Below, in pieces: positions 1 through 64,000 of a DNA stretch of 64,000 nt. A program made the position numbers and the translations under genes. The DNA comes from Aquimarina atlantica (GTDB taxonomy: Bacteria > Bacteroidota > Bacteroidia > Flavobacteriales > Flavobacteriaceae): positions 1-64,000 of the forward strand of contig NZ_AQRA01000012.1 in assembly GCF_000626715.1 (NCBI RefSeq), written 5' to 3'. Below the pieces are notes generated by a model that did no database searches, was not told where the DNA came from, and saw only the letters and a program-made list of their open reading frames with translations. Each line of letters opens with the position of its first letter. The first letter of the stretch is position 1.

Positions 1-39
1 TTATAAAAATTAAGAGTATTCCTTTATTTAAAAATTAGC

Positions 40-1389
40 TTAATACCCTGGGTTTTGATCTAACAAATCATTTCTATCTCTTGCTTGTTGAGGTACAGGA
101 AAAACTAACTTATTGTCATTATAAGGTAACCCTCCTATATTGCGTTGTGTTCGCTTGTAATCATGTAATACAAACCCTTCAAAACCTAGTTCTAGCTCTC
201 TCTCATTTAAAATTAGATCAATAGTTAAGGCGCCAAGTGCAGGAGCAGAAGATCTCGCTCTTAAAGCGTTTATTTCTGCCAATGGAGCCTGACCAACAGA
301 TGTACTCTCTCTGAAGTTACATTCTGCTCTTATTAGATGCATTTCTGCCAATCTGATCTGCTGAGTATTAGCAAACTGTCTCACAAACTTAGAGCTTAAT
401 GTTAATCCTCCGTCTGTATAGGTATAATTTCTTCTTTCATCTGCGGCAGAATCAAACTTATCTATATAGGCTTGAGCAATAGATATATCTCCTCCTCTAC
501 CTCCTAAAGCTTCACTTGCAAAATGCACTACATGTCGATTGGTTCCTTCTTGAGTATTAACAACAAATGAAAAAATAGTTTCTGCCGTGTTATCATCAGA
601 ATCAAAAACCGCATTAAAATCAGGCATTAAACTATGTCCACTGTTTTGTATCACATCGTCTGCAGCATCTCTTGCAGCAGCATAATTACCTTGTTGCAAA
701 TACACCCTGGCTAATACTGCCTGCGCTGCATATTTATCAGCTCTGTCTCCATTAGTATCAGGTAATTTACTATAAGCACTTGTTAAATCCTGAATAATTT
801 GCGTATACACGTCTTCTACAGAACTTCTAGGCACTAATCGTTCAAGACTCGGAGGATCCAGAACAATAGGAACACCTGGTTGAGTATTTCCTCCACCCGC
901 ATTATATTGTTGACCATACAAGCGTATGATATCAAAATATGCAAGCCCTCTTAAAAACATTGCCTCTCCTTCAACTCGGTTTTTTTGATCCACATCTTCA
1001 AATTTATCTAAGTTTGCCAGCACTGTATTAACAGCACCAAATAACAAATAAGCATCGCGCCACATTCCATTAGCACTAGCATTAACATTATCTAGTTCTT
1101 TATTAAATAACTCTCTTAAGTTAGCAAATGTCCCATTCCATTCTATCTGATCTGTATTACCATACAAGACCGCTATATTTGCCAAATCTCCATCATAATT
1201 TCCACCTCCAAAAGTAGGATCTCCACTTCTTGCAGAATCATAAGCACCAGTAAGAATTGCTTCAATATTTTCTGCTGTTGATGTCGCTACTTCAGTAGAA
1301 ACACTTTGCTGTGGTTCTATATCCAGTTCATTTTCGCACGATGTATTACTGAATATCACAATTAATATTAAAAATTTCAAAAATTTCAT
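40..1389 (-). CDS. SusD/RagB family nutrient-binding outer membrane lipoprotein
   Basis: The product (449 aa) is the surface-exposed lipoprotein partner of the SusC channel encoded just upstream; such pairs capture a glycan or peptide outside the cell. A lipoprotein signal ends in the lipobox SNTSC, so Cys18 is the predicted lipidated residue. The middle carries the family's TPR-like helices (for example EGEAMFLRGLAYFDIIRLYG), and the C-terminal part has the usual RAECNFRE and NERELELGFEG segments. Only 14 bases separate it from the susC stop, so the two are surely co-transcribed. The substrate cannot be read from the sequence; enzymes of the locus, if any, would lie beyond the left edge. Confidence 0.93.
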   Translation of the reverse strand: MKFLKFLILIVIFSNTSCENELDIEPQQSVSTEVATSTAENIEAILTGAYDSARSGDPTFGGGNYDGDLANIAVLYGNTDQIEWNGTFANLRELFNKELDNVNASANGMWRDAYLLFGAVNTVLANLDKFEDVDQKNRVEGEAMFLRGLAYFDIIRLYGQQYNAGGGNTQPGVPIVLDPPSLERLVPRSSVEDVYTQIIQDLTSAYSKLPDTNGDRADKYAAQAVLARVYLQQGNYAAARDAADDVIQNSGHSLMPDFNAVFDSDDNTAETIFSFVVNTQEGTNRHVVHFASEALGGRGGDISIAQAYIDKFDSAADERRNYTYTDGGLTLSSKFVRQFANTQQIRLAEMHLIRAECNFRESTSVGQAPLAEINALRARSSAPALGALTIDLILNERELELGFEGFVLHDYKRTQRNIGGLPYNDNKLVFPVPQQARDRNDLLDQNPGY

Positions 1390-1403
1390 AATTTATTTTT
1401 TTT

Positions 1404-4400
1404 TTAAAATGTTAAATTAACACCCAGTGTATATACTTTTGCTGGCGGTGCAGAGTAAAAAGTACTACCTACATTAGTATTGGTATTTGCATCATCATTA
1501 GTCGATTCTGGATCATAGCCCCTAAAATCCGTAAAGGTTAGAAGATTTAATCCAGATACATAAAGCCTTATCTTATTCATCCCTAATTTATCCAATGCAC
1601 TCTGTGGTAAAGAATATCCAAGCGTTATATTTCTTAATCTTATAAAATCTGCATCTTGTAAATACCTGGTACTATTAGAATGCCCATTATTTTGACGATA
1701 TCTTACCTGAGGCACATTCGTTATATCTCCCGGGTTTTGCCATCTATTTTCATATATGTACACATCTTGATTATCCAAACCATTTCCAAAGCCTTGTTCT
1801 TGATATTGTCCAGCTCCATTAAATACCTGAGCCCCCCATTGTCCTTGAAAAGTAAAAGAAAAATCAATTGTTTTATAATTCAATGTACTGGTTAAACCTC
1901 CAAACAAATCTGGGTTAGGGTTTCCGGCAATGATTCGTTCTGCCTGCGAAAAGTCGTTAGTTCTCCCTCTATTTATTGTACCATCAGCATTGGTTGTATT
2001 CAAAATATATTCTGCATCACCATTAGCAGGATTTACACCTGCATATTCTACCATAAAGAAAGAATTAATAGGTTCCCCTTCTCTAAGAATATTTTGACCT
2101 GTGATCAAATCATCACCATTTGGTAAGCTAATGATTTCATTTTTATTGGTAGCAATATTAAAACTGGTTTCCCATGTAAGATTATCAGTTTGAATATTTA
2201 CTGTATTTAATACAAATTCAAAGCCTTTATTTTCCAAATCACCTACATTTTTAAGTATTGTAGCGTTATTAGGAGCACCTGTTTCATACGGAAGTCGCTG
2301 ATTAAATATCAAGTCATCTGTTTTTTTAATATAATAATCGATCTCACCGGTTATTCTATTATTTAAAAATCCGAAATCAAGACCAAAATTTTGCTGAGCA
2401 GTTTCTTCCCATTTTAAATCGGGGTTTTCTATTTGCGTAAAAGCTATACCTGAAACAGCATCATAATTAGTCCCTCCGTACAGAGCTTTAGATCCAAAAT
2501 CTACAGTTGGAGTATTACCATTAACTCCCCAACTGGCCCTAAGTTTTAAATTTGATAGTATACTCGAATCATGTAAAAAGTTTTCTTCAGATACAATCCA
2601 ACCGACCGAAACTGCAGGGAAAAATGCATTTCTTTTACCTTTACCAAATCGAGAGGATGAATCACGGCGAAGGGTAGCATTTATAAGATATCTCTTTTTA
2701 AAATCATATGATGCTCTTGCAAAGTAAGCTATTTGTGCCCAATCTGTAAAAGTACCATCACCTGCCGAAATAGTCGCTGCACTTTCAATAGATCTAAAAC
2801 TATCCGTAGGAAAACCATCTCCTGTTACTGAATTAAATCTATTTTTTAACCTGGTATACGTCATCCCTAAAACAAAATTGAGACTAGATGCTCCACCAGA
2901 AGAATAATCATACGTAAAATAATTATTTGTAGATAGTATTTCTGTGCCATTATCTGAAGCAAAACTTTGACCATTTGTAGATTGAAATGGGGCCAATCTA
3001 CCCGTATTTCTATCAACTGTCTGATATAAATAGTCATAACCAAACTCTGATCTTAAAGTTAACGAAGGTAAAATATCTATATCTCCAAATACCTTTGCTA
3101 AAATTCTTCTAATCGAAGTTTTACGAAACGAGTGTTTATCTTGCAATAAGAAATTACTATATAACGTTCTTGTACCCGTACCAACAGTACCATTTGGTTC
3201 ACCATTTAATAGGTGAGTTGGCGAAGTAGGTACTTGCGCAATAGCTTGCAAAGGAGTCACAAATGCATTATCCCCAGCTATCCTATTAATTATAGTACTC
3301 GAATAACTTGCATTCACACCAACACTAAGGTTTTTACTAACATTGTGATCAATGTTTGCTCTCATACTATAACGTTTTAAACCGTTACCTCTAATAATAC
3401 CTTCTGAATCGTTGGTTGATCCTGATATAAAACTTACTGTCTTTTCATTTCCGCCAGAAATAGACACATTAAGATCATTAATGTAGCTATCCTGAAAAGC
3501 TTCTTCTTGCCAATCTGTATCAATAGTTCTCCAGTCCTGATCTCCCTGAAAAACGGGTAATACATTATCTACAAAATCATCTGCCCCTCCAACATTGGAT
3601 ACTGCTTCTCTAAGCAATTCTTCATACTGGCTAGCATTTAACCAATCTCTTTTGTTCGTTGGTTTTCCAAATGCTGTAGAAAGATCAACAGAAACCTGCG
3701 ATTTACCCTCCTTACCTCTTTTGGTTGTAATCAGTATAACTCCATTCGTACCTTTTGCTCCATAAATAGCTGTAGCAGAAGCATCTTTCAAAATATCAAT
3801 TGACTCTATGTCATTTGGATTTACCGTTAATAAAGGATTCAAATTCGCACCAATCGAGGAAGAATTTCTATTATTCATCTCAATTCCATCAATGACATAT
3901 AACGGTTCCTGAGAAGCCGATATCGAAGAAAGTCCTCTAATAATTACCTTTACTCCCCCTTCTAACTTACCATTAATTTGTGTAATTTGCACCCCTGGTG
4001 CCTTAGCTATCAATGCATTTTGTACACTAGGTGTAGAAATACCCCCAATTTGGCCTGCTTCAATTTTCGATACGTTACCTGTTAGTAATCGTTTTGATTG
4101 AGTACCAAATCCAACCACAACAACTTCTTCTAATACTCCTACATCTTCTTTTAGCACTACATTAATTTGATTTTGTCCCGACACAGTTATCTGTTGGGTA
4201 ACAAAACCTAAATATGAATACACAAGTACTTCGCCTACAGCGGCATTAATTGTGTATTGCCCGTCAAAATCTGTTTGTGTACCTGTAGATTTACCTTGTA
4301 TGATGATATTAACCCCAGGTAATGGTAGCCCCCCTTCGCCCTGGACAGTTCCAGAGATTTGTTGTTGAGCAGACATCATGCCCGATACCAAAAAAGCGAG

Positions 4401-4430
4401 CACAAATAATTTGTAATGATGTAACCTCAT
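1404..4430 (-). CDS. SusC/RagA family TonB-linked outer membrane protein
   Basis: This 1008-residue protein is the TonB-dependent transporter of the pair. It has a signal peptide (about residues 1-21), a carboxypeptidase-regulatory-like beta-sandwich domain (about 23-100, with GEGGLPLPGVNI and TDFDGQYTI), the SusC-type plug with EEVVVVGFGTQSKR and DASATAIYGAKGTNGVILITTK, and a long beta-barrel ending in an aromatic residue (GVNLTF). No STN domain is visible, so control through an anti-sigma factor is unlikely. Length is normal for the family. The AraC-type membrane regulator at 5003-6538 is the nearest candidate regulator, and a 20-bp palindrome lies 150 bases upstream of the start. Confidence 0.95.
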   Translation of the reverse strand: MRLHHYKLFVLAFLVSGMMSAQQQISGTVQGEGGLPLPGVNIIIQGKSTGTQTDFDGQYTINAAVGEVLVYSYLGFVTQQITVSGQNQINVVLKEDVGVLEEVVVVGFGTQSKRLLTGNVSKIEAGQIGGISTPSVQNALIAKAPGVQITQINGKLEGGVKVIIRGLSSISASQEPLYVIDGIEMNNRNSSSIGANLNPLLTVNPNDIESIDILKDASATAIYGAKGTNGVILITTKRGKEGKSQVSVDLSTAFGKPTNKRDWLNASQYEELLREAVSNVGGADDFVDNVLPVFQGDQDWRTIDTDWQEEAFQDSYINDLNVSISGGNEKTVSFISGSTNDSEGIIRGNGLKRYSMRANIDHNVSKNLSVGVNASYSSTIINRIAGDNAFVTPLQAIAQVPTSPTHLLNGEPNGTVGTGTRTLYSNFLLQDKHSFRKTSIRRILAKVFGDIDILPSLTLRSEFGYDYLYQTVDRNTGRLAPFQSTNGQSFASDNGTEILSTNNYFTYDYSSGGASSLNFVLGMTYTRLKNRFNSVTGDGFPTDSFRSIESAATISAGDGTFTDWAQIAYFARASYDFKKRYLINATLRRDSSSRFGKGKRNAFFPAVSVGWIVSEENFLHDSSILSNLKLRASWGVNGNTPTVDFGSKALYGGTNYDAVSGIAFTQIENPDLKWEETAQQNFGLDFGFLNNRITGEIDYYIKKTDDLIFNQRLPYETGAPNNATILKNVGDLENKGFEFVLNTVNIQTDNLTWETSFNIATNKNEIISLPNGDDLITGQNILREGEPINSFFMVEYAGVNPANGDAEYILNTTNADGTINRGRTNDFSQAERIIAGNPNPDLFGGLTSTLNYKTIDFSFTFQGQWGAQVFNGAGQYQEQGFGNGLDNQDVYIYENRWQNPGDITNVPQVRYRQNNGHSNSTRYLQDADFIRLRNITLGYSLPQSALDKLGMNKIRLYVSGLNLLTFTDFRGYDPESTNDDANTNTNVGSTFYSAPPAKVYTLGVNLTF

Positions 4431-5002
4431 AAATAGAATTTTTAAAAAAGATTAAACTTAAATAGTTAGTTTTATCACAAAAGGAAGAAAAGAATTACAT
4501 GTATAACTACGCTTACATTTTTACGAATTGATATAAAATTTCATAAAAAAACAACATATACTCAGCTTATCTATTCTTTTATTTATGATATCATAAATAT
4601 AAGCATTGTTTATTAACAATCCTTAAATTTTCAAAACAGACTATATATTGAATGTGATTTAAATACTAAAATCAACCTGGTAGATTACATTTTTAATACA
4701 AAAGAGATATTTTTATACAAGTAAAAAATCAATATTTGAAAAAAAATTAAAAAAAATGAATCATTTGATCTAAAAAAACGTAGAAAAGCGTAAATTCTAA
4801 AAAATAAATGTCAACATTTATGCCTTTTAAAGAAAACTAATATGCAAAATCAGGGCTATTATTTTCCTTTCTTTTATTCTAAATATCGATTTACTCAACA
4901 GCATACCTTATTGGTTTTCAGACAAATGAACAAGTAAAAACAAAGCTAAAAAACGTATCTCTGAAAAGAAAAAAAATCACTTTTTGCTTAAAATCTCTTG
5001 CA
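4431..5002. other. AT-rich intergenic region between susC and the AraC-type regulator
   Basis: This 572-base stretch has no plausible coding frame. It holds the susC leader, a 20-bp perfect palindrome (4580-4599) and a short hairpin with 6-bp arms ATTGTT/AACAAT around TATT (4605-4620). I found no clean match to the minus-7 consensus TAnnTTTG on the minus strand. Confidence 0.6.
4580..4599. promoter_or_regulatory. 20-bp perfect palindrome upstream of susC (candidate operator)
   Basis: The two 10-base halves TATTTATGAT and ATCATAAATA are exact reverse complements with no spacer, which suits a symmetric dimeric DNA-binding protein. It lies 150 bases upstream of the susC start and over 400 bases from the end of the AraC-type gene. 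The AT-only outer part makes a chance origin possible in this composition. Confidence 0.35.
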
Positions 5003-6538
5003 CTATGCCACAAATCGTTTTAAATATTCTGAGGGAGTGATTTGGTTATACTTTTTAAATGATTTATTAAAAGTAACTTTATTATTAAAACCAACTTCAT
5101 AGGCTACATCAATGATATTAAAACCTTTATATCTTTCTCCTTTTAAAATTTCTTTGGCTTCTTCTATTCTATATTTATTGATTAATTCAAAAAAATTAAG
5201 CCCGAAATGTTCATTTATAATCTGAGAAGTATTGTGTCTTGTAGTATCTAGTAATAGCGAAACTTTATGAAGAGTAATATCATTTTGTTTATAAATCTTC
5301 TCTTCTTTTAGTAAATACAGCAATTTTACCTTAAGCTCTAGTGACAAACTTGGTGTTAATCCTGATTTTTCGTATTTACTATTTTTATTTTCAGGTATCT
5401 TTTCTTCTTTTTCATCTTCTGACTTTACTATTCTTAATTTTCCAAATAATGAAGGTTGGACAAATGCAGAATAGCTAATATACAGTACCATAACTGCTAA
5501 CGAAACTACTTGTACGTTAAACAAAAATCCACTACCTAAATGCAATATATTTAAAAATGCGTATACCGCGTATGACAATATGTATACAGCACAAAATATC
5601 ATTATGTTTCGCTGCCAATTAAGTAATTGTTTCGAAAAATGCAACCTCTTCTTATCCTTTCGGACATAAACCATAACCATTAAAACACCATAAATTAACA
5701 ATGATAATAGTTTTGAAACTGAAATTAAAGTGAGGTATGGTCGTTCATAATGTATGACCATTCTAAGCTTTTCTTCTGCTGGTAATAAATAAACAGGTAA
5801 TAATAATATTACCAGAAATATGGTAGGCATCAAATGTAGTAGGTCTAAACGTTTGAATTTATAGTTTTGTGATGCTCTTTTAAAATAAAAATATATAATA
5901 GGACCGTATAATAGCCCAAACGTAGAAAACATAAATAATGTATGCGGCCAATAATATTCATAATTCATAAAATACAGTCCCAAATGAGCCATAAAACACG
6001 AATTCAGGAGTACAAAAATACTCATCAGCAAACTAGCTGTCTTATCTGTGCCTTTACGAAAATTTAATACTATAGCTATAAAAAACCCAACAAAAGAAAT
6101 ATAAAAACAAAAGAGAGCAAGCCAGTCAAACTGTTTTAGATACCTACCTGCTAGTTGTTTATAAGGTTCTGATGTACTTATTTGATCAAAATTACTATGA
6201 TCAACAAAATTTACATCAAGAGTTGCTTTAATATACTTTTCGATAAACTCACAAGCTAATTTGGGCTGATCAATTTTGGCATAAGAAAATGCCCATTCTT
6301 TAAATATAGCTGTAGAGTCAGTTATTTTTTCTTGTGCCATATCTTGATCAGCTTCTGTAGTATATACAGAATCTGACCTATTAGAAAACTGATCTTTAGA
6401 AAATAATAGCTTATAGGAATTTCCATCCTCATTTCTCTCATTTGTTTCAATAAAGAAACAATACCCTTTTAAAGGAATGAACAAAATAAAGATGAAAAAC
6501 AAGTATGTTAATATTGTTCTTCTTTGAGTTAGCCTCAC
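5003..6538 (-). CDS. Membrane-bound AraC-type transcriptional regulator (periplasmic segment, 7 TM, HTH)
   Basis: A 511-residue one-component regulator. An N-terminal signal or anchor (about residues 9-28) is followed by about 100 hydrophilic residues, then seven hydrophobic helices between about 135 and 370, a charged linker, and a C-terminal AraC/XylS double helix-turn-helix (about 405-510). The last contains IIDVAYEVGFNNKVTFNKSF and ends ITPSEYLKRF. The protein probably senses a signal in the envelope and binds DNA while anchored in the inner membrane. The only credible start is GTG at 6538; no in-frame ATG precedes the first membrane segment. Its position upstream of susCD on the same strand suggests it controls that uptake locus, which is inference. 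Confidence 0.85.
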   Translation of the reverse strand: MRLTQRRTILTYLFFIFILFIPLKGYCFFIETNERNEDGNSYKLLFSKDQFSNRSDSVYTTEADQDMAQEKITDSTAIFKEWAFSYAKIDQPKLACEFIEKYIKATLDVNFVDHSNFDQISTSEPYKQLAGRYLKQFDWLALFCFYISFVGFFIAIVLNFRKGTDKTASLLMSIFVLLNSCFMAHLGLYFMNYEYYWPHTLFMFSTFGLLYGPIIYFYFKRASQNYKFKRLDLLHLMPTIFLVILLLPVYLLPAEEKLRMVIHYERPYLTLISVSKLLSLLIYGVLMVMVYVRKDKKRLHFSKQLLNWQRNIMIFCAVYILSYAVYAFLNILHLGSGFLFNVQVVSLAVMVLYISYSAFVQPSLFGKLRIVKSEDEKEEKIPENKNSKYEKSGLTPSLSLELKVKLLYLLKEEKIYKQNDITLHKVSLLLDTTRHNTSQIINEHFGLNFFELINKYRIEEAKEILKGERYKGFNIIDVAYEVGFNNKVTFNKSFKKYNQITPSEYLKRFVA

Positions 6539-6892
6539 GATTGATTGATGATGAATTTAACCACTAATTTACGATTTCTTTCTGTTAAAAAATTGTTATA
6601 GAAGAGTATCCCGATAATATTTTACCTAAAAAACCAGTGTTTATAGGCTTTTCAAGGTAATAAAATAAGTGAAAACCATAAAAAAAAAGTGCAAAAACAG
6701 TATTCATTAACCTGTTTATCATCAAAAAAAACTGGTTATTATTATCATTATGTTCTAACATATAAATAAAAAATTGGGGTAAGAATATAAAATTAGATAA
6801 TCTAAAAGTCGATTGAATGTTTTTCATCCACTAAAAAAGATATTCTTTCTTCGATAATAGTTATATTGGGTAGCAGGTCTAAATAAATATGA
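6539..6892. other. Intergenic region without a supported gene
   Basis: 354 AT-rich bases between mazG and the AraC-type regulator. The only open frame (6585-6827, minus) is low-complexity and rich in Phe, Asn and Ile, with no recognisable domain; I do not accept it as a gene. No convincing terminator was seen. Confidence 0.5.
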
Positions 6893-7681
6893 TCATAACT
6901 TTTTTGCTTCTTCCCAAAAAACGTCCATTTCGGCAAGTGTCATATCTCTAAGGCTTTTATTATTTTCTTTTGCTTTCGACTCTAGATACTGAAACCTCTT
7001 TATAAATTTTTTGTTCGTACGTTCTAGCGAATCTTCTGGATTTACCTTAAGAAAACGAGCATAGTTAATCATAGAAAAAAGAACATCTCCAAATTCTGAT
7101 TCTATTTTTTCCTGATCTTCTGCTTCTATTTCGTGTTGTAATTCGCCAAGTTCTTCTTTAAGTTTTTCAAATACCTGATAAGGTTCTTCCCAGTCAAATC
7201 CCACTCCGGCCACTTTATCCTGAATTCTGCTTGCCTTTACCATTGCAGGTAAAGATTTAGGAACTCCTTCGAGAACACTATTTTTTCCTTCTTTAAGTTT
7301 TAAATTTTCCCAGTTACGTTTTACATCTTCTTCATTGTCAACAGAAACATCTCCATAAATATGAGGATGCCTATGAACTAATTTTTCACAAATCTCGTTG
7401 GCAACATCTGCAATATCAAAAGCTTTTGTTTCGCTTCCAATTTTAGCATAAAACACGATATGCAATAGTAAATCTCCGAGTTCTTTTTTTATTTCTTCCA
7501 GATCATTATCCAAAATTGCATCGCCAAGCTCATAAGTCTCTTCTATAGTTAAATGTCTTAAAGATTGAAGTGTTTGTTTTTTATCCCACGGACATTGCTC
7601 ACGAAGTTCATCCATGATAGTTAATAATCTATCAAAAGCTTGAAGCTGATCTTTTCTCGAATTCATATGCGATATACTCAT
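6893..7681 (-). CDS. mazG: Nucleoside triphosphate pyrophosphohydrolase MazG
   Basis: Hydrolyses nucleoside triphosphates to monophosphate and pyrophosphate, clearing aberrant or excess nucleotides. The 262-residue protein has the two tandem MazG domains. The first shows CPWDKKQTLQSLRHLTIEE and the metal-binding EIKKELGDLLLH; the second shows EELGELQHEIEAED and SEFGDVLFSMINYARF. The ATG at 7681 overlaps the stop of the upstream oxidoreductase gene by four bases (ATGA), implying translational coupling. A second in-frame ATG five codons later (MNSRKDQ) could also serve as the start. Confidence 0.95.
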   Translation of the reverse strand: MSISHMNSRKDQLQAFDRLLTIMDELREQCPWDKKQTLQSLRHLTIEETYELGDAILDNDLEEIKKELGDLLLHIVFYAKIGSETKAFDIADVANEICEKLVHRHPHIYGDVSVDNEEDVKRNWENLKLKEGKNSVLEGVPKSLPAMVKASRIQDKVAGVGFDWEEPYQVFEKLKEELGELQHEIEAEDQEKIESEFGDVLFSMINYARFLKVNPEDSLERTNKKFIKRFQYLESKAKENNKSLRDMTLAEMDVFWEEAKKL

Positions 7682-8622
7682 AAAGTAATTTGTTCCATCC
7701 GATTTTTGGTTACTTTAAACTCTTTAACCATATCTTCTATTATGATGCCAGCGGGCTTTATTTCGTGAATTAATCCAGAAACCTGTCCTATCTCTAATTC
7801 CCCTTCGGTTAGATCTCCTTCAAACATACCTCGTTTTGCCCTGGCACGTCCTAATAGTGTTTTTAACTCATCTATCGAGGGGGCAGTAGCATATAATGCA
7901 GCTACATCCTGATAAAACTTATTTTTAAGTAACCTTACCGGCGCTAACTCCTTTAAAGTAAGTTGTGTATCTCCTTCTTTTGCTTCGACCACCATATTTT
8001 TGAAATCGATATGCGAAGATGCCTCGTCACTTGCCACAAAACGACTTCCTACCTGAACACCATCTGCACCTAGGGCCATAACAGCATACATAGCTGCACC
8101 AGTAGCAATACCTCCTGCAGCGATTAAAGGAACATTTATTTTTTCCTTTACCATAGGGATCAATGCCAATGTAGTAGTCTCATCTCTTCCATTATGTCCT
8201 CCTGCTTCAAATCCTTCTGCTACCACTGCGTCAACACCCGCCTCTTGGGCTTTTAAAGCAAACTTAAGACTACTTACCACATGCACCACTGTAATTCCTT
8301 TTTCTTTAAGATATGGCGTATATATTTTTGGGTTCCCGGCAGAGGTAAATACTATTTTTACACCTTCTTCGATGATGATTTGTATAGCTTCTTCCAAGTT
8401 GGGGTATAACATCGGGATATTTACCCCGAAAGGTTTACTGGTTGCTTTTTTGCATTTCTGAATATGCTCTCTAAGTACATCTGGGTACATAGATCCTGAT
8501 CCTATAAGCCCTAACCCTCCTGAGTTACTTACTGCACTTGCTAATCTCCAACCACTTGCCCATATCATCCCACCTTGTATTATTGGGTATTGAATATTAA
8601 ATAGCTCTTTAATTTTGTTCAT
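7678..8622 (-). CDS. NAD(P)H-dependent flavin oxidoreductase, nitronate monooxygenase/2-nitropropane dioxygenase family
   Basis: A 314-residue FMN-dependent TIM-barrel enzyme. Family hallmarks are YPIIQGGMIWASGWRLASA at the N terminus, NIPMLYP, the FMN-contacting VAEGFEAGGHNG with its conserved His-Asn, and IAAGGIATGAAMYAVMALGADG with the phosphate-binding loop, followed by VGSRF. The family oxidises nitronates or acts as enoyl reductase-like enzymes (FabK group), and the substrate cannot be assigned here. The gene is coupled to mazG by a four-base overlap and follows mnmA by 27 bases, so the three genes probably form one transcript. Confidence 0.9.
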   Translation of the reverse strand: MNKIKELFNIQYPIIQGGMIWASGWRLASAVSNSGGLGLIGSGSMYPDVLREHIQKCKKATSKPFGVNIPMLYPNLEEAIQIIIEEGVKIVFTSAGNPKIYTPYLKEKGITVVHVVSSLKFALKAQEAGVDAVVAEGFEAGGHNGRDETTTLALIPMVKEKINVPLIAAGGIATGAAMYAVMALGADGVQVGSRFVASDEASSHIDFKNMVVEAKEGDTQLTLKELAPVRLLKNKFYQDVAALYATAPSIDELKTLLGRARAKRGMFEGDLTEGELEIGQVSGLIHEIKPAGIIIEDMVKEFKVTKNRMEQITL

Positions 8623-8649
8623 ACAATATAAATATGTGTAGTTTAATTT

Positions 8650-9837
8650 TTATGAGATTACTCCAGACCCAACTAATTCGTCTTCGATATACCACGCCAC
8701 AAATTGACCTTCAGTTATAGCACTTTGATCATTTTCGAAAACCACATATACTCCAGAGTCAACTCTATACAATATAGCTTTCTCTAATGGTTGTCTGTAT
8801 CGAATTCTTGCCATTACTTCTAGCTCTTCATCTATCATTAGTTTAAGATCATCTCTCACCCAATGCAACTCTTCTATAGCTATAAACAAAGCTTTTCTAT
8901 ATAATCCAGGATGTCTTTTCCCCTGGCCTGTATAAATAGTATTCGTTTCTACATCGGTTTCTATTACAAAAAGTGGTTCTGGGGTACCTCCGACAGCCAA
9001 ACCTTTACGTTGTCCTTTAGTATAATAATGTGCTCCCTGATGTTTTCCTACTACCTTACCATCATTAATATCATACGTGTATTTGTTAGACAAAAATTCT
9101 AATTCATCTCTTTTGGATGTAAATTGAGGACGTTCTCGTTGATATTTTTTTTCTGAAGAAGATATTTCAATAATATTTCCTTGTTTTGGTTGTAATTTTT
9201 GTTGAAGAAACTCTGGTAACCTAACTTTCCCAATAAAACATAATCCCTGAGAGTCTTTTTTATTTGCGGTTGCCAAACCTTGCGCTTTGGCAACATCTCT
9301 AACTTCAGGTTTCAGTAATTCACCTACAGGAAAAAGCGTTTTTGCCAGTTGTTCCTGGGATAGTTGGCATAAAAAATATGATTGATCTTTATTAGGGTCT
9401 TTTCCTTCTAATAAACGATGTACTTCTTTTCCATCTTTTATAATAGTATCCTTTCTGCAATAATGCCCTGTAGCTACATAATCTGCTCCAAGAGATAGCG
9501 CAATTTTCAGGAAAACATCAAATTTGATTTCACGATTACACAATACATCAGGATTAGGTGTACGTCCTTTTTCGTATTCATTAAACATATAATCTACTAT
9601 ACGCTCTTTATACTCTTCACTAAGATCAACAGTCTGAAATGGTATTCCTAACTTTTCTGCTACCAATAAGGCATCATTACTATCATCTAACCAAGGGCAT
9701 TCATCAGATATTGTGACAGAGTCATCATGCCAGTTTTTCATAAACAAGCCAATAACTTCATACCCCTGTTCTTTAAGTAAATATGCGGCTACACTAGAAT
9801 CAACTCCACCCGATAATCCTACGATTACTCTCTTCAT
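8650..9837 (-). CDS. mnmA: tRNA-specific 2-thiouridylase MnmA
   Basis: Catalyses 2-thiolation of U34 in Lys, Glu and Gln tRNAs, using ATP and sulfur passed by a persulfide relay. The PP-loop ATP-pyrophosphatase motif GLSGGVDSS is near the N terminus. The two catalytic cysteines sit at about Cys100 ([12 protein letters not shown]) and Cys200 ([10 protein letters not shown]), 100 residues apart as in the E. coli enzyme. ATG at 9837 is preferred over the TTG one codon upstream. A minus-7-like box lies at 9873-9880. Length (395 aa) is typical for Flavobacteriia. Confidence 0.97.
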
Positions 9838-9872
9838 CAAAAATGCTGTATTTAATCTTTAAAATTTTTATG

Positions 9873-9880
9873 CAAAAGTA
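9873..9880 (-). promoter_or_regulatory. Putative minus-7 box for mnmA
   Basis: On the minus strand the bases read TACTTTTG, matching the Bacteroidota minus-7 consensus TAnnTTTG, about 36 bases before the mnmA start. The TTG triplets upstream sit 14 and 25 bases away, neither at the ideal spacing. Confidence 0.3.
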
Positions 9881-9890
9881 ATAAATAAAA

Positions 9891-9914
9891 AAAGCAATGC
9901 TAGTGCAATGCTTT
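9891..9914 (-). terminator. Probable terminator of the MORN-repeat gene
   Basis: Arms AAAGCAATGC and GCAATGCTTT pair around a four-base loop with one mismatch. On the minus strand the hairpin is followed by a run of seven T. It lies between the stop of the MORN-type gene and mnmA. Confidence 0.45.
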
Positions 9915-9950
9915 ATGGTTTTATCTATACCGATATTTTATATATCAATC

Positions 9951-10640
9951 TTAAAACCCTCTTTTTTGAACCGGAAATAATTTTTGTTCAGAGAGTTTTC
10001 CATCTTTATAGTAGTTCCACATACCATCTTTACGTCCTCTTTTATAATTTCCTTCGATAATCAATACCCCGTTGGTATCATAATACTTAGTTATCCCATG
10101 TAACTGGTCATTTTCATAGGTAAATTCTTTTATAATCACACCTGTATCAGAATACATGATTCTTTTTCCATTTTGCTTGCCATTGATATATGAAGCTTTT
10201 TCGGTTAACTGACCATTCTCAAAATAGGTAAGTTGTTCTCCATCTAATTTTCCAGATTGGTATTGTTCGGTCATCATAATCTTATCAGATCCTTTATGAT
10301 AATATTTCCATATCCCTATACGGTTTTTACCGATCATCTGCCCTTCGCTTATTATTTTTCCTTTTTGAGTAAAGTACGTTACATTAACAGTATCGCTATT
10401 TTTAGAAAATAACTTAATCGCTGTAGGAGAACTACCTCCATTAGGCTGATAAAATTTAAATTCTCCTATTTCTTTTCCGTGATCAAAACTCCCTTCATAA
10501 CGTAGCTGATCACTACCTTCATATTTTTTTTGCCATTTACCATGTCGCTTACCATTAGCGTCAAATGCATTATATTTTTGACCTAAAACAGAAAAACATA
10601 TAAGAAAAGATAAACTACAAAATAAAAATATACTTCGCAT
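9951..10640 (-). CDS. Secreted MORN-repeat / YwqK-type protein
   Basis: A 229-residue protein with a signal peptide (about residues 1-20), followed by repeated units of the form G-x-W-x-Y-[YF]-x-x-G-x-L, for example GIWKYYHKGSDK, GEQLTYFENGQL, GITKYYDTNGVL and GMWNYYKDGKL. These are MORN-like beta-hairpin repeats, often annotated as YwqK antitoxin-like although that name says little about function. The protein is probably periplasmic or outer-membrane associated. It has its own promoter-like sequence (10672-10699) and a following terminator, so it is likely monocistronic. Its role is unknown. Confidence 0.85.
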   Translation of the reverse strand: MRSIFLFCSLSFLICFSVLGQKYNAFDANGKRHGKWQKKYEGSDQLRYEGSFDHGKEIGEFKFYQPNGGSSPTAIKLFSKNSDTVNVTYFTQKGKIISEGQMIGKNRIGIWKYYHKGSDKIMMTEQYQSGKLDGEQLTYFENGQLTEKASYINGKQNGKRIMYSDTGVIIKEFTYENDQLHGITKYYDTNGVLIIEGNYKRGRKDGMWNYYKDGKLSEQKLFPVQKRGF

Positions 10641-10671
10641 AACTACAATTTAATTTGGGACATTATTTCAA

Positions 10672-10699
10672 CAAATTTAATCTCCAAAAAGTATACCAA
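10672..10699 (-). promoter_or_regulatory. Putative promoter of the MORN-repeat gene
   Basis: On the minus strand TTG (10699-10697) is followed by 17 bases and then TAAATTTG (10679-10672), matching the Bacteroidota TTG-N17-23-TAnnTTTG pattern, about 32 bases upstream of the start codon. Confidence 0.45.
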
Positions 10700-10740
10700 T
10701 ATTATAAAATCAAATTCACAAAACGAAGGTTAAATTAAAA

Positions 10741-10765
10741 AAAAGCTCCTTATTCAGGAGCTTTT
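10741..10765 (-). terminator. Rho-independent terminator of yidC
   Basis: Perfect 10-bp arms AAAAGCTCCT and AGGAGCTTTT surround a five-base loop. On the minus strand the stem runs into T-rich sequence. It lies 24 bases beyond the yidC stop. Confidence 0.85.
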
Positions 10766-10788
10766 CTAAAATATATCAATATTTAAGG

Positions 10789-12675
10789 TTATTTCTTTTT
10801 TGCCTTTTGTTGTTGTTCTGCCTGTTCCATTAATTCTTTCATCTTTTTCTGGAACTTACCTTGTTTTTTAGGTTTCTTCTTATTTTCTTGAATTTTGGCA
10901 TGAATCTTATCTTCATCAATAATCACGTTTTTAATGACTAACATAATCCCTATAGTAATTAGGTTAGAAATAAAATAATACAATGATAAACCACTCGCAT
11001 AGTTATTAAAGAAGAACAACATCATTAATGGCGATAAATACATAATAAATTTCATATTAGGCATGCCTGGTTGTTGCGTTTGCATAGTTTGGCCCGTAGT
11101 CATCATCATATAGATAAAAATAGCTACCGATGCCAGTATAGGAAACAAACTGATATGATCTCCATAAAAAGGTATAGTAAATGGCAGCTCTGCTATAGTA
11201 TCATAACTAGACAAATCATCTGCCCACAAGAAACTTTTTTGTCGTAATTGAAATGCACTTGGGAAGAAATTGAATAAGGCATAAAAAACGGGGATCTGCA
11301 TTACCGCTGGCAAACAACCACTCATCGGGTTAACTCCTGCTTTACCATAAAGAGCCATTGTTTCTTGTTGCCTCTTCATTGCATTATCCTTATGCTTCTC
11401 ATTAATTTCTGTAATCTCTGGACGTAAAACTTTCATTTTAGCCTGTGATAAATACGACTTATATGTAACAGGAGATAAAATGATACGTACAATAATAGTC
11501 ATCACAATAATAGCGATTCCATAAGGTAAGAAACCACTTAAAAACGCGAAAAACGGTATAAACAGATATTTGTTGATTATTCCGAAAATCCCCCAGCCTA
11601 GAGGCACTATCTCATCAAGATTACGCTTATACGTATTTAAAATTCTATAGTCAGTAGGACCATAATACCAATCCATTGAATAATTAAGCTCTCCTCCTTG
11701 TAACTCTAAAGGCATAGAGGCAGAAAATTCTTTGGTCACTTTTATGTCTTTATCATCTAGCTCGCTTGAGTTTGCTATATTTTTAGAGGTAAAAGATGCT
11801 TTTTTGAATGGAGTATCTGTTAACAGCACAGAGGTAAAGAAATGTTGTTTAAAAGCAATCCAACTTACATCTTGCTCTTCGTCGTCTGCAAACTCTCCTT
11901 GTCCTAAATAATCATCTTTATCACCATCATATTCATATAAAACCTCGGTGTATCGATTTTCATATGTTGCGCTTTTAGCATGCCTTATGCCTTGAAGTTT
12001 CCAATCCAGATTTACTGTTTGGCTGCTATTAATTACTTGTTGTAACCCTTGAGATCGAACTGTAAAATCAACCATATACTCATCTGGTTTCAGTTCATAT
12101 CTATACTCTAGAAATTTGGTATTCGAAACCTTCAATTTCATAGATAAGATTGTATTTTCTCCATTTTTGGTTACCGTAGGTTCAAAGAATAAATCTTTTG
12201 TATTTAAGATTCTATTATCTGTGGTTCCAAAATTAATATTGAAAGAAGCGTTTTTACCATCTTTAATCAGGTATACAGGAACAGAATCATAGGTCTTAAA
12301 GTTTTTTAATAATGCTTCAGAAATATATCCTCCTCTATTATTTACTTTAAGGCTCAAAACTTCATTCTCGATTCTGGTAAATTCATCTTTTGCCGAAGGT
12401 AAACTAGCAGAATACGAAAATGCTCCTAGCTGTGACTTTGCATTAGATAATGCAACGGAGTCTAATGGATTTGCTATGATAGCTTCGCTTTCTTTTACAA
12501 AATCTGTAGTTTTTTCCTTGTCTGTTTTTGTCTCTGACTCTAACTGTTCTTTTTTAGCTTTTTCTGCCTCAATTTCTTCTGGAGTTGGTTGATTTAGATA
12601 GAACATCCAAACGATGATTCCAAAAATAAGTGCAAATCCAATTATCGAATTAAGATCAAATTTCTTTTCTTCCAT
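10789..12675 (-). CDS. yidC: Membrane protein insertase YidC
   Basis: Inserts and folds inner-membrane proteins, alone or with SecYEG. The 628-residue protein has an N-terminal transmembrane helix (about residues 10-26), a large periplasmic beta-rich domain (about 85-350), and the conserved C-terminal five-helix insertase domain with YKSYLSQAKMKVLRPEI, NPMSGCLPAVMQIPVFYALF and LSPLMMLFFFNNYASGLSLYY. The tail is Lys- and Gln-rich. It follows pyrG by 91 bases, but a strong terminator lies in that gap, so yidC may need its own promoter or read-through. A second terminator follows it. Confidence 0.98.
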   Translation of the reverse strand: MEEKKFDLNSIIGFALIFGIIVWMFYLNQPTPEEIEAEKAKKEQLESETKTDKEKTTDFVKESEAIIANPLDSVALSNAKSQLGAFSYSASLPSAKDEFTRIENEVLSLKVNNRGGYISEALLKNFKTYDSVPVYLIKDGKNASFNINFGTTDNRILNTKDLFFEPTVTKNGENTILSMKLKVSNTKFLEYRYELKPDEYMVDFTVRSQGLQQVINSSQTVNLDWKLQGIRHAKSATYENRYTEVLYEYDGDKDDYLGQGEFADDEEQDVSWIAFKQHFFTSVLLTDTPFKKASFTSKNIANSSELDDKDIKVTKEFSASMPLELQGGELNYSMDWYYGPTDYRILNTYKRNLDEIVPLGWGIFGIINKYLFIPFFAFLSGFLPYGIAIIVMTIIVRIILSPVTYKSYLSQAKMKVLRPEITEINEKHKDNAMKRQQETMALYGKAGVNPMSGCLPAVMQIPVFYALFNFFPSAFQLRQKSFLWADDLSSYDTIAELPFTIPFYGDHISLFPILASVAIFIYMMMTTGQTMQTQQPGMPNMKFIMYLSPLMMLFFFNNYASGLSLYYFISNLITIGIMLVIKNVIIDEDKIHAKIQENKKKPKKQGKFQKKMKELMEQAEQQQKAKKK

Positions 12676-12688
12676 GTATTGATGTATA

Positions 12689-12722
12689 AAAAGCCTTTAT
12701 CTGATGTCTCAGAAAGGCTTTT
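12689..12722 (-). terminator. Rho-independent terminator of pyrG
   Basis: Arms AAAAGCCTTT and AAAGGCTTTT plus an inner CTGA/TCAG pair, with loop TGTC and a two-base bulge. It sits between the pyrG stop and the yidC start, and ends in T-rich sequence on the minus strand. Confidence 0.8.
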
Positions 12723-12766
12723 AGAATTATATATTGTTATTTTGTTGTCAATTATCTGGCCAATTG

Positions 12767-14434
<1,668 letters not shown>

Positions 14435-14447
14435 TTAAAATTTTGCG

Positions 14448-14455
14448 CAAAAATA
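14448..14455 (-). promoter_or_regulatory. Putative minus-7 box for pyrG
   Basis: The minus strand reads TATTTTTG, matching TAnnTTTG, ending 41 bases before the pyrG ATG. No TTG is found at the preferred spacing, so only half of the promoter consensus is met. Confidence 0.35.
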
Positions 14456-14568
14456 CGAAGAAGTCATCAAATCATACATCGAAAATCAATCAATATTATG
14501 TAACTTATCCATATTCCTTCAACAACTTAAAAATCTGAAAATGAATTCACAACATATATATAAAAATA

Positions 14569-14594
14569 AAATCCTGTCTCACGACAGGATTTTA
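14569..14594 (-). terminator. Rho-independent terminator of the DUF5606 gene
   Basis: Perfect 11-bp arms AAAATCCTGTC and GACAGGATTTT around loop TCAC, 18 bases past the DUF5606 stop on the minus strand. Confidence 0.85.
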
Positions 14595-14612
14595 TTATAA
14601 AAAATTATGCTC

Positions 14613-15035
14613 TTATTCTTCTTCTTCGGCAACTTTCTCCTCTTCTACTTCATCAAAATCTGTTAATCCTTTGGATTGTAAAATATTGTACCATTGAATC
14701 ACTTTTTTCATATCACTGGCATATACTCTATCCTCATCATAATCTGGTAATATTTCACTAAAATAAGCTTCTAATTTATCTTTAGATTCTTTGTGATTAA
14801 TAGCTTTTTCGCCATTTTCTTTTTCAAAAATCTTTTTAAAAATTTCTCGTAAAGGAACTTCTTCTGTAAATGTATAAATTGCAATTTCGCTAAGCACACT
14901 TACATTGTGTCTTATACTTACCGACAACCTTTTTCCATCTAATAAAGATTCTGCTAAAAATCCACTTCGAGTTTGAGTTTTTAACTCATATAAACCAGGT
15001 TTACCCGAAATTGCTAATATTTTATCTAAGCTCAT
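14613..15035 (-). CDS. DUF5606 domain-containing protein
   Basis: A 140-residue cytoplasmic protein found next to def and ruvX across Bacteroidota. The N terminus (SLDKILAISGKPGLYELKTQ and GFLAESLLDGKRLSV) resembles a small beta-barrel nucleic-acid or ligand-binding fold, then come a helical segment and a very acidic tail (EVEEEKVAEEEE). No catalytic motif is visible. The function is unknown; the conserved position beside peptide deformylase hints at a housekeeping role, which is inference. Confidence 0.85.
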   Translation of the reverse strand: MSLDKILAISGKPGLYELKTQTRSGFLAESLLDGKRLSVSIRHNVSVLSEIAIYTFTEEVPLREIFKKIFEKENGEKAINHKESKDKLEAYFSEILPDYDEDRVYASDMKKVIQWYNILQSKGLTDFDEVEEEKVAEEEE

Positions 15036-15241
15036 ATATTTTTATCTATTTATGATATATTTCTTTTCAAAGATCAGATCTGTAATAATGCAGATCCATA
15101 AGGGATTTACATATCAATTATTTCAATTACTATTGAAATTTTTAAAACTTGTTCATCTCCCTCACAAAGTTGGCAAATATCAGTAGTTCGTTTTAAAAAA
15201 TCAAACATTTCACCAACATAAATATTAAAAGTAGCCTGTGA

Positions 15242-15832
15242 TTATCTACCCTTTTTTAATAAAGGAAATCGCATTCTGTATTCTGAATTAATTTTCCCTT
15301 TAGAAATATTTGCTAATTTCCCTTTTATTAAACGCTTTTTAAGGCTCGATAGTTTATCTGTAAACAAAACGCCTTCGATATGATCATATTCATGCTGAAT
15401 TACTCTTGCTGCCAACCCACCATACGTCTCGGTATGCTCTACAAAATTCTCATCAAAATAGTGGATTTTTATAGTTTCATTACGAAATACATCTTCTCGT
15501 ATTTCGGGAATACTTAAACATCCTTCGGCAAAAGCCCACTCCTCACCTGTTTCTTCTAAAATGGTAGCGTTAATGAATACTTTTTTAAAGTTTTTTAACT
15601 GGTCTGCTGCTTCTTTAGATAATTCTTCGTCTTCAGAAAAAGGCTCTGCATCAACAATAAATAATCGAATAGGAAGTCCAATCTGAGGAGCTGCTAATCC
15701 TACTCCATGTGCATTATACATGGTCTCAAACATATTGTCCAGCAATTCTGACAATTTGGGATAATCTTTGGTTATCTCTTTTCCTTTTTTCTTCAATACC
15801 GGATCTCCGTATGCTACAATGGGAAATATCAT
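15242..15832 (-). CDS. def: Peptide deformylase
   Basis: Removes the formyl group from the N-terminal methionine of new proteins. All three metalloenzyme motifs are present in the 196-residue protein: GVGLAAPQIG, EGCLSIP (metal-binding Cys) and HEYDHIEGVLF (the two metal-binding His and the catalytic Glu). The insertion between motifs 1 and 2 is longer than in the E. coli enzyme but normal for Bacteroidota. It lies 24 bases downstream of ruvX and is probably co-transcribed with it. Confidence 0.97.
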   Translation of the reverse strand: MIFPIVAYGDPVLKKKGKEITKDYPKLSELLDNMFETMYNAHGVGLAAPQIGLPIRLFIVDAEPFSEDEELSKEAADQLKNFKKVFINATILEETGEEWAFAEGCLSIPEIREDVFRNETIKIHYFDENFVEHTETYGGLAARVIQHEYDHIEGVLFTDKLSSLKKRLIKGKLANISKGKINSEYRMRFPLLKKGR

Positions 15833-15856
15833 ATTTTATTTCTTATTTCTAATTAT

Positions 15857-16267
15857 TTATCGATTATACAAATAATCTTGTAATATAATCGTCGCACTAA
15901 TCTGATCTACCAATGCCTTATCTCTTCTCTTCTTTTTTGAAATACCACTAGCTATCATAGTATCAAAAGCAATTTTAGAAGTAAAGCGTTCATCAATTCT
16001 TTTTACAGGAATATCAGGAAGTAATTTATTTAATTTTTCTAAAAAAGGTAAAATTAACTGTTCACTCTCTGAAGCTTCTCCATGCAACCTTTTAGGTTCT
16101 CCTACTATAAAAAGCTCGATTTCTTCCTTATACACATAATCCTTTAGCCATGATAATAAATCTCTGGTGTCAACAGTAGTTAACCCAGAAGCGATAATCT
16201 GCAACTCATCTGTAACTGCAATCCCGCAACGTTTTGCTCCATAATCAATCGCTAAAATCCGTGGCAT
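15857..16267 (-). CDS. ruvX: YqgF/RuvX family putative Holliday junction resolvase / pre-16S rRNA nuclease
   Basis: An RNase H-fold nuclease; the E. coli homologue processes the 5' end of 16S rRNA. Motifs are ILAIDYGAKRCGIAVTD (first catalytic Asp), FIVGEPKRLHG, RIDERFTSKIA and the C-terminal DQISATIILQDYL (last Asp). I chose the ATG at 16267 (MPRILAIDYG), which begins right at the first strand; the frame stays open 14 codons further but that extension is not family-like. A minus-7-like TATTTTTG on the minus strand (16287-16280) lies just upstream, implying a very short leader. The gene is divergent from dapD and leads the ruvX-def pair. Confidence 0.93.
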   Translation of the reverse strand: MPRILAIDYGAKRCGIAVTDELQIIASGLTTVDTRDLLSWLKDYVYKEEIELFIVGEPKRLHGEASESEQLILPFLEKLNKLLPDIPVKRIDERFTSKIAFDTMIASGISKKKRRDKALVDQISATIILQDYLYNR

Positions 16268-16393
16268 TCCTTTTTTTTGCAAAAATATAATATTATTACA
16301 AAACGACACTTATTTATTAATGGTTTCCTAAAATATCTATAATCGATACTTTTTTAAAAGGAAGCTATTATCTTTACCAAAATTTTTTATTCG

Positions 16394-17209
16394 ATGAACC
16401 AACTAAAAGAAACCATAGAAAAAGCCTGGGAAAACAGAGAGCTTTTAAAAGAATCAAATACGCAAAGTGCAATACGTGAAGTAATTAACTTATTGGACTC
16501 GGGAAAACTTAGAGTTGCAGAACCTGTAGAAGGTGGCTGGCAAGTAAATGAATGGGTAAAAAAAGGAGTAGTATTATATTTCCCTATTCAAAAAATGGAA
16601 ACTCTAGAAGCTGGAATTTTTGAATATCACGACAAAATTCCATTAAAAAAAGGATATGAAGCTAAAGGAATTCGTGTAGTTCCTAATGCAGTTGCACGTC
16701 ACGGTGCTTACATCTCTCCTGGTACTATTTTAATGCCTAGTTATGTAAACATAGGAGCTTATGTAGATCAAGGAACTATGGTAGATACATGGGCAACTGT
16801 AGGTAGTTGTGCTCAAATAGGAAAAAATGTTCATCTTAGCGGTGGTGTTGGCATCGGTGGTGTTTTAGAGCCATTACAGGCTGCTCCTGTAATTATAGAA
16901 GATAATGCATTTATAGGATCCAGGTGTATTGTAGTCGAAGGAGTTCGAGTAGAAAAAGAAGCTGTATTAGGTGCTAATGTAGTATTAACAGCATCTACCA
17001 AGATTATTGATGTTACTGGAAATACTCCTGTAGAAAGAAAAGGAGTTGTTCCTGCTGGATCTGTTGTAATTCCAGGAAGTTATACTAAGAAATTTGCTGC
17101 TGGAGAATTTAATGTACCTTGCGCTTTAATTATTGGAAAACGTAAAGAAAGTACAGACAAGAAAACTTCACTTAATGATGCTCTTCGTGAATACGATGTA
17201 GCCGTATAG
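16394..17209 (+). CDS. dapD: 2,3,4,5-tetrahydropyridine-2,6-dicarboxylate N-succinyltransferase
   Basis: Transfers succinyl from succinyl-CoA to tetrahydrodipicolinate in the succinylase branch of diaminopimelate and lysine synthesis. The 271-residue protein has an N-terminal helical domain and a left-handed beta-helix of hexapeptide repeats (about residues 100-230, including VAEGV-like turns and HLSGGVGIGGVLEPLQAAP). The C-terminal PAGSVVIPGSYTKKF segment is typical of the trimeric enzyme. A strong terminator follows. lysA, the last enzyme of the pathway, lies 42 kb away at 59213-60442. Confidence 0.97.
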   Translation: MNQLKETIEKAWENRELLKESNTQSAIREVINLLDSGKLRVAEPVEGGWQVNEWVKKGVVLYFPIQKMETLEAGIFEYHDKIPLKKGYEAKGIRVVPNAVARHGAYISPGTILMPSYVNIGAYVDQGTMVDTWATVGSCAQIGKNVHLSGGVGIGGVLEPLQAAPVIIEDNAFIGSRCIVVEGVRVEKEAVLGANVVLTASTKIIDVTGNTPVERKGVVPAGSVVIPGSYTKKFAAGEFNVPCALIIGKRKESTDKKTSLNDALREYDVAV

Positions 17210-17229
17210 TGTAAAGCATGTAAAAAAAC

Positions 17230-17266
17230 TTGAGCTTGTCTTCTCTTTTTTTTAAGACAAGCTCAA
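17230..17266 (+). terminator. Rho-independent terminator of dapD
   Basis: Perfect 13-bp arms TTGAGCTTGTCTT and AAGACAAGCTCAA around an 11-base T-rich loop, followed by TTATTTT. It starts 20 bases after the dapD stop. Confidence 0.85.
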
Positions 17267-17285
17267 TTATTTTGATCAATAGCAT

Positions 17286-18347
17286 ATGAAGATTTTGGTT
17301 ATTCAACAAAAGATGATTGGTGATGTGCTCACAAGTACTATTATTTGTGAAGCATTACGAAAAGAGTACCCTAATGCTACTATTGATTTTTTAGTGAACT
17401 CTAATACCAAATCTGTCATAACAGAAAACCCATTTTTTGATCATATTATAGAATTTAAAAATGAATACCAAAATGACAAAAAGGCTTTTTATGCTTTTTT
17501 AAAAGAAATACGAAAGTCTAAATATGATCATGTAATCGATGTATATGGTAAATTAGAGAGCAACCTCATCACTCTATTTTCTGGTGCTTCAAAAAGAGTG
17601 TCTTTCTATAAATGGTACACTCAATTTTTTTACACAAAAACCATTAAAAGAAATCTTGTTCCTATTACAAATGCTAGTATAGCAATAGAAAACAGATTAC
17701 GTTTGGTTTTTCCCGAAAACAGAATTACCTCTGAGATCACAAGACCAAAAATATTTTTAACCAAAGAAGAAAAAGAAAAAGCTCGTGAGTTTTTAGAATC
17801 CAACGGGATTGTTGCCAAGACACCGTTAATCATGATTAGTGTTTTAGGTAGCGAAATGAGAAAAACACTTCCTTTCGAGTATATGGCTGAAGCCATAGAT
17901 GCAGTTGTTAAGAATACAGAGGCAAATATTCTTTTTAATTATATCCCAAATCAGGAAAAAGATGCCCGTACAATCTATAACCTTACCATGCCTAAAACAC
18001 AGAGGCATATTCATTTTGATGTATTTGCCAAAAGTTTACGAGGATTCCTTGCAATTCTCTCTCATTGCGATGCGTTAATAGGGAACGAAGGAGGCGCTGT
18101 AAATATGGCCAAAGCTCTTGATATACCAACTTTTACTGTTTTTTCTCCCTGGATTCATAAAAAAGATTGGAATATGTTTGAGGATGGAGAAAGACAAACA
18201 TCGGTTCACTTATCTGATTATATGCCTGAATTATTTTTAAATAAAAGCAATAAAGAACTCAAAAAGAATTCCTTAGAACTTTACCCTTATTTTAAAACAG
18301 AATTATTCATTAAACAATTGCATAATTTTTTAAGTAAAAACTTGTAA
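17286..18347 (+). CDS. Glycosyltransferase family 9 (heptosyltransferase-like)
   Basis: A 353-residue GT-B enzyme that probably adds a heptose or similar sugar to the LPS core. The start MKILVIQQKMIGDVLTSTII is the classic GT9 N terminus, and ALIGNEGGAVNMAKALDIPTF is the C-terminal nucleotide-sugar binding segment. It lies directly upstream of a GT2 gene (25 bases to its most likely start), so the two probably form an operon. The acceptor and donor cannot be inferred. Confidence 0.92.
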   Translation: MKILVIQQKMIGDVLTSTIICEALRKEYPNATIDFLVNSNTKSVITENPFFDHIIEFKNEYQNDKKAFYAFLKEIRKSKYDHVIDVYGKLESNLITLFSGASKRVSFYKWYTQFFYTKTIKRNLVPITNASIAIENRLRLVFPENRITSEITRPKIFLTKEEKEKAREFLESNGIVAKTPLIMISVLGSEMRKTLPFEYMAEAIDAVVKNTEANILFNYIPNQEKDARTIYNLTMPKTQRHIHFDVFAKSLRGFLAILSHCDALIGNEGGAVNMAKALDIPTFTVFSPWIHKKDWNMFEDGERQTSVHLSDYMPELFLNKSNKELKKNSLELYPYFKTELFIKQLHNFLSKNL

Positions 18348-18372
18348 TTTGCATTTTTAAAACCAAATCATC

Positions 18373-19152
18373 ATAGAAAAAGAGATTTTACATAGAGAGA
18401 AAGTTACTGCTATAATCCCATGCTATAACGAAGAACATAATATCAAAGATGTATTAGAATCAGTTTCATTTGCCGATGAAATTATGGTTGTTGATTCTTT
18501 TAGTACAGATAAGACGGTCGAAATTGCAAGAGAATATACAGATTTCATTATTCAAAGAGAATTTGATTATCCTTCATTTCAAAAAAATTGGGCTATTCCT
18601 CAAGCGACGCACGAATGGATATTATTAGTTGATGCAGACGAAAGAGTAACTCCAGAGCTTAAAAGCGAAGTACTAGAGATATTAAAAGATCCCGGAAAAG
18701 ATAATTATGTAGCCTATTGGATAAAGCGAATGAATCATTTTATGGGAGAAAGAATACACTATAGTGGGTGGCGAAATGATAAAGTTATTCGATTATTTCA
18801 TAGAGATCAATGTAAATATGATGACAGGCATGTACATGAAGAAATTGTTACCCCAGGTAAAGTAGGAATATTAAAAAACAAATTTTACCACAATACATAT
18901 ACTACTTTTGATGCTTACATTAATAAACTAAACAGGTATGCCTCTTGGCAAGCAGAAGATTATGACAAAAAAACAAAACGATTAACACCATATCATTTTA
19001 TTATAAAACCACTTTGGGCTTTTTTTAAACATTACATTATACAAAGCGGATTTAGAGATGGTGTTCCTGGTTTAGTTATAGGTTATGTTCAGGCATATGC
19101 AGTTTTTATGAGATATGTAAAGCTTTGGCTATTCCGAAAAAATCGAAAATAA
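18373..19152 (+). CDS. Glycosyltransferase family 2, start codon non-canonical or lost
   Basis: The open frame encodes a GT-A transferase of the WaaE/KdtX-like type: VTAIIPCYNEEHNI at the N terminus, FADEIMVVDSFSTDKT, EWILLVDADERV (DxD-type metal site), and a C-terminal membrane-associated region. The first ATG (18484) falls after the essential IIPCYNEE strand and cannot be the real start. Upstream the frame is open only back to a stop at 18358-18360, with no ATG, GTG or TTG; the only candidates are ATC, ATA or ATT codons at 18367, 18370, 18373 and 18385. I place the start at ATA 18373 provisionally. Either a rare start codon is used or the sequence carries a mutation or error. A terminator follows. 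Confidence 0.85.
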   Translation: MEKEILHREKVTAIIPCYNEEHNIKDVLESVSFADEIMVVDSFSTDKTVEIAREYTDFIIQREFDYPSFQKNWAIPQATHEWILLVDADERVTPELKSEVLEILKDPGKDNYVAYWIKRMNHFMGERIHYSGWRNDKVIRLFHRDQCKYDDRHVHEEIVTPGKVGILKNKFYHNTYTTFDAYINKLNRYASWQAEDYDKKTKRLTPYHFIIKPLWAFFKHYIIQSGFRDGVPGLVIGYVQAYAVFMRYVKLWLFRKNRK

Positions 19153-19198
19153 CATATAAAAATTTCTATATTTTTTCTCAAAAAAAAACTCTTATTTA

Positions 19199-19224
19199 AA
19201 AAAACCGGGTTTATCAGGTTTTTT
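19199..19224 (+). terminator. Probable terminator after the GT9-GT2 pair
   Basis: Arms AAAAAACC and GGTTTTTT form an 8-bp stem around a 10-base loop, ending in the T run, 46 bases after the GT2 stop. Confidence 0.6.
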
Positions 19225-19267
19225 CGAGGCTCTTCTTTATTTTAGAATACATAGTATATAACAGATA

Positions 19268-19275
19268 TAGTTTTG
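19268..19275 (+). promoter_or_regulatory. Putative minus-7 box for the TonB receptor operon
   Basis: TAGTTTTG matches TAnnTTTG, 29 bases before the ATG at 19305 and just after the preceding terminator. No TTG is found at the preferred spacing upstream. Confidence 0.35.
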
Positions 19276-19304
19276 AATAAAAATTGTTTAAAACTATATC
19301 AAAT

Positions 19305-21680
19305 ATGAAGAAACAACTTGTATACCTATTTTGTCTATTTTGTCTTGGAAGTTATGCTCAGGAAAAATTTTCAATAAGTGGATATGTAAAAGACAATCTT
19401 TCTGGTGAAAAACTACTGGGAGTTAATATTATTATTGATAATACATACGGAACTACCACAAACGACTATGGTTTTTATTCTATACATCTAAAAAAAGGCA
19501 TTCACCAAATTGAAATTAGCTATTTAGGATATAAAACTATTAGTAAAGAGATTAGCATAACGGGTAATCAGAAAATAGATTTTGATCTTACCGAAGAATT
19601 AGCAGAATTAGATGAGATTGTGATTTCTTCTAATACAACTCGAAAAAACATCGAATCGATCGAAATGAGTGTGATTTCCTTAAAAGGAGAAACCATCAAA
19701 AAGCTACCTGCCATACTTGGTGAACCAGATGTGTTAAAATCACTTCAATTATTACCCGGTGTGTCCAGTGTTAATGAAGCTTCTTCTGGGTTTAATGTAA
19801 GAGGTGGATCTGTTGATCAAAACCTTATCCTTCTTGACGAAGCCACTATTTATAACGCCTCTCATCTGTTTGGTTTTTTCTCTGTCTTTAATTCTAATGC
19901 TATTAAAAATGCAAAGCTATACAAAGGAGGAATCCCATCAATATATGGAGGAAGATTATCGTCGGTACTAGATATTAAACAACGAGAAGGCAACACTAAA
20001 GATTTTGGCGGAGAAATAGGAGTTGGTTTAATTTCGGCAAAAGCACTGATAGAAGGGCCAATATTAAAAGGCAATAAAGAAGAAGCTTCTGGAAGTTATA
20101 TGCTAGCAGGTAGAAGGTCATATATTGATTTGTTTACTTTTCTTACTGATGATTTTAAAAATAGTTCGCTTTTTTTCTATGACCTAAACCTTAAATCGAA
20201 TTACAATATTGGCACAAACAACCGTCTATTTTTATCGGGATATTTTGGCAGGGATAAATTCGAACTAGATAAATTTTTAGGAACCATCTGGGGAAACACA
20301 TCAGCATCTTTACGCTGGACTAGTATTCTTAATGAAAAACTTTTTTTGCAAACTTCTGCTATCTATAGTAATTACGATTACAACCTTGATAATTTGAGAA
20401 CAGGATCCGAGTTTAGATGGAAATCCAGTATTACTAACTATAATTTTAAACCAAGGTTATCCTGGTTTATCAATAACAATAATACTCTTAAAACAGGTAT
20501 CGATGTTACGTATTACAATTTCAAACCAGGAAAAATATCCCCTTTTAAAGGTTCTACTATTAATGAAGAAGAATTTAGTCAGAAATTTGGTTTAGAAAAT
20601 GGTATTTATGCCGATTTAAAACAAAAGCTTTCTGATGATTTAAGTTTACAATATGGTGTACGTTGGTCAAACTTCTCAAGATTAGGAAAGGAAGATATTC
20701 GTGAATATAATACAGGAAATCCTCTAACCTATAACGCTGAACAGGATATCTATGAAGAAAATGAAGTTACACAGGTCACAAATTATGGTTCTGGAAAACG
20801 TATCAAAACATTTAATGGTTTAGAACCTAGAATTTCTATTCGGTACCTCTTAAACGAATCTAATTCTTTAAAACTAAGTTATAATAAAATGTATCAATAT
20901 TTACATCTTATTTCTAATACTACTTCTCCTACTCCTCTAGATATATGGTCTCCCAGTGGCCCATATTTATCACCACAATCAGCAGATCAGCTCGCACTTG
21001 GGTATTTTAAATCTTTTAAAAAGGGGAAATATGACCTTAGTCTAGAAGCTTATTATAAAAAACTAAAAGACGTAACCGATTTTATTGATGGAGCAGACCT
21101 TCTATTTACCGAAGAAATAGAAACTCAGGTTGTACAAGGAAAAGGAAGAGCTTATGGATTAGAAGTACAACTTAATAAAAACGAAGGAAAGCTTACGGGA
21201 TGGTTGAGCTATACTCTTGCTCGTTCTGAAAACAAAGTACTGGGTGTTAACAATAATAAGTACTACCCCAACAACAGTGATCAATTACACGAACTAAACC
21301 TAGTTGGTTTTTATAAACTTAATAGTAGATGGGATTTTGGGGTAAATTTCATTTTTGGCTCAGGAAGACCCGTTACTTACCCCACAGGACGGTATACACA
21401 AAATGGACTAGTGGTAGCCGATTATAACAATAGAAATGGCAATCGATTACCTACATATCACAGGTTAGATATTTCGGCAACATTAAATCCCAAAAAAGGT
21501 AAAAAAGGAAAATGGATTTTCAGTATTGTTAATCTGTATAACAGGCAAAATGCAGCCTCGATCTATTTCAATGAAATTGGCGAAACTAACAACGTAGAAA
21601 TAGCTACAGGAATGACACAAGCAACCAAATTATCATTCTTTGGGATCGTACCTAGTATATCATACGAATTCAAATTTTAA
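19305..21680 (+). CDS. TonB-dependent receptor with carboxypeptidase-like regulatory domain
   Basis: A 791-residue outer-membrane receptor: signal peptide (residues 1-18, ending GSYAQ), a CarboxypepD_reg-like domain (about 22-110, GEKLLGVNIIIDNTYGTTTNDYGFYSI), a plug domain (EPDVLKSLQLLPGVSS, FNVRGGSVDQNLILLDEATIYN) and a beta-barrel ending in SYEFKF. I start at ATG 19305; the TTG seven codons upstream would place charged residues before the signal peptide. It leads a four-gene operon with the DUF4249 lipoprotein 11 bases later. The ligand is unknown. No STN domain is visible. Confidence 0.93.
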   Translation: MKKQLVYLFCLFCLGSYAQEKFSISGYVKDNLSGEKLLGVNIIIDNTYGTTTNDYGFYSIHLKKGIHQIEISYLGYKTISKEISITGNQKIDFDLTEELAELDEIVISSNTTRKNIESIEMSVISLKGETIKKLPAILGEPDVLKSLQLLPGVSSVNEASSGFNVRGGSVDQNLILLDEATIYNASHLFGFFSVFNSNAIKNAKLYKGGIPSIYGGRLSSVLDIKQREGNTKDFGGEIGVGLISAKALIEGPILKGNKEEASGSYMLAGRRSYIDLFTFLTDDFKNSSLFFYDLNLKSNYNIGTNNRLFLSGYFGRDKFELDKFLGTIWGNTSASLRWTSILNEKLFLQTSAIYSNYDYNLDNLRTGSEFRWKSSITNYNFKPRLSWFINNNNTLKTGIDVTYYNFKPGKISPFKGSTINEEEFSQKFGLENGIYADLKQKLSDDLSLQYGVRWSNFSRLGKEDIREYNTGNPLTYNAEQDIYEENEVTQVTNYGSGKRIKTFNGLEPRISIRYLLNESNSLKLSYNKMYQYLHLISNTTSPTPLDIWSPSGPYLSPQSADQLALGYFKSFKKGKYDLSLEAYYKKLKDVTDFIDGADLLFTEEIETQVVQGKGRAYGLEVQLNKNEGKLTGWLSYTLARSENKVLGVNNNKYYPNNSDQLHELNLVGFYKLNSRWDFGVNFIFGSGRPVTYPTGRYTQNGLVVADYNNRNGNRLPTYHRLDISATLNPKKGKKGKWIFSIVNLYNRQNAASIYFNEIGETNNVEIATGMTQATKLSFFGIVPSISYEFKF

Positions 21681-21691
21681 AAATTATTAGC

Positions 21692-22561
21692 ATGAAAAAT
21701 ATAATCACCATACTGCTCACATTATTAATTATAATCGTTTCTTCCTGTGAAACAGATGTTACCAATGATATCTCCCTAGTCGAAACACCCCCTCGACTAG
21801 TAATTGATGGAGGCTTAGAGCGAAATATCAAAACTCCCGTCACCACACAACAAATAAGATTACTAACTACAGCCCCCTTTTTATCTAATAAAGACTTTCC
21901 GTTTGTTAGTGACGCCCAGGTTACGATATCCGATGGCACGAATTCCTGGGTTTTTGAACATACAAACAATGGATTTTATGAAAACTCAGACATACTCCCA
22001 GAAATTGGAAACACCTACACTATTACAATCTTATGGAAAGGAGAAACCTATCAAGGAACTGATATGTTACTGGCAGAAGTGCCCAGATTTGATAAGTTTT
22101 ATTATGAGTTTGAAGAAGAAACTGTTTTTGCAGACGAAGGATACTATGTAAAATTTGATACAACCGATCCTATTAATGTTCAAAATTTTTACCATTACAG
22201 ACTCTTCAAAAATAATGAGTTCGTTACCGTTCCTGACCCTGGGAATAGCCAAGTACTAATCGTATCTGATGAATTTTTTGATGGGAAACAACGTATTGGG
22301 GTTAAACCTAACGAAGATATCTTTTTTGAAATTGGGGATATAGCAACCGCTCAACAATTATCAATATCAGAACCTTATTTTGATTACCTTAAAGAATTAT
22401 TTACTCAAACTGGAAATTTAGGAAATCCAATAGTCGGTAATCCTCCTCCGGCATCAATACGAGGAAATTTGATAAATTTAGACAATAGTAGCAATCGTGC
22501 CCTTGGGTATTTTTATGTGATAGATGTAGAAGAAGATACTGTAACCATTACTGAAAACTAA
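21692..22561 (+). CDS. DUF4249 family lipoprotein
   Basis: A 289-residue lipoprotein with the lipobox IVSSC (Cys19). DUF4249 proteins are nearly always encoded beside TonB-dependent receptors in Bacteroidota and are thought to be surface-associated partners of them. Family features include ETPPRLVIDGGLE near the N terminus, an Ig-like first domain (AQVTISDGTNSW, NGFYENSD), NTYTITILWKGETYQG and a C-terminal RGNLIN segment. It sits tightly between the receptor (11 bases) and the histidine kinase (11 bases). Confidence 0.88.
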   Translation: MKNIITILLTLLIIIVSSCETDVTNDISLVETPPRLVIDGGLERNIKTPVTTQQIRLLTTAPFLSNKDFPFVSDAQVTISDGTNSWVFEHTNNGFYENSDILPEIGNTYTITILWKGETYQGTDMLLAEVPRFDKFYYEFEEETVFADEGYYVKFDTTDPINVQNFYHYRLFKNNEFVTVPDPGNSQVLIVSDEFFDGKQRIGVKPNEDIFFEIGDIATAQQLSISEPYFDYLKELFTQTGNLGNPIVGNPPPASIRGNLINLDNSSNRALGYFYVIDVEEDTVTITEN

Positions 22562-22572
22562 AATAGTATACA

Positions 22573-23610
22573 TTGAAAAGTAACAGAGTATATTTTTATC
22601 TACTTATCATTCTTTTGTTGAATGCTCTTCATCTTATTGGTGAAATCTATGCCGATGGTCTAGAAGAAGGTATCATTGAAACTTTAATCCTGTTACCTGT
22701 GAGTTTTTCTTTTACTTTATTTGTTTTTTGGTCAAGGCTGTATATCAAAAACACCATTGCAAATAAAATTATAAGAGGTGGAAACAAAGTACACTTTTTA
22801 AGTTTTTGGGCTATTGTTATTACACTCAAAACTCTAGTGCTTACTTTTATTTTAAAAGGGTTGAGTTCTTATTTTTTCAATGATGATGAAGGCCCCGAAC
22901 CTTTCTTTGATTTAGCGTTTTGGGCAGTATTACTTGCCTGTTTTTCTATAATCGTATTTGTATATTTTATTGAGATTTTTCTTGAATCTCAAAAAGAAAA
23001 ACAAGATATTAAAGTAAAACTAACTCAATACCAAAGCGAAAAATCTATAGCTCAATATTTAGCTCTAAAAAAACAGTTAAACCCCCACTTTCTTTTTAAT
23101 AGTTTTAATAGCCTCCTGGGCTTAATTAGTATTGACAGCAAAAAGGCCGAATATTTTTTGCAGGAGCTGTCTAATATCTACAGGTATAATTTAACCCAAA
23201 GCGAAGAAGTTGTAGTAACTTTAAGAAAAGAACTTAAACTAATATACTCCTATATGTCCTTGCAAAAAATAAGGTTTGGAGAACATATAACTCTCGAAGA
23301 TCATATCGAAGAAGCTAAACTTAATTTTTTACTACCTCCTATGACTTTAGAATTGTTACTAGAGAATGCTATAAAGCATAATATCATCGAAAGCAATAAA
23401 CCGCTAAAAATATCTATCATAAGTGAAGGTAATAGTATTAAAGTAATGAATAACTTTCAGCCTAAAAATCATCATTATGAAAAATCATTAGGAATAGGGT
23501 TAAAAAATCTAATCAATCAATATAAAATGCTGCATCCAGAGGTTCCGCATTTTAAAATAATCAATGGTAATTATATAGCTTATATTCCTTTAATAGAACC
23601 TGAATTATGA
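22573..23610 (+). CDS. LytS/YehU-type sensor histidine kinase
   Basis: A 345-residue membrane kinase with four predicted transmembrane helices in the first about 140 residues. The His_kinase domain follows, with the phosphoacceptor in NPHFLFNSFN (His near residue 173), then an HATPase region (LLPPMTLELLLENAIKHNI, GIGLKNLINQY). Start codon is TTG at 22573, the only candidate near the first helix. The last four bases overlap the start of the response regulator (ATGA). Being co-transcribed with the receptor and DUF4249 genes, it probably senses a signal linked to that uptake system. Confidence 0.92.
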   Translation: MKSNRVYFYLLIILLLNALHLIGEIYADGLEEGIIETLILLPVSFSFTLFVFWSRLYIKNTIANKIIRGGNKVHFLSFWAIVITLKTLVLTFILKGLSSYFFNDDEGPEPFFDLAFWAVLLACFSIIVFVYFIEIFLESQKEKQDIKVKLTQYQSEKSIAQYLALKKQLNPHFLFNSFNSLLGLISIDSKKAEYFLQELSNIYRYNLTQSEEVVVTLRKELKLIYSYMSLQKIRFGEHITLEDHIEEAKLNFLLPPMTLELLLENAIKHNIIESNKPLKISIISEGNSIKVMNNFQPKNHHYEKSLGIGLKNLINQYKMLHPEVPHFKIINGNYIAYIPLIEPEL

Positions 23611-24353
23611 TAAAAAGTATTATTATAGAAGACGAAAGTATTGCTGCCATTAGATTACAAAACTTAATTCAGGAAGTTAATGATCAAATTATAATCACAA
23701 AAGTACTTTCTTCTGTAAACGAATCTATACACTATCTATCTACAGAAAATCCCGATCTCATTTTTTTAGATATTAATTTATCTGACGGGTATTCTTTTGA
23801 AATTTTTAAAATACTGGATATTAACGTTCCTATAATATTTACCACCGCATACTCTGAATATGCTATCAAAGCTTTTGAACAAAATAGTATTGATTATCTT
23901 TTAAAGCCAGTTACCAAAGAAACCCTTCAACGTAGTATAAATAAGTTTTTTTTACTGAATAAGAAACAGCTTCCGGCATATAAAGATTTGTTTTTGCACA
24001 CTGAACATGAATACAAAAAGAGATTTTTGGTAAAGATGAATACCCATTTAAAAACAATAGATATTAATCAGGTTGCCTATTTTTATACAGACGAAAAATT
24101 AACTTTCATTAAACTATGGGATGGCAAGAAAATACCTATCGATTTTTCTTTAAAAAAACTAGAACAAGAGTTAAATCCGTTAGATTTTTTTAGAATCAAC
24201 AGAAAATATATCGTTCATTTAAAATCTATCGGAGAAATGTATTACTCTTCGAAGTCGAGGATAAAAATAGCTTTAAAGCCTGCGTCTCATGAAAGTAATA
24301 TATTTGTTGCTATTGAAAAGTTAGGGAAATTTAAAAAATGGCTTTCGATTTAA
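23607..24353 (+). CDS. LytTR family response regulator
   Basis: A 248-residue regulator with a receiver domain (phosphoacceptor Asp55 in DLIFLDINLSDG; conserved Thr in IIFTTAYSEYA and Lys in DYLLKPV) and a C-terminal LytTR DNA-binding domain (KRFLVKMNTHLKTIDINQV, DFFRINRKYIVHLKSI). It partners with the overlapping kinase gene. Likely targets are its own operon and other uptake genes, which is inference. The gene runs convergently with the LPS-kinase-like gene, 16 bases away, with no visible terminator between. Confidence 0.93.
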   Translation: MIKSIIIEDESIAAIRLQNLIQEVNDQIIITKVLSSVNESIHYLSTENPDLIFLDINLSDGYSFEIFKILDINVPIIFTTAYSEYAIKAFEQNSIDYLLKPVTKETLQRSINKFFLLNKKQLPAYKDLFLHTEHEYKKRFLVKMNTHLKTIDINQVAYFYTDEKLTFIKLWDGKKIPIDFSLKKLEQELNPLDFFRINRKYIVHLKSIGEMYYSSKSRIKIALKPASHESNIFVAIEKLGKFKKWLSI

Positions 24354-24369
24354 TCGTAACTATTCATTT

Positions 24370-25149
24370 TTAATGCTCTCTATATTTTTTCTTCCAGAAA
24401 AATATTTTTCTTTTCAAGGCTATTTTATCATGATATTTCTTTTGAAATGCTTCAGTAAGTCCCCACATAGTTTGATATAACGTTGATTCGTCCTCACCGG
24501 TTAATTTAGCATATTCATTAGACATGATTGCAACCATTTCCTTTTTTGGAGTTAATCTCGAAAAATTACGAATCCTGGTTTCCATATCTAAATCTCTAAA
24601 TTCCATCCTATTAAGGTCTACCAAATAAAAATCATATCCTGCACTTGTCTTTACGATTAGAGTATTCCCGGGAGAATGATCTAAAAACAGGATTCCTTTT
24701 TCATGAAGATCATATGTAAATCTTGTAAAAGCTCTTAAAATAGCTTCGTGATCTGGATAATCTGGCTCGTGTACCAATTCGCGATAGGTAAGGTCATAAT
24801 TAAGCAATTCACTAACATAATAGCTTTTTCTAAATAAAAAAAAGGTAGTATATAGATCATAGGCTAATGGGAATGGAGTTTTTATTCCTAGTTCTAATAA
24901 CCTATTGGCATAATTATAGGATCTTTCTGCTTTTGATTTTCTAAAGAATCGATATACAACCTGATTTATAAAATTAGGAACCTTGAATGATTTGATAGTA
25001 TACTTTTTGCCTTCAATCTCTACAATTTTTATAACATTGCGTTCTGCATCTCCCAATACCTCATGATAATCATCAAAATGTGCTATTGTTTTCTGCACTT
25101 CGGTTTCAACCGATTTGTATTTTGGATGTATGATAAATTTACGTTGCAT
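24370..25149 (-). CDS. Lipopolysaccharide kinase InaA/WaaP-like protein
   Basis: A 259-residue protein with an eukaryotic-kinase-like fold of the Kdo/heptose kinase type. The catalytic loop is LFLDHSPGNTLIV (Asp then Asn) and the metal-binding Asp is in FYLVDLNRMEF; the N-terminal KKYTIKSFKVPNF carries a candidate ATP-binding Lys. Such enzymes phosphorylate inner-core sugars of LPS. Position next to a GT4 and another sugar transferase, all on the minus strand, supports that. The exact substrate is unresolved. Confidence 0.85.
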   Translation of the reverse strand: MQRKFIIHPKYKSVETEVQKTIAHFDDYHEVLGDAERNVIKIVEIEGKKYTIKSFKVPNFINQVVYRFFRKSKAERSYNYANRLLELGIKTPFPLAYDLYTTFFLFRKSYYVSELLNYDLTYRELVHEPDYPDHEAILRAFTRFTYDLHEKGILFLDHSPGNTLIVKTSAGYDFYLVDLNRMEFRDLDMETRIRNFSRLTPKKEMVAIMSNEYAKLTGEDESTLYQTMWGLTEAFQKKYHDKIALKRKIFFWKKKYREH

Positions 25150-25256
25150 TCTTTATGTATAATAATCTAAACAAAAGTATTTTTTTGATACGGTTCCTCG
25201 ATAATTAGTATTCTGGGGGATAAGACAAGCTTATACACTTAGGTACTTAATATAAA

Positions 25257-26312
25257 TCACATCAAAGATTTGTATATTTCATTGTATTCTAACGCTGCTG
25301 TTTGCCAACTAAATTTTTCTAATTGGGTTTTAATTTTTTCCTCCATCACATATCTATTAGATTCAAAATAGGCAATTTTTGTTAAAAATACATCAGCCAT
25401 ATATTCAGGTCCTAATTCTTCCCAATAAAAACATGCTTCTCCTCCTATTTCGGGTAGCGAGGTTTTATTATAAAGAAAAATAGGCTTATTAAAGTTTAAT
25501 GCTTCAACCACTGGTAATCCAAATCCCTCTCTAGAAGAAGGAAATACAAAAGCAAAACAATTAGTAAACAGTTCTATTTTTGTTTCTTCGGATACAACAC
25601 CTTTTAAAAAGACTCTATTTTCCAGCTTATTTTCTTGAATTATTTTTTTTAAATGTAACACATAATCACTACTACCTTTTCCTGCAAGAATGAGTTTAAA
25701 TTTTTCTGGAATGTGGTTCATCATTAAAATAAGCTTCTCCAGGTTTTTGTATGGTCTCATTTCCGTAATACAAAAAAGATAGTCATCTGTACTCTCACCT
25801 TGATCAACTAACAAGGTTTCTTTTAAAGAATTACCATTATAGATTACTTTTTGCGTTTTTGATGCAGTAACATTAAAATGTTTATTCACCTCATCTTTGG
25901 TAAAGTGTGATACAAACACAAGTACTTGGGCTCTATCTATCTTTTTTTGAATAAAATCCTTCGTTTTCTGATCTATGGTATCCTCATACATAAAATTAAT
26001 ATCATGAATGGTTAAAACGTATGGGATTTTCTTATTTGAAGGTTCAATTTTACTTAGCTGGTTAGTAGAATGAAATATATAATTACGACCAAAGATGCCC
26101 AACTGGCGATGTATTGAATAATAGTATTTAACAAAAATATTCTTCTGATTAAATATTGATTTATAACCTCCTTTTTTGGGGGTATAGAAAACATAATTCA
26201 AATCAGTATCAATAGATGAAAAAGCTTTTGACAGATGATACGAAAATTGCCCAAAACCTTTATTTAAGTTTTTTAAGTAATGAAAATCTACAAATACTCT
26301 TTTATTTTTCAC
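25257..26312 (-). CDS. Glycosyltransferase family 4
   Basis: A 351-residue GT-B transferase. The C-terminal half has the donor-binding EX7E motif in FPSSREGFGLPVVEAL, preceded by FVFPSS and followed by PIFLYNKTSLPEIGGEAC. The N terminus (VFVDFHYLKNLNKGFGQFSYHL) and VLTIHDINFMYED resemble mannosyl- or rhamnosyl-transferases. The start is GTG at 26312; no better in-frame codon exists nearby. It lies four bases from the next upstream gene (26317-27258), so they form an operon, probably for LPS core or a surface polysaccharide. Confidence 0.9.
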   Translation of the reverse strand: MKNKRVFVDFHYLKNLNKGFGQFSYHLSKAFSSIDTDLNYVFYTPKKGGYKSIFNQKNIFVKYYYSIHRQLGIFGRNYIFHSTNQLSKIEPSNKKIPYVLTIHDINFMYEDTIDQKTKDFIQKKIDRAQVLVFVSHFTKDEVNKHFNVTASKTQKVIYNGNSLKETLLVDQGESTDDYLFCITEMRPYKNLEKLILMMNHIPEKFKLILAGKGSSDYVLHLKKIIQENKLENRVFLKGVVSEETKIELFTNCFAFVFPSSREGFGLPVVEALNFNKPIFLYNKTSLPEIGGEACFYWEELGPEYMADVFLTKIAYFESNRYVMEEKIKTQLEKFSWQTAALEYNEIYKSLM

Positions 26313-26316
26313 CTTA

Positions 26317-27258
26317 TTATAAATTTAGAATTCTCTTTACCCAATTATCTACCAGATATTTTTGATAGATCTCATCTGGTATTTCTTCATATTTGTTTTC
26401 AAAAAAAGATTTAGGGATTTGAATATCATTTTTATCTATGATCAAGATATTATTTGGGTTATAAAAATCGTAGTTGGCAATTGCTGCATTGGTAGTTATT
26501 AGTTTTTTGCTGTTTCCTAAACTTTCAAAAACTCTAAACGACAGTCCATCTTGTCCTTCTCTATGAATATCTAAAAGTACATTAGAATGCGCCACTAACT
26601 CATTAACCTCTCTCATATTTATTCGTTCTGTAACGTATTCTACACTACTTTCAGATTCGATTTTCTTTTTCCCGAAACTAACAATTTTATAGGACACCCC
26701 TAACTCATCTAATTGTAGAGCAATATTATCTATAACTTTAGATCGTTTACTAAACGTACTTATATTAAAAACCTCTTGTTCTATTGATAGGTTATTTTTG
26801 TTTTCTTCAAAAATATAATTTGTTGCAAATTTAAAATTATGGTTTTTTGAATCATTGGGCTCAAAAGTATATACCTCATTAAAAAAAGGTGCTACTAATA
26901 ATATTTTTGGTATTCTTTCTATATTATCATTAAAAAATGCTGTCAAATCCTCTGTAAATGAACTTATATTTTTAATAATCTGAGGAAGTAAAAAATTAGC
27001 GTTAAGCATTAGGATTTTATCTTGTTTCCCAATCTCATTCAATCGCTTAAGAATTTCTTTATTTAAGTGATTCTTTTTTATATCATACTTAAAAAAAGTT
27101 TTCCCAATAAAATTAAAAATTCGATGAAAAACTGTAGGATACTGATACCTAAAAGTGTGAAAGTTTATATGATTAACTTCATATCCCTGCTTTTTTAGAC
27201 TCTTGGCAATTTCATCGTTAATCCCCAAAACATCAAGACTAATCAGTGTTATTTTCAT
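26317..27258 (-). CDS. Glycosyltransferase-like protein of a polysaccharide locus
   Basis: A 313-residue protein without a clean N-terminal signature. The C-terminal portion VLLDIHREGQDGLSFRVFES and KLITTNAAIANYDFYNPNN is typical of CgeB/Eps-type GT-B-like proteins found in LPS and capsule clusters of Bacteroidota. The N terminus MKITLISLDVLGINDEIAKSL fits a Rossmann start. It is the first gene of the minus-strand block that continues with the GT4 and the LPS-kinase-like gene. The donor sugar is unknown, and catalysis is not proven by motifs. Confidence 0.7.
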   Translation of the reverse strand: MKITLISLDVLGINDEIAKSLKKQGYEVNHINFHTFRYQYPTVFHRIFNFIGKTFFKYDIKKNHLNKEILKRLNEIGKQDKILMLNANFLLPQIIKNISSFTEDLTAFFNDNIERIPKILLVAPFFNEVYTFEPNDSKNHNFKFATNYIFEENKNNLSIEQEVFNISTFSKRSKVIDNIALQLDELGVSYKIVSFGKKKIESESSVEYVTERINMREVNELVAHSNVLLDIHREGQDGLSFRVFESLGNSKKLITTNAAIANYDFYNPNNILIIDKNDIQIPKSFFENKYEEIPDEIYQKYLVDNWVKRILNL

Positions 27259-27333
27259 ATTTCAAATAATAATAGAGACAAACTTACTAAAACTAAAGAA
27301 TCATATTGCTAAAAAAGTAATTTTTAAAATCAA

Positions 27334-27341
27334 TACATTTG
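27334..27341 (+). promoter_or_regulatory. Putative minus-7 box for the first methyltransferase
   Basis: TACATTTG matches TAnnTTTG, 26 bases before the ATG. A TTG lies 25 bases further upstream, slightly longer than the usual spacing. Confidence 0.3.
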
Positions 27342-27366
27342 TCAGCATTATATTAAAACCATTATA

Positions 27367-28029
27367 ATGAATTATCTATTTATCATCTTACTTATTGTAC
27401 TATTAGGGATTGCATTTCCCAAAATCCTCAAACTTATTAAACATAAGTCATTATACCCTTTTATGCCCTACAAATATAATTTTAGAAGAAGACGAATAAC
27501 TTTTTCTAAAACATTACAGTTGTTAAATGAACGAAATGCTAAAATATTGGTTGAAACAGGAACATCAAGAAATGGTCTTAAAGGAACTAAAACCGATGGT
27601 GGGGCAACAATTGTTTTTGGTAAATGGGCAAAAGAAAATAATGCAAAATTACATTCTGTAGATATTAGCAAAGATTCTGTGCAAGGGGCTCAGAAAGCAG
27701 TACAAGAAGAAAATTTGCAAGATAGTACAACGGTGCATCTGGGAGATTCGCTAGATTTTCTAAAGAATTTTAATGAATCTATCGACTTTTTGTACTTAGA
27801 TAGTTATGATTATTCAAAAACAGATATAGAGATTCAAAAGAAAAGTCAGGAGCATCACTTACAAGAATTTATCCTGGCCGAAGATAAACTACACGATAAA
27901 TCTATCGTTTTAATAGATGATTGCAGGCTTCCTGGTGGTGGTAAAGGAAAAACGGTTGTAGAGTATATGCTAAAAAAAGATTGGGAGATTTTAATTAATG
28001 CATATCAAATTTTATTAGTAAAAAAATAA
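27367..28029 (+). CDS. Membrane-anchored class I SAM-dependent methyltransferase
   Basis: A 220-residue protein with an N-terminal transmembrane helix (about residues 3-22) and a positively charged linker, then a Rossmann methyltransferase domain: motif I-like ILVETGTSRNG, an acidic strand end in LHSVDISKDS, DFLYLDSYDYS, and LIDDCRLPGGGKGKTV. This form (DD followed by a Gly-rich loop) resembles methyltransferases of polysaccharide loci (Methyltransf_24 type). Its place beside sugar transferases suggests O-methylation of a glycan, which is inference. Confidence 0.75.
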   Translation: MNYLFIILLIVLLGIAFPKILKLIKHKSLYPFMPYKYNFRRRRITFSKTLQLLNERNAKILVETGTSRNGLKGTKTDGGATIVFGKWAKENNAKLHSVDISKDSVQGAQKAVQEENLQDSTTVHLGDSLDFLKNFNESIDFLYLDSYDYSKTDIEIQKKSQEHHLQEFILAEDKLHDKSIVLIDDCRLPGGGKGKTVVEYMLKKDWEILINAYQILLVKK

Positions 28030-28106
28030 CCTTGTGTATAAAGTTTAAAGAAATTATTACACTTCGATTACCTATTACTAATTCATGTGATTTTAGTATA
28101 GATCGA

Positions 28107-28114
28107 TATATTTG
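28107..28114 (+). promoter_or_regulatory. Putative minus-7 box for the second methyltransferase
   Basis: TATATTTG matches TAnnTTTG, 92 bases before the ATG at 28207. The region between would be a long leader. No TTG at ideal spacing was found. Confidence 0.3.
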
Positions 28115-28206
28115 CATGATATTTAGTAATTGCACCCTAAACCAAAGTAATAATTTCTACAAAATGTAATTACAAGAATTATCATTAACCAAAAACATTT
28201 ATAGTA

Positions 28207-28848
28207 ATGGATTATGACAATAAACCCGAGGGATACTACAATAACATCAGAAATGAAATGTTTTCTTTTTTTCCGAAAGATGCAAAAACAGTATTAGATG
28301 TTGGTTGTGGAGAAGGTACTTTTGCTGCTTTTATTAAAGAAAAACACAATACTGAAACCTGGGGTATTGAATTGATGCCAGAGCATGGAAAAAAAGCCGA
28401 AAAAGTACTCGATAAAGTTTTTATTGGTGAATGTGAAAAATTTATTGATGAACTACCAGATAATCATTTTGATGCCATCTATTTTAATGATGTTTTAGAA
28501 CATCTTGTAGATCCATATTGGGTGCTAGAAAAAATAAAAAGTAAACTATCACAAAATGGTGTCATTATAAGTTCGATACCCAATATGAGATACCATAGTG
28601 CTTTAAAAAATCTAGTGCTTAAAAAGAATTGGGAATATGAAGAACACGGTATTATGGATAAAACGCACTTGCGATTCTTTACAGGTAAGAGTATTGCAAA
28701 TATGTATACGAGATTAGGGTATAAAATAGTACTTCATAAAGGTATCAATAAAACAAAATCTATTAAGCCATTTCTCTACAATATTCCTTTTCTATTTACA
28801 GCAATGGATATGAGATATCTGCAGTATGCCACAGTAGTTAAAAGGTAA
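28207..28848 (+). CDS. Class I SAM-dependent methyltransferase (Methyltransf_23 type)
   Basis: A 213-residue soluble methyltransferase. Motif I is VLDVGCGEGTFAAF, motif II-like acidic strand TWGIELMPEHG, motif III FDAIYFNDVLEHLVDPYWVL, and SSIPNMRYHSAL is the post-III region often seen in glycan-modifying enzymes. It probably acts with the surrounding LPS genes. A bidirectional terminator lies 70 bases downstream. Confidence 0.85.
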   Translation: MDYDNKPEGYYNNIRNEMFSFFPKDAKTVLDVGCGEGTFAAFIKEKHNTETWGIELMPEHGKKAEKVLDKVFIGECEKFIDELPDNHFDAIYFNDVLEHLVDPYWVLEKIKSKLSQNGVIISSIPNMRYHSALKNLVLKKNWEYEEHGIMDKTHLRFFTGKSIANMYTRLGYKIVLHKGINKTKSIKPFLYNIPFLFTAMDMRYLQYATVVKR

Positions 28849-28918
28849 GATCTAAAAAAGATATATACCCTAGATTTCTTTAGATAATGGTAATATCATA
28901 TTTTAGATACAAATTAAT

Positions 28919-28944
28919 AAAGGGCTCCACTGTCGGGGCCCTTT
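28919..28944. terminator. Bidirectional terminator between convergent genes
   Basis: Arms AAAGGGCTCC and GGGGCCCTTT form a 10-bp stem with one wobble pair and a six-base loop. It lies between the methyltransferase (plus) and the orphan lipoprotein (minus) and can serve both. Confidence 0.75.
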
Positions 28945-28979
28945 ATCTTTAGATAGATTTATTTTTAACACAAATCAAA

Positions 28980-29933
28980 CTACCAATTAATTCGATCTCT
29001 CCATCGGTTACGTTCTACATCACCATACATCTTCTCTGTTATGGTTCCGTTTACATTAATATCCCAATGTGCACCAGCTATTTCACCAGGAGCAGTTACA
29101 GAATTAAGGAGTATGGTTTGATGTGTAGCACAAGCAGATGAGAATACAACAGAACGATTATTAACATCGCTTGGATGAGATGATACAGGACCATTGTGAT
29201 TTCTTAAAAAAGAGTTATTCGTTAAATTAATTGAAATCTCTCTTCTTTCTCCAGAAAGCCTCCATTTCCTGCGTTTACGATTATATTCTAATTTTACTCG
29301 TAAAAATATTCTATAGGAATGAACTTCGAAAGGCCCTCCTGTATTGAGATGTTCTGCATAAACTTCATGTACATATTTAAAAGCTCTTGGAGAAGGCCCT
29401 TGTGTGTTACCCGAACCACAATTCTCGACATATCTTTGCTTTCTAAATTCATATTGATTATCCACAACAACTCTTTTTACAGCACCTATGTCTGATACAT
29501 TGTTAGTAGTCTCTCCTTTAGGGTTAATTCGGGTATAAGATACAGACCCGACTTCTTTAAGGTTTTCTATACTAGATTTTTGAACGGTAATTTCTCCTTC
29601 GTCAAGTTCATAAAATTTACCATTAGTAAACCAAATGATTTTCCCACCTAATTCAAACTCACTATCATCATTTAAAATCCCTTGAATTGCAGGTGAAACT
29701 TCAAGGTCTCTATCAAAGGAGAAAAAAGAATTGATTTCTAACTCCTCCATACTCAATTTTGAAAACTTAGTATAAAGATCATTAAATTCATTCCAATCTT
29801 TAAAAGAAAATCTATTCGTTTTTGATTCAACAGTTGACTCGATGTTTGTCTCTTGTTCAATAGAATTGACATCTCCTTTTTCACAAGAAATGATTACTGT
29901 CATTATGAACAGTAAAAAAATGATTTTTTTCAT
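28980..29933 (-). CDS. Lipoprotein of unknown function
   Basis: A 317-residue protein with a lipoprotein signal (lipobox VIISC, Cys17) and an Asn/Thr/Glu-rich linker. It has no domain I recognise. The middle has KIIWFTNGKFYELDEGEI. The C-terminal half is basic and aromatic (KLEYNRKRRKWRLSGERREI) with two cysteines (ENCGSG, SSACATH) that could form a disulfide in the periplasm or on the surface. It is isolated between convergent and divergent neighbours, so it is monocistronic. It may be a lineage-specific surface protein. Confidence 0.75.
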   Translation of the reverse strand: MKKIIFLLFIMTVIISCEKGDVNSIEQETNIESTVESKTNRFSFKDWNEFNDLYTKFSKLSMEELEINSFFSFDRDLEVSPAIQGILNDDSEFELGGKIIWFTNGKFYELDEGEITVQKSSIENLKEVGSVSYTRINPKGETTNNVSDIGAVKRVVVDNQYEFRKQRYVENCGSGNTQGPSPRAFKYVHEVYAEHLNTGGPFEVHSYRIFLRVKLEYNRKRRKWRLSGERREISINLTNNSFLRNHNGPVSSHPSDVNNRSVVFSSACATHQTILLNSVTAPGEIAGAHWDINVNGTITEKMYGDVERNRWRDRINW

Positions 29934-30142
29934 AATATTAAAGTTTTAAGATTATTTTTGCACAAAATAATTTCTGTCATGCATTCAGAATTTGTATAAT
30001 GAAATTGGCCAATTCGTAAATGAATGTTTTCGACAATAAGCATGTTACCGGCAAAAACTATAATTACAACTACTTTAACTTTTCTTACAAAAGAAGTTTT
30101 AAAGTAATACCTTTTCATAATCACCAATTAATTCAAAAACTA

Positions 30143-30712
30143 ATGTCTGATCAAGCTATAGAAACCCAAAACGCAATCAACACGTTAAAAAAAGGAGGAA
30201 TTATCCTCTATCCTACTGATACGATTTGGGGTATTGGTTGTGACGCCACTAATGCAGAAGCAGTTGATAAGGTGTACGCCTTAAAAAAACGGGAAGAAAG
30301 CAAATCTATGATCTGTTTGGTTAGTGATTTTAAAATGCTGCAGCAATATATAGAAGAAGTTCCCGAAGTAGCCTATGATATTCTAAAATACGCTACAAAA
30401 CCCACTACTATTATTTATGACAGACCTCTGCGTGTGGCAGAAAATATTATTGCAAATGATAACACATTAGGTATTCGGGTGGTGAAAGATCCTTTTTGCG
30501 GAAAACTAATTAAGAAGTTTAAACGACCTATTGTCTCCACTTCTGCTAATATTAGTGGTATGCCTGCTCCAAAAAACTTAAAAGAAATACCTGCTGCAAT
30601 TTTGGAAGGCGTAGACTATGTCGTAAATTTGCCTTTACAAAAAAAAGGAGCTAAACCTTCTTCGATTATTAAAATAGGAAGCGATAGTACCGTAAAAATT
30701 ATTAGGAAGTAA
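30143..30712 (+). CDS. L-threonylcarbamoyladenylate synthase (Sua5/YciO/YrdC family)
   Basis: Forms threonylcarbamoyl-AMP from threonine, bicarbonate and ATP, the first step of the t6A37 modification of ANN-decoding tRNAs. The 189-residue protein has the YrdC-domain motifs GGIILYPTDTIWGIGCDA, KKREESKSMICLV, TLGIRVV and PIVSTSANISGMPAP. Start chosen at ATG 30143; the frame is open 41 codons upstream, but that stretch is Asn/Tyr/Phe-rich and not part of the family. Another tRNA gene, cca, follows by seven bases, so the two form an operon. YciO-type paralogues exist, so the activity is likely but not certain. Confidence 0.9.
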   Translation: MSDQAIETQNAINTLKKGGIILYPTDTIWGIGCDATNAEAVDKVYALKKREESKSMICLVSDFKMLQQYIEEVPEVAYDILKYATKPTTIIYDRPLRVAENIIANDNTLGIRVVKDPFCGKLIKKFKRPIVSTSANISGMPAPKNLKEIPAAILEGVDYVVNLPLQKKGAKPSSIIKIGSDSTVKIIRK

Positions 30713-30719
30713 TTGATTC

Positions 30720-32144
30720 ATGTCGGAAATCAAAAATTATAAAGAAGCTTTACAACATCCAATTTTTGATACAATTGCCAAAGCATCAGCAAATCTAGAA
30801 CTAGACAGCTATGTGATCGGAGGATTTGTAAGAGATCATATATTGCAAAGAAAGACTGCTAAAGATATTGACATCGTTGCTGTTGGCAGTGGTATAGCAT
30901 TAGCAAAAGAAGTATCCAATCTTTTACCTGGCAATCCCAAAGTACAGATTTTTAAAACCTATGGTACGGCAATGCTAAAAACCGAGGATATCGAGGTAGA
31001 ATTTGTTGGAGCACGAAAAGAATCTTACGTAGAAAATAGCCGTAATCCCAAAGTAGAAAATGGAAGTTTAGAAGATGACCAAAATAGACGGGATTTTACG
31101 ATTAACACTCTTGCCTTACACCTATCACCAGAAAATTATGGTGAAATATTAGACCCATTTAATGGTTTAGAAGATCTTAAATCAAAAATAATCCGTACTC
31201 CTTTAAATCCTGATATTACCTATTCTGATGATCCTTTAAGAATGATGAGAGCAATTCGTTTTGCTACGCAACTCAACTTCAAAATAGAATCCTCTTCACT
31301 AGAGGCTATTGCAAAAAACAAAGACCGAATTAAAATCATTACCAAAGAACGTATCGTAGATGAGTTACATAAAATTATTTTAAGCGATAAGCCGTCAACA
31401 GGTTTTAAATTACTAGAACAAACTGGTCTTTTGGGTTATATCTTACCCGAACTAATTGATTTAAAAGGTATAGATGAAGTCGAAGGGCAACGACATAAAG
31501 ATAATTTTTACCACACGCTAGAAGTGGTAGATAATATTGCTCAAAACACAGATGATCTCTGGTTACGCTGGGCAGCTTTACTTCATGATATTGGTAAAGC
31601 ACCTACCAAAAAATTTAGCAAAAAAGTAGGGTGGACTTTTCATGGTCATGAATTTGTGGGTTCAAAAATGGTATTTAAACTCTTTAAGCGTTTAAAAATG
31701 CCTTTAAATGAAAAAATGAAATTTGTGCAAAAAATGGTATTAATGAGCTCCAGGCCTATAGTGATTGCAACAGAAGTCACAGATTCTGCAGTTCGAAGAC
31801 TAGTGTTTGATGCAGGAGAATATATTGAAGAATTAATGACACTCTGTGAAGCCGATATTACTACCAAAAACCCTAAACGCTTTAAAAAGTATCACAATAA
31901 TTTCAAGATTGTAAGGCAAAAAATGATTGAAGTTGAAGAGCGAGATCACATTCGTAACTTTCAACCACCAGTTACAGGAGAAGAGATTATGGATACTTTT
32001 AACATCAAACCCTCTCGTGAAATAGGAATCATTAAAGAAGCTATAAAAGAAGCAATTCTAGAAGGCGAAATTCCTAATGAACATGAGGCAGCTTATGCAT
32101 ATATGGTTAAAAAAGGAGAAGAATTAGGACTAAAGAGTAGCTAA
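30720..32144 (+). CDS. cca: CCA tRNA nucleotidyltransferase with HD domain
   Basis: Adds or repairs the 3' CCA end of tRNAs. The 474-residue protein has a class II nucleotidyltransferase head ([25 protein letters not shown] with the catalytic Asp pair, [11 protein letters not shown]), an RNA-binding neck ([15 protein letters not shown]), and a C-terminal HD phosphohydrolase domain ([25 protein letters not shown]). Its stop codon overlaps the left end of an 11-bp inverted repeat that flanks the next gene. Confidence 0.95.
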
Positions 32145-32153
32145 GAATCTAAG

Positions 32154-32185
32154 TTTCAAAGGCTATAAAACTATAGTTTTTGAAA
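32154..32185 (+). terminator. Hairpin after cca, possible terminator
   Basis: Arms TTTCAAAGGCTATA and TATAGTTTTTGAAA pair over 14 positions with two G-T wobbles around loop AAAC, followed by TTTTA. It begins 10 bases after the cca stop and lies inside the inverted-repeat-flanked segment. Confidence 0.5.
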
Positions 32186-32209
32186 TTTTAATTTAATACT
32201 AAATCAATT

Positions 32210-32566
32210 ATGAGTACATTCAGAAACCTGATAATTTGGCAAAAATCGATGGAATTAGTCACTAATATATATCTTGAAACAAAAACATTTCCTAAAGAAG
32301 AATTATATGGCTTAACTTCTCAAATAAGAAGAGCATCAATTTCAGTTCCTAGTAACATCGCTGAAGGTTATGGAAGGTTAGGTAAAAATGATTATTTAAG
32401 ATTTTTAAATATTGCTATCAGTTCACTTTTTGAATTACAGACCCAATTAGAAATAGGAAAGAACCTTTCTTTTATTCAAGAAAACAACTTCAATATTTTG
32501 TTCGAAAACACTAGAGAAATTGAGCGTATGCTAGTTAGTTATATCAAAAAAATCAAAGATTCTTAA
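32210..32566 (+). CDS. Four-helix-bundle protein (23S rRNA intervening-sequence / S23 family)
   Basis: A 118-residue all-helical protein. The signature is RRASISVPSNIAEGYGR followed by LNIAISSLFELQTQLE, as in the S23/IVS proteins first seen inside 23S rRNA intervening sequences and in the structurally related Avd protein of diversity-generating retroelements. It forms pentameric barrels in known relatives and probably binds nucleic acid. No reverse transcriptase or variable repeat is visible nearby. The flanking inverted repeats suggest that it was inserted between cca and ctaA. The biological role is not known. Confidence 0.88.
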   Translation: MSTFRNLIIWQKSMELVTNIYLETKTFPKEELYGLTSQIRRASISVPSNIAEGYGRLGKNDYLRFLNIAISSLFELQTQLEIGKNLSFIQENNFNILFENTREIERMLVSYIKKIKDS

Positions 32567-32630
32567 TAAAATTATACTTTTCTTAGATTCTAAGATTCCT
32601 CATGTCTTAGATTCTTCTTAACAAAAAAAA

Positions 32631-33647
32631 ATGAAAAAAGACAATAAAAAGGTAATATACTGGTTGCTTACAGGCTGCTTATTGATTTTTATTATGGTTA
32701 TTGTTGGTGGAATTACCAGACTTACTCATTCTGGGCTATCGATCTCTAATTATAAATTAATTTCGGGCACTATTCCTCCTATGAATGAAACAGAATGGAA
32801 TGCTGCATTTGATCTGTACAAACAATACCCCGAATATCAAAAGATAAACCATCAATTTACTCTCGAAGATTTTAAAGATATCTATTTCTGGGAATGGCTG
32901 CATAGAGTTATAGGAAGATTTATAGGTGTCGTATTTATCATCCCATTCGTATATTTCTTAATCAGAAAGCAACTTACTAAACCCACTATAAAAAAATCTA
33001 TAATACTAATGCTATTAGGAGGCTTTCAGGGGTTTCTTGGCTGGTTTATGGTAAAAAGCGGGTTAATTGACAGACCCGATGTAAGTCACTATCGTCTTGC
33101 CATGCATCTTACTGCAGCATTCATAACCTTTGCATATACATTTTGGGTAGCTCTTGATCTTATATATCCTAATAAAAAACAAATTGATATTAAATTTAGA
33201 AATCTAATTCGATGGGGATTGGCAGTTCTTTTACTTCAAATTATCTATGGTGCTTTTGTTGCGGGATTAGACGCTGGTTTACTACATAATTATTGGCCAT
33301 TAATGAGTGACAGAACTTTAATTCATGAATCGGTTTATATAGAGCAATCTCCTTTAATCAAGAATTTTGTAGAAGGAAAAAGCGGAGTTCAGTTCGTACA
33401 CCGCTATTTGGCCTATATCGTTGTAGGACTTATTGTCTTTATCTGGTATAGAGGCAAAAGAATTAAAAAAAACAATATTCAATCTAATTCACTAAATACA
33501 TTAGTAATTATTGTTTGTATCCAGTTTTTGCTAGGAATATTTACATTAATTTTTAGAGTCCCCATAGTATTAGGAGTATTACATCAAATTGTTGCTTTTT
33601 TCTTATTAGGGGCAATGACTTTTTCATTACATCGTTTTAGTAAATAA
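32631..33647 (+). CDS. ctaA: Heme A synthase (CtaA/Cox15 family)
   Basis: Oxidises the C8 methyl of heme O to a formyl group, giving heme A for aa3-type cytochrome oxidase. The 338-residue protein has eight predicted transmembrane helices. Conserved motifs are IVGGITRLTHSGLSI, FWEWLHRVIGRFIG (heme-ligand His), HYRLAMHLTAAF, QFVHRYLAYIVV and LGVLHQIVAF, with the four histidine ligands in place. The EYQKINHQFTLEDFK loop is typical of the group without the disulfide cysteines. A promoter-like box for the next gene follows close after its stop. Confidence 0.95.
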   Translation: MKKDNKKVIYWLLTGCLLIFIMVIVGGITRLTHSGLSISNYKLISGTIPPMNETEWNAAFDLYKQYPEYQKINHQFTLEDFKDIYFWEWLHRVIGRFIGVVFIIPFVYFLIRKQLTKPTIKKSIILMLLGGFQGFLGWFMVKSGLIDRPDVSHYRLAMHLTAAFITFAYTFWVALDLIYPNKKQIDIKFRNLIRWGLAVLLLQIIYGAFVAGLDAGLLHNYWPLMSDRTLIHESVYIEQSPLIKNFVEGKSGVQFVHRYLAYIVVGLIVFIWYRGKRIKKNNIQSNSLNTLVIIVCIQFLLGIFTLIFRVPIVLGVLHQIVAFFLLGAMTFSLHRFSK

Positions 33648-33661
33648 CAATGCATTTATAG

Positions 33662-33669
33662 TATCTTTG
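33662..33669 (+). promoter_or_regulatory. Putative minus-7 box for the pRiA4b ORF-3-like gene
   Basis: TATCTTTG matches TAnnTTTG, 20 bases before the ATG at 33690. No TTG is found at the preferred upstream spacing. Confidence 0.35.
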
Positions 33670-33689
33670 CATTTTCAAATTAATAAATA

Positions 33690-34205
33690 ATGATATACCG
33701 TTTCAGAATTATCCTGGATACAGAAGAGGATGTATTTAGAGATATTGAAATAGAACAAGATGCAACTTTAGAACAGTTTCATAATGTAATAACCCAATCT
33801 TTTGGTTTTGATGGAACAGAAATGGCTTCTTTTTACATTAGTGATGATCAATGGAATCAAGGAGAAGAAATATCATTATTTGATATGAGTGATGGTAATC
33901 AGCCTGTTAGATTAATGAATGAGACAACTCTTATTGATGTGGCTCATGAGGCTTCTCCCAAGTTAATCTATATCTATGACTTCTTAAGTATGTGGACATT
34001 TTTGGTAGAACTTGCTGAAATTGCTGAATATGAAAACGGAAGAGAATATCCAAATGTAATGTATATTCATGGTCAAATACCTGATCAGGCACCTGATAAA
34101 GAGTTTAAAGCAGACGAATTAGATGATTTTAATGAAGGTGAAAATAAAGATTTTATGGATCTTGATGAATATGAAGACCTCGGGTTTGATGAGAATTGGA
34201 ATTAA
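33690..34205 (+). CDS. Plasmid pRiA4b ORF-3-like protein
   Basis: A 171-residue acidic cytoplasmic protein of the PF07929-like family: MIYRFRIILDTEEDVFRDIEI, then EQFHNVITQSFGFDGTEMASFY and IYIYDFLSMWTFLVELAE. The C-terminal third is a strongly acidic tail (Asp/Glu/Asn-rich). The family, sometimes called IS1096 passenger-like, is widespread on chromosomes; no insertion sequence is seen here. Function is unknown. Confidence 0.85.
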   Translation: MIYRFRIILDTEEDVFRDIEIEQDATLEQFHNVITQSFGFDGTEMASFYISDDQWNQGEEISLFDMSDGNQPVRLMNETTLIDVAHEASPKLIYIYDFLSMWTFLVELAEIAEYENGREYPNVMYIHGQIPDQAPDKEFKADELDDFNEGENKDFMDLDEYEDLGFDENWN

Positions 34206-34227
34206 AATTTAACTATTAATTAAAAAG

Positions 34228-34247
34228 ATCCCAGCCTTCGCTGGGAT
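34228..34247. repeat. Palindromic REP-like hairpin just upstream of the nucleoid-protein gene
   Basis: Perfect 8-bp arms ATCCCAGC and GCTGGGAT around loop CTTC, followed by GATGAC. It resembles the short palindromic units dispersed in many bacterial genomes. It sits 12 bases before the ATG at 34260. On the minus strand a T run follows, but no gene is transcribed in that direction here. Confidence 0.55.
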
Positions 34248-34259
34248 GACATACATGTC

Positions 34260-35318
34260 ATGATCAACTTATATAGCACTCAAATCGAATCATTATCGGT
34301 TCACCGGGTTGGAAACAAGAATAAAAATGAAAATATATTCTTGTCAGAATCACCATATGTCCTTAATGACGAATTAACTGCACTTCTAAAAGAATATTTT
34401 TTTAAACCTTTTAGAGAAAAAGAAGAGAATTATTTTCAATTTGCTAATGAAGTAGATATAGAATTTAATCCACTGTTTAAAATTGCAACCGAAATTTTTG
34501 AACACCCTTCTTCGGTTCATGAAAAATCTAAAAGAATTGCTTCATTATTATATGAGCAATCACAACACCCGCATATTAAAAGTGGTGAAGTATACGTCGC
34601 TTATTTAGACAATGTGACTATCGATAATGAAAAAGTTGATGCTATTGGTATCTTTAAATCAGAATTAAAACATGATTTCCTTCAGTTTGAAGAAAAAGAA
34701 GCTGATATCGAATTATTAATTCAACAAGGTGTAAACCTTAATAAACTAGATAAAGGTTGTCTAATTTTTAATCATAAAAAAGAAGAAGGATATAAAATCC
34801 TTTCTATAGACTCTAACCGTTACGATACCAAATATTGGTTAGAACACTTTTTAGGCGTAGAGGCTTTTGCCGATGAGAATTTTTACACAAAGAAGTATAT
34901 GAAATTCTGCCAGGATTTTGCAAAAGATGTGGTCCTTCCTGCCGAAGACAAAAAAGAAGAAGTGATGTTTATGAACCGTGCAGTAAACCACTTTGCCAAA
35001 AATGATGAATTTGAAGAGTCTGCATTTTTAAATGATGTGATTGATAATCCTGATTTGATTCCAGAATTTAAACATTACAAAGTAGAAAAAGCGCCAAAAT
35101 ATCAGATCGAGGATCTTACCACTTTTCCTATCGCCAATAATGCCGTAACTGCTGCTCGTAAAAAGATGAAAAATGTCATCAACCTAGATACTAATGTGCA
35201 GATAAAGATGGATTTTATCAACCCAGAGTCTGCAGAAAAATTTGTAGAAAAAGGATGGGACGAAGAAAAGCAAATGTATTACTATTTGGTATATTTCAAT
35301 AAAGAACAAAAAACCTAA
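34260..35318 (+). CDS. Nucleoid-associated protein (NdpA/YejK-like)
   Basis: A 352-residue cytoplasmic protein of the 37-kDa nucleoid-associated family. Typical segments are FFKPFREKEENYFQF, SGEVYVAYLDNVTIDNEKVDAIGIFKSE and LDKGCLIFNHKKEEGYKILSID, followed by KYWLEHFLGVE. The family binds DNA in the nucleoid. The start codon overlaps a TCATGA context 12 bases after a strong hairpin, which could influence translation. It is followed by the TauE/SafE gene 28 bases later. Confidence 0.88.
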   Translation: MINLYSTQIESLSVHRVGNKNKNENIFLSESPYVLNDELTALLKEYFFKPFREKEENYFQFANEVDIEFNPLFKIATEIFEHPSSVHEKSKRIASLLYEQSQHPHIKSGEVYVAYLDNVTIDNEKVDAIGIFKSELKHDFLQFEEKEADIELLIQQGVNLNKLDKGCLIFNHKKEEGYKILSIDSNRYDTKYWLEHFLGVEAFADENFYTKKYMKFCQDFAKDVVLPAEDKKEEVMFMNRAVNHFAKNDEFEESAFLNDVIDNPDLIPEFKHYKVEKAPKYQIEDLTTFPIANNAVTAARKKMKNVINLDTNVQIKMDFINPESAEKFVEKGWDEEKQMYYYLVYFNKEQKT

Positions 35319-35346
35319 GAAGGCAAAAAGCTAATAACTATCTATT

Positions 35347-36120
35347 ATGGATTTTATTCTGGTCGGTATTATAGCTTTATTAGGATCGGGATTAACATTT
35401 TTTTCTGGTTTTGGATTAGGTACATTATTGATGCCTGTATTTGCAATATTCTTCCCTATAGATATTGCAATTGCTCTTACGGCAATAGTGCATCTGCTTA
35501 ACAACTTATTTAAACTTACTCTTGTTGGTAAAAAAGCTAATTTACAAACCGTACTACGTTTTGGTCTACCTGCTATTGTATTTGCCTTTTTTGGCGCATA
35601 TACATTGGGGAAGCTCACCTATATAGATCCCTTATTTAGCTATACTATTGCTGATACCATATATGAAATCACAGCGGTAAAAATATCTATTGCTATAGTA
35701 TTAATCTTTTTCTCTCTCTTCGATCTTATCCCAAAGTTGAAACGATTAGAATTTGATGTCAAATATTTACCCTGGGGTGGTGCATTAAGTGGTTTTTTTG
35801 GAGGATTATCAGGCCATCAAGGAGCATTACGAACCGCTTTTTTGATTCGGGCAAAACTTAGTAAAGAATCTTTTATAGCCACAGGAGTTGTTATTGCCTG
35901 TTTTATTGATATCTCGAGACTTACTATATATGCCAAAGACTTTTTACAATTAGGGGATCAGCTTAATTATCCTATGCTCATAGTGGCAACATCGATGGCC
36001 TTTATTGGAGCCTATATTGGGAATAAATTTCTTAAAAAAATCACCATACATACAATTCAAATAGTGGTAGGGGTTTTATTAATCGTTTTTGCGCTACTTC
36101 TGGGGATTGGCATTTTGTAG
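35347..36120 (+). CDS. Sulfite exporter TauE/SafE family protein
   Basis: A 257-residue inner-membrane protein with about eight helices and two related halves. The family signature GSGLTFFSGFGLGTLLMPVFA lies at the N terminus, and GALSGFFGGLSGHQGALRTAFLI repeats it in the second half. Members export sulfite, sulfoacetate or other organic anions; the substrate here is unknown. It runs convergently with the kinase-like gene at 36234. Confidence 0.9.
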   Translation: MDFILVGIIALLGSGLTFFSGFGLGTLLMPVFAIFFPIDIAIALTAIVHLLNNLFKLTLVGKKANLQTVLRFGLPAIVFAFFGAYTLGKLTYIDPLFSYTIADTIYEITAVKISIAIVLIFFSLFDLIPKLKRLEFDVKYLPWGGALSGFFGGLSGHQGALRTAFLIRAKLSKESFIATGVVIACFIDISRLTIYAKDFLQLGDQLNYPMLIVATSMAFIGAYIGNKFLKKITIHTIQIVVGVLLIVFALLLGIGIL

Positions 36121-36233
36121 GGTTTTAAGTTAGAAGATGGAGGCCAGAAACGCAAAATCAGATGTTTCACAGTTTCAAAGAAGCAAAGTTTTTCTACTTT
36201 ATATTTCAGACTTCCGAAATCAGACATAATCCA

Positions 36234-37298
36234 TCACTCTAATAATCGTCTCATATTTACATTTTCATAATTACGGCGTACAAAATCCATTGCTGTTTTA
36301 AGAACTTCTCCCATAGATTTACTACGACGAAATTTTAAATCCAAAGTAAAATTATAGAGGTGTTCTCTAAGTTCTTTCAAATTTTCTTCGGTAGAGATAC
36401 GATCGGCACACATACATTCAACCAAATTTTCATAACGGGATCTCGATGTTAATACGCGTTTTGCCAAAATAGAACGCTCTTCTTTTTTATATTGTTCGAT
36501 AGAACTCAGCTGCAACTTGCTCATCACAATATCCACCATATCGAAATTCTCTTTAAAAAACTGGGGTTGATATACTTTTAGTTTTCCTTCATAACATTGC
36601 TGATCAAAATCAATAGCTCTTATCTTATATTCTACATGATCAAAATCGTGAATAGGAATAATCACATAGTTATAAGATCGCATATCTCCTAGTAATCGCA
36701 TTTGGCAGCGCTCATTAAACTTCACAAATTCTTTTGCTATCTGTGATTTGGCCTGATCACTCAAATCGGGTAAAAAATCTTTGATAAATACATCTCCCGG
36801 AATCCCGGCAATATGTTCTTCTATAAGTGTATTCTTATACACCAAAAAGTTAATTCTATTGGGCGAAAACATATGCTCTAATTCTAGTCCATAAATACGC
36901 GAGGCATCTGCCTTTTTCACATAGATATACGTATAGTTATCATTAAGGATATTTCTAACTTTTATCCTAAAAGGTTTTGAGTTTCCAAAAGTACAATAGT
37001 CTATAGCATCGATATTAAGAAACTCAATAGCATCTTCATTACCATCAGAATGTAGAATTGTATATACTTTTTTAAGGCTGGATTCTATTTCTGGTCGCTC
37101 ATGTTCTTCATAATACACTCTTACCCATAGCGTATCTTCATCCTTACTATCATAAACTACTATAGAACCCGAAAACCTAAGTAAATCATCATAAAATACC
37201 GGAATCTTAATCTTACGATTACATTCTTTCAGATATGCATCCAGTTTATCGTTGATAGGATACGTTGGTTTTTTCTTCGACATTAATTTTTCGTCCAT
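36234..37298 (-). CDS. Uncharacterised protein with protein-kinase/APH-like catalytic motifs
   Basis: I know of no named family for this 354-residue protein (start ATG 37298; a TTG eight codons upstream is less likely). In the middle it shows an order of motifs like that of APH/lipid-kinase folds: YVKKADASR (candidate ATP-binding Lys128/129), a Glu-rich helix YGLELEHM, a hinge-like TLIEEHIAGIPGD, LLGDMRSYNYVI (Asp205 and Asn210 with the D-x4-N spacing of catalytic loops) and RAIDFDQQ (Asp230/Asp232 in place of DFG). The N-terminal 120 residues look like a beta-rich sensor or adaptor domain. A kinase fold is inference; HipA- or APH-like phosphotransferase is my best guess. Confidence 0.6.
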   Translation of the reverse strand: MDEKLMSKKKPTYPINDKLDAYLKECNRKIKIPVFYDDLLRFSGSIVVYDSKDEDTLWVRVYYEEHERPEIESSLKKVYTILHSDGNEDAIEFLNIDAIDYCTFGNSKPFRIKVRNILNDNYTYIYVKKADASRIYGLELEHMFSPNRINFLVYKNTLIEEHIAGIPGDVFIKDFLPDLSDQAKSQIAKEFVKFNERCQMRLLGDMRSYNYVIIPIHDFDHVEYKIRAIDFDQQCYEGKLKVYQPQFFKENFDMVDIVMSKLQLSSIEQYKKEERSILAKRVLTSRSRYENLVECMCADRISTEENLKELREHLYNFTLDLKFRRSKSMGEVLKTAMDFVRRNYENVNMRRLLE

Positions 37299-37380
37299 TG
37301 TACTTCTTTTTCTGAAAAGCAATTTACAAATTTCAGATGTACAAAATCATTCTTTAAAAAATCACCAAATACTGCATAGT

Positions 37381-37500
37381 AAACAATAATCTACAGCAAA
37401 AACATACACTACATTCAACAAATAACCATCTACATCAAAAAATATACACTTACACTCAACAAACAATCAACAACTATCAACTTTCTTGTAACAAAACCCT
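37381..37500. other. G-depleted tract in the divergent intergenic region
   Basis: Within 120 bases the plus strand contains only two G but 32 C. It includes imperfect direct repeats around ATTCAACAAATAACCATC and CTCAACAAACAATCAAC. It lies between the kinase-like gene (minus) and the ABC exporter pair (plus). No coding frame is evident on either strand. Confidence 0.6.
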
Positions 37501-37544
37501 ATACTTGTCGTCTTGTTTTATATAACCACCAAAAACAATTACAA

Positions 37545-38444
37545 TTGGAAAATATCCTCACCTTAAACAATCTCACCAAAAAGTTTGGAGCACTAACGGC
37601 TGTCAAAGACCTCTCTTTTACTATAAAAAAGGGAAATGTGTATGGCATTCTTGGTCCAAATGGAAGTGGTAAATCTACTACTTTGGGTATCGTACTTAAT
37701 GTTGTTAACAGTACCTCTGGTGAGTTTATCTGGTTTGATGGCAATACATCAACTCATGATGCGCTAAAAAAAGTTGGAGCTATTATAGAACGCCCAAACT
37801 TTTATCCATATATGACTGCAGCTCAAAACCTTAAATTGGTATGCCAAATTAAAGGAGTTGACAGCAGTAAAATTGAAGAAAAACTTGAAGTCGTAGGGTT
37901 ATTAGACCGAAAAGATAGTAAGTTCAGAACGTTCTCTCTAGGAATGAAACAACGATTAGCTATTGCTTCTGCCTTGTTAAATGATCCCGAAATATTAATC
38001 CTTGATGAGCCAACTAATGGATTAGATCCACAAGGGATACATCAAATTCGTGAAATCATCAAAAAAATTGCTTCCCAGGGAACTACAATACTTTTGGCAT
38101 CTCACCTACTCGATGAAGTAGAAAAAGTATGTAGCCATGTGGTGATTATAAGAAAAGGCGTAAAACTGTATTCTGGACCTGTAGATGAAATGAATGCTAG
38201 TTATGGTTTTTTTGAACTAAAGAGCGATCAAAAATCTGCATTAACAGAATGGTTATCTAAACATAATGATTTTAAAAATTTCAAAGAAGAAGATGGGAAA
38301 ATAATTGCGTTTTTAGCACATGAGCTGGATGCAGAAAGTCTTAACAGGCAACTATTTAAAGAAGGAATAGTTCTTACACACCTTGTGAAGCGAAAAGAAA
38401 GTCTCGAAGAACAATTCTTACAATTAACCAACAATTTAAACTAA
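37545..38444 (+). CDS. ABC transporter ATP-binding protein
   Basis: A 299-residue ATPase of the ABC-2/DrrA type. Walker A is GPNGSGKST, the signature is FSLGMKQRLAIA, Walker B is PEILILDEPTNGLDPQG, and the switch His follows in LLASHLLDEV. The C-terminal about 80 residues form the extra domain usual in such exporters. The start is TTG at 37545, immediately before the first beta-strand (ENILTLNNLTKKFG); no ATG is available. It pairs with the permease gene four bases downstream. Confidence 0.94.
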   Translation: MENILTLNNLTKKFGALTAVKDLSFTIKKGNVYGILGPNGSGKSTTLGIVLNVVNSTSGEFIWFDGNTSTHDALKKVGAIIERPNFYPYMTAAQNLKLVCQIKGVDSSKIEEKLEVVGLLDRKDSKFRTFSLGMKQRLAIASALLNDPEILILDEPTNGLDPQGIHQIREIIKKIASQGTTILLASHLLDEVEKVCSHVVIIRKGVKLYSGPVDEMNASYGFFELKSDQKSALTEWLSKHNDFKNFKEEDGKIIAFLAHELDAESLNRQLFKEGIVLTHLVKRKESLEEQFLQLTNNLN

Positions 38445-38448
38445 AGCC

Positions 38449-39285
38449 ATGTTACGACTACTAAATATAGAATTTCAAAAACTAAAATATAATAAAGCCG
38501 CAAAGGTAATTACAATAACCTACTTTATATTAATAACCTTTATCGCTTTAATCGCCTCGATAGAATTTAATTTTGCTGGTGTAAAATTTAGAATAGCAGA
38601 TCAGGGCATTTTCAATTTCCCGTATATATGGCATTTTAATACATATATCGCTGCGTGGTCAAAGCTATTTTTGGCTATTGTTATTGTTTCTATGATGGCC
38701 AATGAATACAGTCATCGAACCTTAAAACAAAATCTAATCGATGGTCTAAGTAAAAAAGAATTCATTAGTTCTAAGTTTTTAACTGTTGGTGTCTTTGCCT
38801 TGATCTCTACCCTGTTTTTATTCGTGGTATCAATGATTTTAGGGTTAAGCTTCTCTGACTATAATGAGTTTTCTATCATATTCTCTGATCTAGAATATGT
38901 TCTGGCGTATTTCATAAAACTAATAGGCTTTTTTGCTTTTTGTATGTTCCTTGGGATTTTTGTAAAGCGTTCTGCCTTCGCCCTTGGGTTTCTATTTATC
39001 TGGTGGGTTGTAGAAAATATTATATATGCATTGCTAAAATTTAGACTATTTAGAGGGACCGAAATTGCAGATAATATCGTACAGTTTTTTCCTTTAGAAT
39101 CTATGGCAACCTTGATTAATGAACCATTTACACGTTTAAATTTCATTCAATCGGCTGCAAGTCAATTAGGAGAAACTTTTCAAAGAGATTATGCTGTACA
39201 TTGGTATGAAATCTTAATTGTACTGGTTTGGACAGTTGTTTTTATATATCTGTCTTATTACTTGCTTAAAAAGAGAGATTTATAA
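38449..39285 (+). CDS. ABC-2 type transporter permease
   Basis: A 278-residue membrane protein with six predicted helices, partner of the upstream ATPase. The N terminus MLRLLNIEFQKLKYNKAAKV and the large periplasmic loop with IWHFNTYIAAWSKL, then ANEYSHRTLKQNLIDGLSKKEFI, are typical of ABC-2 permeases with similarity to bacitracin or lantibiotic exporters. What it exports is unknown. The large surface-protein gene starts 25 bases later, so all three may share a transcript. Confidence 0.88.
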   Translation: MLRLLNIEFQKLKYNKAAKVITITYFILITFIALIASIEFNFAGVKFRIADQGIFNFPYIWHFNTYIAAWSKLFLAIVIVSMMANEYSHRTLKQNLIDGLSKKEFISSKFLTVGVFALISTLFLFVVSMILGLSFSDYNEFSIIFSDLEYVLAYFIKLIGFFAFCMFLGIFVKRSAFALGFLFIWWVVENIIYALLKFRLFRGTEIADNIVQFFPLESMATLINEPFTRLNFIQSAASQLGETFQRDYAVHWYEILIVLVWTVVFIYLSYYLLKKRDL

Positions 39286-39310
39286 TATATTTGGGCTTCA
39301 GAGCTCAACT

Positions 39311-42136
39311 ATGCGATATATCTATATAGTTTTTTTTGCTTTATTCCTTTACTATCCATCGCTGTATAGTCAGGGAGAAGCTAACAGTTGGTATTTTGGT
39401 CAGAATGCAGGTATAAGTTTCAATACAACTCCCCCAACAGCACTTACTAATGGTAGAGTAAATACACTTGAAGGGTGTACTACAATATCTGATGCAACAG
39501 GAAATTTATTATTTTATACCGATGGTATTACTGTTTGGGATCGATCGCATGCCATTATGCAAAATGGTACTGGGTTAAAAGGTGATCCTTCTAGTACTTC
39601 CTCTGCACTAATTGTTCCTCAACCAAACTCCCCTAATCTGTATGTTGTTTTTACTGTGGATGAACCTCATCATGACAATGCTGATAATGATCCCTCTACT
39701 TTTGATGGAGATGGGGTAAACGATGGATTTATGTATTCTATTGTAGATATGTCTTTGAATGGAGGAAATGGAGCTGTAGTTACAGGTCAAAAAAACATAC
39801 CTTTAATTACTTACAATACTTCAAATGGCTTAGAGAGTCGATACAAATGTTCAGAAAAAATTACAGCTGTAAAAAGTGATGATTGTGATTCATTTTGGGT
39901 CATTACACATTTTGTAGATACATTCTATGCGTTTAAAGTAGATCAAACCGGTGTTAACACTACACCCGTTACTTCTCGTGTTGGAGTAACAGTACCTCTT
40001 TCTGGGTATCGGCGTAATGCTCTAGGGTATATTAAAGCTTCTCCAGATGGTGATAAACTAGCTGTAGCGCATTTTGGTTTTGCAACTGTCACAGCAGGTA
40101 ACGGACCAGGAAAAGTTTTACTTTACAATTTTGATAATACTACCGGAACTATTAGTAATGAGATCGAGTTAAGCAACAGTAATTCTCCTTATGGAATTGA
40201 GTTTTCTCAAACCGGACAAAGACTATATGCTACTTTCGATATTGGAGATGAAGGAAACGGACAAAGTTTTCTGATGCAATATGATTTGTCATTGCCAGAT
40301 AATCAAATTGCAGCAAGTGGAACAAGAATTCTTAACCAAAATAACCAAAGCACTTTTTCTTTTGGCTCAGGAGCTATACAACTGGGTCCAGATGGTAAGA
40401 TTTATCGAACTCTATATGATTTCAACACCCAAAGAGGTGATTATCTTGGAGTCATCCAAAATCCCGAAGCAGCAGCAGCCAATATAGTCTATAACGAGCA
40501 AGGAGTACGTGTTAATACAGATGGTTCTAGAGGTGCTCTTCTTGGGCTTCCCCCCTTTATTCAATCTATTTTTGCAAAAAATATTGATATCATTAATAAT
40601 GGAGACCCTAATAACGTTAATCTTGCTTTATGTGAGGGAGGTACATATCGTTTGTCTTATCAAAATATCCCAGGTGCCAGCTATACCTGGTTTGTAGACA
40701 ACAATCAGATTGCTAATGCTGTTCATTTTTTGGATATCACAACAACAGCCAACTATAGATTAGAAGTTGATCTTAATAATGGTAGCTGCCCTCTCATTGG
40801 CGTTGCTAATGCTACTTTTTTCGAAGTCCCAACTGCAATTGCTTCCACACTAGTACAATGTGATGCATATCAAACTATTGGAGATAACATTACGTTATTT
40901 GATTTACACCTTGCAAACGATCAGCTTACCGGTGGAAATAATCAATACACAACACAATTTTTTATAGATCTACCTGCTGCGCAAGCAGGAACACCAAGAA
41001 TCAGTAATGAAAATGCTTTTCAAAATACTCAAAATAATCAACAAGTATATGCGCGGGTGATTAATACCAACAATACCAACTGTTTTGATATCGCCACTGT
41101 TACTTTAGAGGTGAGTTCTACCGACATAAACGATGCCGAGTTACGAGTTTGCGATGATGATGGTACCGAAGATGGGTTTACCGTTTTTGATCTAACCGAA
41201 GCAAATCAACAGATATTATCAGGAATTACTAATCCTGGATTAACCATTACATATTATGAAAATACAGAAGACGCATTATTAAACAGAAACCCTATTACGA
41301 CCACTACCAATCGTACACAAAATACTCAAGGTAGTGATATTGTTTATGCAAAAGCTGAAGAAAATGGAGGAGAATGTTTTGGGATAAGCAGCATACGTTT
41401 ATTTGTAGTTCCCTTACCCGATATCGAACCTGATTCTGAGTATTTCCTATGTCAAAACGAAACTAACATCGAAATCGATGCTGGCCTACCAATCAATAGT
41501 AACCTCAATGATTTTACAATCTTATGGTCGACAAATGAGTCTACAGAAACAATTTTAGCAAATCAACCCGGAGATTATACCGTAGAAATTACAAGTCAGC
41601 AAACCGGATGTTCTAAATCCAGAACAGTAACTGTAACCGCATCTAGTGTAGCAACTATAGGATCTATCGATATCAATGATGCAAGAGATAATAATACAGT
41701 TACCATTAATGCAGAAGGTTTGGGTAATTATGAATATGCAATAGAAATAAATGGGGTTTTGAGCGCATATCAGGATGATCCAACCTTTACCAATGTACCT
41801 CCCGGGTTTCACAGGGTGTATGTAAGAGACAAAAACGGATGTGTCCCTGTAACCTCTCAAGATATTTCGGTTGTTGGATTCCCTAAGTATTTCACTCCAA
41901 ATGGAGATGGTTTTCATGAAACCTGGAACGTAGAAGGAATATCAAACCAGATTATGGGTAATTCTCTAATTTTTATATTTAATCGCTACGGAAAACTAAT
42001 CAAACAACTTAGAGCAGGTACTCCCGGATGGGATGGAACTTTTAACGGGAAACTAATGCCCTCTAGCGAATACTGGTTTCGTGTAGAATTAGAAGATGGC
42101 AGAATTCTTACCGGAAGTTTCTCTCTTATTCGTTAA
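39311..42136 (+). CDS. Large secreted protein with gliding-motility type C-terminal domain (T9SS type B substrate)
   Basis: A 941-residue extracellular protein. A signal peptide (residues 1-20, MRYIYIVFFALFLYYPSLYSQ) is followed by a beta-propeller-like region with WYFGQNAGISF and LLFYTDGITVWD repeats (about 25-420), an Ig/PKD-like region (about 430-850), and the C-terminal CHU_C domain (KYFTPNGDGFHETWNVEG, FNRYGKLIKQL, WDGTFNG, YWFRVEL) that targets the protein through the type IX secretion system and anchors it on the surface. I start at ATG 39311; upstream in-frame codons overlap the permease gene. Probable role: adhesion or surface assembly. Confidence 0.92.
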   Translation: MRYIYIVFFALFLYYPSLYSQGEANSWYFGQNAGISFNTTPPTALTNGRVNTLEGCTTISDATGNLLFYTDGITVWDRSHAIMQNGTGLKGDPSSTSSALIVPQPNSPNLYVVFTVDEPHHDNADNDPSTFDGDGVNDGFMYSIVDMSLNGGNGAVVTGQKNIPLITYNTSNGLESRYKCSEKITAVKSDDCDSFWVITHFVDTFYAFKVDQTGVNTTPVTSRVGVTVPLSGYRRNALGYIKASPDGDKLAVAHFGFATVTAGNGPGKVLLYNFDNTTGTISNEIELSNSNSPYGIEFSQTGQRLYATFDIGDEGNGQSFLMQYDLSLPDNQIAASGTRILNQNNQSTFSFGSGAIQLGPDGKIYRTLYDFNTQRGDYLGVIQNPEAAAANIVYNEQGVRVNTDGSRGALLGLPPFIQSIFAKNIDIINNGDPNNVNLALCEGGTYRLSYQNIPGASYTWFVDNNQIANAVHFLDITTTANYRLEVDLNNGSCPLIGVANATFFEVPTAIASTLVQCDAYQTIGDNITLFDLHLANDQLTGGNNQYTTQFFIDLPAAQAGTPRISNENAFQNTQNNQQVYARVINTNNTNCFDIATVTLEVSSTDINDAELRVCDDDGTEDGFTVFDLTEANQQILSGITNPGLTITYYENTEDALLNRNPITTTTNRTQNTQGSDIVYAKAEENGGECFGISSIRLFVVPLPDIEPDSEYFLCQNETNIEIDAGLPINSNLNDFTILWSTNESTETILANQPGDYTVEITSQQTGCSKSRTVTVTASSVATIGSIDINDARDNNTVTINAEGLGNYEYAIEINGVLSAYQDDPTFTNVPPGFHRVYVRDKNGCVPVTSQDISVVGFPKYFTPNGDGFHETWNVEGISNQIMGNSLIFIFNRYGKLIKQLRAGTPGWDGTFNGKLMPSSEYWFRVELEDGRILTGSFSLIR

Positions 42137-42199
42137 TTCTATGAAGTGATTTAAACTTTTTTGATTCTGGCGAAAAATAGTAGTTTTCTGATCAATTGT

Positions 42200-42252
42200 C
42201 CCGAGTACTCGGGATTGCACCTCATAGCACTTGTACTGAGCTAAGTCGAAGT
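42200..42252. repeat. Degenerate REP-like palindromic element
   Basis: A 14-base perfect palindrome CCCGAGTACTCGGG (42200-42213) is followed at 42229-42252 by the sequence ACTTGTACTGAG then CTAAGTCGAAGT, an imperfect palindrome of the kind scattered between genes of many Flavobacteriia. It lies between the surface-protein gene and uvrB and may also act as a terminator. Confidence 0.55.
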
Positions 42253-42340
42253 AGAGCTACAAAGTAATAAAAAGACAAAAATTGAGCAAAAAAGAGCATT
42301 TTTATAGCGAATTGAAAAAAGTTTAAACCACTTCTATAAG

Positions 42341-42348
42341 TAGATTTG
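42341..42348 (+). promoter_or_regulatory. Putative minus-7 box for uvrB
   Basis: TAGATTTG matches TAnnTTTG, 29 bases before the ATG at 42378. The nearest TTG is 26 bases further upstream. Confidence 0.35.
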
Positions 42349-42377
42349 GTATCTTTATTGTGAAAAAGAGAAGATAC

Positions 42378-44384
42378 ATGAAGTTCGAATTGGAATCTGA
42401 ATTCAAACCTACTGGAGATCAACCAGAAGCAATACGACAACTGGTTGAAGGTATTGAATCTAACGAAAAATATCAAACGCTTTTAGGCGTAACAGGATCA
42501 GGAAAAACGTTTACCGCTGCTAATGTAATCCAACAAGTACAGCGGCCAACTCTAATATTGGCGCATAATAAAACGTTGGCTGCACAACTTTTTTCTGAGT
42601 TTAAGCAATTTTTTCCTAAGAATGCTGTAGAATATTTTGTTTCATACTATGATTACTATCAACCAGAAGCTTATATTCCTACTTCGGGAACCTATATCGA
42701 AAAAGATTTATCGATCAATGATGAGATTGAAAAACTACGTTTAAGTGCTACTTCATCGCTCTTATCAGGGCGGAGAGATGTTTTGGTTGTCGCTTCAGTA
42801 TCTTGCCTATACGGTATTGGTAATCCAGCTGAATTTAAAAAGAATGTGATTTCGATACAATCAGGACAGTTCGTATCCAGGACCGCTCTATTGCATCGTT
42901 TGGTACAAAGTTTATATTCGAGAACCGAAGCGGAGTTTAAACATGGAAATTTTAGAATAAAAGGAGATACTGTTGATATTTTTCCAAGCTATGCTGATGA
43001 TGCATTTAGAGTTCATTTCTTTGGAGACGAAATTGAAGAAATTGAATCTTTCGATGTACAAACCAATACCATTATTGAGAAATATGATCAATTGAATATT
43101 TATCCGGCCAATATGTTTGTAACTTCTCCTGAAGTATTACATAATGCAATTGATCAAATTGCGCTTGATTTAGGAAAACAGGTAGAATACTTTAAAGAAA
43201 TCGGAAAACCACTAGAAGCTAAACGATTAGAAGAGCGCACTAATTTTGATCTGGAAATGATTAAAGAACTTGGTTATTGTTCTGGTATTGAGAACTATTC
43301 TCGTTATCTCGATGGTAGAAACCCGGGAACAAGACCATTCTGCTTACTCGATTATTTCCCCGATGATTATTTAATGATTATTGATGAAAGTCATGTTACT
43401 ATACCCCAAACTCATGCCATGTACGGCGGTGATCGTTCGAGAAAGGAAAACCTGGTAGAATATGGCTTCAGACTTCCTGCCGCAATGGACAATAGACCTT
43501 TAAAATTTGAAGAACTTGAAGCAATCCAAAATCAAGTTATGTATATCAGTGCTACACCAGCAGATTATGAATTGCAAAAAAGTGAAGGAACCTATGTAGA
43601 ACAAATCATTAGACCAACAGGGTTATTAGATCCTGTAATAGAAGTTCGCCCTAGCTTAAATCAAATCGATGACCTTATCGAAGAAATGCAAAAACGAATT
43701 GATTTAGATGAGCGTATCCTTGTTACTACACTAACCAAAAGAATGGCAGAGGAATTGGCAAAATATCTAACTAGAATCGATATTCGTTGTAGATATATCC
43801 ACAGTGATGTAGATACATTAGAACGGGTAGAAATAATGCAAGATCTGCGAAAAGGTATTTTTGATGTATTAATAGGAGTAAACTTATTACGAGAAGGATT
43901 AGATCTTCCTGAAGTATCGTTAGTGGCTATTCTGGATGCTGACAAAGAAGGTTTTTTAAGAAATAAGCGTTCCTTGATACAAACGGTTGGTAGAGCAGCT
44001 AGGCATGTAAACGGAAAAGCAATTATGTATGCCGATAAAATTACGGATAGCATGCAAAAAACTATTGATGATACAGAATACCGACGACAAAAACAAATAG
44101 CTTACAACACTAAACATGGTATAACACCAACTGCAATTAAAAAGTCTCTGGATAATGCCTTGGCGGGTAAAAAAGTAGAACCATATACTTTTGAAAATGC
44201 TCCTACCCTACAAGCTGCTGAAGAAGAAACAGCATATTATACTAAAGAACAGTTAGAGACACGAATCCGTAATGTTCGTAAGGAAATGGAAAAAGCCGCT
44301 AAAGAATTGGATTTTATGACTGCAGCTCGGTTACGGGATGAAATTAAAATGCTGCAAAGTAAGATACAGGATCAAAAAGTATAA
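42378..44384 (+). CDS. uvrB: Excinuclease ABC subunit B
   Basis: The damage-verifying helicase-like subunit of nucleotide excision repair. The 668-residue protein has Walker A in [15 protein letters not shown], the beta-hairpin region [29 protein letters not shown] (DExx box), [11 protein letters not shown], the helicase motif [26 protein letters not shown], and a C-terminal UVR domain ([19 protein letters not shown]). All motifs are intact. ATG at 42378 matches the family N terminus ([15 protein letters not shown]); the GTG six codons upstream is less likely. Confidence 0.98.
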
Positions 44385-44449
44385 TTTTTGCCTTATAATT
44401 ATAGTGCAGATCTTGAGATAATCATGCCATTAAAAAACATAAGATCATT

Positions 44450-45469
44450 ATGAATAACGTTTCAATTGAAAAATTTATTGAAGGCATACCTAAAATAGAA
44501 CTTCATTTACATATCGAAGGAACATTCGAACCTGAGTTGATGTTTAAAATTGCTAAAAGAAACAATAAAGAAATCAAATACTCCACGGTTGATGAGTTAA
44601 AAAGTGCGTATAGTTTTAATAATCTCCAAGAATTTCTTGACATCTATTATGCTGGTGCTAATGTTCTTATCGAAGAACAGGATTTTTATGATCTTACCTG
44701 GGCATATCTTACCAAAGTCCATACGCAAAACCTTGTACACACAGAGATTTTTTTTGACCCTCAAACCCATACCGATAGAGGTATTTCATTTGACACCGTT
44801 ATTAAAGGGATTCATCGTGCATTAGAGGATGGAAGAGAAAAACTGGGGATTACCTATAAATTGATACTATCTTTTTTACGACATCTGGATGAAGCTTCGG
44901 CTTTTGAAACATTACACCAGGCTTTACCTTACAAAAAATGGATTAGTGGAGTTGGCCTGGATTCTTCTGAAGTAGGAAATCCACCTTCAAAATTCGAACG
45001 TGTTTTTACTAAAGCAAAAGAAGAAGGTTTTATAACAGTAGCTCATGCAGGAGAAGAAGGACCAGCAGAATATATCTGGGAAGCTGTTAATCTATTAAAA
45101 GTAACTCGTATTGATCATGGTAACCGATGTTTAGAAGATGATCGATTAGTAAAGTTATTGGCAGATCTACAAATACCGTTAACACTCTGTCCTTTGTCTA
45201 ATCTTGAGTTAAAAGTGATTGACGATTTAAAAAAATACCCTTTACCAGAAATGATAGATAAAGGTTTATTAGTAACCATTAATTCTGATGATCCAGCCTA
45301 TTTTGGAGGGTATATGAATGAGAATTATATAGGCATTGCTCAAGCACTAAACCTTTCTAAGAAGCAAATTACAGAATTAGTAAAAAACAGCTTCAAAGCT
45401 AGCTGGTTATCTGACAAAGAAAAAGAAAAAAAGATTGCACAGGTCGAAACGTATTTTCAAAATAATTAG
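44450..45469 (+). CDS. Adenosine deaminase family protein, probably adenine deaminase (AAH1/Pa0148 type)
   Basis: A 339-residue zinc TIM-barrel deaminase: metal-binding ELHLHIEGTF, AHAGEEGPAEYIWEA (His and catalytic Glu), RIDHGNRC, PLSNLEL, and NSDDPAYFGGY. Canonical adenosine deaminases have a different sequence at the last motif; DPAYFGGY and GPAEYIWEA are characteristic of the branch whose tested members deaminate free adenine to hypoxanthine. It would thus work in purine salvage. The distinction rests on remembered family patterns, so adenosine deaminase remains possible. No promoter or terminator is clear around it. Confidence 0.85.
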   Translation: MNNVSIEKFIEGIPKIELHLHIEGTFEPELMFKIAKRNNKEIKYSTVDELKSAYSFNNLQEFLDIYYAGANVLIEEQDFYDLTWAYLTKVHTQNLVHTEIFFDPQTHTDRGISFDTVIKGIHRALEDGREKLGITYKLILSFLRHLDEASAFETLHQALPYKKWISGVGLDSSEVGNPPSKFERVFTKAKEEGFITVAHAGEEGPAEYIWEAVNLLKVTRIDHGNRCLEDDRLVKLLADLQIPLTLCPLSNLELKVIDDLKKYPLPEMIDKGLLVTINSDDPAYFGGYMNENYIGIAQALNLSKKQITELVKNSFKASWLSDKEKEKKIAQVETYFQNN

Positions 45470-45588
45470 ATTTCTATAGGTGTATAGAAAACAATGATAT
45501 AATCAACTTCAAAACATAAGTTTTTCTTCCTTTTTACTCCTCTTGCAAATTAGATTGTCAAATACTATAGGGTAAAATTTGCCCCTTA

Positions 45589-45619
45589 TTTGATATGTGC
45601 TATAAACAAAATAGCTTTG
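45589..45619 (+). promoter_or_regulatory. Promoter matching the Bacteroidota consensus
   Basis: TTTG (45589-45592), 19 bases, then TAGCTTTG (45612-45619): both the minus-33 and minus-7 elements at ideal spacing. The start codon of the FMN reductase gene is 25 bases downstream. Confidence 0.65.
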
Positions 45620-45643
45620 TTCTGTAATCTTTAAACCCAGAAT

Positions 45644-46171
45644 ATGAGAGGCGTAATACTACAAGGAAGTTCGAAAAGTAATGGAAATACTAACAAAATA
45701 ACATTATTTATAAAAGAAAGAACCGGATTCGATATTATAGATTTGAAATCTAAAAACATCGGTCCTTTTGATTATGATTTTAAGAATAGGGATGACGATT
45801 TTTTACCCACAATAAAAGAAATTGTAGAGAACTATGACACTCTTATTTTTGCTACACCAGTATATTGGTATGCAATGAGTGGAATAATGAAAAATTTTAT
45901 GGATAGGATAACTGATTGTATAAAAGTCGAAAAGACAACCGGAAGAAAGTTAGCAGGAAAAAAGATGGGAATGATAAGCTGTGGTTCTGGATCAGAATTA
46001 AAAGAAGGTTTTACAATGCCATTTATAGAAAGTGCACATTATCTTGGTATGGAGTATTTAGGAGATATTCATACATGGATAGAAGACGAAAATATTCCAA
46101 AGCAATTACAGAGTGATATCAATGTTTTTATTTCTGAAAAGATAAAAAGAGAGGGTAAACCAAAGCATTAA
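45644..46171 (+). CDS. NAD(P)H-dependent FMN reductase / flavodoxin-like oxidoreductase
   Basis: A 175-residue flavodoxin-fold protein. FMN phosphate binding is LQGSSKSNGNTNK; IFATPVYWYAMSGIMKNFMDR is the second flavin loop, and SCGSGSELKEGF follows. The family reduces FMN, quinones or nitro compounds. It has its own well-formed promoter (45589-45619), and its terminator overlaps the last codons, so it is monocistronic. Confidence 0.88.
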   Translation: MRGVILQGSSKSNGNTNKITLFIKERTGFDIIDLKSKNIGPFDYDFKNRDDDFLPTIKEIVENYDTLIFATPVYWYAMSGIMKNFMDRITDCIKVEKTTGRKLAGKKMGMISCGSGSELKEGFTMPFIESAHYLGMEYLGDIHTWIEDENIPKQLQSDINVFISEKIKREGKPKH

Positions 46172-46191
46172 TCATAATGATTAATGCTTTG
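46161..46191 (+). terminator. Terminator overlapping the end of the FMN reductase gene
   Basis: A near-perfect palindrome: CAAAGCATTAATCAT, one A, then ATGATTAATGCTTTG. It contains the last three codons (Pro partial, Lys, His) and the stop of the gene. A T run is weak, but the stem is long. Confidence 0.7.
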
Positions 46192-46317
46192 TCAAAAATT
46201 ACATACAATACTGTAGATAGATTTATTTGCTCTTAAAAATACCTCTAACTATCTTAAAGTAGTGTCTCGTACAAGCTTCTATGCTATTTATTGTCATATT
46301 AAAAGAGAAATATTTTT

Positions 46318-48702
46318 CTAGAACTGAAAGCGATACCCAAAATCAGGAAAGAATCCAATTTGATCTACCTGATCTACCTGATTCGTTAAACGGTTATAAC
46401 GACGCGTAAAAATATTCTCATTATTCGTTACATTTTGAAGATCAACATAAAACTGATGAGAACGTTTTTTTGATTTACTATTGATTTTGTATCCAAATTT
46501 AACATCCCATCTAAAATAGGCATCATTTTGCTCACTAAAAGCTAAATCTTCTCGTAACACCTGAAAACCTGCCGATTGCGAAGCTTCTAGATTAACGGGA
46601 GTAAAATACCTTCCTCCCGATACAGTTAACTTAGTATCAAAAAACAATACATCTTTCTTGGTCTTACCAATAGTAAACTCTTTTCCGGCAAGAAGATTGG
46701 CTACATATCCATTATTAAACGGTGTGTTTCGTTCTATGCCATCACTTCCTTCGTATTTACTTTCGAATAGTGAAGTGGTTAACAGTCCATAATATCCATC
46801 ACTAAAAAACTTTTCTAAAGTCAATTCTATTCCCTGATTAAAACCTGTCCCTTCATTAACCAGTGATACCCTATCATTTTCGAATCCAAAGTCTGCTCCC
46901 TCTGTCAAAGAAGAATAACTTGACGAAAAGGGCTCTACCGCCGCCTTACTAACATCCTGATAATACACCTCTACTTTACCTCTCCAACCTTTACTAATTC
47001 TTACATCGTAACCTAACACATAATGATTACTTCTCACAAAATCAAGATCCAGATTGGTTTGCACCAATTCTCCATTAACATCTTCATTCAAAAATAATAA
47101 TGGTAAAGGAACTGGTTGATGATGCAATCCATATCCGAAACTAAAGCGATGATTCTGATTCACCTTATAAGAAAGTCCTGCTCTGGGTTCAAATACAAAT
47201 TGTTCATTCAGCGTACTATACTGACCGTGCAGCCCAGCATTTAATGTTAGTTTTTCGGTAAGTCTAAACTGCCCCTGAATATAGGGTTGAATAATACTTA
47301 GATTTTCGTCTATATCTGTAAACGTGAAAAGATCGGGGTCACCATCACCATCATTATCAGGTTGTTTTGTACGGTCTCGTGCTATAGACTCTATTCCAAA
47401 ATTTTCTACCAAAACTCCTGTTCGCAATGTACTTTTACTGCTCAATTTAGAGTTAAAAAGCGTAGAAAACGTAAAGCGTGATTCTGTATTATCAGCTTCA
47501 GTATATTTTATAATACGTTCTTGCGGAGTGTTTTTTTCAATAAAACGATCTGCTCTAAATTCATTAGTTGCGAAAGATCCTGCTACTGTTGTTCTTAAAA
47601 AAGAGGATGAACCAATATTGATCTGGTGTTTAAGACCAATCACCCCAAAACCAGAATCTGCTTTAGAATTTTCATCTTCGGCAGCAAATAGATCATCCTC
47701 ATCAATATCATCTCCGAGAAATTCAATATCAGAAAAACCTATAATCCCGAATAATGAGAAGTTACCCAATTTACTTTTTCCAAAATCTACATTAAACGAA
47801 ACATCATAGTAATTAGGTGTAGCCGATGTTCCTCCTGCTCCTATCCCTAAAAGACTTACTAACGAATATCTCCCAGCTACCAAAAATGAACCATTATTTT
47901 TTCCTAATGGTCCTTCTGCCATTGCTTCTACTCCTGTAAAAATACCTACCTGCCCAGTATATTCATAGTCATCTATATTACCTTTTCTAAATCCAAGATC
48001 AAATACTCCTCCTATTGCATTTCCATATTCTGCCGGGAAAGCTGAAGTAATAAAATCTGAGTTTTTTAATAGGTTAGGGTTTAAAGCAGAAACTGGTCCC
48101 CCTGTCGTTCCCAACGTAGAATAATGATTAGGACTTGGTATAGGTACTCCTTCTAACCGCCATAGTAATCCAACAGGAGAGTTACCCCGTATCACAATAT
48201 CATTTCTACTATCATCGGGAGAAGAAACACCTGCAAAATTTGCTGCTAAACGACCAACATCACTCCGTCCTCCCGAAAAACGTGTTACTTCTTCTACTCC
48301 AAACTGTCTGGCCGAAACAGATGTAAGCTTATTTATAGCTTGTGCTTTGCCTGTTTCTGATGTAATAATAACCTCATCTAATCGATCAAAGGCTTCTATA
48401 AGTGCCACATTAACCGCTGCATCCTTACCAGAGGTTACCACAATATTCGGTATTGTAATTGATTCGAATCCAATGTAACTTACTCGTATCATTTGGCGGC
48501 CAAGCGGTACATTTTCTAATGTAAAATACCCATCTATATCGGTGATCACTCCAATAGCTTGTTCTACATTTAATAATTCAATTGTAGCTCCGGGTAAAGG
48601 GCTTTCTGATTGCTTGTCAACAACAAGACCTTTAATGATTCCTGTTTGTGCATTTGCTATGTATCCTAGTACAATAATAAATACAAAAGTGATTTTTCTC
48701 AT
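46318..48702 (-). CDS. TonB-dependent receptor with carboxypeptidase-like domain
   Basis: A 794-residue outer-membrane receptor: signal peptide (1-18), CarboxypepD_reg-like domain (about 22-110, SPLPGATIELLNVEQAIGVITDIDGYF), plug (SVSARQFGVEEVTRFSGGRSDV, VSSPDDSRNDIVIRGNSPVG) and barrel ending YRFQF. The plug motif SARQFGVEE and the LLWRLEGVPIPSPNH loop place it in a group of Bacteroidota receptors distinct from the SusC type. It is divergent from the second LytS/LytTR pair, 272 bases away. A small hairpin AAAATACC/GGTATTTT (48758-48778) lies in its upstream region. Ligand unknown. Confidence 0.93.
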   Translation of the reverse strand: MRKITFVFIIVLGYIANAQTGIIKGLVVDKQSESPLPGATIELLNVEQAIGVITDIDGYFTLENVPLGRQMIRVSYIGFESITIPNIVVTSGKDAAVNVALIEAFDRLDEVIITSETGKAQAINKLTSVSARQFGVEEVTRFSGGRSDVGRLAANFAGVSSPDDSRNDIVIRGNSPVGLLWRLEGVPIPSPNHYSTLGTTGGPVSALNPNLLKNSDFITSAFPAEYGNAIGGVFDLGFRKGNIDDYEYTGQVGIFTGVEAMAEGPLGKNNGSFLVAGRYSLVSLLGIGAGGTSATPNYYDVSFNVDFGKSKLGNFSLFGIIGFSDIEFLGDDIDEDDLFAAEDENSKADSGFGVIGLKHQINIGSSSFLRTTVAGSFATNEFRADRFIEKNTPQERIIKYTEADNTESRFTFSTLFNSKLSSKSTLRTGVLVENFGIESIARDRTKQPDNDGDGDPDLFTFTDIDENLSIIQPYIQGQFRLTEKLTLNAGLHGQYSTLNEQFVFEPRAGLSYKVNQNHRFSFGYGLHHQPVPLPLLFLNEDVNGELVQTNLDLDFVRSNHYVLGYDVRISKGWRGKVEVYYQDVSKAAVEPFSSSYSSLTEGADFGFENDRVSLVNEGTGFNQGIELTLEKFFSDGYYGLLTTSLFESKYEGSDGIERNTPFNNGYVANLLAGKEFTIGKTKKDVLFFDTKLTVSGGRYFTPVNLEASQSAGFQVLREDLAFSEQNDAYFRWDVKFGYKINSKSKKRSHQFYVDLQNVTNNENIFTRRYNRLTNQVDQVDQIGFFPDFGYRFQF

Positions 48703-48974
48703 GATTTGATTACTATTTTTTTCAAATCTGTAGTTTCTTTTTTAACTCTTAAAACTTAAAATACCCAGTTGGTATTTTTACTCTTGAAATGTCAAAAACA
48801 AGTCTGAATAGTATAAAATGAAATAGTCCCCAATATTATCGGGTCAAACGTTATTTAAAACAATTCAGCTTCTTATCTGACGATTGAATATGTCTAAAAA
48901 TGATTATTGCACATCAGTTATGTATCTTTACCTATACTATTAAAAAAGGATATACCTATTATTGACTTGTACAC

Positions 48975-50054
48975 ATGATTTCTAAAGCATACATAAAGAA
49001 GTTTACATTTCGCTTTATCGTTATAAATGTGGTCTATTTTCTTATCAAATCCACTATCGATCACAGCGGAGATGTTACAGAATTTGATGCGACTAGTTTA
49101 TTTTATTACTGTAGTGCTTTTTTCCTTTTTATATTCACCTGGGAAACCAACGATTGGTTAATTCGAAAGGAAATTAAATCCAATCAAGGTAAAAGTCTGG
49201 ATTTAAATAATGGAATGAAGATTATTGCTATAAATATGGCGATTTTTATTCCTATAGCTGCTTTATTATATTATTTGGCAATTTTTGAATTTAATCATAT
49301 ATGCAAAATTAAGACTAATAAACCCTGGTTACTATTTAGAATAGATTTTTTCAGAGCTACACTCTTAGGTTTTGCCGTTGTTATTTTTAATCTCTTTTAT
49401 TATTCTCTAAAACAGAAAAAAGAAATGGAAAATACGATGAACAAGCTAAAAAAAGAAGTCATGACTTCTAAATATAAGTCTTTAAAAAATCAAATTAGTC
49501 CACATTTTTTATTTAATAGTTTAAATACACTTACATCGCTAATGTATCAAGACAGGGATCTGGCTTCTGATTTTGTATCCAGATTGGCAACATGTTATAG
49601 ATACATTCTGGATAATCGTGAAGAAGATCTGGTAAGCCTGGAAAAAGAATTAAGTTTTCTTGATTCTTTTATATTTATGATGAATGTAAGACATGAAGAC
49701 GCCCTTAGCATTACTACTCATATTTCAGTTAACCCAAAAAAATATGTAATCCCTACCTTATCACTACAAATGCTTGTAGAAAACGCCTTAAAACACAATT
49801 ATTACTCTAAAGAAAGGCCTTTGGAGATTAGTATTATTTCTATTGAAAAAAGCAGTATTCTTATTCAAAATAATTTACGGGTAAGAAAACAAAAAGAAGA
49901 ATCAACACGATTAGGGCTTAAAAATATTAAAAAGAGGTATTCCTTTTATACAAATCAAGAAGTACTGGTAGAAACAGAGCATAAATATTTCAAGGTTACT
50001 CTCCCGCTATTGACCAAAGATATAAAAGAAGTTACCATGGTAAAAGTTTCATAA
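48975..50054 (+). CDS. LytS/YehU-type sensor histidine kinase
   Basis: A 359-residue membrane kinase with four predicted transmembrane helices in the first about 150 residues and a short coiled segment (QKKEMENTMNKLKKEV). The phosphoacceptor His is in SPHFLFNSLN (near residue 176), and the ATPase region includes VIPTLSLQMLVENALKHNY and RLGLKNIKKRY. It is paralogous to the kinase at 22573-23610. The response regulator begins one base after its stop. Confidence 0.93.
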   Translation: MISKAYIKKFTFRFIVINVVYFLIKSTIDHSGDVTEFDATSLFYYCSAFFLFIFTWETNDWLIRKEIKSNQGKSLDLNNGMKIIAINMAIFIPIAALLYYLAIFEFNHICKIKTNKPWLLFRIDFFRATLLGFAVVIFNLFYYSLKQKKEMENTMNKLKKEVMTSKYKSLKNQISPHFLFNSLNTLTSLMYQDRDLASDFVSRLATCYRYILDNREEDLVSLEKELSFLDSFIFMMNVRHEDALSITTHISVNPKKYVIPTLSLQMLVENALKHNYYSKERPLEISIISIEKSSILIQNNLRVRKQKEESTRLGLKNIKKRYSFYTNQEVLVETEHKYFKVTLPLLTKDIKEVTMVKVS

Positions 50055-50055
50055 A

Positions 50056-50814
50056 ATGACTGCTGTAATTGTTGAAGACGAAAATATAGCCTCTAAGCGC
50101 TTGGCAAATCTCATCGAAGAGTTAGCTCCAGAAATAAAGATTGCCGGTCAAATCACTTCTGTAGAAAACGGAAGGCATTGGTTCGAGAATAATCCACTCC
50201 CCGATCTAATATTCCTCGATATTCAATTAAATGATGGATACGGATTCGATATTTTAGATACGTTAGAAGATCACCCCCCTATTATATTTACTACAGCATA
50301 TAACGAATATGCCATAAGAGGTTTTAAGTATAATGGATTAGATTACCTTCTAAAACCAATTGACAAAAAAGATTTAAAAAACGCTCTTGCCAAATACAAA
50401 AAGAGCTTTATAAGACCTGATACATTGATAGAAGATGCAAAATTCGAACGCATTAAAAACTTGTTTACAAAAGAATACAAGCGCCGTTTTATGATTAAAG
50501 TTGGAAATCAATTTAATACTTTTAATGTTGACGATATTGCTTATTTTAAATCACATGAAGGAGTTATTTTTTTGCACTCCCACACGGGGAAGCAATATCC
50601 TATTGAATATACTATAGATCAACTTGAGGAAATTCTAGATCCTGTTCATTTTTTTAGAATTAATAGAAAATTTATGATTTCTGTTAAAGCTGTAGTTGAG
50701 ATTCACAGTTATTTTAATAGTAGATTATTATTAAAATTAAGACCTATGAACGATGAACAGGTCATTGTTTCCCGGGAGCGGACTTCTAATTTTAAAAAGT
50801 GGCTGGATCTTTAA
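50056..50814 (+). CDS. LytTR family response regulator
   Basis: A 252-residue regulator: receiver domain with Asp55 in DLIFLDIQLNDG, Thr in IIFTTAYNEYA and Lys in DYLLKPI, then a LytTR DNA-binding domain (KRRFMIKVGNQFNTFNVDDI, HFFRINRKFMISVKAV). Paralogue of the regulator at 23607-24353. It is in an operon with the upstream kinase and, eight bases on, the DUF2306 gene. It may control the divergent TonB receptor, which is inference. Confidence 0.93.
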   Translation: MTAVIVEDENIASKRLANLIEELAPEIKIAGQITSVENGRHWFENNPLPDLIFLDIQLNDGYGFDILDTLEDHPPIIFTTAYNEYAIRGFKYNGLDYLLKPIDKKDLKNALAKYKKSFIRPDTLIEDAKFERIKNLFTKEYKRRFMIKVGNQFNTFNVDDIAYFKSHEGVIFLHSHTGKQYPIEYTIDQLEEILDPVHFFRINRKFMISVKAVVEIHSYFNSRLLLKLRPMNDEQVIVSRERTSNFKKWLDL

Positions 50815-50822
50815 TTTCTCAG

Positions 50823-51446
50823 ATGATAAAAAAAATTATCCAAGTCATTTTTGCTCTATTAGGTACTATAATAGGTCTCTATCCTTTTCTGTATTTTACC
50901 GCTCCAAAGTTTGGGTTATTATCCTCAAAAGAAAGTGAATTATTAACAGATATAGTATGGAATATTGCCTTTTATAATCATATCTTTTTAGGAGGTATTG
51001 CGCTATTAACAGGCTGGATTCAGTTTAATAAAAAAATAAGAGTCTCTCGGCTAGAGTTACATAAACGTATAGGGAAAATCTATGTAATTACGGTTTTTAT
51101 AAGCGGGATTTCAGGAATTTACATTGGTTTATTTGCCACAGGAGGAGTTATCGCATCTCTAGGATTTATATCCTTAGGAATACTTTGGGTATATACCACT
51201 GCAAAAGGATACTGGTACGCCAAAACTACCCAAATCATCCAGCACCAAACTATGATGTATTATAGCTATGCTGCATGTTTTTCTGCAGTAACTCTTAGAA
51301 TATGGTTACCTGTACTTATTATGCTTATAGGAGATTTTATCATTGCATATCGAATAGTAGCATGGCTTTGCTGGATTCCAAATCTCATCTTTGCATATTA
51401 TCTAGTAAGTAAAATCAAATCCAAATCGGTTGTAAATCCCATTTAA
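50823..51446 (+). CDS. DUF2306 domain-containing membrane protein
   Basis: A 207-residue inner-membrane protein with about seven helices (start ATG 50823, eight bases after the regulator stop; a GTG eight codons upstream would overlap). Family motifs: HIFLGGIALLTGWIQF, RLELHKRIGKIYV with a conserved His, IQHQTMMYYSYAACFSAVTLR and LCWIPNLIFAYY. DUF2306 proteins are often found with two-component systems and resemble the YozB/cytochrome b561-like fold. Role unknown; co-transcription suggests a link with the sensor pair. Confidence 0.85.
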   Translation: MIKKIIQVIFALLGTIIGLYPFLYFTAPKFGLLSSKESELLTDIVWNIAFYNHIFLGGIALLTGWIQFNKKIRVSRLELHKRIGKIYVITVFISGISGIYIGLFATGGVIASLGFISLGILWVYTTAKGYWYAKTTQIIQHQTMMYYSYAACFSAVTLRIWLPVLIMLIGDFIIAYRIVAWLCWIPNLIFAYYLVSKIKSKSVVNPI

Positions 51447-51457
51447 ACATCACTATA

Positions 51458-51493
51458 AAAAATGCTCCTGATATAATATCCCAGAGCATTTTT
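51458..51493. terminator. Bidirectional terminator between DUF2306 and the ribbon-helix-helix gene
   Basis: Arms AAAAATGCTCCTG and CAGAGCATTTTT pair with a single-base bulge around an 11-base loop. It lies between the two convergent genes and has A and T runs on both sides. Confidence 0.7.
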
Positions 51494-51520
51494 ATACTAT
51501 TAATTATTTATTTTTTTACG

Positions 51521-51700
51521 CTATTCATCAGAATCGTTAGATTTATTTTTAGATTTCAAACGCTTAGCATCTTTAAGGCTTTTATGTATCATCCATTCTA
51601 GTTGCCCATTAACACTTCGAAACTCATCATCAGCCCATTTTTCAATCGACTTAAAGGTTTCTGGGTCTATTCTTAGAACAAATGATTTTTTCTTACTCAT
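51521..51700 (-). CDS. Small Arc-type ribbon-helix-helix protein (59 aa)
   Basis: A short gene with ATG at 51700 and stop TAG at 51523-51521. The sequence begins MSKKKSFVLRIDPETFKSIE, then KWADDEFRSVNGQLEWMI, and ends in a Lys/Asp/Ser-rich tail. This is the Arc/MetJ pattern: a basic beta-strand (SFVLRI), then two helices, the second with the conserved RSVNGQLEWMI dimer helix. It starts three bases after the stop of the SPFH gene, so it is translated from the same transcript. A DNA-binding repressor acting on its own operon is the simplest idea. Confidence 0.85.
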   Translation of the reverse strand: MSKKKSFVLRIDPETFKSIEKWADDEFRSVNGQLEWMIHKSLKDAKRLKSKNKSNDSDE

Positions 51701-51703
51701 AAA

Positions 51704-52558
51704 TTACGAATGTAACGTTCCGGTATTAATTACTGGTGTTGCTTCTTTATCGCCGCACAGAACTACCATTAAATTACTTACCATAGATGCTTTTTTATCT
51801 TCATCAAAATCTATAATATCATCTGCAGATAATTTGGTCAAAGCGTCTTCTACCATACCAACAGCTCCTTCTACTATTTTTTTACGCGCTGCTACGATAG
51901 CTACAGCTTGCTGTCTTTTTAACATCGAATTTGCTATCTCTGGAGCATATGCCAGATATCCAATTCTGGCTTCAAGAACTTTTATTCCTGCAATAGCCAA
52001 ACGTTCTGTTATTTCATTTTCTAAAGCCTCATTTACTTCATCCATACCAGATAATAATGTTACTTCCTGTTGCCCATCAGCAAAATTATCATAAGGATAA
52101 GAACCTGCAAGTTTTCTAACGGCTGCATCTGTTTGTACTCTTACAAACTCTTCGTACTGATCAACATCAAAGGCTGCCTTATATGTATCTGCTACTTTCC
52201 ACACCAAAATTACATTAATCAAAATTGGATTGCCAATTTTATCATTCACTTTTACCCGTTCGCTATAGAAGTTTCTGGCTCTCAAAGAAATTCTTTGCCT
52301 CGCATAAAAAGGATTCGCCCAAAAGAAACCATTATCCTTTACTGTTCCTTTATACGCTCCAAATAACACCATTACTTTAGAACTATTGGGGTTTACAATA
52401 AAAAAACCTTTAATGATAAACAATATCACCGCCATTAGAATTACAAACAAAGGATTTTCACTTACAACCAAACCAGTAATCATCCCTATTATAACTAATA
52501 AAAGTAAACCTAACATTAGATAACCGCTACTTGCTTTTATATTTTTTTCATGTTTCAT
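51704..52558 (-). CDS. SPFH/Band 7 domain membrane protein
   Basis: A 284-residue protein with two N-terminal hydrophobic segments (about residues 13-50), then a prohibitin/stomatin-like SPFH domain: NSSKVMVLFGAYKGTVKDNGFFW, ISLRARNFYSERVKVNDKIGNPI, VILVWKVADTYKA, then a helical segment ending QAVAIVAARKKIVEGAVGM. Such proteins form cage-like microdomains in the inner membrane and often partner with proteases, but no NfeD or FtsH gene is adjacent. The small ribbon-helix-helix gene follows by three bases. Confidence 0.9.
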   Translation of the reverse strand: MKHEKNIKASSGYLMLGLLLLVIIGMITGLVVSENPLFVILMAVILFIIKGFFIVNPNSSKVMVLFGAYKGTVKDNGFFWANPFYARQRISLRARNFYSERVKVNDKIGNPILINVILVWKVADTYKAAFDVDQYEEFVRVQTDAAVRKLAGSYPYDNFADGQQEVTLLSGMDEVNEALENEITERLAIAGIKVLEARIGYLAYAPEIANSMLKRQQAVAIVAARKKIVEGAVGMVEDALTKLSADDIIDFDEDKKASMVSNLMVVLCGDKEATPVINTGTLHS

Positions 52559-52685
52559 AATAATATCATTTTGATATCACAATAATACGAATAATTTTCT
52601 AATATTTTGAAGATTGGTCAAATATTAACTATTTAAAGAAGTAATAATGACTTAGTTGAACTCTTTTAGATTTGAGCTAAAAAAT

Positions 52686-52716
52686 AAAAACGCTCTTTAT
52701 AACAAAGAGCGTTTTT
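52686..52716 (-). terminator. Rho-independent terminator of hsp20
   Basis: Perfect 13-bp arms AAAAACGCTCTTT and AAAGAGCGTTTTT around a five-base loop, 35 bases past the hsp20 stop on the minus strand. Confidence 0.87.
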
Positions 52717-52751
52717 GAAACATTAACTAACTAAATCTCAAATCAATCAAA

Positions 52752-53189
52752 TCATGAAATCTCAATCAACCTTTTTGGTTGTACTTTTGCTTCTTCTTTT
52801 TTAGGAAGTTTTACCAATAACACTCCATTTTCATATGAAGCTCCTATTTTATTACCATTTACTGCTTCTGGCAAGCTAAATGAACGTTTAAATGCATTGT
52901 ACCCAAATTCTTTTCGTGTGTATTTACCTTTTTCATCTTTAGTTTCTTTTTCTGATGTGCTCTCTGAAGAAATGGTAAGCACATCATTATTCAATTCAAT
53001 ACTAAAGTCTTCTTTGGCAAGTCCTGGCGCAGCCAATTCTACCACAAAATCTTCATCTGTTTCTTTAACATTAACTGCTGGAGTACTTACACCTATTTTA
53101 TTGATATTAGATGTTCCACCAAGCCAATCGGTAGTAAAGAAATCATCGAAAAGAAAAGGTAATCTGTCTGTTTTTTTTAGTAAACTCAT
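52752..53189 (-). CDS. Hsp20/alpha-crystallin family small heat-shock protein
   Basis: A 145-residue holdase chaperone that binds unfolding proteins. It has an N-terminal flexible arm, an alpha-crystallin domain (about 38-130: VNVKETDEDFVVELAAPGLAKEDF, NNDVLTISSE, KEFGYNAFKRSFSLPEAV, YENGVLLVKLPKKEE) and a short C-terminal extension. The gene is monocistronic, with a strong terminator. Two near-identical 14-base sites with dyad symmetry lie 76-121 bases upstream and could bind a heat- or stress-responsive regulator. Confidence 0.95.
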   Translation of the reverse strand: MSLLKKTDRLPFLFDDFFTTDWLGGTSNINKIGVSTPAVNVKETDEDFVVELAAPGLAKEDFSIELNNDVLTISSESTSEKETKDEKGKYTRKEFGYNAFKRSFSLPEAVNGNKIGASYENGVLLVKLPKKEEAKVQPKRLIEIS

Positions 53190-53264
53190 TGTATATTTTT
53201 TTAAGGTTATTCAAAATTTCAATTACAATGAGTATATAACAATTTAGGTTCCGTTTCAGTTTTT

Positions 53265-53310
53265 ACGACATTTTGTCACTAAAATACATTAAAATAATGA
53301 CGTTTTGTCA
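53265..53310 (-). promoter_or_regulatory. Pair of dyad-symmetric sites upstream of hsp20
   Basis: ACGACATTTTGTCA (53265-53278) and ATGACGTTTTGTCA (53297-53310) agree at 12 of 14 positions. Both are built on GAC-N5-GTC symmetry, with centres 32 bases apart, about three helical turns. A further half-like TGACAAAA lies at 53330-53337. The only gene read away from this region is hsp20. Confidence 0.45.
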
Positions 53311-53391
53311 AAATATATTTTCATAAGAATGACAAAAAAGCTTAAATATTTGAAAAATTAGTAATCACTCTCTCGATCAGAAAACATCCAG

Positions 53392-53420
53392 ATAAAAAAG
53401 ATCCCGCTCTAAAGCGAGAT
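53392..53420 (-). terminator. Terminator after the TerB-like gene
   Basis: Read on the minus strand, ATCTCGCT pairs with AGCGGGAT (one wobble) around loop TTAG, followed by CTTTTTT. A second hairpin with arms AAACTCAA/TTGAGTTT (53434-53463) lies between it and the gene end. The core resembles other REP-like palindromes in the window. Confidence 0.65.
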
Positions 53421-53472
53421 AATTCGATCTAGCAAACTCAATTCACTTTCAGCACTTGAGTTTACGATCTCA

Positions 53473-53874
53473 TTAATTATAAAAACGTGTAAAAATAGAG
53501 ATCAATTCCTTTGGCGGAATAACTTTATTAGGGTATTCATGCATTTTTTCAAGCACCATATCAACCGCCTCTGACCTTAATCCCATATGCAGTCCCATTT
53601 CTTTTATCTTTTGAATTTCTAATAAAGAAGTCTCTTTATCGATATTCATAAGCAGCACCAATCTATGAAATTGAAGAATTCTTTGTGACTCGGGCTGTAA
53701 ATTCTTTTTTTCTACCCCTTCTTCTACCAAAGTATCCACCTCTTCTTTTGTTATCTTAAGTTGCGATGCTATAACCAGGATAAAATTATATTCTTGTTCT
53801 TTAAATTTCTTATCTGCTTTAGCAAACTGTATCATTTCAGAAAGCAAACTTAACTTCTCTTCTTTACTATACAT
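53473..53874 (-). CDS. TerB-like (tellurite resistance family) protein
   Basis: A 133-residue all-helical cytoplasmic protein. SLLSEMIQFAKADKKFKEQEYNFI is the TerB-type start with acidic residues that may bind metal, and KITKEEVDTLVEEG follows; the second half repeats the pattern. TerB-like proteins link membrane stress complexes with metal sensing. Here no other ter genes are present. The gene stands alone between hsp20 and a divergent DUF1456 gene. Confidence 0.8.
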   Translation of the reverse strand: MYSKEEKLSLLSEMIQFAKADKKFKEQEYNFILVIASQLKITKEEVDTLVEEGVEKKNLQPESQRILQFHRLVLLMNIDKETSLLEIQKIKEMGLHMGLRSEAVDMVLEKMHEYPNKVIPPKELISIFTRFYN

Positions 53875-53978
53875 AAACCAATTACTTTTTGTCGAAAATA
53901 GTAATTTTCAACTAAACTCGTAGAACATTCTTCATACTTAACTTCTCATTTTAGTCCCATTATCAATTCAAAAAGACA

Positions 53979-53986
53979 TACCTTTG
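53979..53986 (+). promoter_or_regulatory. Minus-7 box giving a probably leaderless DUF1456 transcript
   Basis: TACCTTTG matches TAnnTTTG and ends only four bases before the ATG at 53991. Transcription would start at or next to the A of the start codon. No TTG is found at the ideal spacing upstream. Confidence 0.4.
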
Positions 53987-53990
53987 CAGT

Positions 53991-54245
53991 ATGGGTTTAA
54001 CAAACAATGATATTTTTAAAAAGTTAAGAGTTGCACATAAATTACGGGATGACGATATTGTAAAAATCTGTGCGCTGGTAGATTTTAAAGTAACTAAAAG
54101 CGAACTAGGTGCATTTTTCAGAAATGAAAACCATCCCAAATACATGGAATGTGGCGATCAAATCCTACGTAACTTCTTAAATGGATTAATTATTCATCTT
54201 AGAGGCCCGATGCCCGAAAAAAAGAAAGACGCCACAAAGAAATAA
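53991..54245 (+). CDS. DUF1456 (YehS-like) family protein
   Basis: An 84-residue protein with one copy of the DUF1456 unit, about half the length of E. coli YehS, which has two. Motifs: LTNNDIFKKLRVAHKLRDDDIVKICAL, then VTKSELGAFFRNENHPKYMECGDQILRNFLNGL. The C terminus is Lys-rich. Function unknown. Its probable promoter places the transcription start on the first codon. Confidence 0.88.
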   Translation: MGLTNNDIFKKLRVAHKLRDDDIVKICALVDFKVTKSELGAFFRNENHPKYMECGDQILRNFLNGLIIHLRGPMPEKKKDATKK

Positions 54246-54336
54246 GAATACCAACTAACGTTTTTACTTCAAAATAAATGCTTAATTTGGTTGAGACTAA
54301 TAATTTTTACTCAACAATTATTCAACTTAAGTATCT

Positions 54337-55941
54337 ATGCTTACTGCAGCCGAAAAACAATTGTTTAGAGAAGAGCTTTTCTGTCATTTAGATGGGATTG
54401 CTGTAGCCCCTGTTGCCTATTCTCTTTATAAAAATAATATTACCGATTATTTAATTAGCCATAAAGAAACATCAATTTCACAGATTTCGGTATCACATAA
54501 GATCAATGAAGGATATTTAAATGTCGCTCTACGTATACTAAGTGCTCAAGGTTGGCTGGATTATGAAGTAAATAAGGATGATGTAATTATAAAAATCAAT
54601 ACACTTTCTGAATTGGCTTTTAATCATTTTCATCTATATGAAGACGTAGTCAATCTATTAGAATATTCTGGCAAATTTCACCCTAGAAAATTTGAATTAG
54701 AGCCTTTTCATAAGCTAGAGCAGCTATTTAAAAAATATCAAAACCGTTTTAACCTGCCCGCTGAAAAAGATAGTACAATTACTCAGGTCCAGAATCAAGT
54801 TCTTAAGCATATCGAGGGTATTCTGGTAGGGCCAACTACAGTACACTTGGGTATGGGTGGTATGTTTCATAAATATTTCATGGAAGCATCTTTTAGTGCA
54901 GATGAATACCATAAATTTCCTGAAAGCTTTAACACCATCCTTACATTCTTAAGCTACCTGGGGTGGTTTAGTAAATCAAATGACAATTACACATTTACCA
55001 ATAAAGGATTGTTTTTTGCCAAAAGAGCTTCTGCCTATGGTGTTACTGTTTCATACATCCCTATGTTTCGACAAATGGACGCTTTATTATTTGGGGATCC
55101 CAATGTACTATGGAATCCCGAAGGCGATACCGAAATACATGTAGATCGGGAGATGAATGTATGGGGGAGCGGAGGTGCACATACTACCTATTTCAAAAAG
55201 ATTGATGAAATCATTATTAGCCTGTTTAACAAACCTCTAGACGAGCAACCTAAAGGAATTCTGGATATGGGGTGTGGCAATGGCGCTTTTTTGATCCATC
55301 TTTTTGAAGTTATTGAATCTAAAACACTTCGTGGTAAACACTTAGATGATTACCCTTTATTTTTGGTCGGTGCAGATTACAATAAAGCAGCTTTAAAAGT
55401 CACCAGAGCTAACCTAATCCAAGCGGATATATGGGCCAAAGTTATTTGGGGAGACATCAGTGATCCTGATTTATTAGAAAAAGATTTAAAAGAAAACTAT
55501 ACTATAGCATTAAAAGATTTATTATCAGTAAGAACTTTTCTAGACCACAACAGAATTTGGAGCGAACCGATTTCACAACTGGATACTCCTAGCGAATCTA
55601 CTGGTGCATTTGCTTATCGGGGAAAACGATTACTTAATAGCGATGTTGAAAGAAATTTAAAAGATCATTTTAGAAAATGGGCTCCGCATATTGAAAAATT
55701 CGGGTTAATTGTCATAGAACTACATACGATATCCCCAGATTTAACTGCTAAAAATCTTGGCAAAACTGCAGCTACCGCCTATGATGCTACGCATGGATTC
55801 TCTGATCAGTATATTTTAGAGATCGATTCTTTCTTAAAAGTAATTGAGGAAGTAGGGTTACAAAGTGATGACAAATACTTTTCTAAGTTTCCGAATTCTG
55901 ACCTGGCAACGGTAAGTATTAATTATATTATCGGTAAATAA
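54337..55941 (+). CDS. Standalone AprA-like class I methyltransferase
   Basis: A 534-residue protein. Two winged-helix-like segments precede the catalytic domain (GYLNVALRILSAQGWLDYE near 60 and FNTILTFLSYLGWFSKSN near 198, then FTNKGLFFAKRA). The SAM-binding motif is GILDMGCGNGAFL near residue 308, followed by LVGADYNKAAL as the acidic strand and a long C-terminal half with TARTFLDHN-like RTFLDHNRIW. The order matches the AprA/GphF type of methyltransferase domains from polyketide synthases. Here it is free-standing, with no ketosynthase or acyl carrier gene within the window. The substrate is unknown; a mundane role in lipid or tRNA chemistry is possible. Confidence 0.7.
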   Translation: MLTAAEKQLFREELFCHLDGIAVAPVAYSLYKNNITDYLISHKETSISQISVSHKINEGYLNVALRILSAQGWLDYEVNKDDVIIKINTLSELAFNHFHLYEDVVNLLEYSGKFHPRKFELEPFHKLEQLFKKYQNRFNLPAEKDSTITQVQNQVLKHIEGILVGPTTVHLGMGGMFHKYFMEASFSADEYHKFPESFNTILTFLSYLGWFSKSNDNYTFTNKGLFFAKRASAYGVTVSYIPMFRQMDALLFGDPNVLWNPEGDTEIHVDREMNVWGSGGAHTTYFKKIDEIIISLFNKPLDEQPKGILDMGCGNGAFLIHLFEVIESKTLRGKHLDDYPLFLVGADYNKAALKVTRANLIQADIWAKVIWGDISDPDLLEKDLKENYTIALKDLLSVRTFLDHNRIWSEPISQLDTPSESTGAFAYRGKRLLNSDVERNLKDHFRKWAPHIEKFGLIVIELHTISPDLTAKNLGKTAATAYDATHGFSDQYILEIDSFLKVIEEVGLQSDDKYFSKFPNSDLATVSINYIIGK

Positions 55942-55975
55942 AAAAAGCCCCGGCTGATGATTTCCGGGACTTTTT
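55942..55975. terminator. Terminator between convergent genes
   Basis: Arms AAAAAGCCCCGG and CCGGGACTTTTT pair around a 10-base loop. The single mismatch on the plus strand becomes a G-T wobble on the minus strand, so it fits the minus-strand gene at 55999 slightly better. Confidence 0.7.
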
Positions 55976-55998
55976 ATGCATTCACATGTTTTACAATC

Positions 55999-56331
55999 TT
56001 ATTCTTCTACGATACGCACAGGCATCTTGAATACTTTAGCTTCAGAACCATATTGTGTTCCTACTTTTTTATAATTTAATCGACTCTTAATATAACCATC
56101 TAAGTTTTCACTTTTAGAATCAACAGATAACACTACGATCTCACCTTTACTATTTAAAGTAAATGTTACATAAGCGGTTAATTCTTTTTTAATTTTAAAA
56201 GATGGCTTCTTTAATAATGTTCTAATCTCCTTATTAAGAGCGTTTTCTATTTTCGTTGGGTTAGTACTCGCGCTTGCGACACTACTTACTGCGAAGGCAA
56301 CTGCCAAAAGTAATACATTCAATTTTTTCAT
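55999..56331 (-). CDS. Small secreted protein, TonB C-terminal-like fold
   Basis: A 110-residue protein with a signal peptide ending near VASAS (residue 22). The mature part has TAYVTFTLNSKGEIVVLSVDS and LDGYIKSRLNYKKVGT, then YGSEAKVFKMPVRIV, a beta-alpha-beta-beta arrangement similar to TonB C-terminal or energy-transducing domains but without a membrane anchor. It is widespread as a hypothetical protein in Flavobacteriia. Periplasmic location is likely; function unknown. Confidence 0.75.
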   Translation of the reverse strand: MKKLNVLLLAVAFAVSSVASASTNPTKIENALNKEIRTLLKKPSFKIKKELTAYVTFTLNSKGEIVVLSVDSKSENLDGYIKSRLNYKKVGTQYGSEAKVFKMPVRIVEE

Positions 56332-56481
56332 GATCTATTCGTTTTTATTGATTTATACTTATAAGACCATTGATTACTCAAATTTGTTACACTAAAAATG
56401 AATTTTTAACACAGATTAACAAACTAATCAAATGCAATTAACATAGAAACTCCCTAAAAAAGCCACTTCCCAGCTCTTGTG

Positions 56482-56988
56482 TTAATTTCTTGTAAGCTGA
56501 GTAATTACATCTTTGTGTTTTGGAAATTGTCGAATCAAATCTTTTCTTTCTGCCAACTCAAAATCATCGAAATCAAAACCTGGCGATACGGTACACCCCA
56601 CTAAAGAATAACTATTTTCTTTTTTTACGCTAGAAGCAAACCAGCAACCGGCAGGAACTACCAATTGAGGTAGCTCTCCTTCTTCTAAATTCATACCTAC
56701 AGAATAGCGACGATATTCTCCTTCTGTATCAATCACGTGCACAAACAAAGAAGCTCCTTCATAATAATGCCATATTTCATCCTGATTAATTTTATGAAAC
56801 GCCGAAAAATTATCTGAAGTAAGAAGAAAATAGATAGCAGTACAATAATTACGTTCTCCACTATATGCTTCACCTAAAACATGTTGAGGAATACCCCCTT
56901 TGCTTCTATAGGTTTCTTTATAAAACCCACCTTCGGGATGTGGGTTCATATCTAATTTCTGAACTATTTTTTCTATCCTTGTATTCAT
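56482..56988 (-). CDS. DUF985 cupin-domain protein
   Basis: A 168-residue single-domain cupin. The family start NPHPEGGFYKETYRS is followed by TAIYFLLTSDNFSAFHKINQDEIWHYYEGASLFVHV, PQLVVPAGCWFAS and LVGCTVSPGFDFDDFELAER. His residues in FHKINQDEIWHYYEG could bind a metal. DUF985 proteins may act on small sugars or nucleotide derivatives, but no reaction is established. The gene is monocistronic, as far as can be seen. Confidence 0.88.
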   Translation of the reverse strand: MNTRIEKIVQKLDMNPHPEGGFYKETYRSKGGIPQHVLGEAYSGERNYCTAIYFLLTSDNFSAFHKINQDEIWHYYEGASLFVHVIDTEGEYRRYSVGMNLEEGELPQLVVPAGCWFASSVKKENSYSLVGCTVSPGFDFDDFELAERKDLIRQFPKHKDVITQLTRN

Positions 56989-57024
56989 CGTATTTATAAT
57001 TTAGGTGTTTTTTTTATAAAAAAA

Positions 57025-57051
57025 AGAAGCGATCATTAATAGATCGCTTCT
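57025..57051 (-). terminator. Rho-independent terminator of sucC
   Basis: Arms AGAAGCGATC and GATCGCTTCT pair perfectly over 10 bp around loop ATTAATA, followed on the minus strand by eight T. It lies 26 bases past the sucC stop. Confidence 0.82.
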
Positions 57052-57077
57052 AATATATATTAAAATCTAATTAGTTA

Positions 57078-58271
57078 TTACGCTAATACTGCCTGTACTT
57101 TATCGGCAGCTTCCTGGAACTGTACTGCACTTTGTACATCTAATCCACTATTGTCAATTAGTTCTTTTGCAATATCTGCATTAGTACCTTGCAAGCGAAC
57201 TATAATTGGCACATTAATCGCATCACCCATATTTTTATATGCATCTACAACTCCTTGTGCTACTCGATCACAACGAACGATACCTCCAAAAATATTGATT
57301 AGAATTGCTTTTACATTTGGATCTTTAAGGATGATTCTAAATGCAGTTTCTACACGTTTTGCATCGGCAGTACCTCCTACATCAAGGAAATTTGCAGGCT
57401 CTCCTCCTGCTTGTTTAATCAAATCCATTGTTGCCATTGCAAGACCTGCACCATTTACCATACATCCTACATTTCCATCAAGATCAACATAATTCAGTCC
57501 TACTTCTTTTGCCTCAACCTCGATTGGGTTTTCTTCTCTGATATCACGCATATCTACATAGTTCTTATGACGATATAACGCATTATCATCCAAAGTCACC
57601 TTGGCATCTACTGCCATAATTTTATCATCGCTTGTCTTAAGAACAGGATTTATTTCGAATAAAGATGCATCTGATTTAACATAAGCTGTATATAATGACA
57701 TTACAAATTTGGTCATTTCTTTAAAAGCGGCTCCGCTTAATCCCAAATTGAAAGCAACACGTCTTGCTTGAAAAGGAAGCAATCCAACAGCTGGATCAAC
57801 TTCTTCTGTGAAAATTAGATGAGGAGTTTCTTCTGCTACAGTTTCGATATCCATACCACCTTCTGTAGAATACATAATCATATTACGTCCAGAAGTACGG
57901 TTTAGCAATACCGACATATAAAATTCATTCGGCTCGCTATCCCCAGGATAATATACATCTTCTGCAACTAATACCTGGTGAACTTTCTTACCTTCTGCCG
58001 AAGTTTGAGGAGTAATCAAATTCATTCCTATGATTTGTTCTGCTACCTCTTCTACTTCCTTAAGGTTTTTAGCTAGTTTTACTCCACCACCTTTTCCTCG
58101 TCCACCAGCGTGAACTTGCGCTTTAATTACATGCCATTCTGTTCCGGTTTCTGCAGTAAGTTGTTTTGCCGCAGCTACAGCCTCGTTTGCATTTTGTGCT
58201 ACAATACCGCGCTGTATACGCACGCCAAAGCTATTTAATATCTCTTTACCCTGATACTCGTGTAAGTTCAT
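57078..58271 (-). CDS. sucC: Succinyl-CoA ligase (ADP-forming) subunit beta
   Basis: TCA-cycle enzyme subunit that couples succinyl-CoA cleavage to nucleotide triphosphate synthesis. The 397-residue protein has an ATP-grasp domain (MNLHEYQGKEIL, VIKAQVHAGGRGKGGGVKLAKN, LLNRTSGRNMIMYSTEGG) and a CoA-ligase domain (GNVGCMVNGAGLAMATMD, NFLDVGGTADA, KAILINIFGGIVRCD). sucD is not adjacent, as is common in Bacteroidota. A good promoter match lies 32-63 bases upstream. Confidence 0.98.
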   Translation of the reverse strand: MNLHEYQGKEILNSFGVRIQRGIVAQNANEAVAAAKQLTAETGTEWHVIKAQVHAGGRGKGGGVKLAKNLKEVEEVAEQIIGMNLITPQTSAEGKKVHQVLVAEDVYYPGDSEPNEFYMSVLLNRTSGRNMIMYSTEGGMDIETVAEETPHLIFTEEVDPAVGLLPFQARRVAFNLGLSGAAFKEMTKFVMSLYTAYVKSDASLFEINPVLKTSDDKIMAVDAKVTLDDNALYRHKNYVDMRDIREENPIEVEAKEVGLNYVDLDGNVGCMVNGAGLAMATMDLIKQAGGEPANFLDVGGTADAKRVETAFRIILKDPNVKAILINIFGGIVRCDRVAQGVVDAYKNMGDAINVPIIVRLQGTNADIAKELIDNSGLDVQSAVQFQEAADKVQAVLA

Positions 58272-58302
58272 ACTATTATTTTTTTGCCTTTTTTAGGAGT
58301 TC

Positions 58303-58334
58303 CAAAAATAGGAAAAGTGAAGTTATTGTGCCAA
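58303..58334 (-). promoter_or_regulatory. Putative promoter of sucC
   Basis: On the minus strand TTG (58334-58332), 21 bases, then TATTTTTG (58310-58303) match TTG-N17-23-TAnnTTTG. The start codon is 31 bases downstream. Confidence 0.45.
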
Positions 58335-58423
58335 TCTTTTTATAGTAAAAAAAACCAACCTTTTTTTATGCCTTAATCCATCAAAAAATTGTGTAAACAC
58401 AGGTAAAGATGACTTGCTATTCG

Positions 58424-59059
58424 TTACAGTTTAAAATCTTCAAAGTCCAAAGGGTCGAAATTTTTAAAATGCCCATTCATTTTGATCGCTTTTTTAGCGT
58501 TATTCATTTCTCTCACCACAGGAATTGTTTTTTTAAGATGACTAATCAAATATTTTAGTCTTTCTACTTCATTACGAAGTTTCAACAAATGATATTCCTG
58601 ATGTAAAGACAATCCTATTTTATGTGCAACCTGATAACTTATAAAGGGAATATCAAATACAGGAGGGTTATCTATCGTTAATTCTACATACAGAATAGCA
58701 ATATTTTTAAGCAATTCTTCCTGCAACTCTTCTTCACTACTATCATTATCGGTAAGAAATTCTACCTCTCCTCCTGCATATAGTTTACCAGGAAATTGCT
58801 GATAAAAGTTTGTGATTCTAAAAATTCTTGTACCCTCGCATATCACATCACTCTCTCCTCCCGGATATTTCTGAGCTATTTTTTGAAGTTTTACCTCGGT
58901 ACCATACTCTAATTTTTCATCAATATATGTAGGTATACCAAATAAAACCCCTTCTTCTGCACAATCATTAATTAATTGCTGATACCTTTTTTCAAAAATA
59001 TGTAAAGACAATCGCTCCTTGGGATAAACAACGGTTTGTAATGGAAAAAGAGGTAACAT
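58424..59059 (-). CDS. LON N-terminal (substrate-binding) domain protein
   Basis: A 211-residue protein consisting of the LON substrate-binding domain only: MLPLFPLQTVVYPKERLSLHIFEKRYQQLI at the N terminus, VLFGIPTYID, GTEVKLQKIAQKYPGGESDV, then a helical bundle (VERLKYLISHLKKTIPVVREM). No AAA+ or protease domain is present, so it may select substrates for another protease or bind ligands. It stands alone, divergent from lysA. Confidence 0.9.
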   Translation of the reverse strand: MLPLFPLQTVVYPKERLSLHIFEKRYQQLINDCAEEGVLFGIPTYIDEKLEYGTEVKLQKIAQKYPGGESDVICEGTRIFRITNFYQQFPGKLYAGGEVEFLTDNDSSEEELQEELLKNIAILYVELTIDNPPVFDIPFISYQVAHKIGLSLHQEYHLLKLRNEVERLKYLISHLKKTIPVVREMNNAKKAIKMNGHFKNFDPLDFEDFKL

Positions 59060-59179
59060 ATTTTTTTTATTAAATGTACTAATTAAGACTGTTTATATTC
59101 CTTAAACACAAGTTAAAAATCTTAATTTTTCCTATGCTTTATATTTTTTCTTTTCAAGACGCAGATATCTCTAATTTTA

Positions 59180-59205
59180 TTGATAATTTCGTAGGCTTAA
59201 ATTTG
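59180..59205 (+). promoter_or_regulatory. Promoter-like sequence directly before lysA
   Basis: TTG (59180-59182), 15 bases, then TAAATTTG (59198-59205). The spacer is shorter than the usual 17-23. The box ends seven bases before the ATG, so the mRNA leader would be nearly absent. Confidence 0.4.
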
Positions 59206-59212
59206 TGACACA

Positions 59213-60442
59213 ATGGAAAATGAAAATTTATTAGCAATTGCAAATGAGTTTGGGAGTCCAGTTTATGTATACGACTCTTCAAAAATTATCTCACAGTATG
59301 ATCGTCTTTCTGATGCTTTTAAGAAAGTTAAACGGTTAAAACTTAATTATGCAGTCAAGGCACTGTCTAATATTGCTATTTTAAAATTGATGAATTCATT
59401 AGGAGCCGGGCTAGATACTGTTTCTGTTCAAGAAGTAGAACTAGGGTTAAAGGCTGGTGTCAAACCAAGTAATATTGTTTTTACTCCAAACGGGGTTTCT
59501 CTTGAAGAAATAGAAGAGGTTTCTGCTTTGGGCGTACAAATAAATATTGATAACCTTTCTATCCTGGAGCAATTTGGCACAAAACATCCTAATGTTCCGG
59601 TATGCATTCGTATGAATCCACATGTCATGGCAGGAGGAAACAGTAAAATATCTGTAGGACATATAGATAGTAAATTTGGGATATCAATTCATCAAATTCC
59701 ACATATCCTTAGGATTGTAGAAAATACAGGAATGCGTATTAATGGAATACATATGCATACCGGTAGTGATATTCTGGATATCGAAGTATTTTTGCGTGCT
59801 TGTGAAATACTTTTTGAAACTGCCATGAATTTCAAAAATCTTGATTTTATCGATTTTGGAAGTGGATTTAAAGTACCTTATAAATTAGGTGATATTGAAA
59901 CTAATATTGAGGAGTTTGGTAGTAAAATGACTAAACGTTTTAATACTTTTTGTAAAGAATATGGTAAAGAATTAACACTAGGTTTTGAACCCGGTAAATT
60001 CCTGGTGAGTGAAGCGGGATACTTTTTGGCTCAAGTAAATGTAATCAAACAAACTACATCTACTGTTTTTGCAGGAATCGATAGTGGTTTTAACCACTTT
60101 ATTCGACCAATGTTCTATAATTCTCATCATGAGATTATTAATATTTCTAATCCAAACGGAAGAGAACGATTTTATTCGGTAGTTGGATATATTTGTGAAA
60201 CAGATACTTTTGCTACAAACAGAAGAGTTTCTGAAATTAATGAAGGTGATACAATTGCTTTTAAAAATGCAGGTGCTTACTGTTTTTCTATGTCTAGTAA
60301 TTACAATTCTCGTTATCGCCCGGCAGAAGTATTATGGCATGAAGGAAAAGCACATTTGATTCGTAAACGTGAAACATTTGAAGACCTTACCAGAAATCAA
60401 GTAGATATTGATGTCTTTTCTAAAGTTGCAGAAACAACATAA
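59213..60442 (+). CDS. lysA: Diaminopimelate decarboxylase
   Basis: PLP enzyme that converts meso-diaminopimelate to lysine. The 409-residue protein has the PLP Lys at about residue 49 (LNYAVKALSN), GAGLDTVSVQEVELGLKAG, HVMAGG..SKISVGHIDSKFG, GIHMHTGSDI, DFGSGF, LGFEPGKFLVSEAGYF and the second active-site part YICETDTF with NAGAYCFSMSSNYNSR. All motifs are intact. It is followed by a strong terminator and is probably monocistronic. Confidence 0.96.
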   Translation: MENENLLAIANEFGSPVYVYDSSKIISQYDRLSDAFKKVKRLKLNYAVKALSNIAILKLMNSLGAGLDTVSVQEVELGLKAGVKPSNIVFTPNGVSLEEIEEVSALGVQINIDNLSILEQFGTKHPNVPVCIRMNPHVMAGGNSKISVGHIDSKFGISIHQIPHILRIVENTGMRINGIHMHTGSDILDIEVFLRACEILFETAMNFKNLDFIDFGSGFKVPYKLGDIETNIEEFGSKMTKRFNTFCKEYGKELTLGFEPGKFLVSEAGYFLAQVNVIKQTTSTVFAGIDSGFNHFIRPMFYNSHHEIINISNPNGRERFYSVVGYICETDTFATNRRVSEINEGDTIAFKNAGAYCFSMSSNYNSRYRPAEVLWHEGKAHLIRKRETFEDLTRNQVDIDVFSKVAETT

Positions 60443-60464
60443 TATAACACTTAAACAGATATAC

Positions 60465-60494
60465 AAAAGCGTCAGATAAAAATCTGACGCTTTT
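60465..60494. terminator. Bidirectional terminator of lysA and the amidohydrolase gene
   Basis: Perfect 13-bp arms AAAAGCGTCAGAT and ATCTGACGCTTTT around loop AAAA, followed by T. It lies between two convergent genes. Confidence 0.87.
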
Positions 60495-60522
60495 TAATTT
60501 TATAACTTTTGATTAAACAGGT

Positions 60523-62088
60523 TTACTCCTTTATCCCGGGTTGTAAAATAGTAAACTTCTCTTTTTCTTTTGCCTCATCTACCATTCTTTTTACATCTGC
60601 AAGAAGCGCTTTAGCATCATAAATTATTCCATCTTTAATGGTATATTTAACCCCTCCTGCCCGAATAACCTTATTATCATCTGTTAATCGAATAGCTCCT
60701 GTTCCGTAAAGTACTTTTAAATTCTGAAGTGGGTTTTCTTCTACTACTACAAAATCTGCTAGCTTACCTACTTCGACAGAACCAATTTTATCTGACACTC
60801 CTAAAGCTTCTGCTCCACTTAATGTGGCCGCTCTAATTATTTCGAGAGGATGAAAACCAGCTTCTCTAAATAATTCTAATTCTCGGATATATGCAAACCC
60901 ATATAATTGAAAAATAAATCCAGAATCTGATCCCACAGTAACACGTCCTCCTCTATTTTTATATTCATTAATAAAAGCCATCCATAATCGATAATTTTCT
61001 CTCCATACCACTTCTTGTTCTGTTCCCCAGTCATGCCAATACGAGCCATGTGAGATTTTACTAGGTTGATAAAACTTCCATAACGAAGGCAATGTATAAG
61101 TTTCATGCCATTCTGCCCTACGGGCTCTTTGTAAATCTCTACTCGCTTCGTAAATATTAAAGGTTGGATCGAGTGTAAAATCAAGTGCTATTAACTCGTT
61201 CATTACTTTATTCCAATGATCAGAATAAGGTTTCGCTGCTTGTTTCCATAGCTTACCTGCTTCTTCAAATCGATGTTGTTCATTTTGATAATTATAATCC
61301 AAAGGGTAATGCTGAATGGTTTTATCCTCGAATAACGCTTCTGGTAATCCATACCAGTGTTCCATAGAGGTAAGTCCCGCTTTTGCAGAATGTAAGACAT
61401 TCCATCGAGCCACATCGGTTTGCGAATGATGACAGGCAGAACGCAGTCCTAGTTTTTTGTTTTCATCTAGTGCAGCTGTCATAATTTCTGGAGCTGCTCC
61501 AAAGAATTTTATCCCATCTGCTCCTTTCTTTGCATTTTCCTGAACCCATTTTCTTGCCATCTCAGGAGTACTTATTGGCGAAGCACTACCCTGTCCAAAT
61601 CCCGTATATGCAAAAATACGAGGAGCTATAATTTCATTTTTTTCACTTGCTCTTTTTAACTTCATTGTCCAGTCTACACCTCTTCCGCTAGGCTCTCTAA
61701 CGGTTGTTATACCATGTGCCATCCATAATTTAAAAACATAATCAGCATCTGCGCCTTGCGCCACTCCGCCAATATGCCCATGCATATCTACAAAACCCGG
61801 CAACACATACATTCCTTCTGCATTAAGCTCCTTACCTCCGGGTTTTAATACAGGACGTTTAGCTGCATTGATTGGCATACCTGGATATCCAACAACAACA
61901 ATATTTTTAATTATATTATTTTCTATAACAATATCAACTGGCCCTCTTGGGGGTGCCCCATTACCATTAATTAGTGTTATACCTCTGATGATTAATTGAG
62001 AAAAAGGTCCTTCTTTAAACTCTTGCGCATTGGTTTGCAACACCATAAATACAACAAGAAGACAAAGTACATGTTTTGTGATTTTCAT
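60523..62088 (-). CDS. Secreted amidohydrolase (imidazolonepropionase-like)
   Basis: A 521-residue exported metallohydrolase: signal peptide (1-21, ending TNAQ), then a beta-sandwich/TIM-barrel amidohydrolase. PGFVDMHGHIGG holds the first metal-binding His pair; HHSQTDVARWN and GLTSMEHWYG supply further His; GGRVTVGSDSGF holds the catalytic Asp. The C-terminal GSVEVGKLADFVVVEENPLQNL is the strand typical of the family. Likely periplasmic, acting on a cyclic amide, dipeptide or similar substrate. No T9SS domain is present. Confidence 0.9.
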   Translation of the reverse strand: MKITKHVLCLLVVFMVLQTNAQEFKEGPFSQLIIRGITLINGNGAPPRGPVDIVIENNIIKNIVVVGYPGMPINAAKRPVLKPGGKELNAEGMYVLPGFVDMHGHIGGVAQGADADYVFKLWMAHGITTVREPSGRGVDWTMKLKRASEKNEIIAPRIFAYTGFGQGSASPISTPEMARKWVQENAKKGADGIKFFGAAPEIMTAALDENKKLGLRSACHHSQTDVARWNVLHSAKAGLTSMEHWYGLPEALFEDKTIQHYPLDYNYQNEQHRFEEAGKLWKQAAKPYSDHWNKVMNELIALDFTLDPTFNIYEASRDLQRARRAEWHETYTLPSLWKFYQPSKISHGSYWHDWGTEQEVVWRENYRLWMAFINEYKNRGGRVTVGSDSGFIFQLYGFAYIRELELFREAGFHPLEIIRAATLSGAEALGVSDKIGSVEVGKLADFVVVEENPLQNLKVLYGTGAIRLTDDNKVIRAGGVKYTIKDGIIYDAKALLADVKRMVDEAKEKEKFTILQPGIKE

Positions 62089-62287
62089 TTTAAAAGATTT
62101 GCATGAAATAAGAAAGATGAGTGTATTTCTTTACGCTTTAAAAACACTCTATCTTTATAATTGTGATTAAACTTACTCAATTCAAAATAAAATTAAATGA
62201 TCTCTATGAAGAATTTAACACCAATACGTTCTTAGTAATAAATTTAATATTCACTATCTTTAATACAGCATCAAAATCATTTTAATC

Positions 62288-62800
62288 ATGGAAAAGTTAC
62301 AATGGAATTCGTTTACCAAAAAAATTCACATCCATAAGTCTATTGAAGAACTATATGATTTATGGGCAACTCCCAAAGGGATTACTTCCTGGTTTTTAAA
62401 ACATGCCGAATACAGCACTATTGATGGACAAATCAGAAAACCATCAGAGCGTATACAAAAAGGCGATACATATACCTGGCAATGGCATAATTGGGATGAA
62501 AAAGAAAAGGGAGAAGTACTAGAAGCTAACGGAAATAACTATATTGAAATTAGCTTTAGTAGTTCAAAAGTTTCGGTAAAACTCGAAAAGAAAAACAATA
62601 CAACTATGGTTATTTTATCTCAATTTGATATCCCTGTAGATGATAAAAGTAAGTTACAAATACATTATGGATGTAGTAATGGTTGGACGTTTTGGCTCGC
62701 CAATCTAAAAGCTTTTGTAGAACACGGTATTTTGCTAAATGAAACTGAAATAAATTTACAGGAGAATGAACTTTCGGGATATGAATTTGTAAATATGTGA
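62288..62800 (+). CDS. SRPBCC/AHSA1-type domain protein
   Basis: A 170-residue START-like/AHSA1 protein with a hydrophobic ligand pocket: FTKKIHIHKSIEELYDLWATPKGITSWF, YTWQWHNWDEKEKGEVLEANG, and the C-terminal helix GCSNGWTFWLANLKAFVEHG. Ligand and role are unknown. Its stop TGA is directly followed by the stop of the convergent DUF3820 gene, with no spacer. Confidence 0.87.
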   Translation: MEKLQWNSFTKKIHIHKSIEELYDLWATPKGITSWFLKHAEYSTIDGQIRKPSERIQKGDTYTWQWHNWDEKEKGEVLEANGNNYIEISFSSSKVSVKLEKKNNTTMVILSQFDIPVDDKSKLQIHYGCSNGWTFWLANLKAFVEHGILLNETEINLQENELSGYEFVNM

Positions 62801-63025
62801 TTATAAATTTTTAATATTTCGAACTAAATACTCTAATCCGTTCAGTTTTAATTCATATACCGTTTGCATTTGTTGCCCCAGTAATCCTTTGGGAAAACCT
62901 TTGTTGTGATACCATACAATATAATACTCTGGAAGATCGATCAGATATCTATCTTTATACTTACCAAATGGCATTTTGGCATGGGCTAATTTGATTAAAA
63001 AATCCTTTTGAAGTTGGATTTCCAT
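62801..63025 (-). CDS. DUF3820 family protein
   Basis: A 74-residue protein: AHAKMPFGKYKDRYLIDLPEYYIVWYHNKGFPKGLLGQQMQTVYEL. The MPFGKYKG-like core is the family signature, also seen in exonuclease-associated proteins. Function unknown. It lies 20 bases downstream of the HExxH gene and may be co-transcribed with it. Confidence 0.88.
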   Translation of the reverse strand: MEIQLQKDFLIKLAHAKMPFGKYKDRYLIDLPEYYIVWYHNKGFPKGLLGQQMQTVYELKLNGLEYLVRNIKNL

Positions 63026-63045
63026 GAGGTTGGTTATAACAACAA

Positions 63046-63582
63046 TTATTTAGTAAAATCTCGGTAATACCACATTAGTGTTTCAACCTTCTTGTTCCAT
63101 TTTTTTTGGGCTTCTTTATTTCTTGAATGCTCCGTTTCTTCATCATATCTGTCTTGCATATTGATTCTCATTCTCTCTACCAACTTATACATTTTATTAA
63201 GATCTCTTCTTATATTTTTCCCGGCACTATATTCTTTTAATCTTTTTCTCATTATTCGAGCATGTAATTCCGAAATATCAAAATGTAGTTGTTCATGTGC
63301 AAGAAGATCTTCGGACATCTGTCCTCTCTTAACCCATGATAGAGATGGATAGCAATAGCTATCTACCTGATAATTTAATTCAATTTCTCCTTTATCTTTC
63401 CCATAAGACCATTGATAGGTTATTCCTGTATTCACGCTAGCATCATAATGACTATTCAAATTTGGTTTCCCTCTAAAATCTGACCAATCTAACTCGCTTC
63501 TTTCCGCGTACGAGAATTTCCCTACATAACCATTATTACTGGCAAAAAATAAAATTAAAATAATAGTAAAGCACTTACTCAT
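63046..63582 (-). CDS. Secreted HExxH protein (DUF922-like putative Zn protease)
   Basis: A 178-residue protein with a signal peptide (ATG at 63582; the TTG four codons upstream is less likely). WSDFRGKPNLNSHYDASVNTGITY is the family-like N terminus and LLAHEQLHFDISELHARIM carries HEQLH, the zinc-metallopeptidase HExxH motif, followed by a possible third ligand in the Glu/His-rich helix. The C-terminal part is a charged helical hairpin. Predicted to be a periplasmic or surface peptidase; activity is not proven. Confidence 0.75.
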   Translation of the reverse strand: MSKCFTIILILFFASNNGYVGKFSYAERSELDWSDFRGKPNLNSHYDASVNTGITYQWSYGKDKGEIELNYQVDSYCYPSLSWVKRGQMSEDLLAHEQLHFDISELHARIMRKRLKEYSAGKNIRRDLNKMYKLVERMRINMQDRYDEETEHSRNKEAQKKWNKKVETLMWYYRDFTK

Positions 63583-64000
63583 AATTGCAAACAATTATGC
63601 CCAAATAAAAGTCATATTTTTATCTATTTCAGAGACGCTGGGGGAATACAATATGGGGCAAATATTGTTTGCTCTCTGCAAAATAGCATTATTTTTTAGT
63701 TCTAAATATACACGTATTTTTAAAAAATACATAATTTCTAGAATCTAATTTTGATTTATTTTTCCTTTGTTTTCCTTTATATTCCAATCTAATCAATTAT
63801 AATGCCAAGAAATCTTTATTTCATAAAACAATAATAATAAAAAAGATAACCAATACATTATCAAATATATATAAAAAATCTTTTTTTTACATATCAAAAA
63901 TGTATTTTTAATCTAGTATTAAAAATATTTCCTAAATAATACTAGTATACTTTATTTTTCTTTAAAAATTGATTTTCCAGGTCAATTCTTAAGGTTTCAA
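63583..64000. other. AT-rich intergenic region at the right edge
   Basis: 418 bases with no supported gene. It contains a 17-base palindrome (63714-63730, arms GTATTTTT/AAAAATAC) and an inverted repeat at 63913-63945. The region probably includes the upstream control sequence of the DUF922-like gene. Confidence 0.5.
63913..63945. repeat. 9-bp inverted repeat near the right edge
   Basis: CTAGTATTA (63913-63921) and TAATACTAG (63937-63945) are exact reverse complements separated by 15 AT-rich bases. It could be an operator or a weak terminator of a gene beyond the edge. Confidence 0.35.

Follow-up and report, generated by a model that had tools for sequence, protein, structure and literature searches.

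Inverted arrays of seven- and eight-nucleotide units around bacterial S23 four-helix-bundle genes

The S23-type gene between cca and ctaA of Aquimarina atlantica is enclosed by a pair of inverted short-unit arrays, not by one exact 11-bp pair of repeats. This inverted-array design is common in the S23 gene family, without being found in every copy. At S23 loci we directly observe the paired architecture, a period of 7 or 8 nucleotides (nt), arm polarity, an orientation bias of the neighbouring genes, a protein under purifying selection, sites that are patchily occupied and in part decayed, and arms that change in concert. We give an even chance to the reading that the copy studied here is one of a family-wide set of S23 cassettes, similar to intervening sequences (IVSs), which carry inverted, locus-specific 7- or 8-nt arrays and occupy gaps in co-directional operons.

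Results

An S23 gene between two inverted arms

The window, by which we mean the whole 64,000-nt stretch analysed, carries on its plus strand the host genes cca (tRNA nucleotidyltransferase; 30720..32144) and ctaA (heme A synthase; 32631..33647). Between them, and not inside a 23S rRNA gene, lies a third plus-strand gene (32210..32566, with its ATG at 32210) for a 118-residue S23 (23S_rRNA_IVP) four-helix-bundle protein. Its product matches PF05635 (E = 2.5e-39; 134.2 bits against a cut-off of 33.8), which makes it a member of the S23 family, and TIGR02436 (E = 2e-39; 134.2 bits against a cut-off of 24); the original prediction of an S23-type gene at this position is therefore borne out. The only relatives found by sequence in the PDB were 2gsc and 2rld, and a search of 50,697 phage records with the protein at an E value of 1e-5 gave no matches.

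Exact 11-bp inverted repeats, the left one starting in the cca stop codon, had also been predicted, and both are present: AAGAATCTAAG at 32143-32153 on the plus strand, beginning within the TAA at 32142-32144, and its exact inverted copy at 32606-32616. Each belongs to an arm. The left arm, CTAAGAATCTAAG (32141..32153, plus strand), overlaps the stop codon and consists of one full unit and part of the next. The right arm, CTTAGATTCTAAGATTCCTCATGTCTTAGATTCTT (32580..32616, plus strand), is a degenerate 8-nt tandem array of 4.6 copies with 67% matches, inverted with respect to the left arm. The 13-base palindrome noted beside the right copy exists as CTTAGATTCTAAG (32582-32594, inside the right arm) and is mismatched at its central base, so that it is a near-palindrome. 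The exact 11-mer occurs in two places only in the window, those around the S23 gene, and copies with one mismatch in three more, one in the right arm and two elsewhere. These five copies with at most one mismatch are at chance level (mean 3.55; 26 of 100 shuffles reach five), and the case therefore rests on the position of the 11-mers around the gene and not on their count.

The interval from the left arm to the gene contains a leader hairpin (32145..32194, plus strand; 17-bp stem, loop at 32168-32171) with an RNA-fold z score of −5.6, equalled by none of 200 shuffles. Among orthologues, the hairpin reaches z scores of −4.9 in G044 and −2.7 in G059, and is absent in G048 (+1.2). It is no general trait of S23 loci: z scores below −2 were found in 11 of 81 left leaders, 13 of 77 on the right and 4 of 103 coding controls.

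The source genome (5.69 Mb in 39 contigs) has 11 S23 genes. It gave no match to the reverse transcriptase profile PF00078 at E ≤ 0.001, a search positive in 3 of 14 control genomes, and the predicted lack of a reverse transcriptase thus holds genome-wide. The window protein resembles Avd and bAvd of diversity-generating retroelements through weak, below-cut-off profile matches (bAvd, 30.2 bits, cut-off 40; DivGenRetAVD, 28.4 bits, cut-off 80). Unlike in such retroelements, a reverse transcriptase is missing from the source genome and the S23 protein is conserved, not diversified.

Matching inverted flanks are common at S23 loci

For each S23 gene, flanks of 120 nt were extracted upstream of the start codon and downstream of the stop codon, and the left flank was scored against its own reversed right flank and then against those of all other loci (swapped). 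For the source genome and the genus, own inverted flanks scored a mean of 24.9 against 17.4 for swapped ones (38 of 40 loci; L010 and L038 were not parsed). The window locus scored 28 in this genus test against a swapped mean of 18.5, and beat all 37 swapped right flanks, its alignment extending into the cca coding region.

The main test started from 150 loci, of which 143 were full-length, 141 had usable flanks and 116 remained after near-duplicate removal. Across these 116 non-redundant loci, the own inverted mean was 29.1, compared with 15.2 for swapped flanks; 86 loci exceeded the 95th percentile, 58 the 99th, and 43 beat every swapped arm. The corresponding numbers for the same loci in direct orientation were 18, 13 and 14, and control genes of the window exceeded the 95th percentile in 4 of 50 cases and the 99th in none of 50. 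By group, loci above the 95th percentile made up 5/8 (own), 15/19 (genus), 13/23 (phylum) and 53/66 (named); the 30 of 116 loci below it include 10 of the 23 in the phylum group. The window locus (L002), replaced in this set by its orthologue L052 (score 22), has an inverted score of 25, with the swapped 95th percentile at 21 and the 99th at 27. Loci titled as phyla other than Bacteroidota, among them KSB1, Planctomycetes, Acidobacteria, Clostridia and a cyanobacterium, exceeded the 95th percentile in 24 of 30 cases and the 99th in 21 of 30, with the proviso that some titles of metagenome-assembled genomes may be wrong.

Seven of the 11 copies in the source genome lie above the 95th percentile and four below (L003, L007, L008 and L009). 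When the 11 flank pairs were set side by side, the short-repeat units differed by eye from gene to gene: CTAGA-type at a fadB-/fadA-like pair, GGTATCAG-type at thiG-thiH and TGATTTAATGAA-type at another copy. No common end sequence was seen by eye among the 11 copies, as opposed to the shared ends of a transposon with terminal inverted repeats. The original idea that the repeat would recur around paralogues thus holds for analogous arms and fails for the sequence itself, because the units are locus-specific and there is no fixed end. The trp, his, thi, suf and fad neighbours of S23 copies are presumed identities, named by reading translations and not by database calls.

Plasmid-borne cyanobacterial S23 loci, sampled as 8 of 31 plasmid records together with one genome locus, had matching short-repeat arms by eye in seven of the eight plasmid cases, the eighth, L281, being equivocal. 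In L285, for instance, GGGAACA units lie 5' of the S23 gene and TGTTCCC units 3' of it. In L288, the S23 gene sits between cas6 and cas4 and is adjoined by long AAAAGCT-/AAAAGCC-type 7-nt arrays in the same orientation, with an inverted array further left; because of these long adjoining arrays, it looks like another operon-gap cassette and not a cas gene. In the available part of PMC3936711, 18 S23 genes are reported in cas loci, often with cas4 or cas6; L288 resembles these in place. The plasmid S23 genes are annotated as four helix bundle protein, S23 ribosomal protein or hypothetical protein.

Period, polarity and gene orientation

A significant tandem period was present in 102 of 232 S23 flanks, with values of 7 (48 flanks), 8 (20), 14 (19), 15 (2), 16 (12) and 17 (1), so that 99 of the 102 have a period of 7, 8, 14 or 16. 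Control stretches of the same loci were periodic in 9 of 445 cases (period 7 in four, 8 in three, 9 in one and 16 in one), and none of the 39 window intergenes was. The family-wide periods are thus 7, 8 and their sums, and the right arm in the window has period 8. Arms are also polar: among the 86 loci that exceed the 95th percentile, G outnumbers C in the left arm of 78 and C outnumbers G in that of 3; the right arm is C-rich, and the G-rich strand reads into the S23 gene. Both neighbours are co-directional with the S23 gene in 116 of 129 loci (three with far neighbours being set aside), at median gaps of 70 and 43 nt. As a baseline, 27 of 53 consecutive gene triples in the window lie all on one strand.

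Occupied, empty and decayed sites

Two gaps in this gene row were compared across genomes: gap A, after cca, which holds the window cassette, and gap B, two genes downstream (34206..34259, plus strand, between the genes at 33690-34205 and 34260-35318), which is without an S23 gene in the window. Gap A is filled in 6 of 20 genomes with cca within the stretch; besides the window, it is occupied in G044, G059, G048, G036 and G014. Gap B is filled by a sister S23 cassette in 9 of 21 genomes, G001 among them, one of the nine being a fragment; because genomes were picked for having ctaA or an S23 gene in this gene row, these counts are not frequencies. In 7 of the 20 genomes, the gene following gap A does not match the ctaA of the window. 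Among G000, G001 and G002, whose host proteins are 95-99% identical, the first has only gap A filled, the second only gap B and the third neither gap. The search for empty cca-ctaA sites in relatives, which the original prediction had proposed, thus found them in G001 and G002 (ctaA 97 and 96% identical).

Decayed sites were recognized by eye. In G019, gap B retains the two arms along with the initial codons of the S23 gene, and gap A has CTAAGAATCTAAG without a gene; gap A of G016 has copies of TTGATGG. Nine of the ten other S23 sites of the source genome, compared in five genomes, have likewise patchy occupancy. The best transposition candidate, the sig|fecR site, is empty in all four close relatives and may nonetheless reflect loss, because two more distant relatives (G036 and G051) are filled. 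We also considered that the unit might be copied from the empty target (CTATTAACC/CTATTGACC at sig|fecR; CTAAGATTCT at cca-ctaA) and dropped this idea: since G036 and G051 at sig|fecR, and G044, G059 and G048 at cca-ctaA, are filled, such target-like units more plausibly mark places from which a cassette was lost. The site comparisons yielded no transposition with a clean before and after, and by eye we noticed no target-site duplication in nine sites across five genomes or in the two gaps across 21 genomes, which contain no clean recent insertion. Of the predicted mini-mobile cassette, then, the discrete cassette stands, with empty sites and with paralogues bearing analogous repeats, whereas no current transposition event was caught.

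Gap B also holds an S23 gene in Flavobacterium (L107-L112, judged by neighbours). In the S23 tree, four Flavobacterium copies are separated (94/96) from a group made up of the gap A and gap B copies of Aquimarina and of L033, which comes from a different site. From this grouping and the occupancy of gap B in Flavobacterium, the window copy probably derives, within the genus, from a longer-established cassette in gap B, two genes downstream. Trees of low overall support (starred inner branches, 3 of 23 in the S23 tree and 3 of 18 in the host tree), in which within-group branches are mostly unresolved, hint at gap B as the source of the gap A copy. On the host tree, the clustering of occupancy groups did not exceed that of shuffled labels, 76 of 200 shuffles being as low. 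Vertical inheritance and loss account for much of the occupancy pattern, and the gap A copy is one that has been inherited and lost, as well as possibly moved, and not a fresh insertion.

Arms change together around a conserved protein

We compared 210 same-site locus pairs, in which both neighbours are homologous, from 103 loci with both arms non-coding; the pairs are non-independent, as loci recur in several of them. Where the host genes were less than 60% identical, the left and right arms of one locus scored 24.6 with each other and orthologous arms 13.4, the within-locus score being greater in 8 of 8 pairs. The respective values were 30.3 and 18.6 at 60-75% identity (65 of 73 pairs) and 27.3 and 22.3 at 75-90% (70 of 86). 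Above 90%, orthologous arms scored 44.1 and within-locus arms 31.0, with the latter greater in only 19 of 43 pairs. Since within-locus scores exceed orthologous scores in same-site pairs below 90% identity, an arm is soon unlike its orthologue and still matches its partner.

The S23 proteins across these bins have identity-like scores of 0.47 to 0.76 and are under purifying selection. The ratio dN/dS is mostly 0.04-0.27 overall (0.35-0.55 in four pairs and not computable in two) and 0.04-0.12 at the window site, so that the hypervariable setting raised in the original prediction does not apply to this gene. At some sites, independent insertions into one gap are an alternative to concerted change; at fadB|fadA, for example, the S23 protein of G000 is only 39% identical to that of G001 and the unit is different. 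Certain closely related pairs differ by entire units (7 nt at thiG|thiH, 14 nt at hisH|hisA), as expected from slippage. Across different sites, arm similarity correlates with protein similarity at r = 0.16, the largest of 1,000 permutations being 0.088 (86 loci). This weak association indicates that the unit moves along with the gene between sites and then drifts.

S23 copy number and heptad repeats

S23 genes are present in 49 of 52 genomes of the genus sample and, at E ≤ 0.001, in 232 of 296 sampled Bacteroidota genomes, 220 of which exceed the cut-off. We surveyed samples of 100-200 kb per genome for arrays with periods of 7 or 8 and a Tandem Repeats Finder (TRF) score of at least 40. Five S23-free Bacteroidota genomes, sampled over 900 kb, contained 0 strong arrays. 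Five S23-rich ones contained 21 over 1000 kb (six, three, six, none and six in the individual genomes), of which 19 were solo, that is, not beside an S23 gene. The genome without strong arrays, G014, has 20 S23 copies, and its zero in 200 kb applies to solo arrays only, because the sample omits 100-140 and 200-220 kb of the contig, where the two S23 genes of that contig are located. The contrast of 0 with 21 appears only at a score of 40: at 30, S23-free genomes also have weak 7/8-nt arrays (G015, three; G060, two; 300 kb), next to 5 rows in G014 and 12 in G036, some of them overlapping, for the S23-rich ones (400 kb). Solo arrays were too few for their polarity to carry weight: after a stop codon, G exceeded C in six and C exceeded G in one, with one equal; before a start codon, C exceeded G in five and G exceeded C in four; two lay within open reading frames.

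A heptad pattern, threefold TAGTNNT in forward or reversed form, was present in 93 of the 232 S23-positive and 7 of the 64 S23-negative genomes among these 296 (Fisher p = 5e-6, with phylogeny, GC and size uncontrolled). By rising S23 copy number, counted among the best 15 scored candidates per genome, it occurred in 7/64 (none), 13/69, 19/58, 30/56 and 31/49 genomes, or 11, 19, 33, 54 and 63%. The forward pattern matched 62 genomes at period 7, 3 at period 10 and 5 at period 6; reversed forms, which are a weaker control than forward ones, matched 68, 24 and 40. Counting either form, the period-10 control was found in 25/232 S23-positive and 2/64 S23-negative genomes (p = 0.08), and the period-6 control in 36/232 and 7/64 (p = 0.43). 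S23 copy number and heptad repeats are thus apparently related, a relation that stands before correction for phylogeny, GC and genome size.

Discussion

One of the nearest known systems is the IVS of 23S rRNA. In our reading, the cassette behaves as an IVS set into protein operons would, with a small S23 gene between matching ends, but is itself neither an rRNA IVS nor a diversity-generating retroelement. In the accessible text of PMC4990558, rRNA IVSs have an S23 gene, terminal inverted repeats (a 28-bp stem in Coxiella) and excision by RNase III. The window cassette has terminal inverted repeats too, and shares with the IVSs described in that text the protein family, the short element and the sporadic distribution. 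It differs in lying between protein genes, in having ends that are arrays of 7/8-nt units, and in that an RNA-pairing signature was not found. This likeness suggests a reading at the RNA level, in which the arms pair in the operon mRNA, RNase III cuts the stem and the S23 message is separated, with selection for pairing leading to covariation. The IVS precedent (as given in the part of PMC4990558 at hand), the co-directional gene rows and the covarying arms all favour this idea, which we nevertheless regard as doubtful, for its strand-specific signature is absent. When an excess of G:U was sought among arm mismatches, 86 loci gave 53 G:U against 71 A:C (p = 0.13), and 58 loci gave 41 against 48. 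RNA pairing as the keeper of matching arms is therefore without support, and because the G:U excess is absent we prefer a DNA-level cause for arm matching. The window arms are, moreover, short, with 11 exact bp, and separated by about 450 nt, and pairing requires neither a 7/8-nt period nor G on the left. Alternatively, S23 might be a domesticated autoregulator: its oligomer would control the operon by binding its own unit in DNA or message, and the arms would be coevolving binding arrays. Regular spacing is typical of oligomer-bound arrays, and both the strong purifying selection on the protein and the correlation of arm with protein similarity across sites agree with such a role. We consider it unlikely: the scores of same-site arms, 13 to 22, lie close to the background (swapped mean 15) though the proteins are about 47-63% identical, occupancy varies among genomes with host genes about 97% identical, and one gap (fadB|fadA) holds distant S23 genes with 39% identical proteins.

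It is a good deal less probable that the association is passive, with 7-nt repeats prone to slippage collecting in operon gaps owing to the polymerase, and S23 genes doing no more than sitting or inserting there. A polymerase-footprint hypothesis for the excess of 7-nt repeats is in print, as the one account of it given there (PMC4679880 and PMC4692102, in the sections available), 19 of the 21 strong arrays have no S23 gene nearby, and S23-free genomes have weak arrays at the looser threshold. This would leave unexplained the contrast of 0 strong arrays in 900 kb with 21 in 1000 kb, the rise of the heptad pattern from 11 to 63% with S23 copies while the period-6 control gives p = 0.43, and the match of both arrays of one S23 gene to each other and not to those of other loci. 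That the cassette is an ordinary non-autonomous transposon, its terminal inverted repeats being acted on in trans by a transposase, is highly improbable. This idea has in its favour a single gene flanked by inverted repeats; against it, the 11 copies of the source genome have no common end by eye, own arms beat swapped ones across the 116 loci, the unit is rewritten between species, and by eye no target duplication was noticed in site comparisons.

We therefore return to a family of S23 cassettes with array ends. Its position in operon gaps would allow the cassette to be read from the host promoter. The arms would be the working ends of the element, renewed at the DNA level by unit slippage and by foldback, with one arm copied onto its partner through a hairpin. 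An S23 oligomer may bind the repeated unit, as DNA or transcript, and could help the ends to be copied or the cassette to be re-inserted into another gap; the cassette itself codes for no nuclease or recombinase. S23 may accordingly bind, make or move arrays. A further-reaching proposal, which we put forward tentatively and as something short of probable, is that S23 proteins make or maintain 7/8-nt arrays in trans and are the agent behind the bacterial heptamer excess, the cassette being selfish and its ends rewritten, arm by matching arm, from a short unit.

Heptameric repeats have been described in Xanthomonas and Nostoc (GGGAATC, GGGGA(C/T)T; PMC4692102) and in Beggiatoaceae, where TAACTGA repeats have spread without an evident mechanism (PMC4679880). 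As far as the consulted portions of both papers go, they have a period of 7, which occurs in S23 arms alongside the period of 8 found in the window arm, and share with S23 arms a mostly intergenic location near start and stop codons, and variable copy number. In Xanthomonas and Nostoc, according to the same portion of PMC4692102, the G-rich strand is sense after stop codons and antisense before start codons, with no known role, and this polarity is that of the S23 arms. Unlike S23 arms, the known heptamers are described without S23: a word search of the main texts of PMC4692102 and PMC4679880 gave no matches for S23, helix bundle or four helix. A literature search largely outside subscription journals found no paper tying S23 genes to tandem repeats or heptamers. 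Four helix bundle genes have been noted beside guanylate kinase and nicotinate-nucleotide adenylyltransferase genes (PMC5524665, in the part seen). What appears to be new is the make-up of the ends (7/8-nt, locus-specific and concerted), their spread across bacteria and an apparent link to the general stock of heptamers.

Ends that match each other while diverging from their orthologues are unusual for a mobile element. S23 genes are common, being present in most sampled Bacteroidota and at loci of many other phyla, and this picture also cautions against taking those in cas, trp, his or thi operons for pathway members. If the link between S23 and arrays holds, it would provide a testable context both for the function of S23 and for the over-representation of 7-nt repeats in bacteria.

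Variation among S23 cassettes and their repeat arms

In the window, a strong leader hairpin lies 5' of the S23 gene (32145-32194); a hairpin of this type is retained in two of the compared genomes, G044 and G059, and G048 is without it. At one S23 locus (L033, genome G046), the long flanking repeats are direct rather than inverted, with a direct score of 91 versus an inverted score of 15. At another locus, L004 (oriented coordinates 1839-1880), the thiH-like gene downstream seems to take both a new start codon and residues at its N-terminus from the right arm (MTDARYPLPDTSF...). In genome G036, a gap (L265:7371-7538) positioned one gene upstream from an S23 gene contains a G-rich array of short repeats followed by a C-rich one, with no gene in between; it resembles a cassette that lacks its gene.

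Further repeat arrays

In the window's own genome, contig C21 opens (L356, first 200 bases) with around 16 copies of GTATTGA, after which come heptads of the AACTAAC/TAACTGA type; the contig start is an assembly break within a heptad array. The TAGTNNT heptad pattern gave 148 overlapping matches in G245, whose genome of 2.8 Mb has only 4 S23 genes. Arrays of another period mark G199, an S23-free genome of the same family, in which 200 kb (L289-L298) contain 35 period-9 tandem arrays, compared with 0-2 in each of the other nine samples. The window itself has AT-rich tandem repeats of around 20 and 10 nt (37398-37481), with no relation to S23 as far as seen.

An S23 gene within a cas locus

On a Pseudanabaena galeata plasmid, an S23 gene (L288, 1801-2160) lies between cas6 and cas4, and heptad arrays of the AAAAGCT/AAAAGCC type are present at either side of it. 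L288 suggests that S23 genes published from cas loci may be cassettes and not cas genes.
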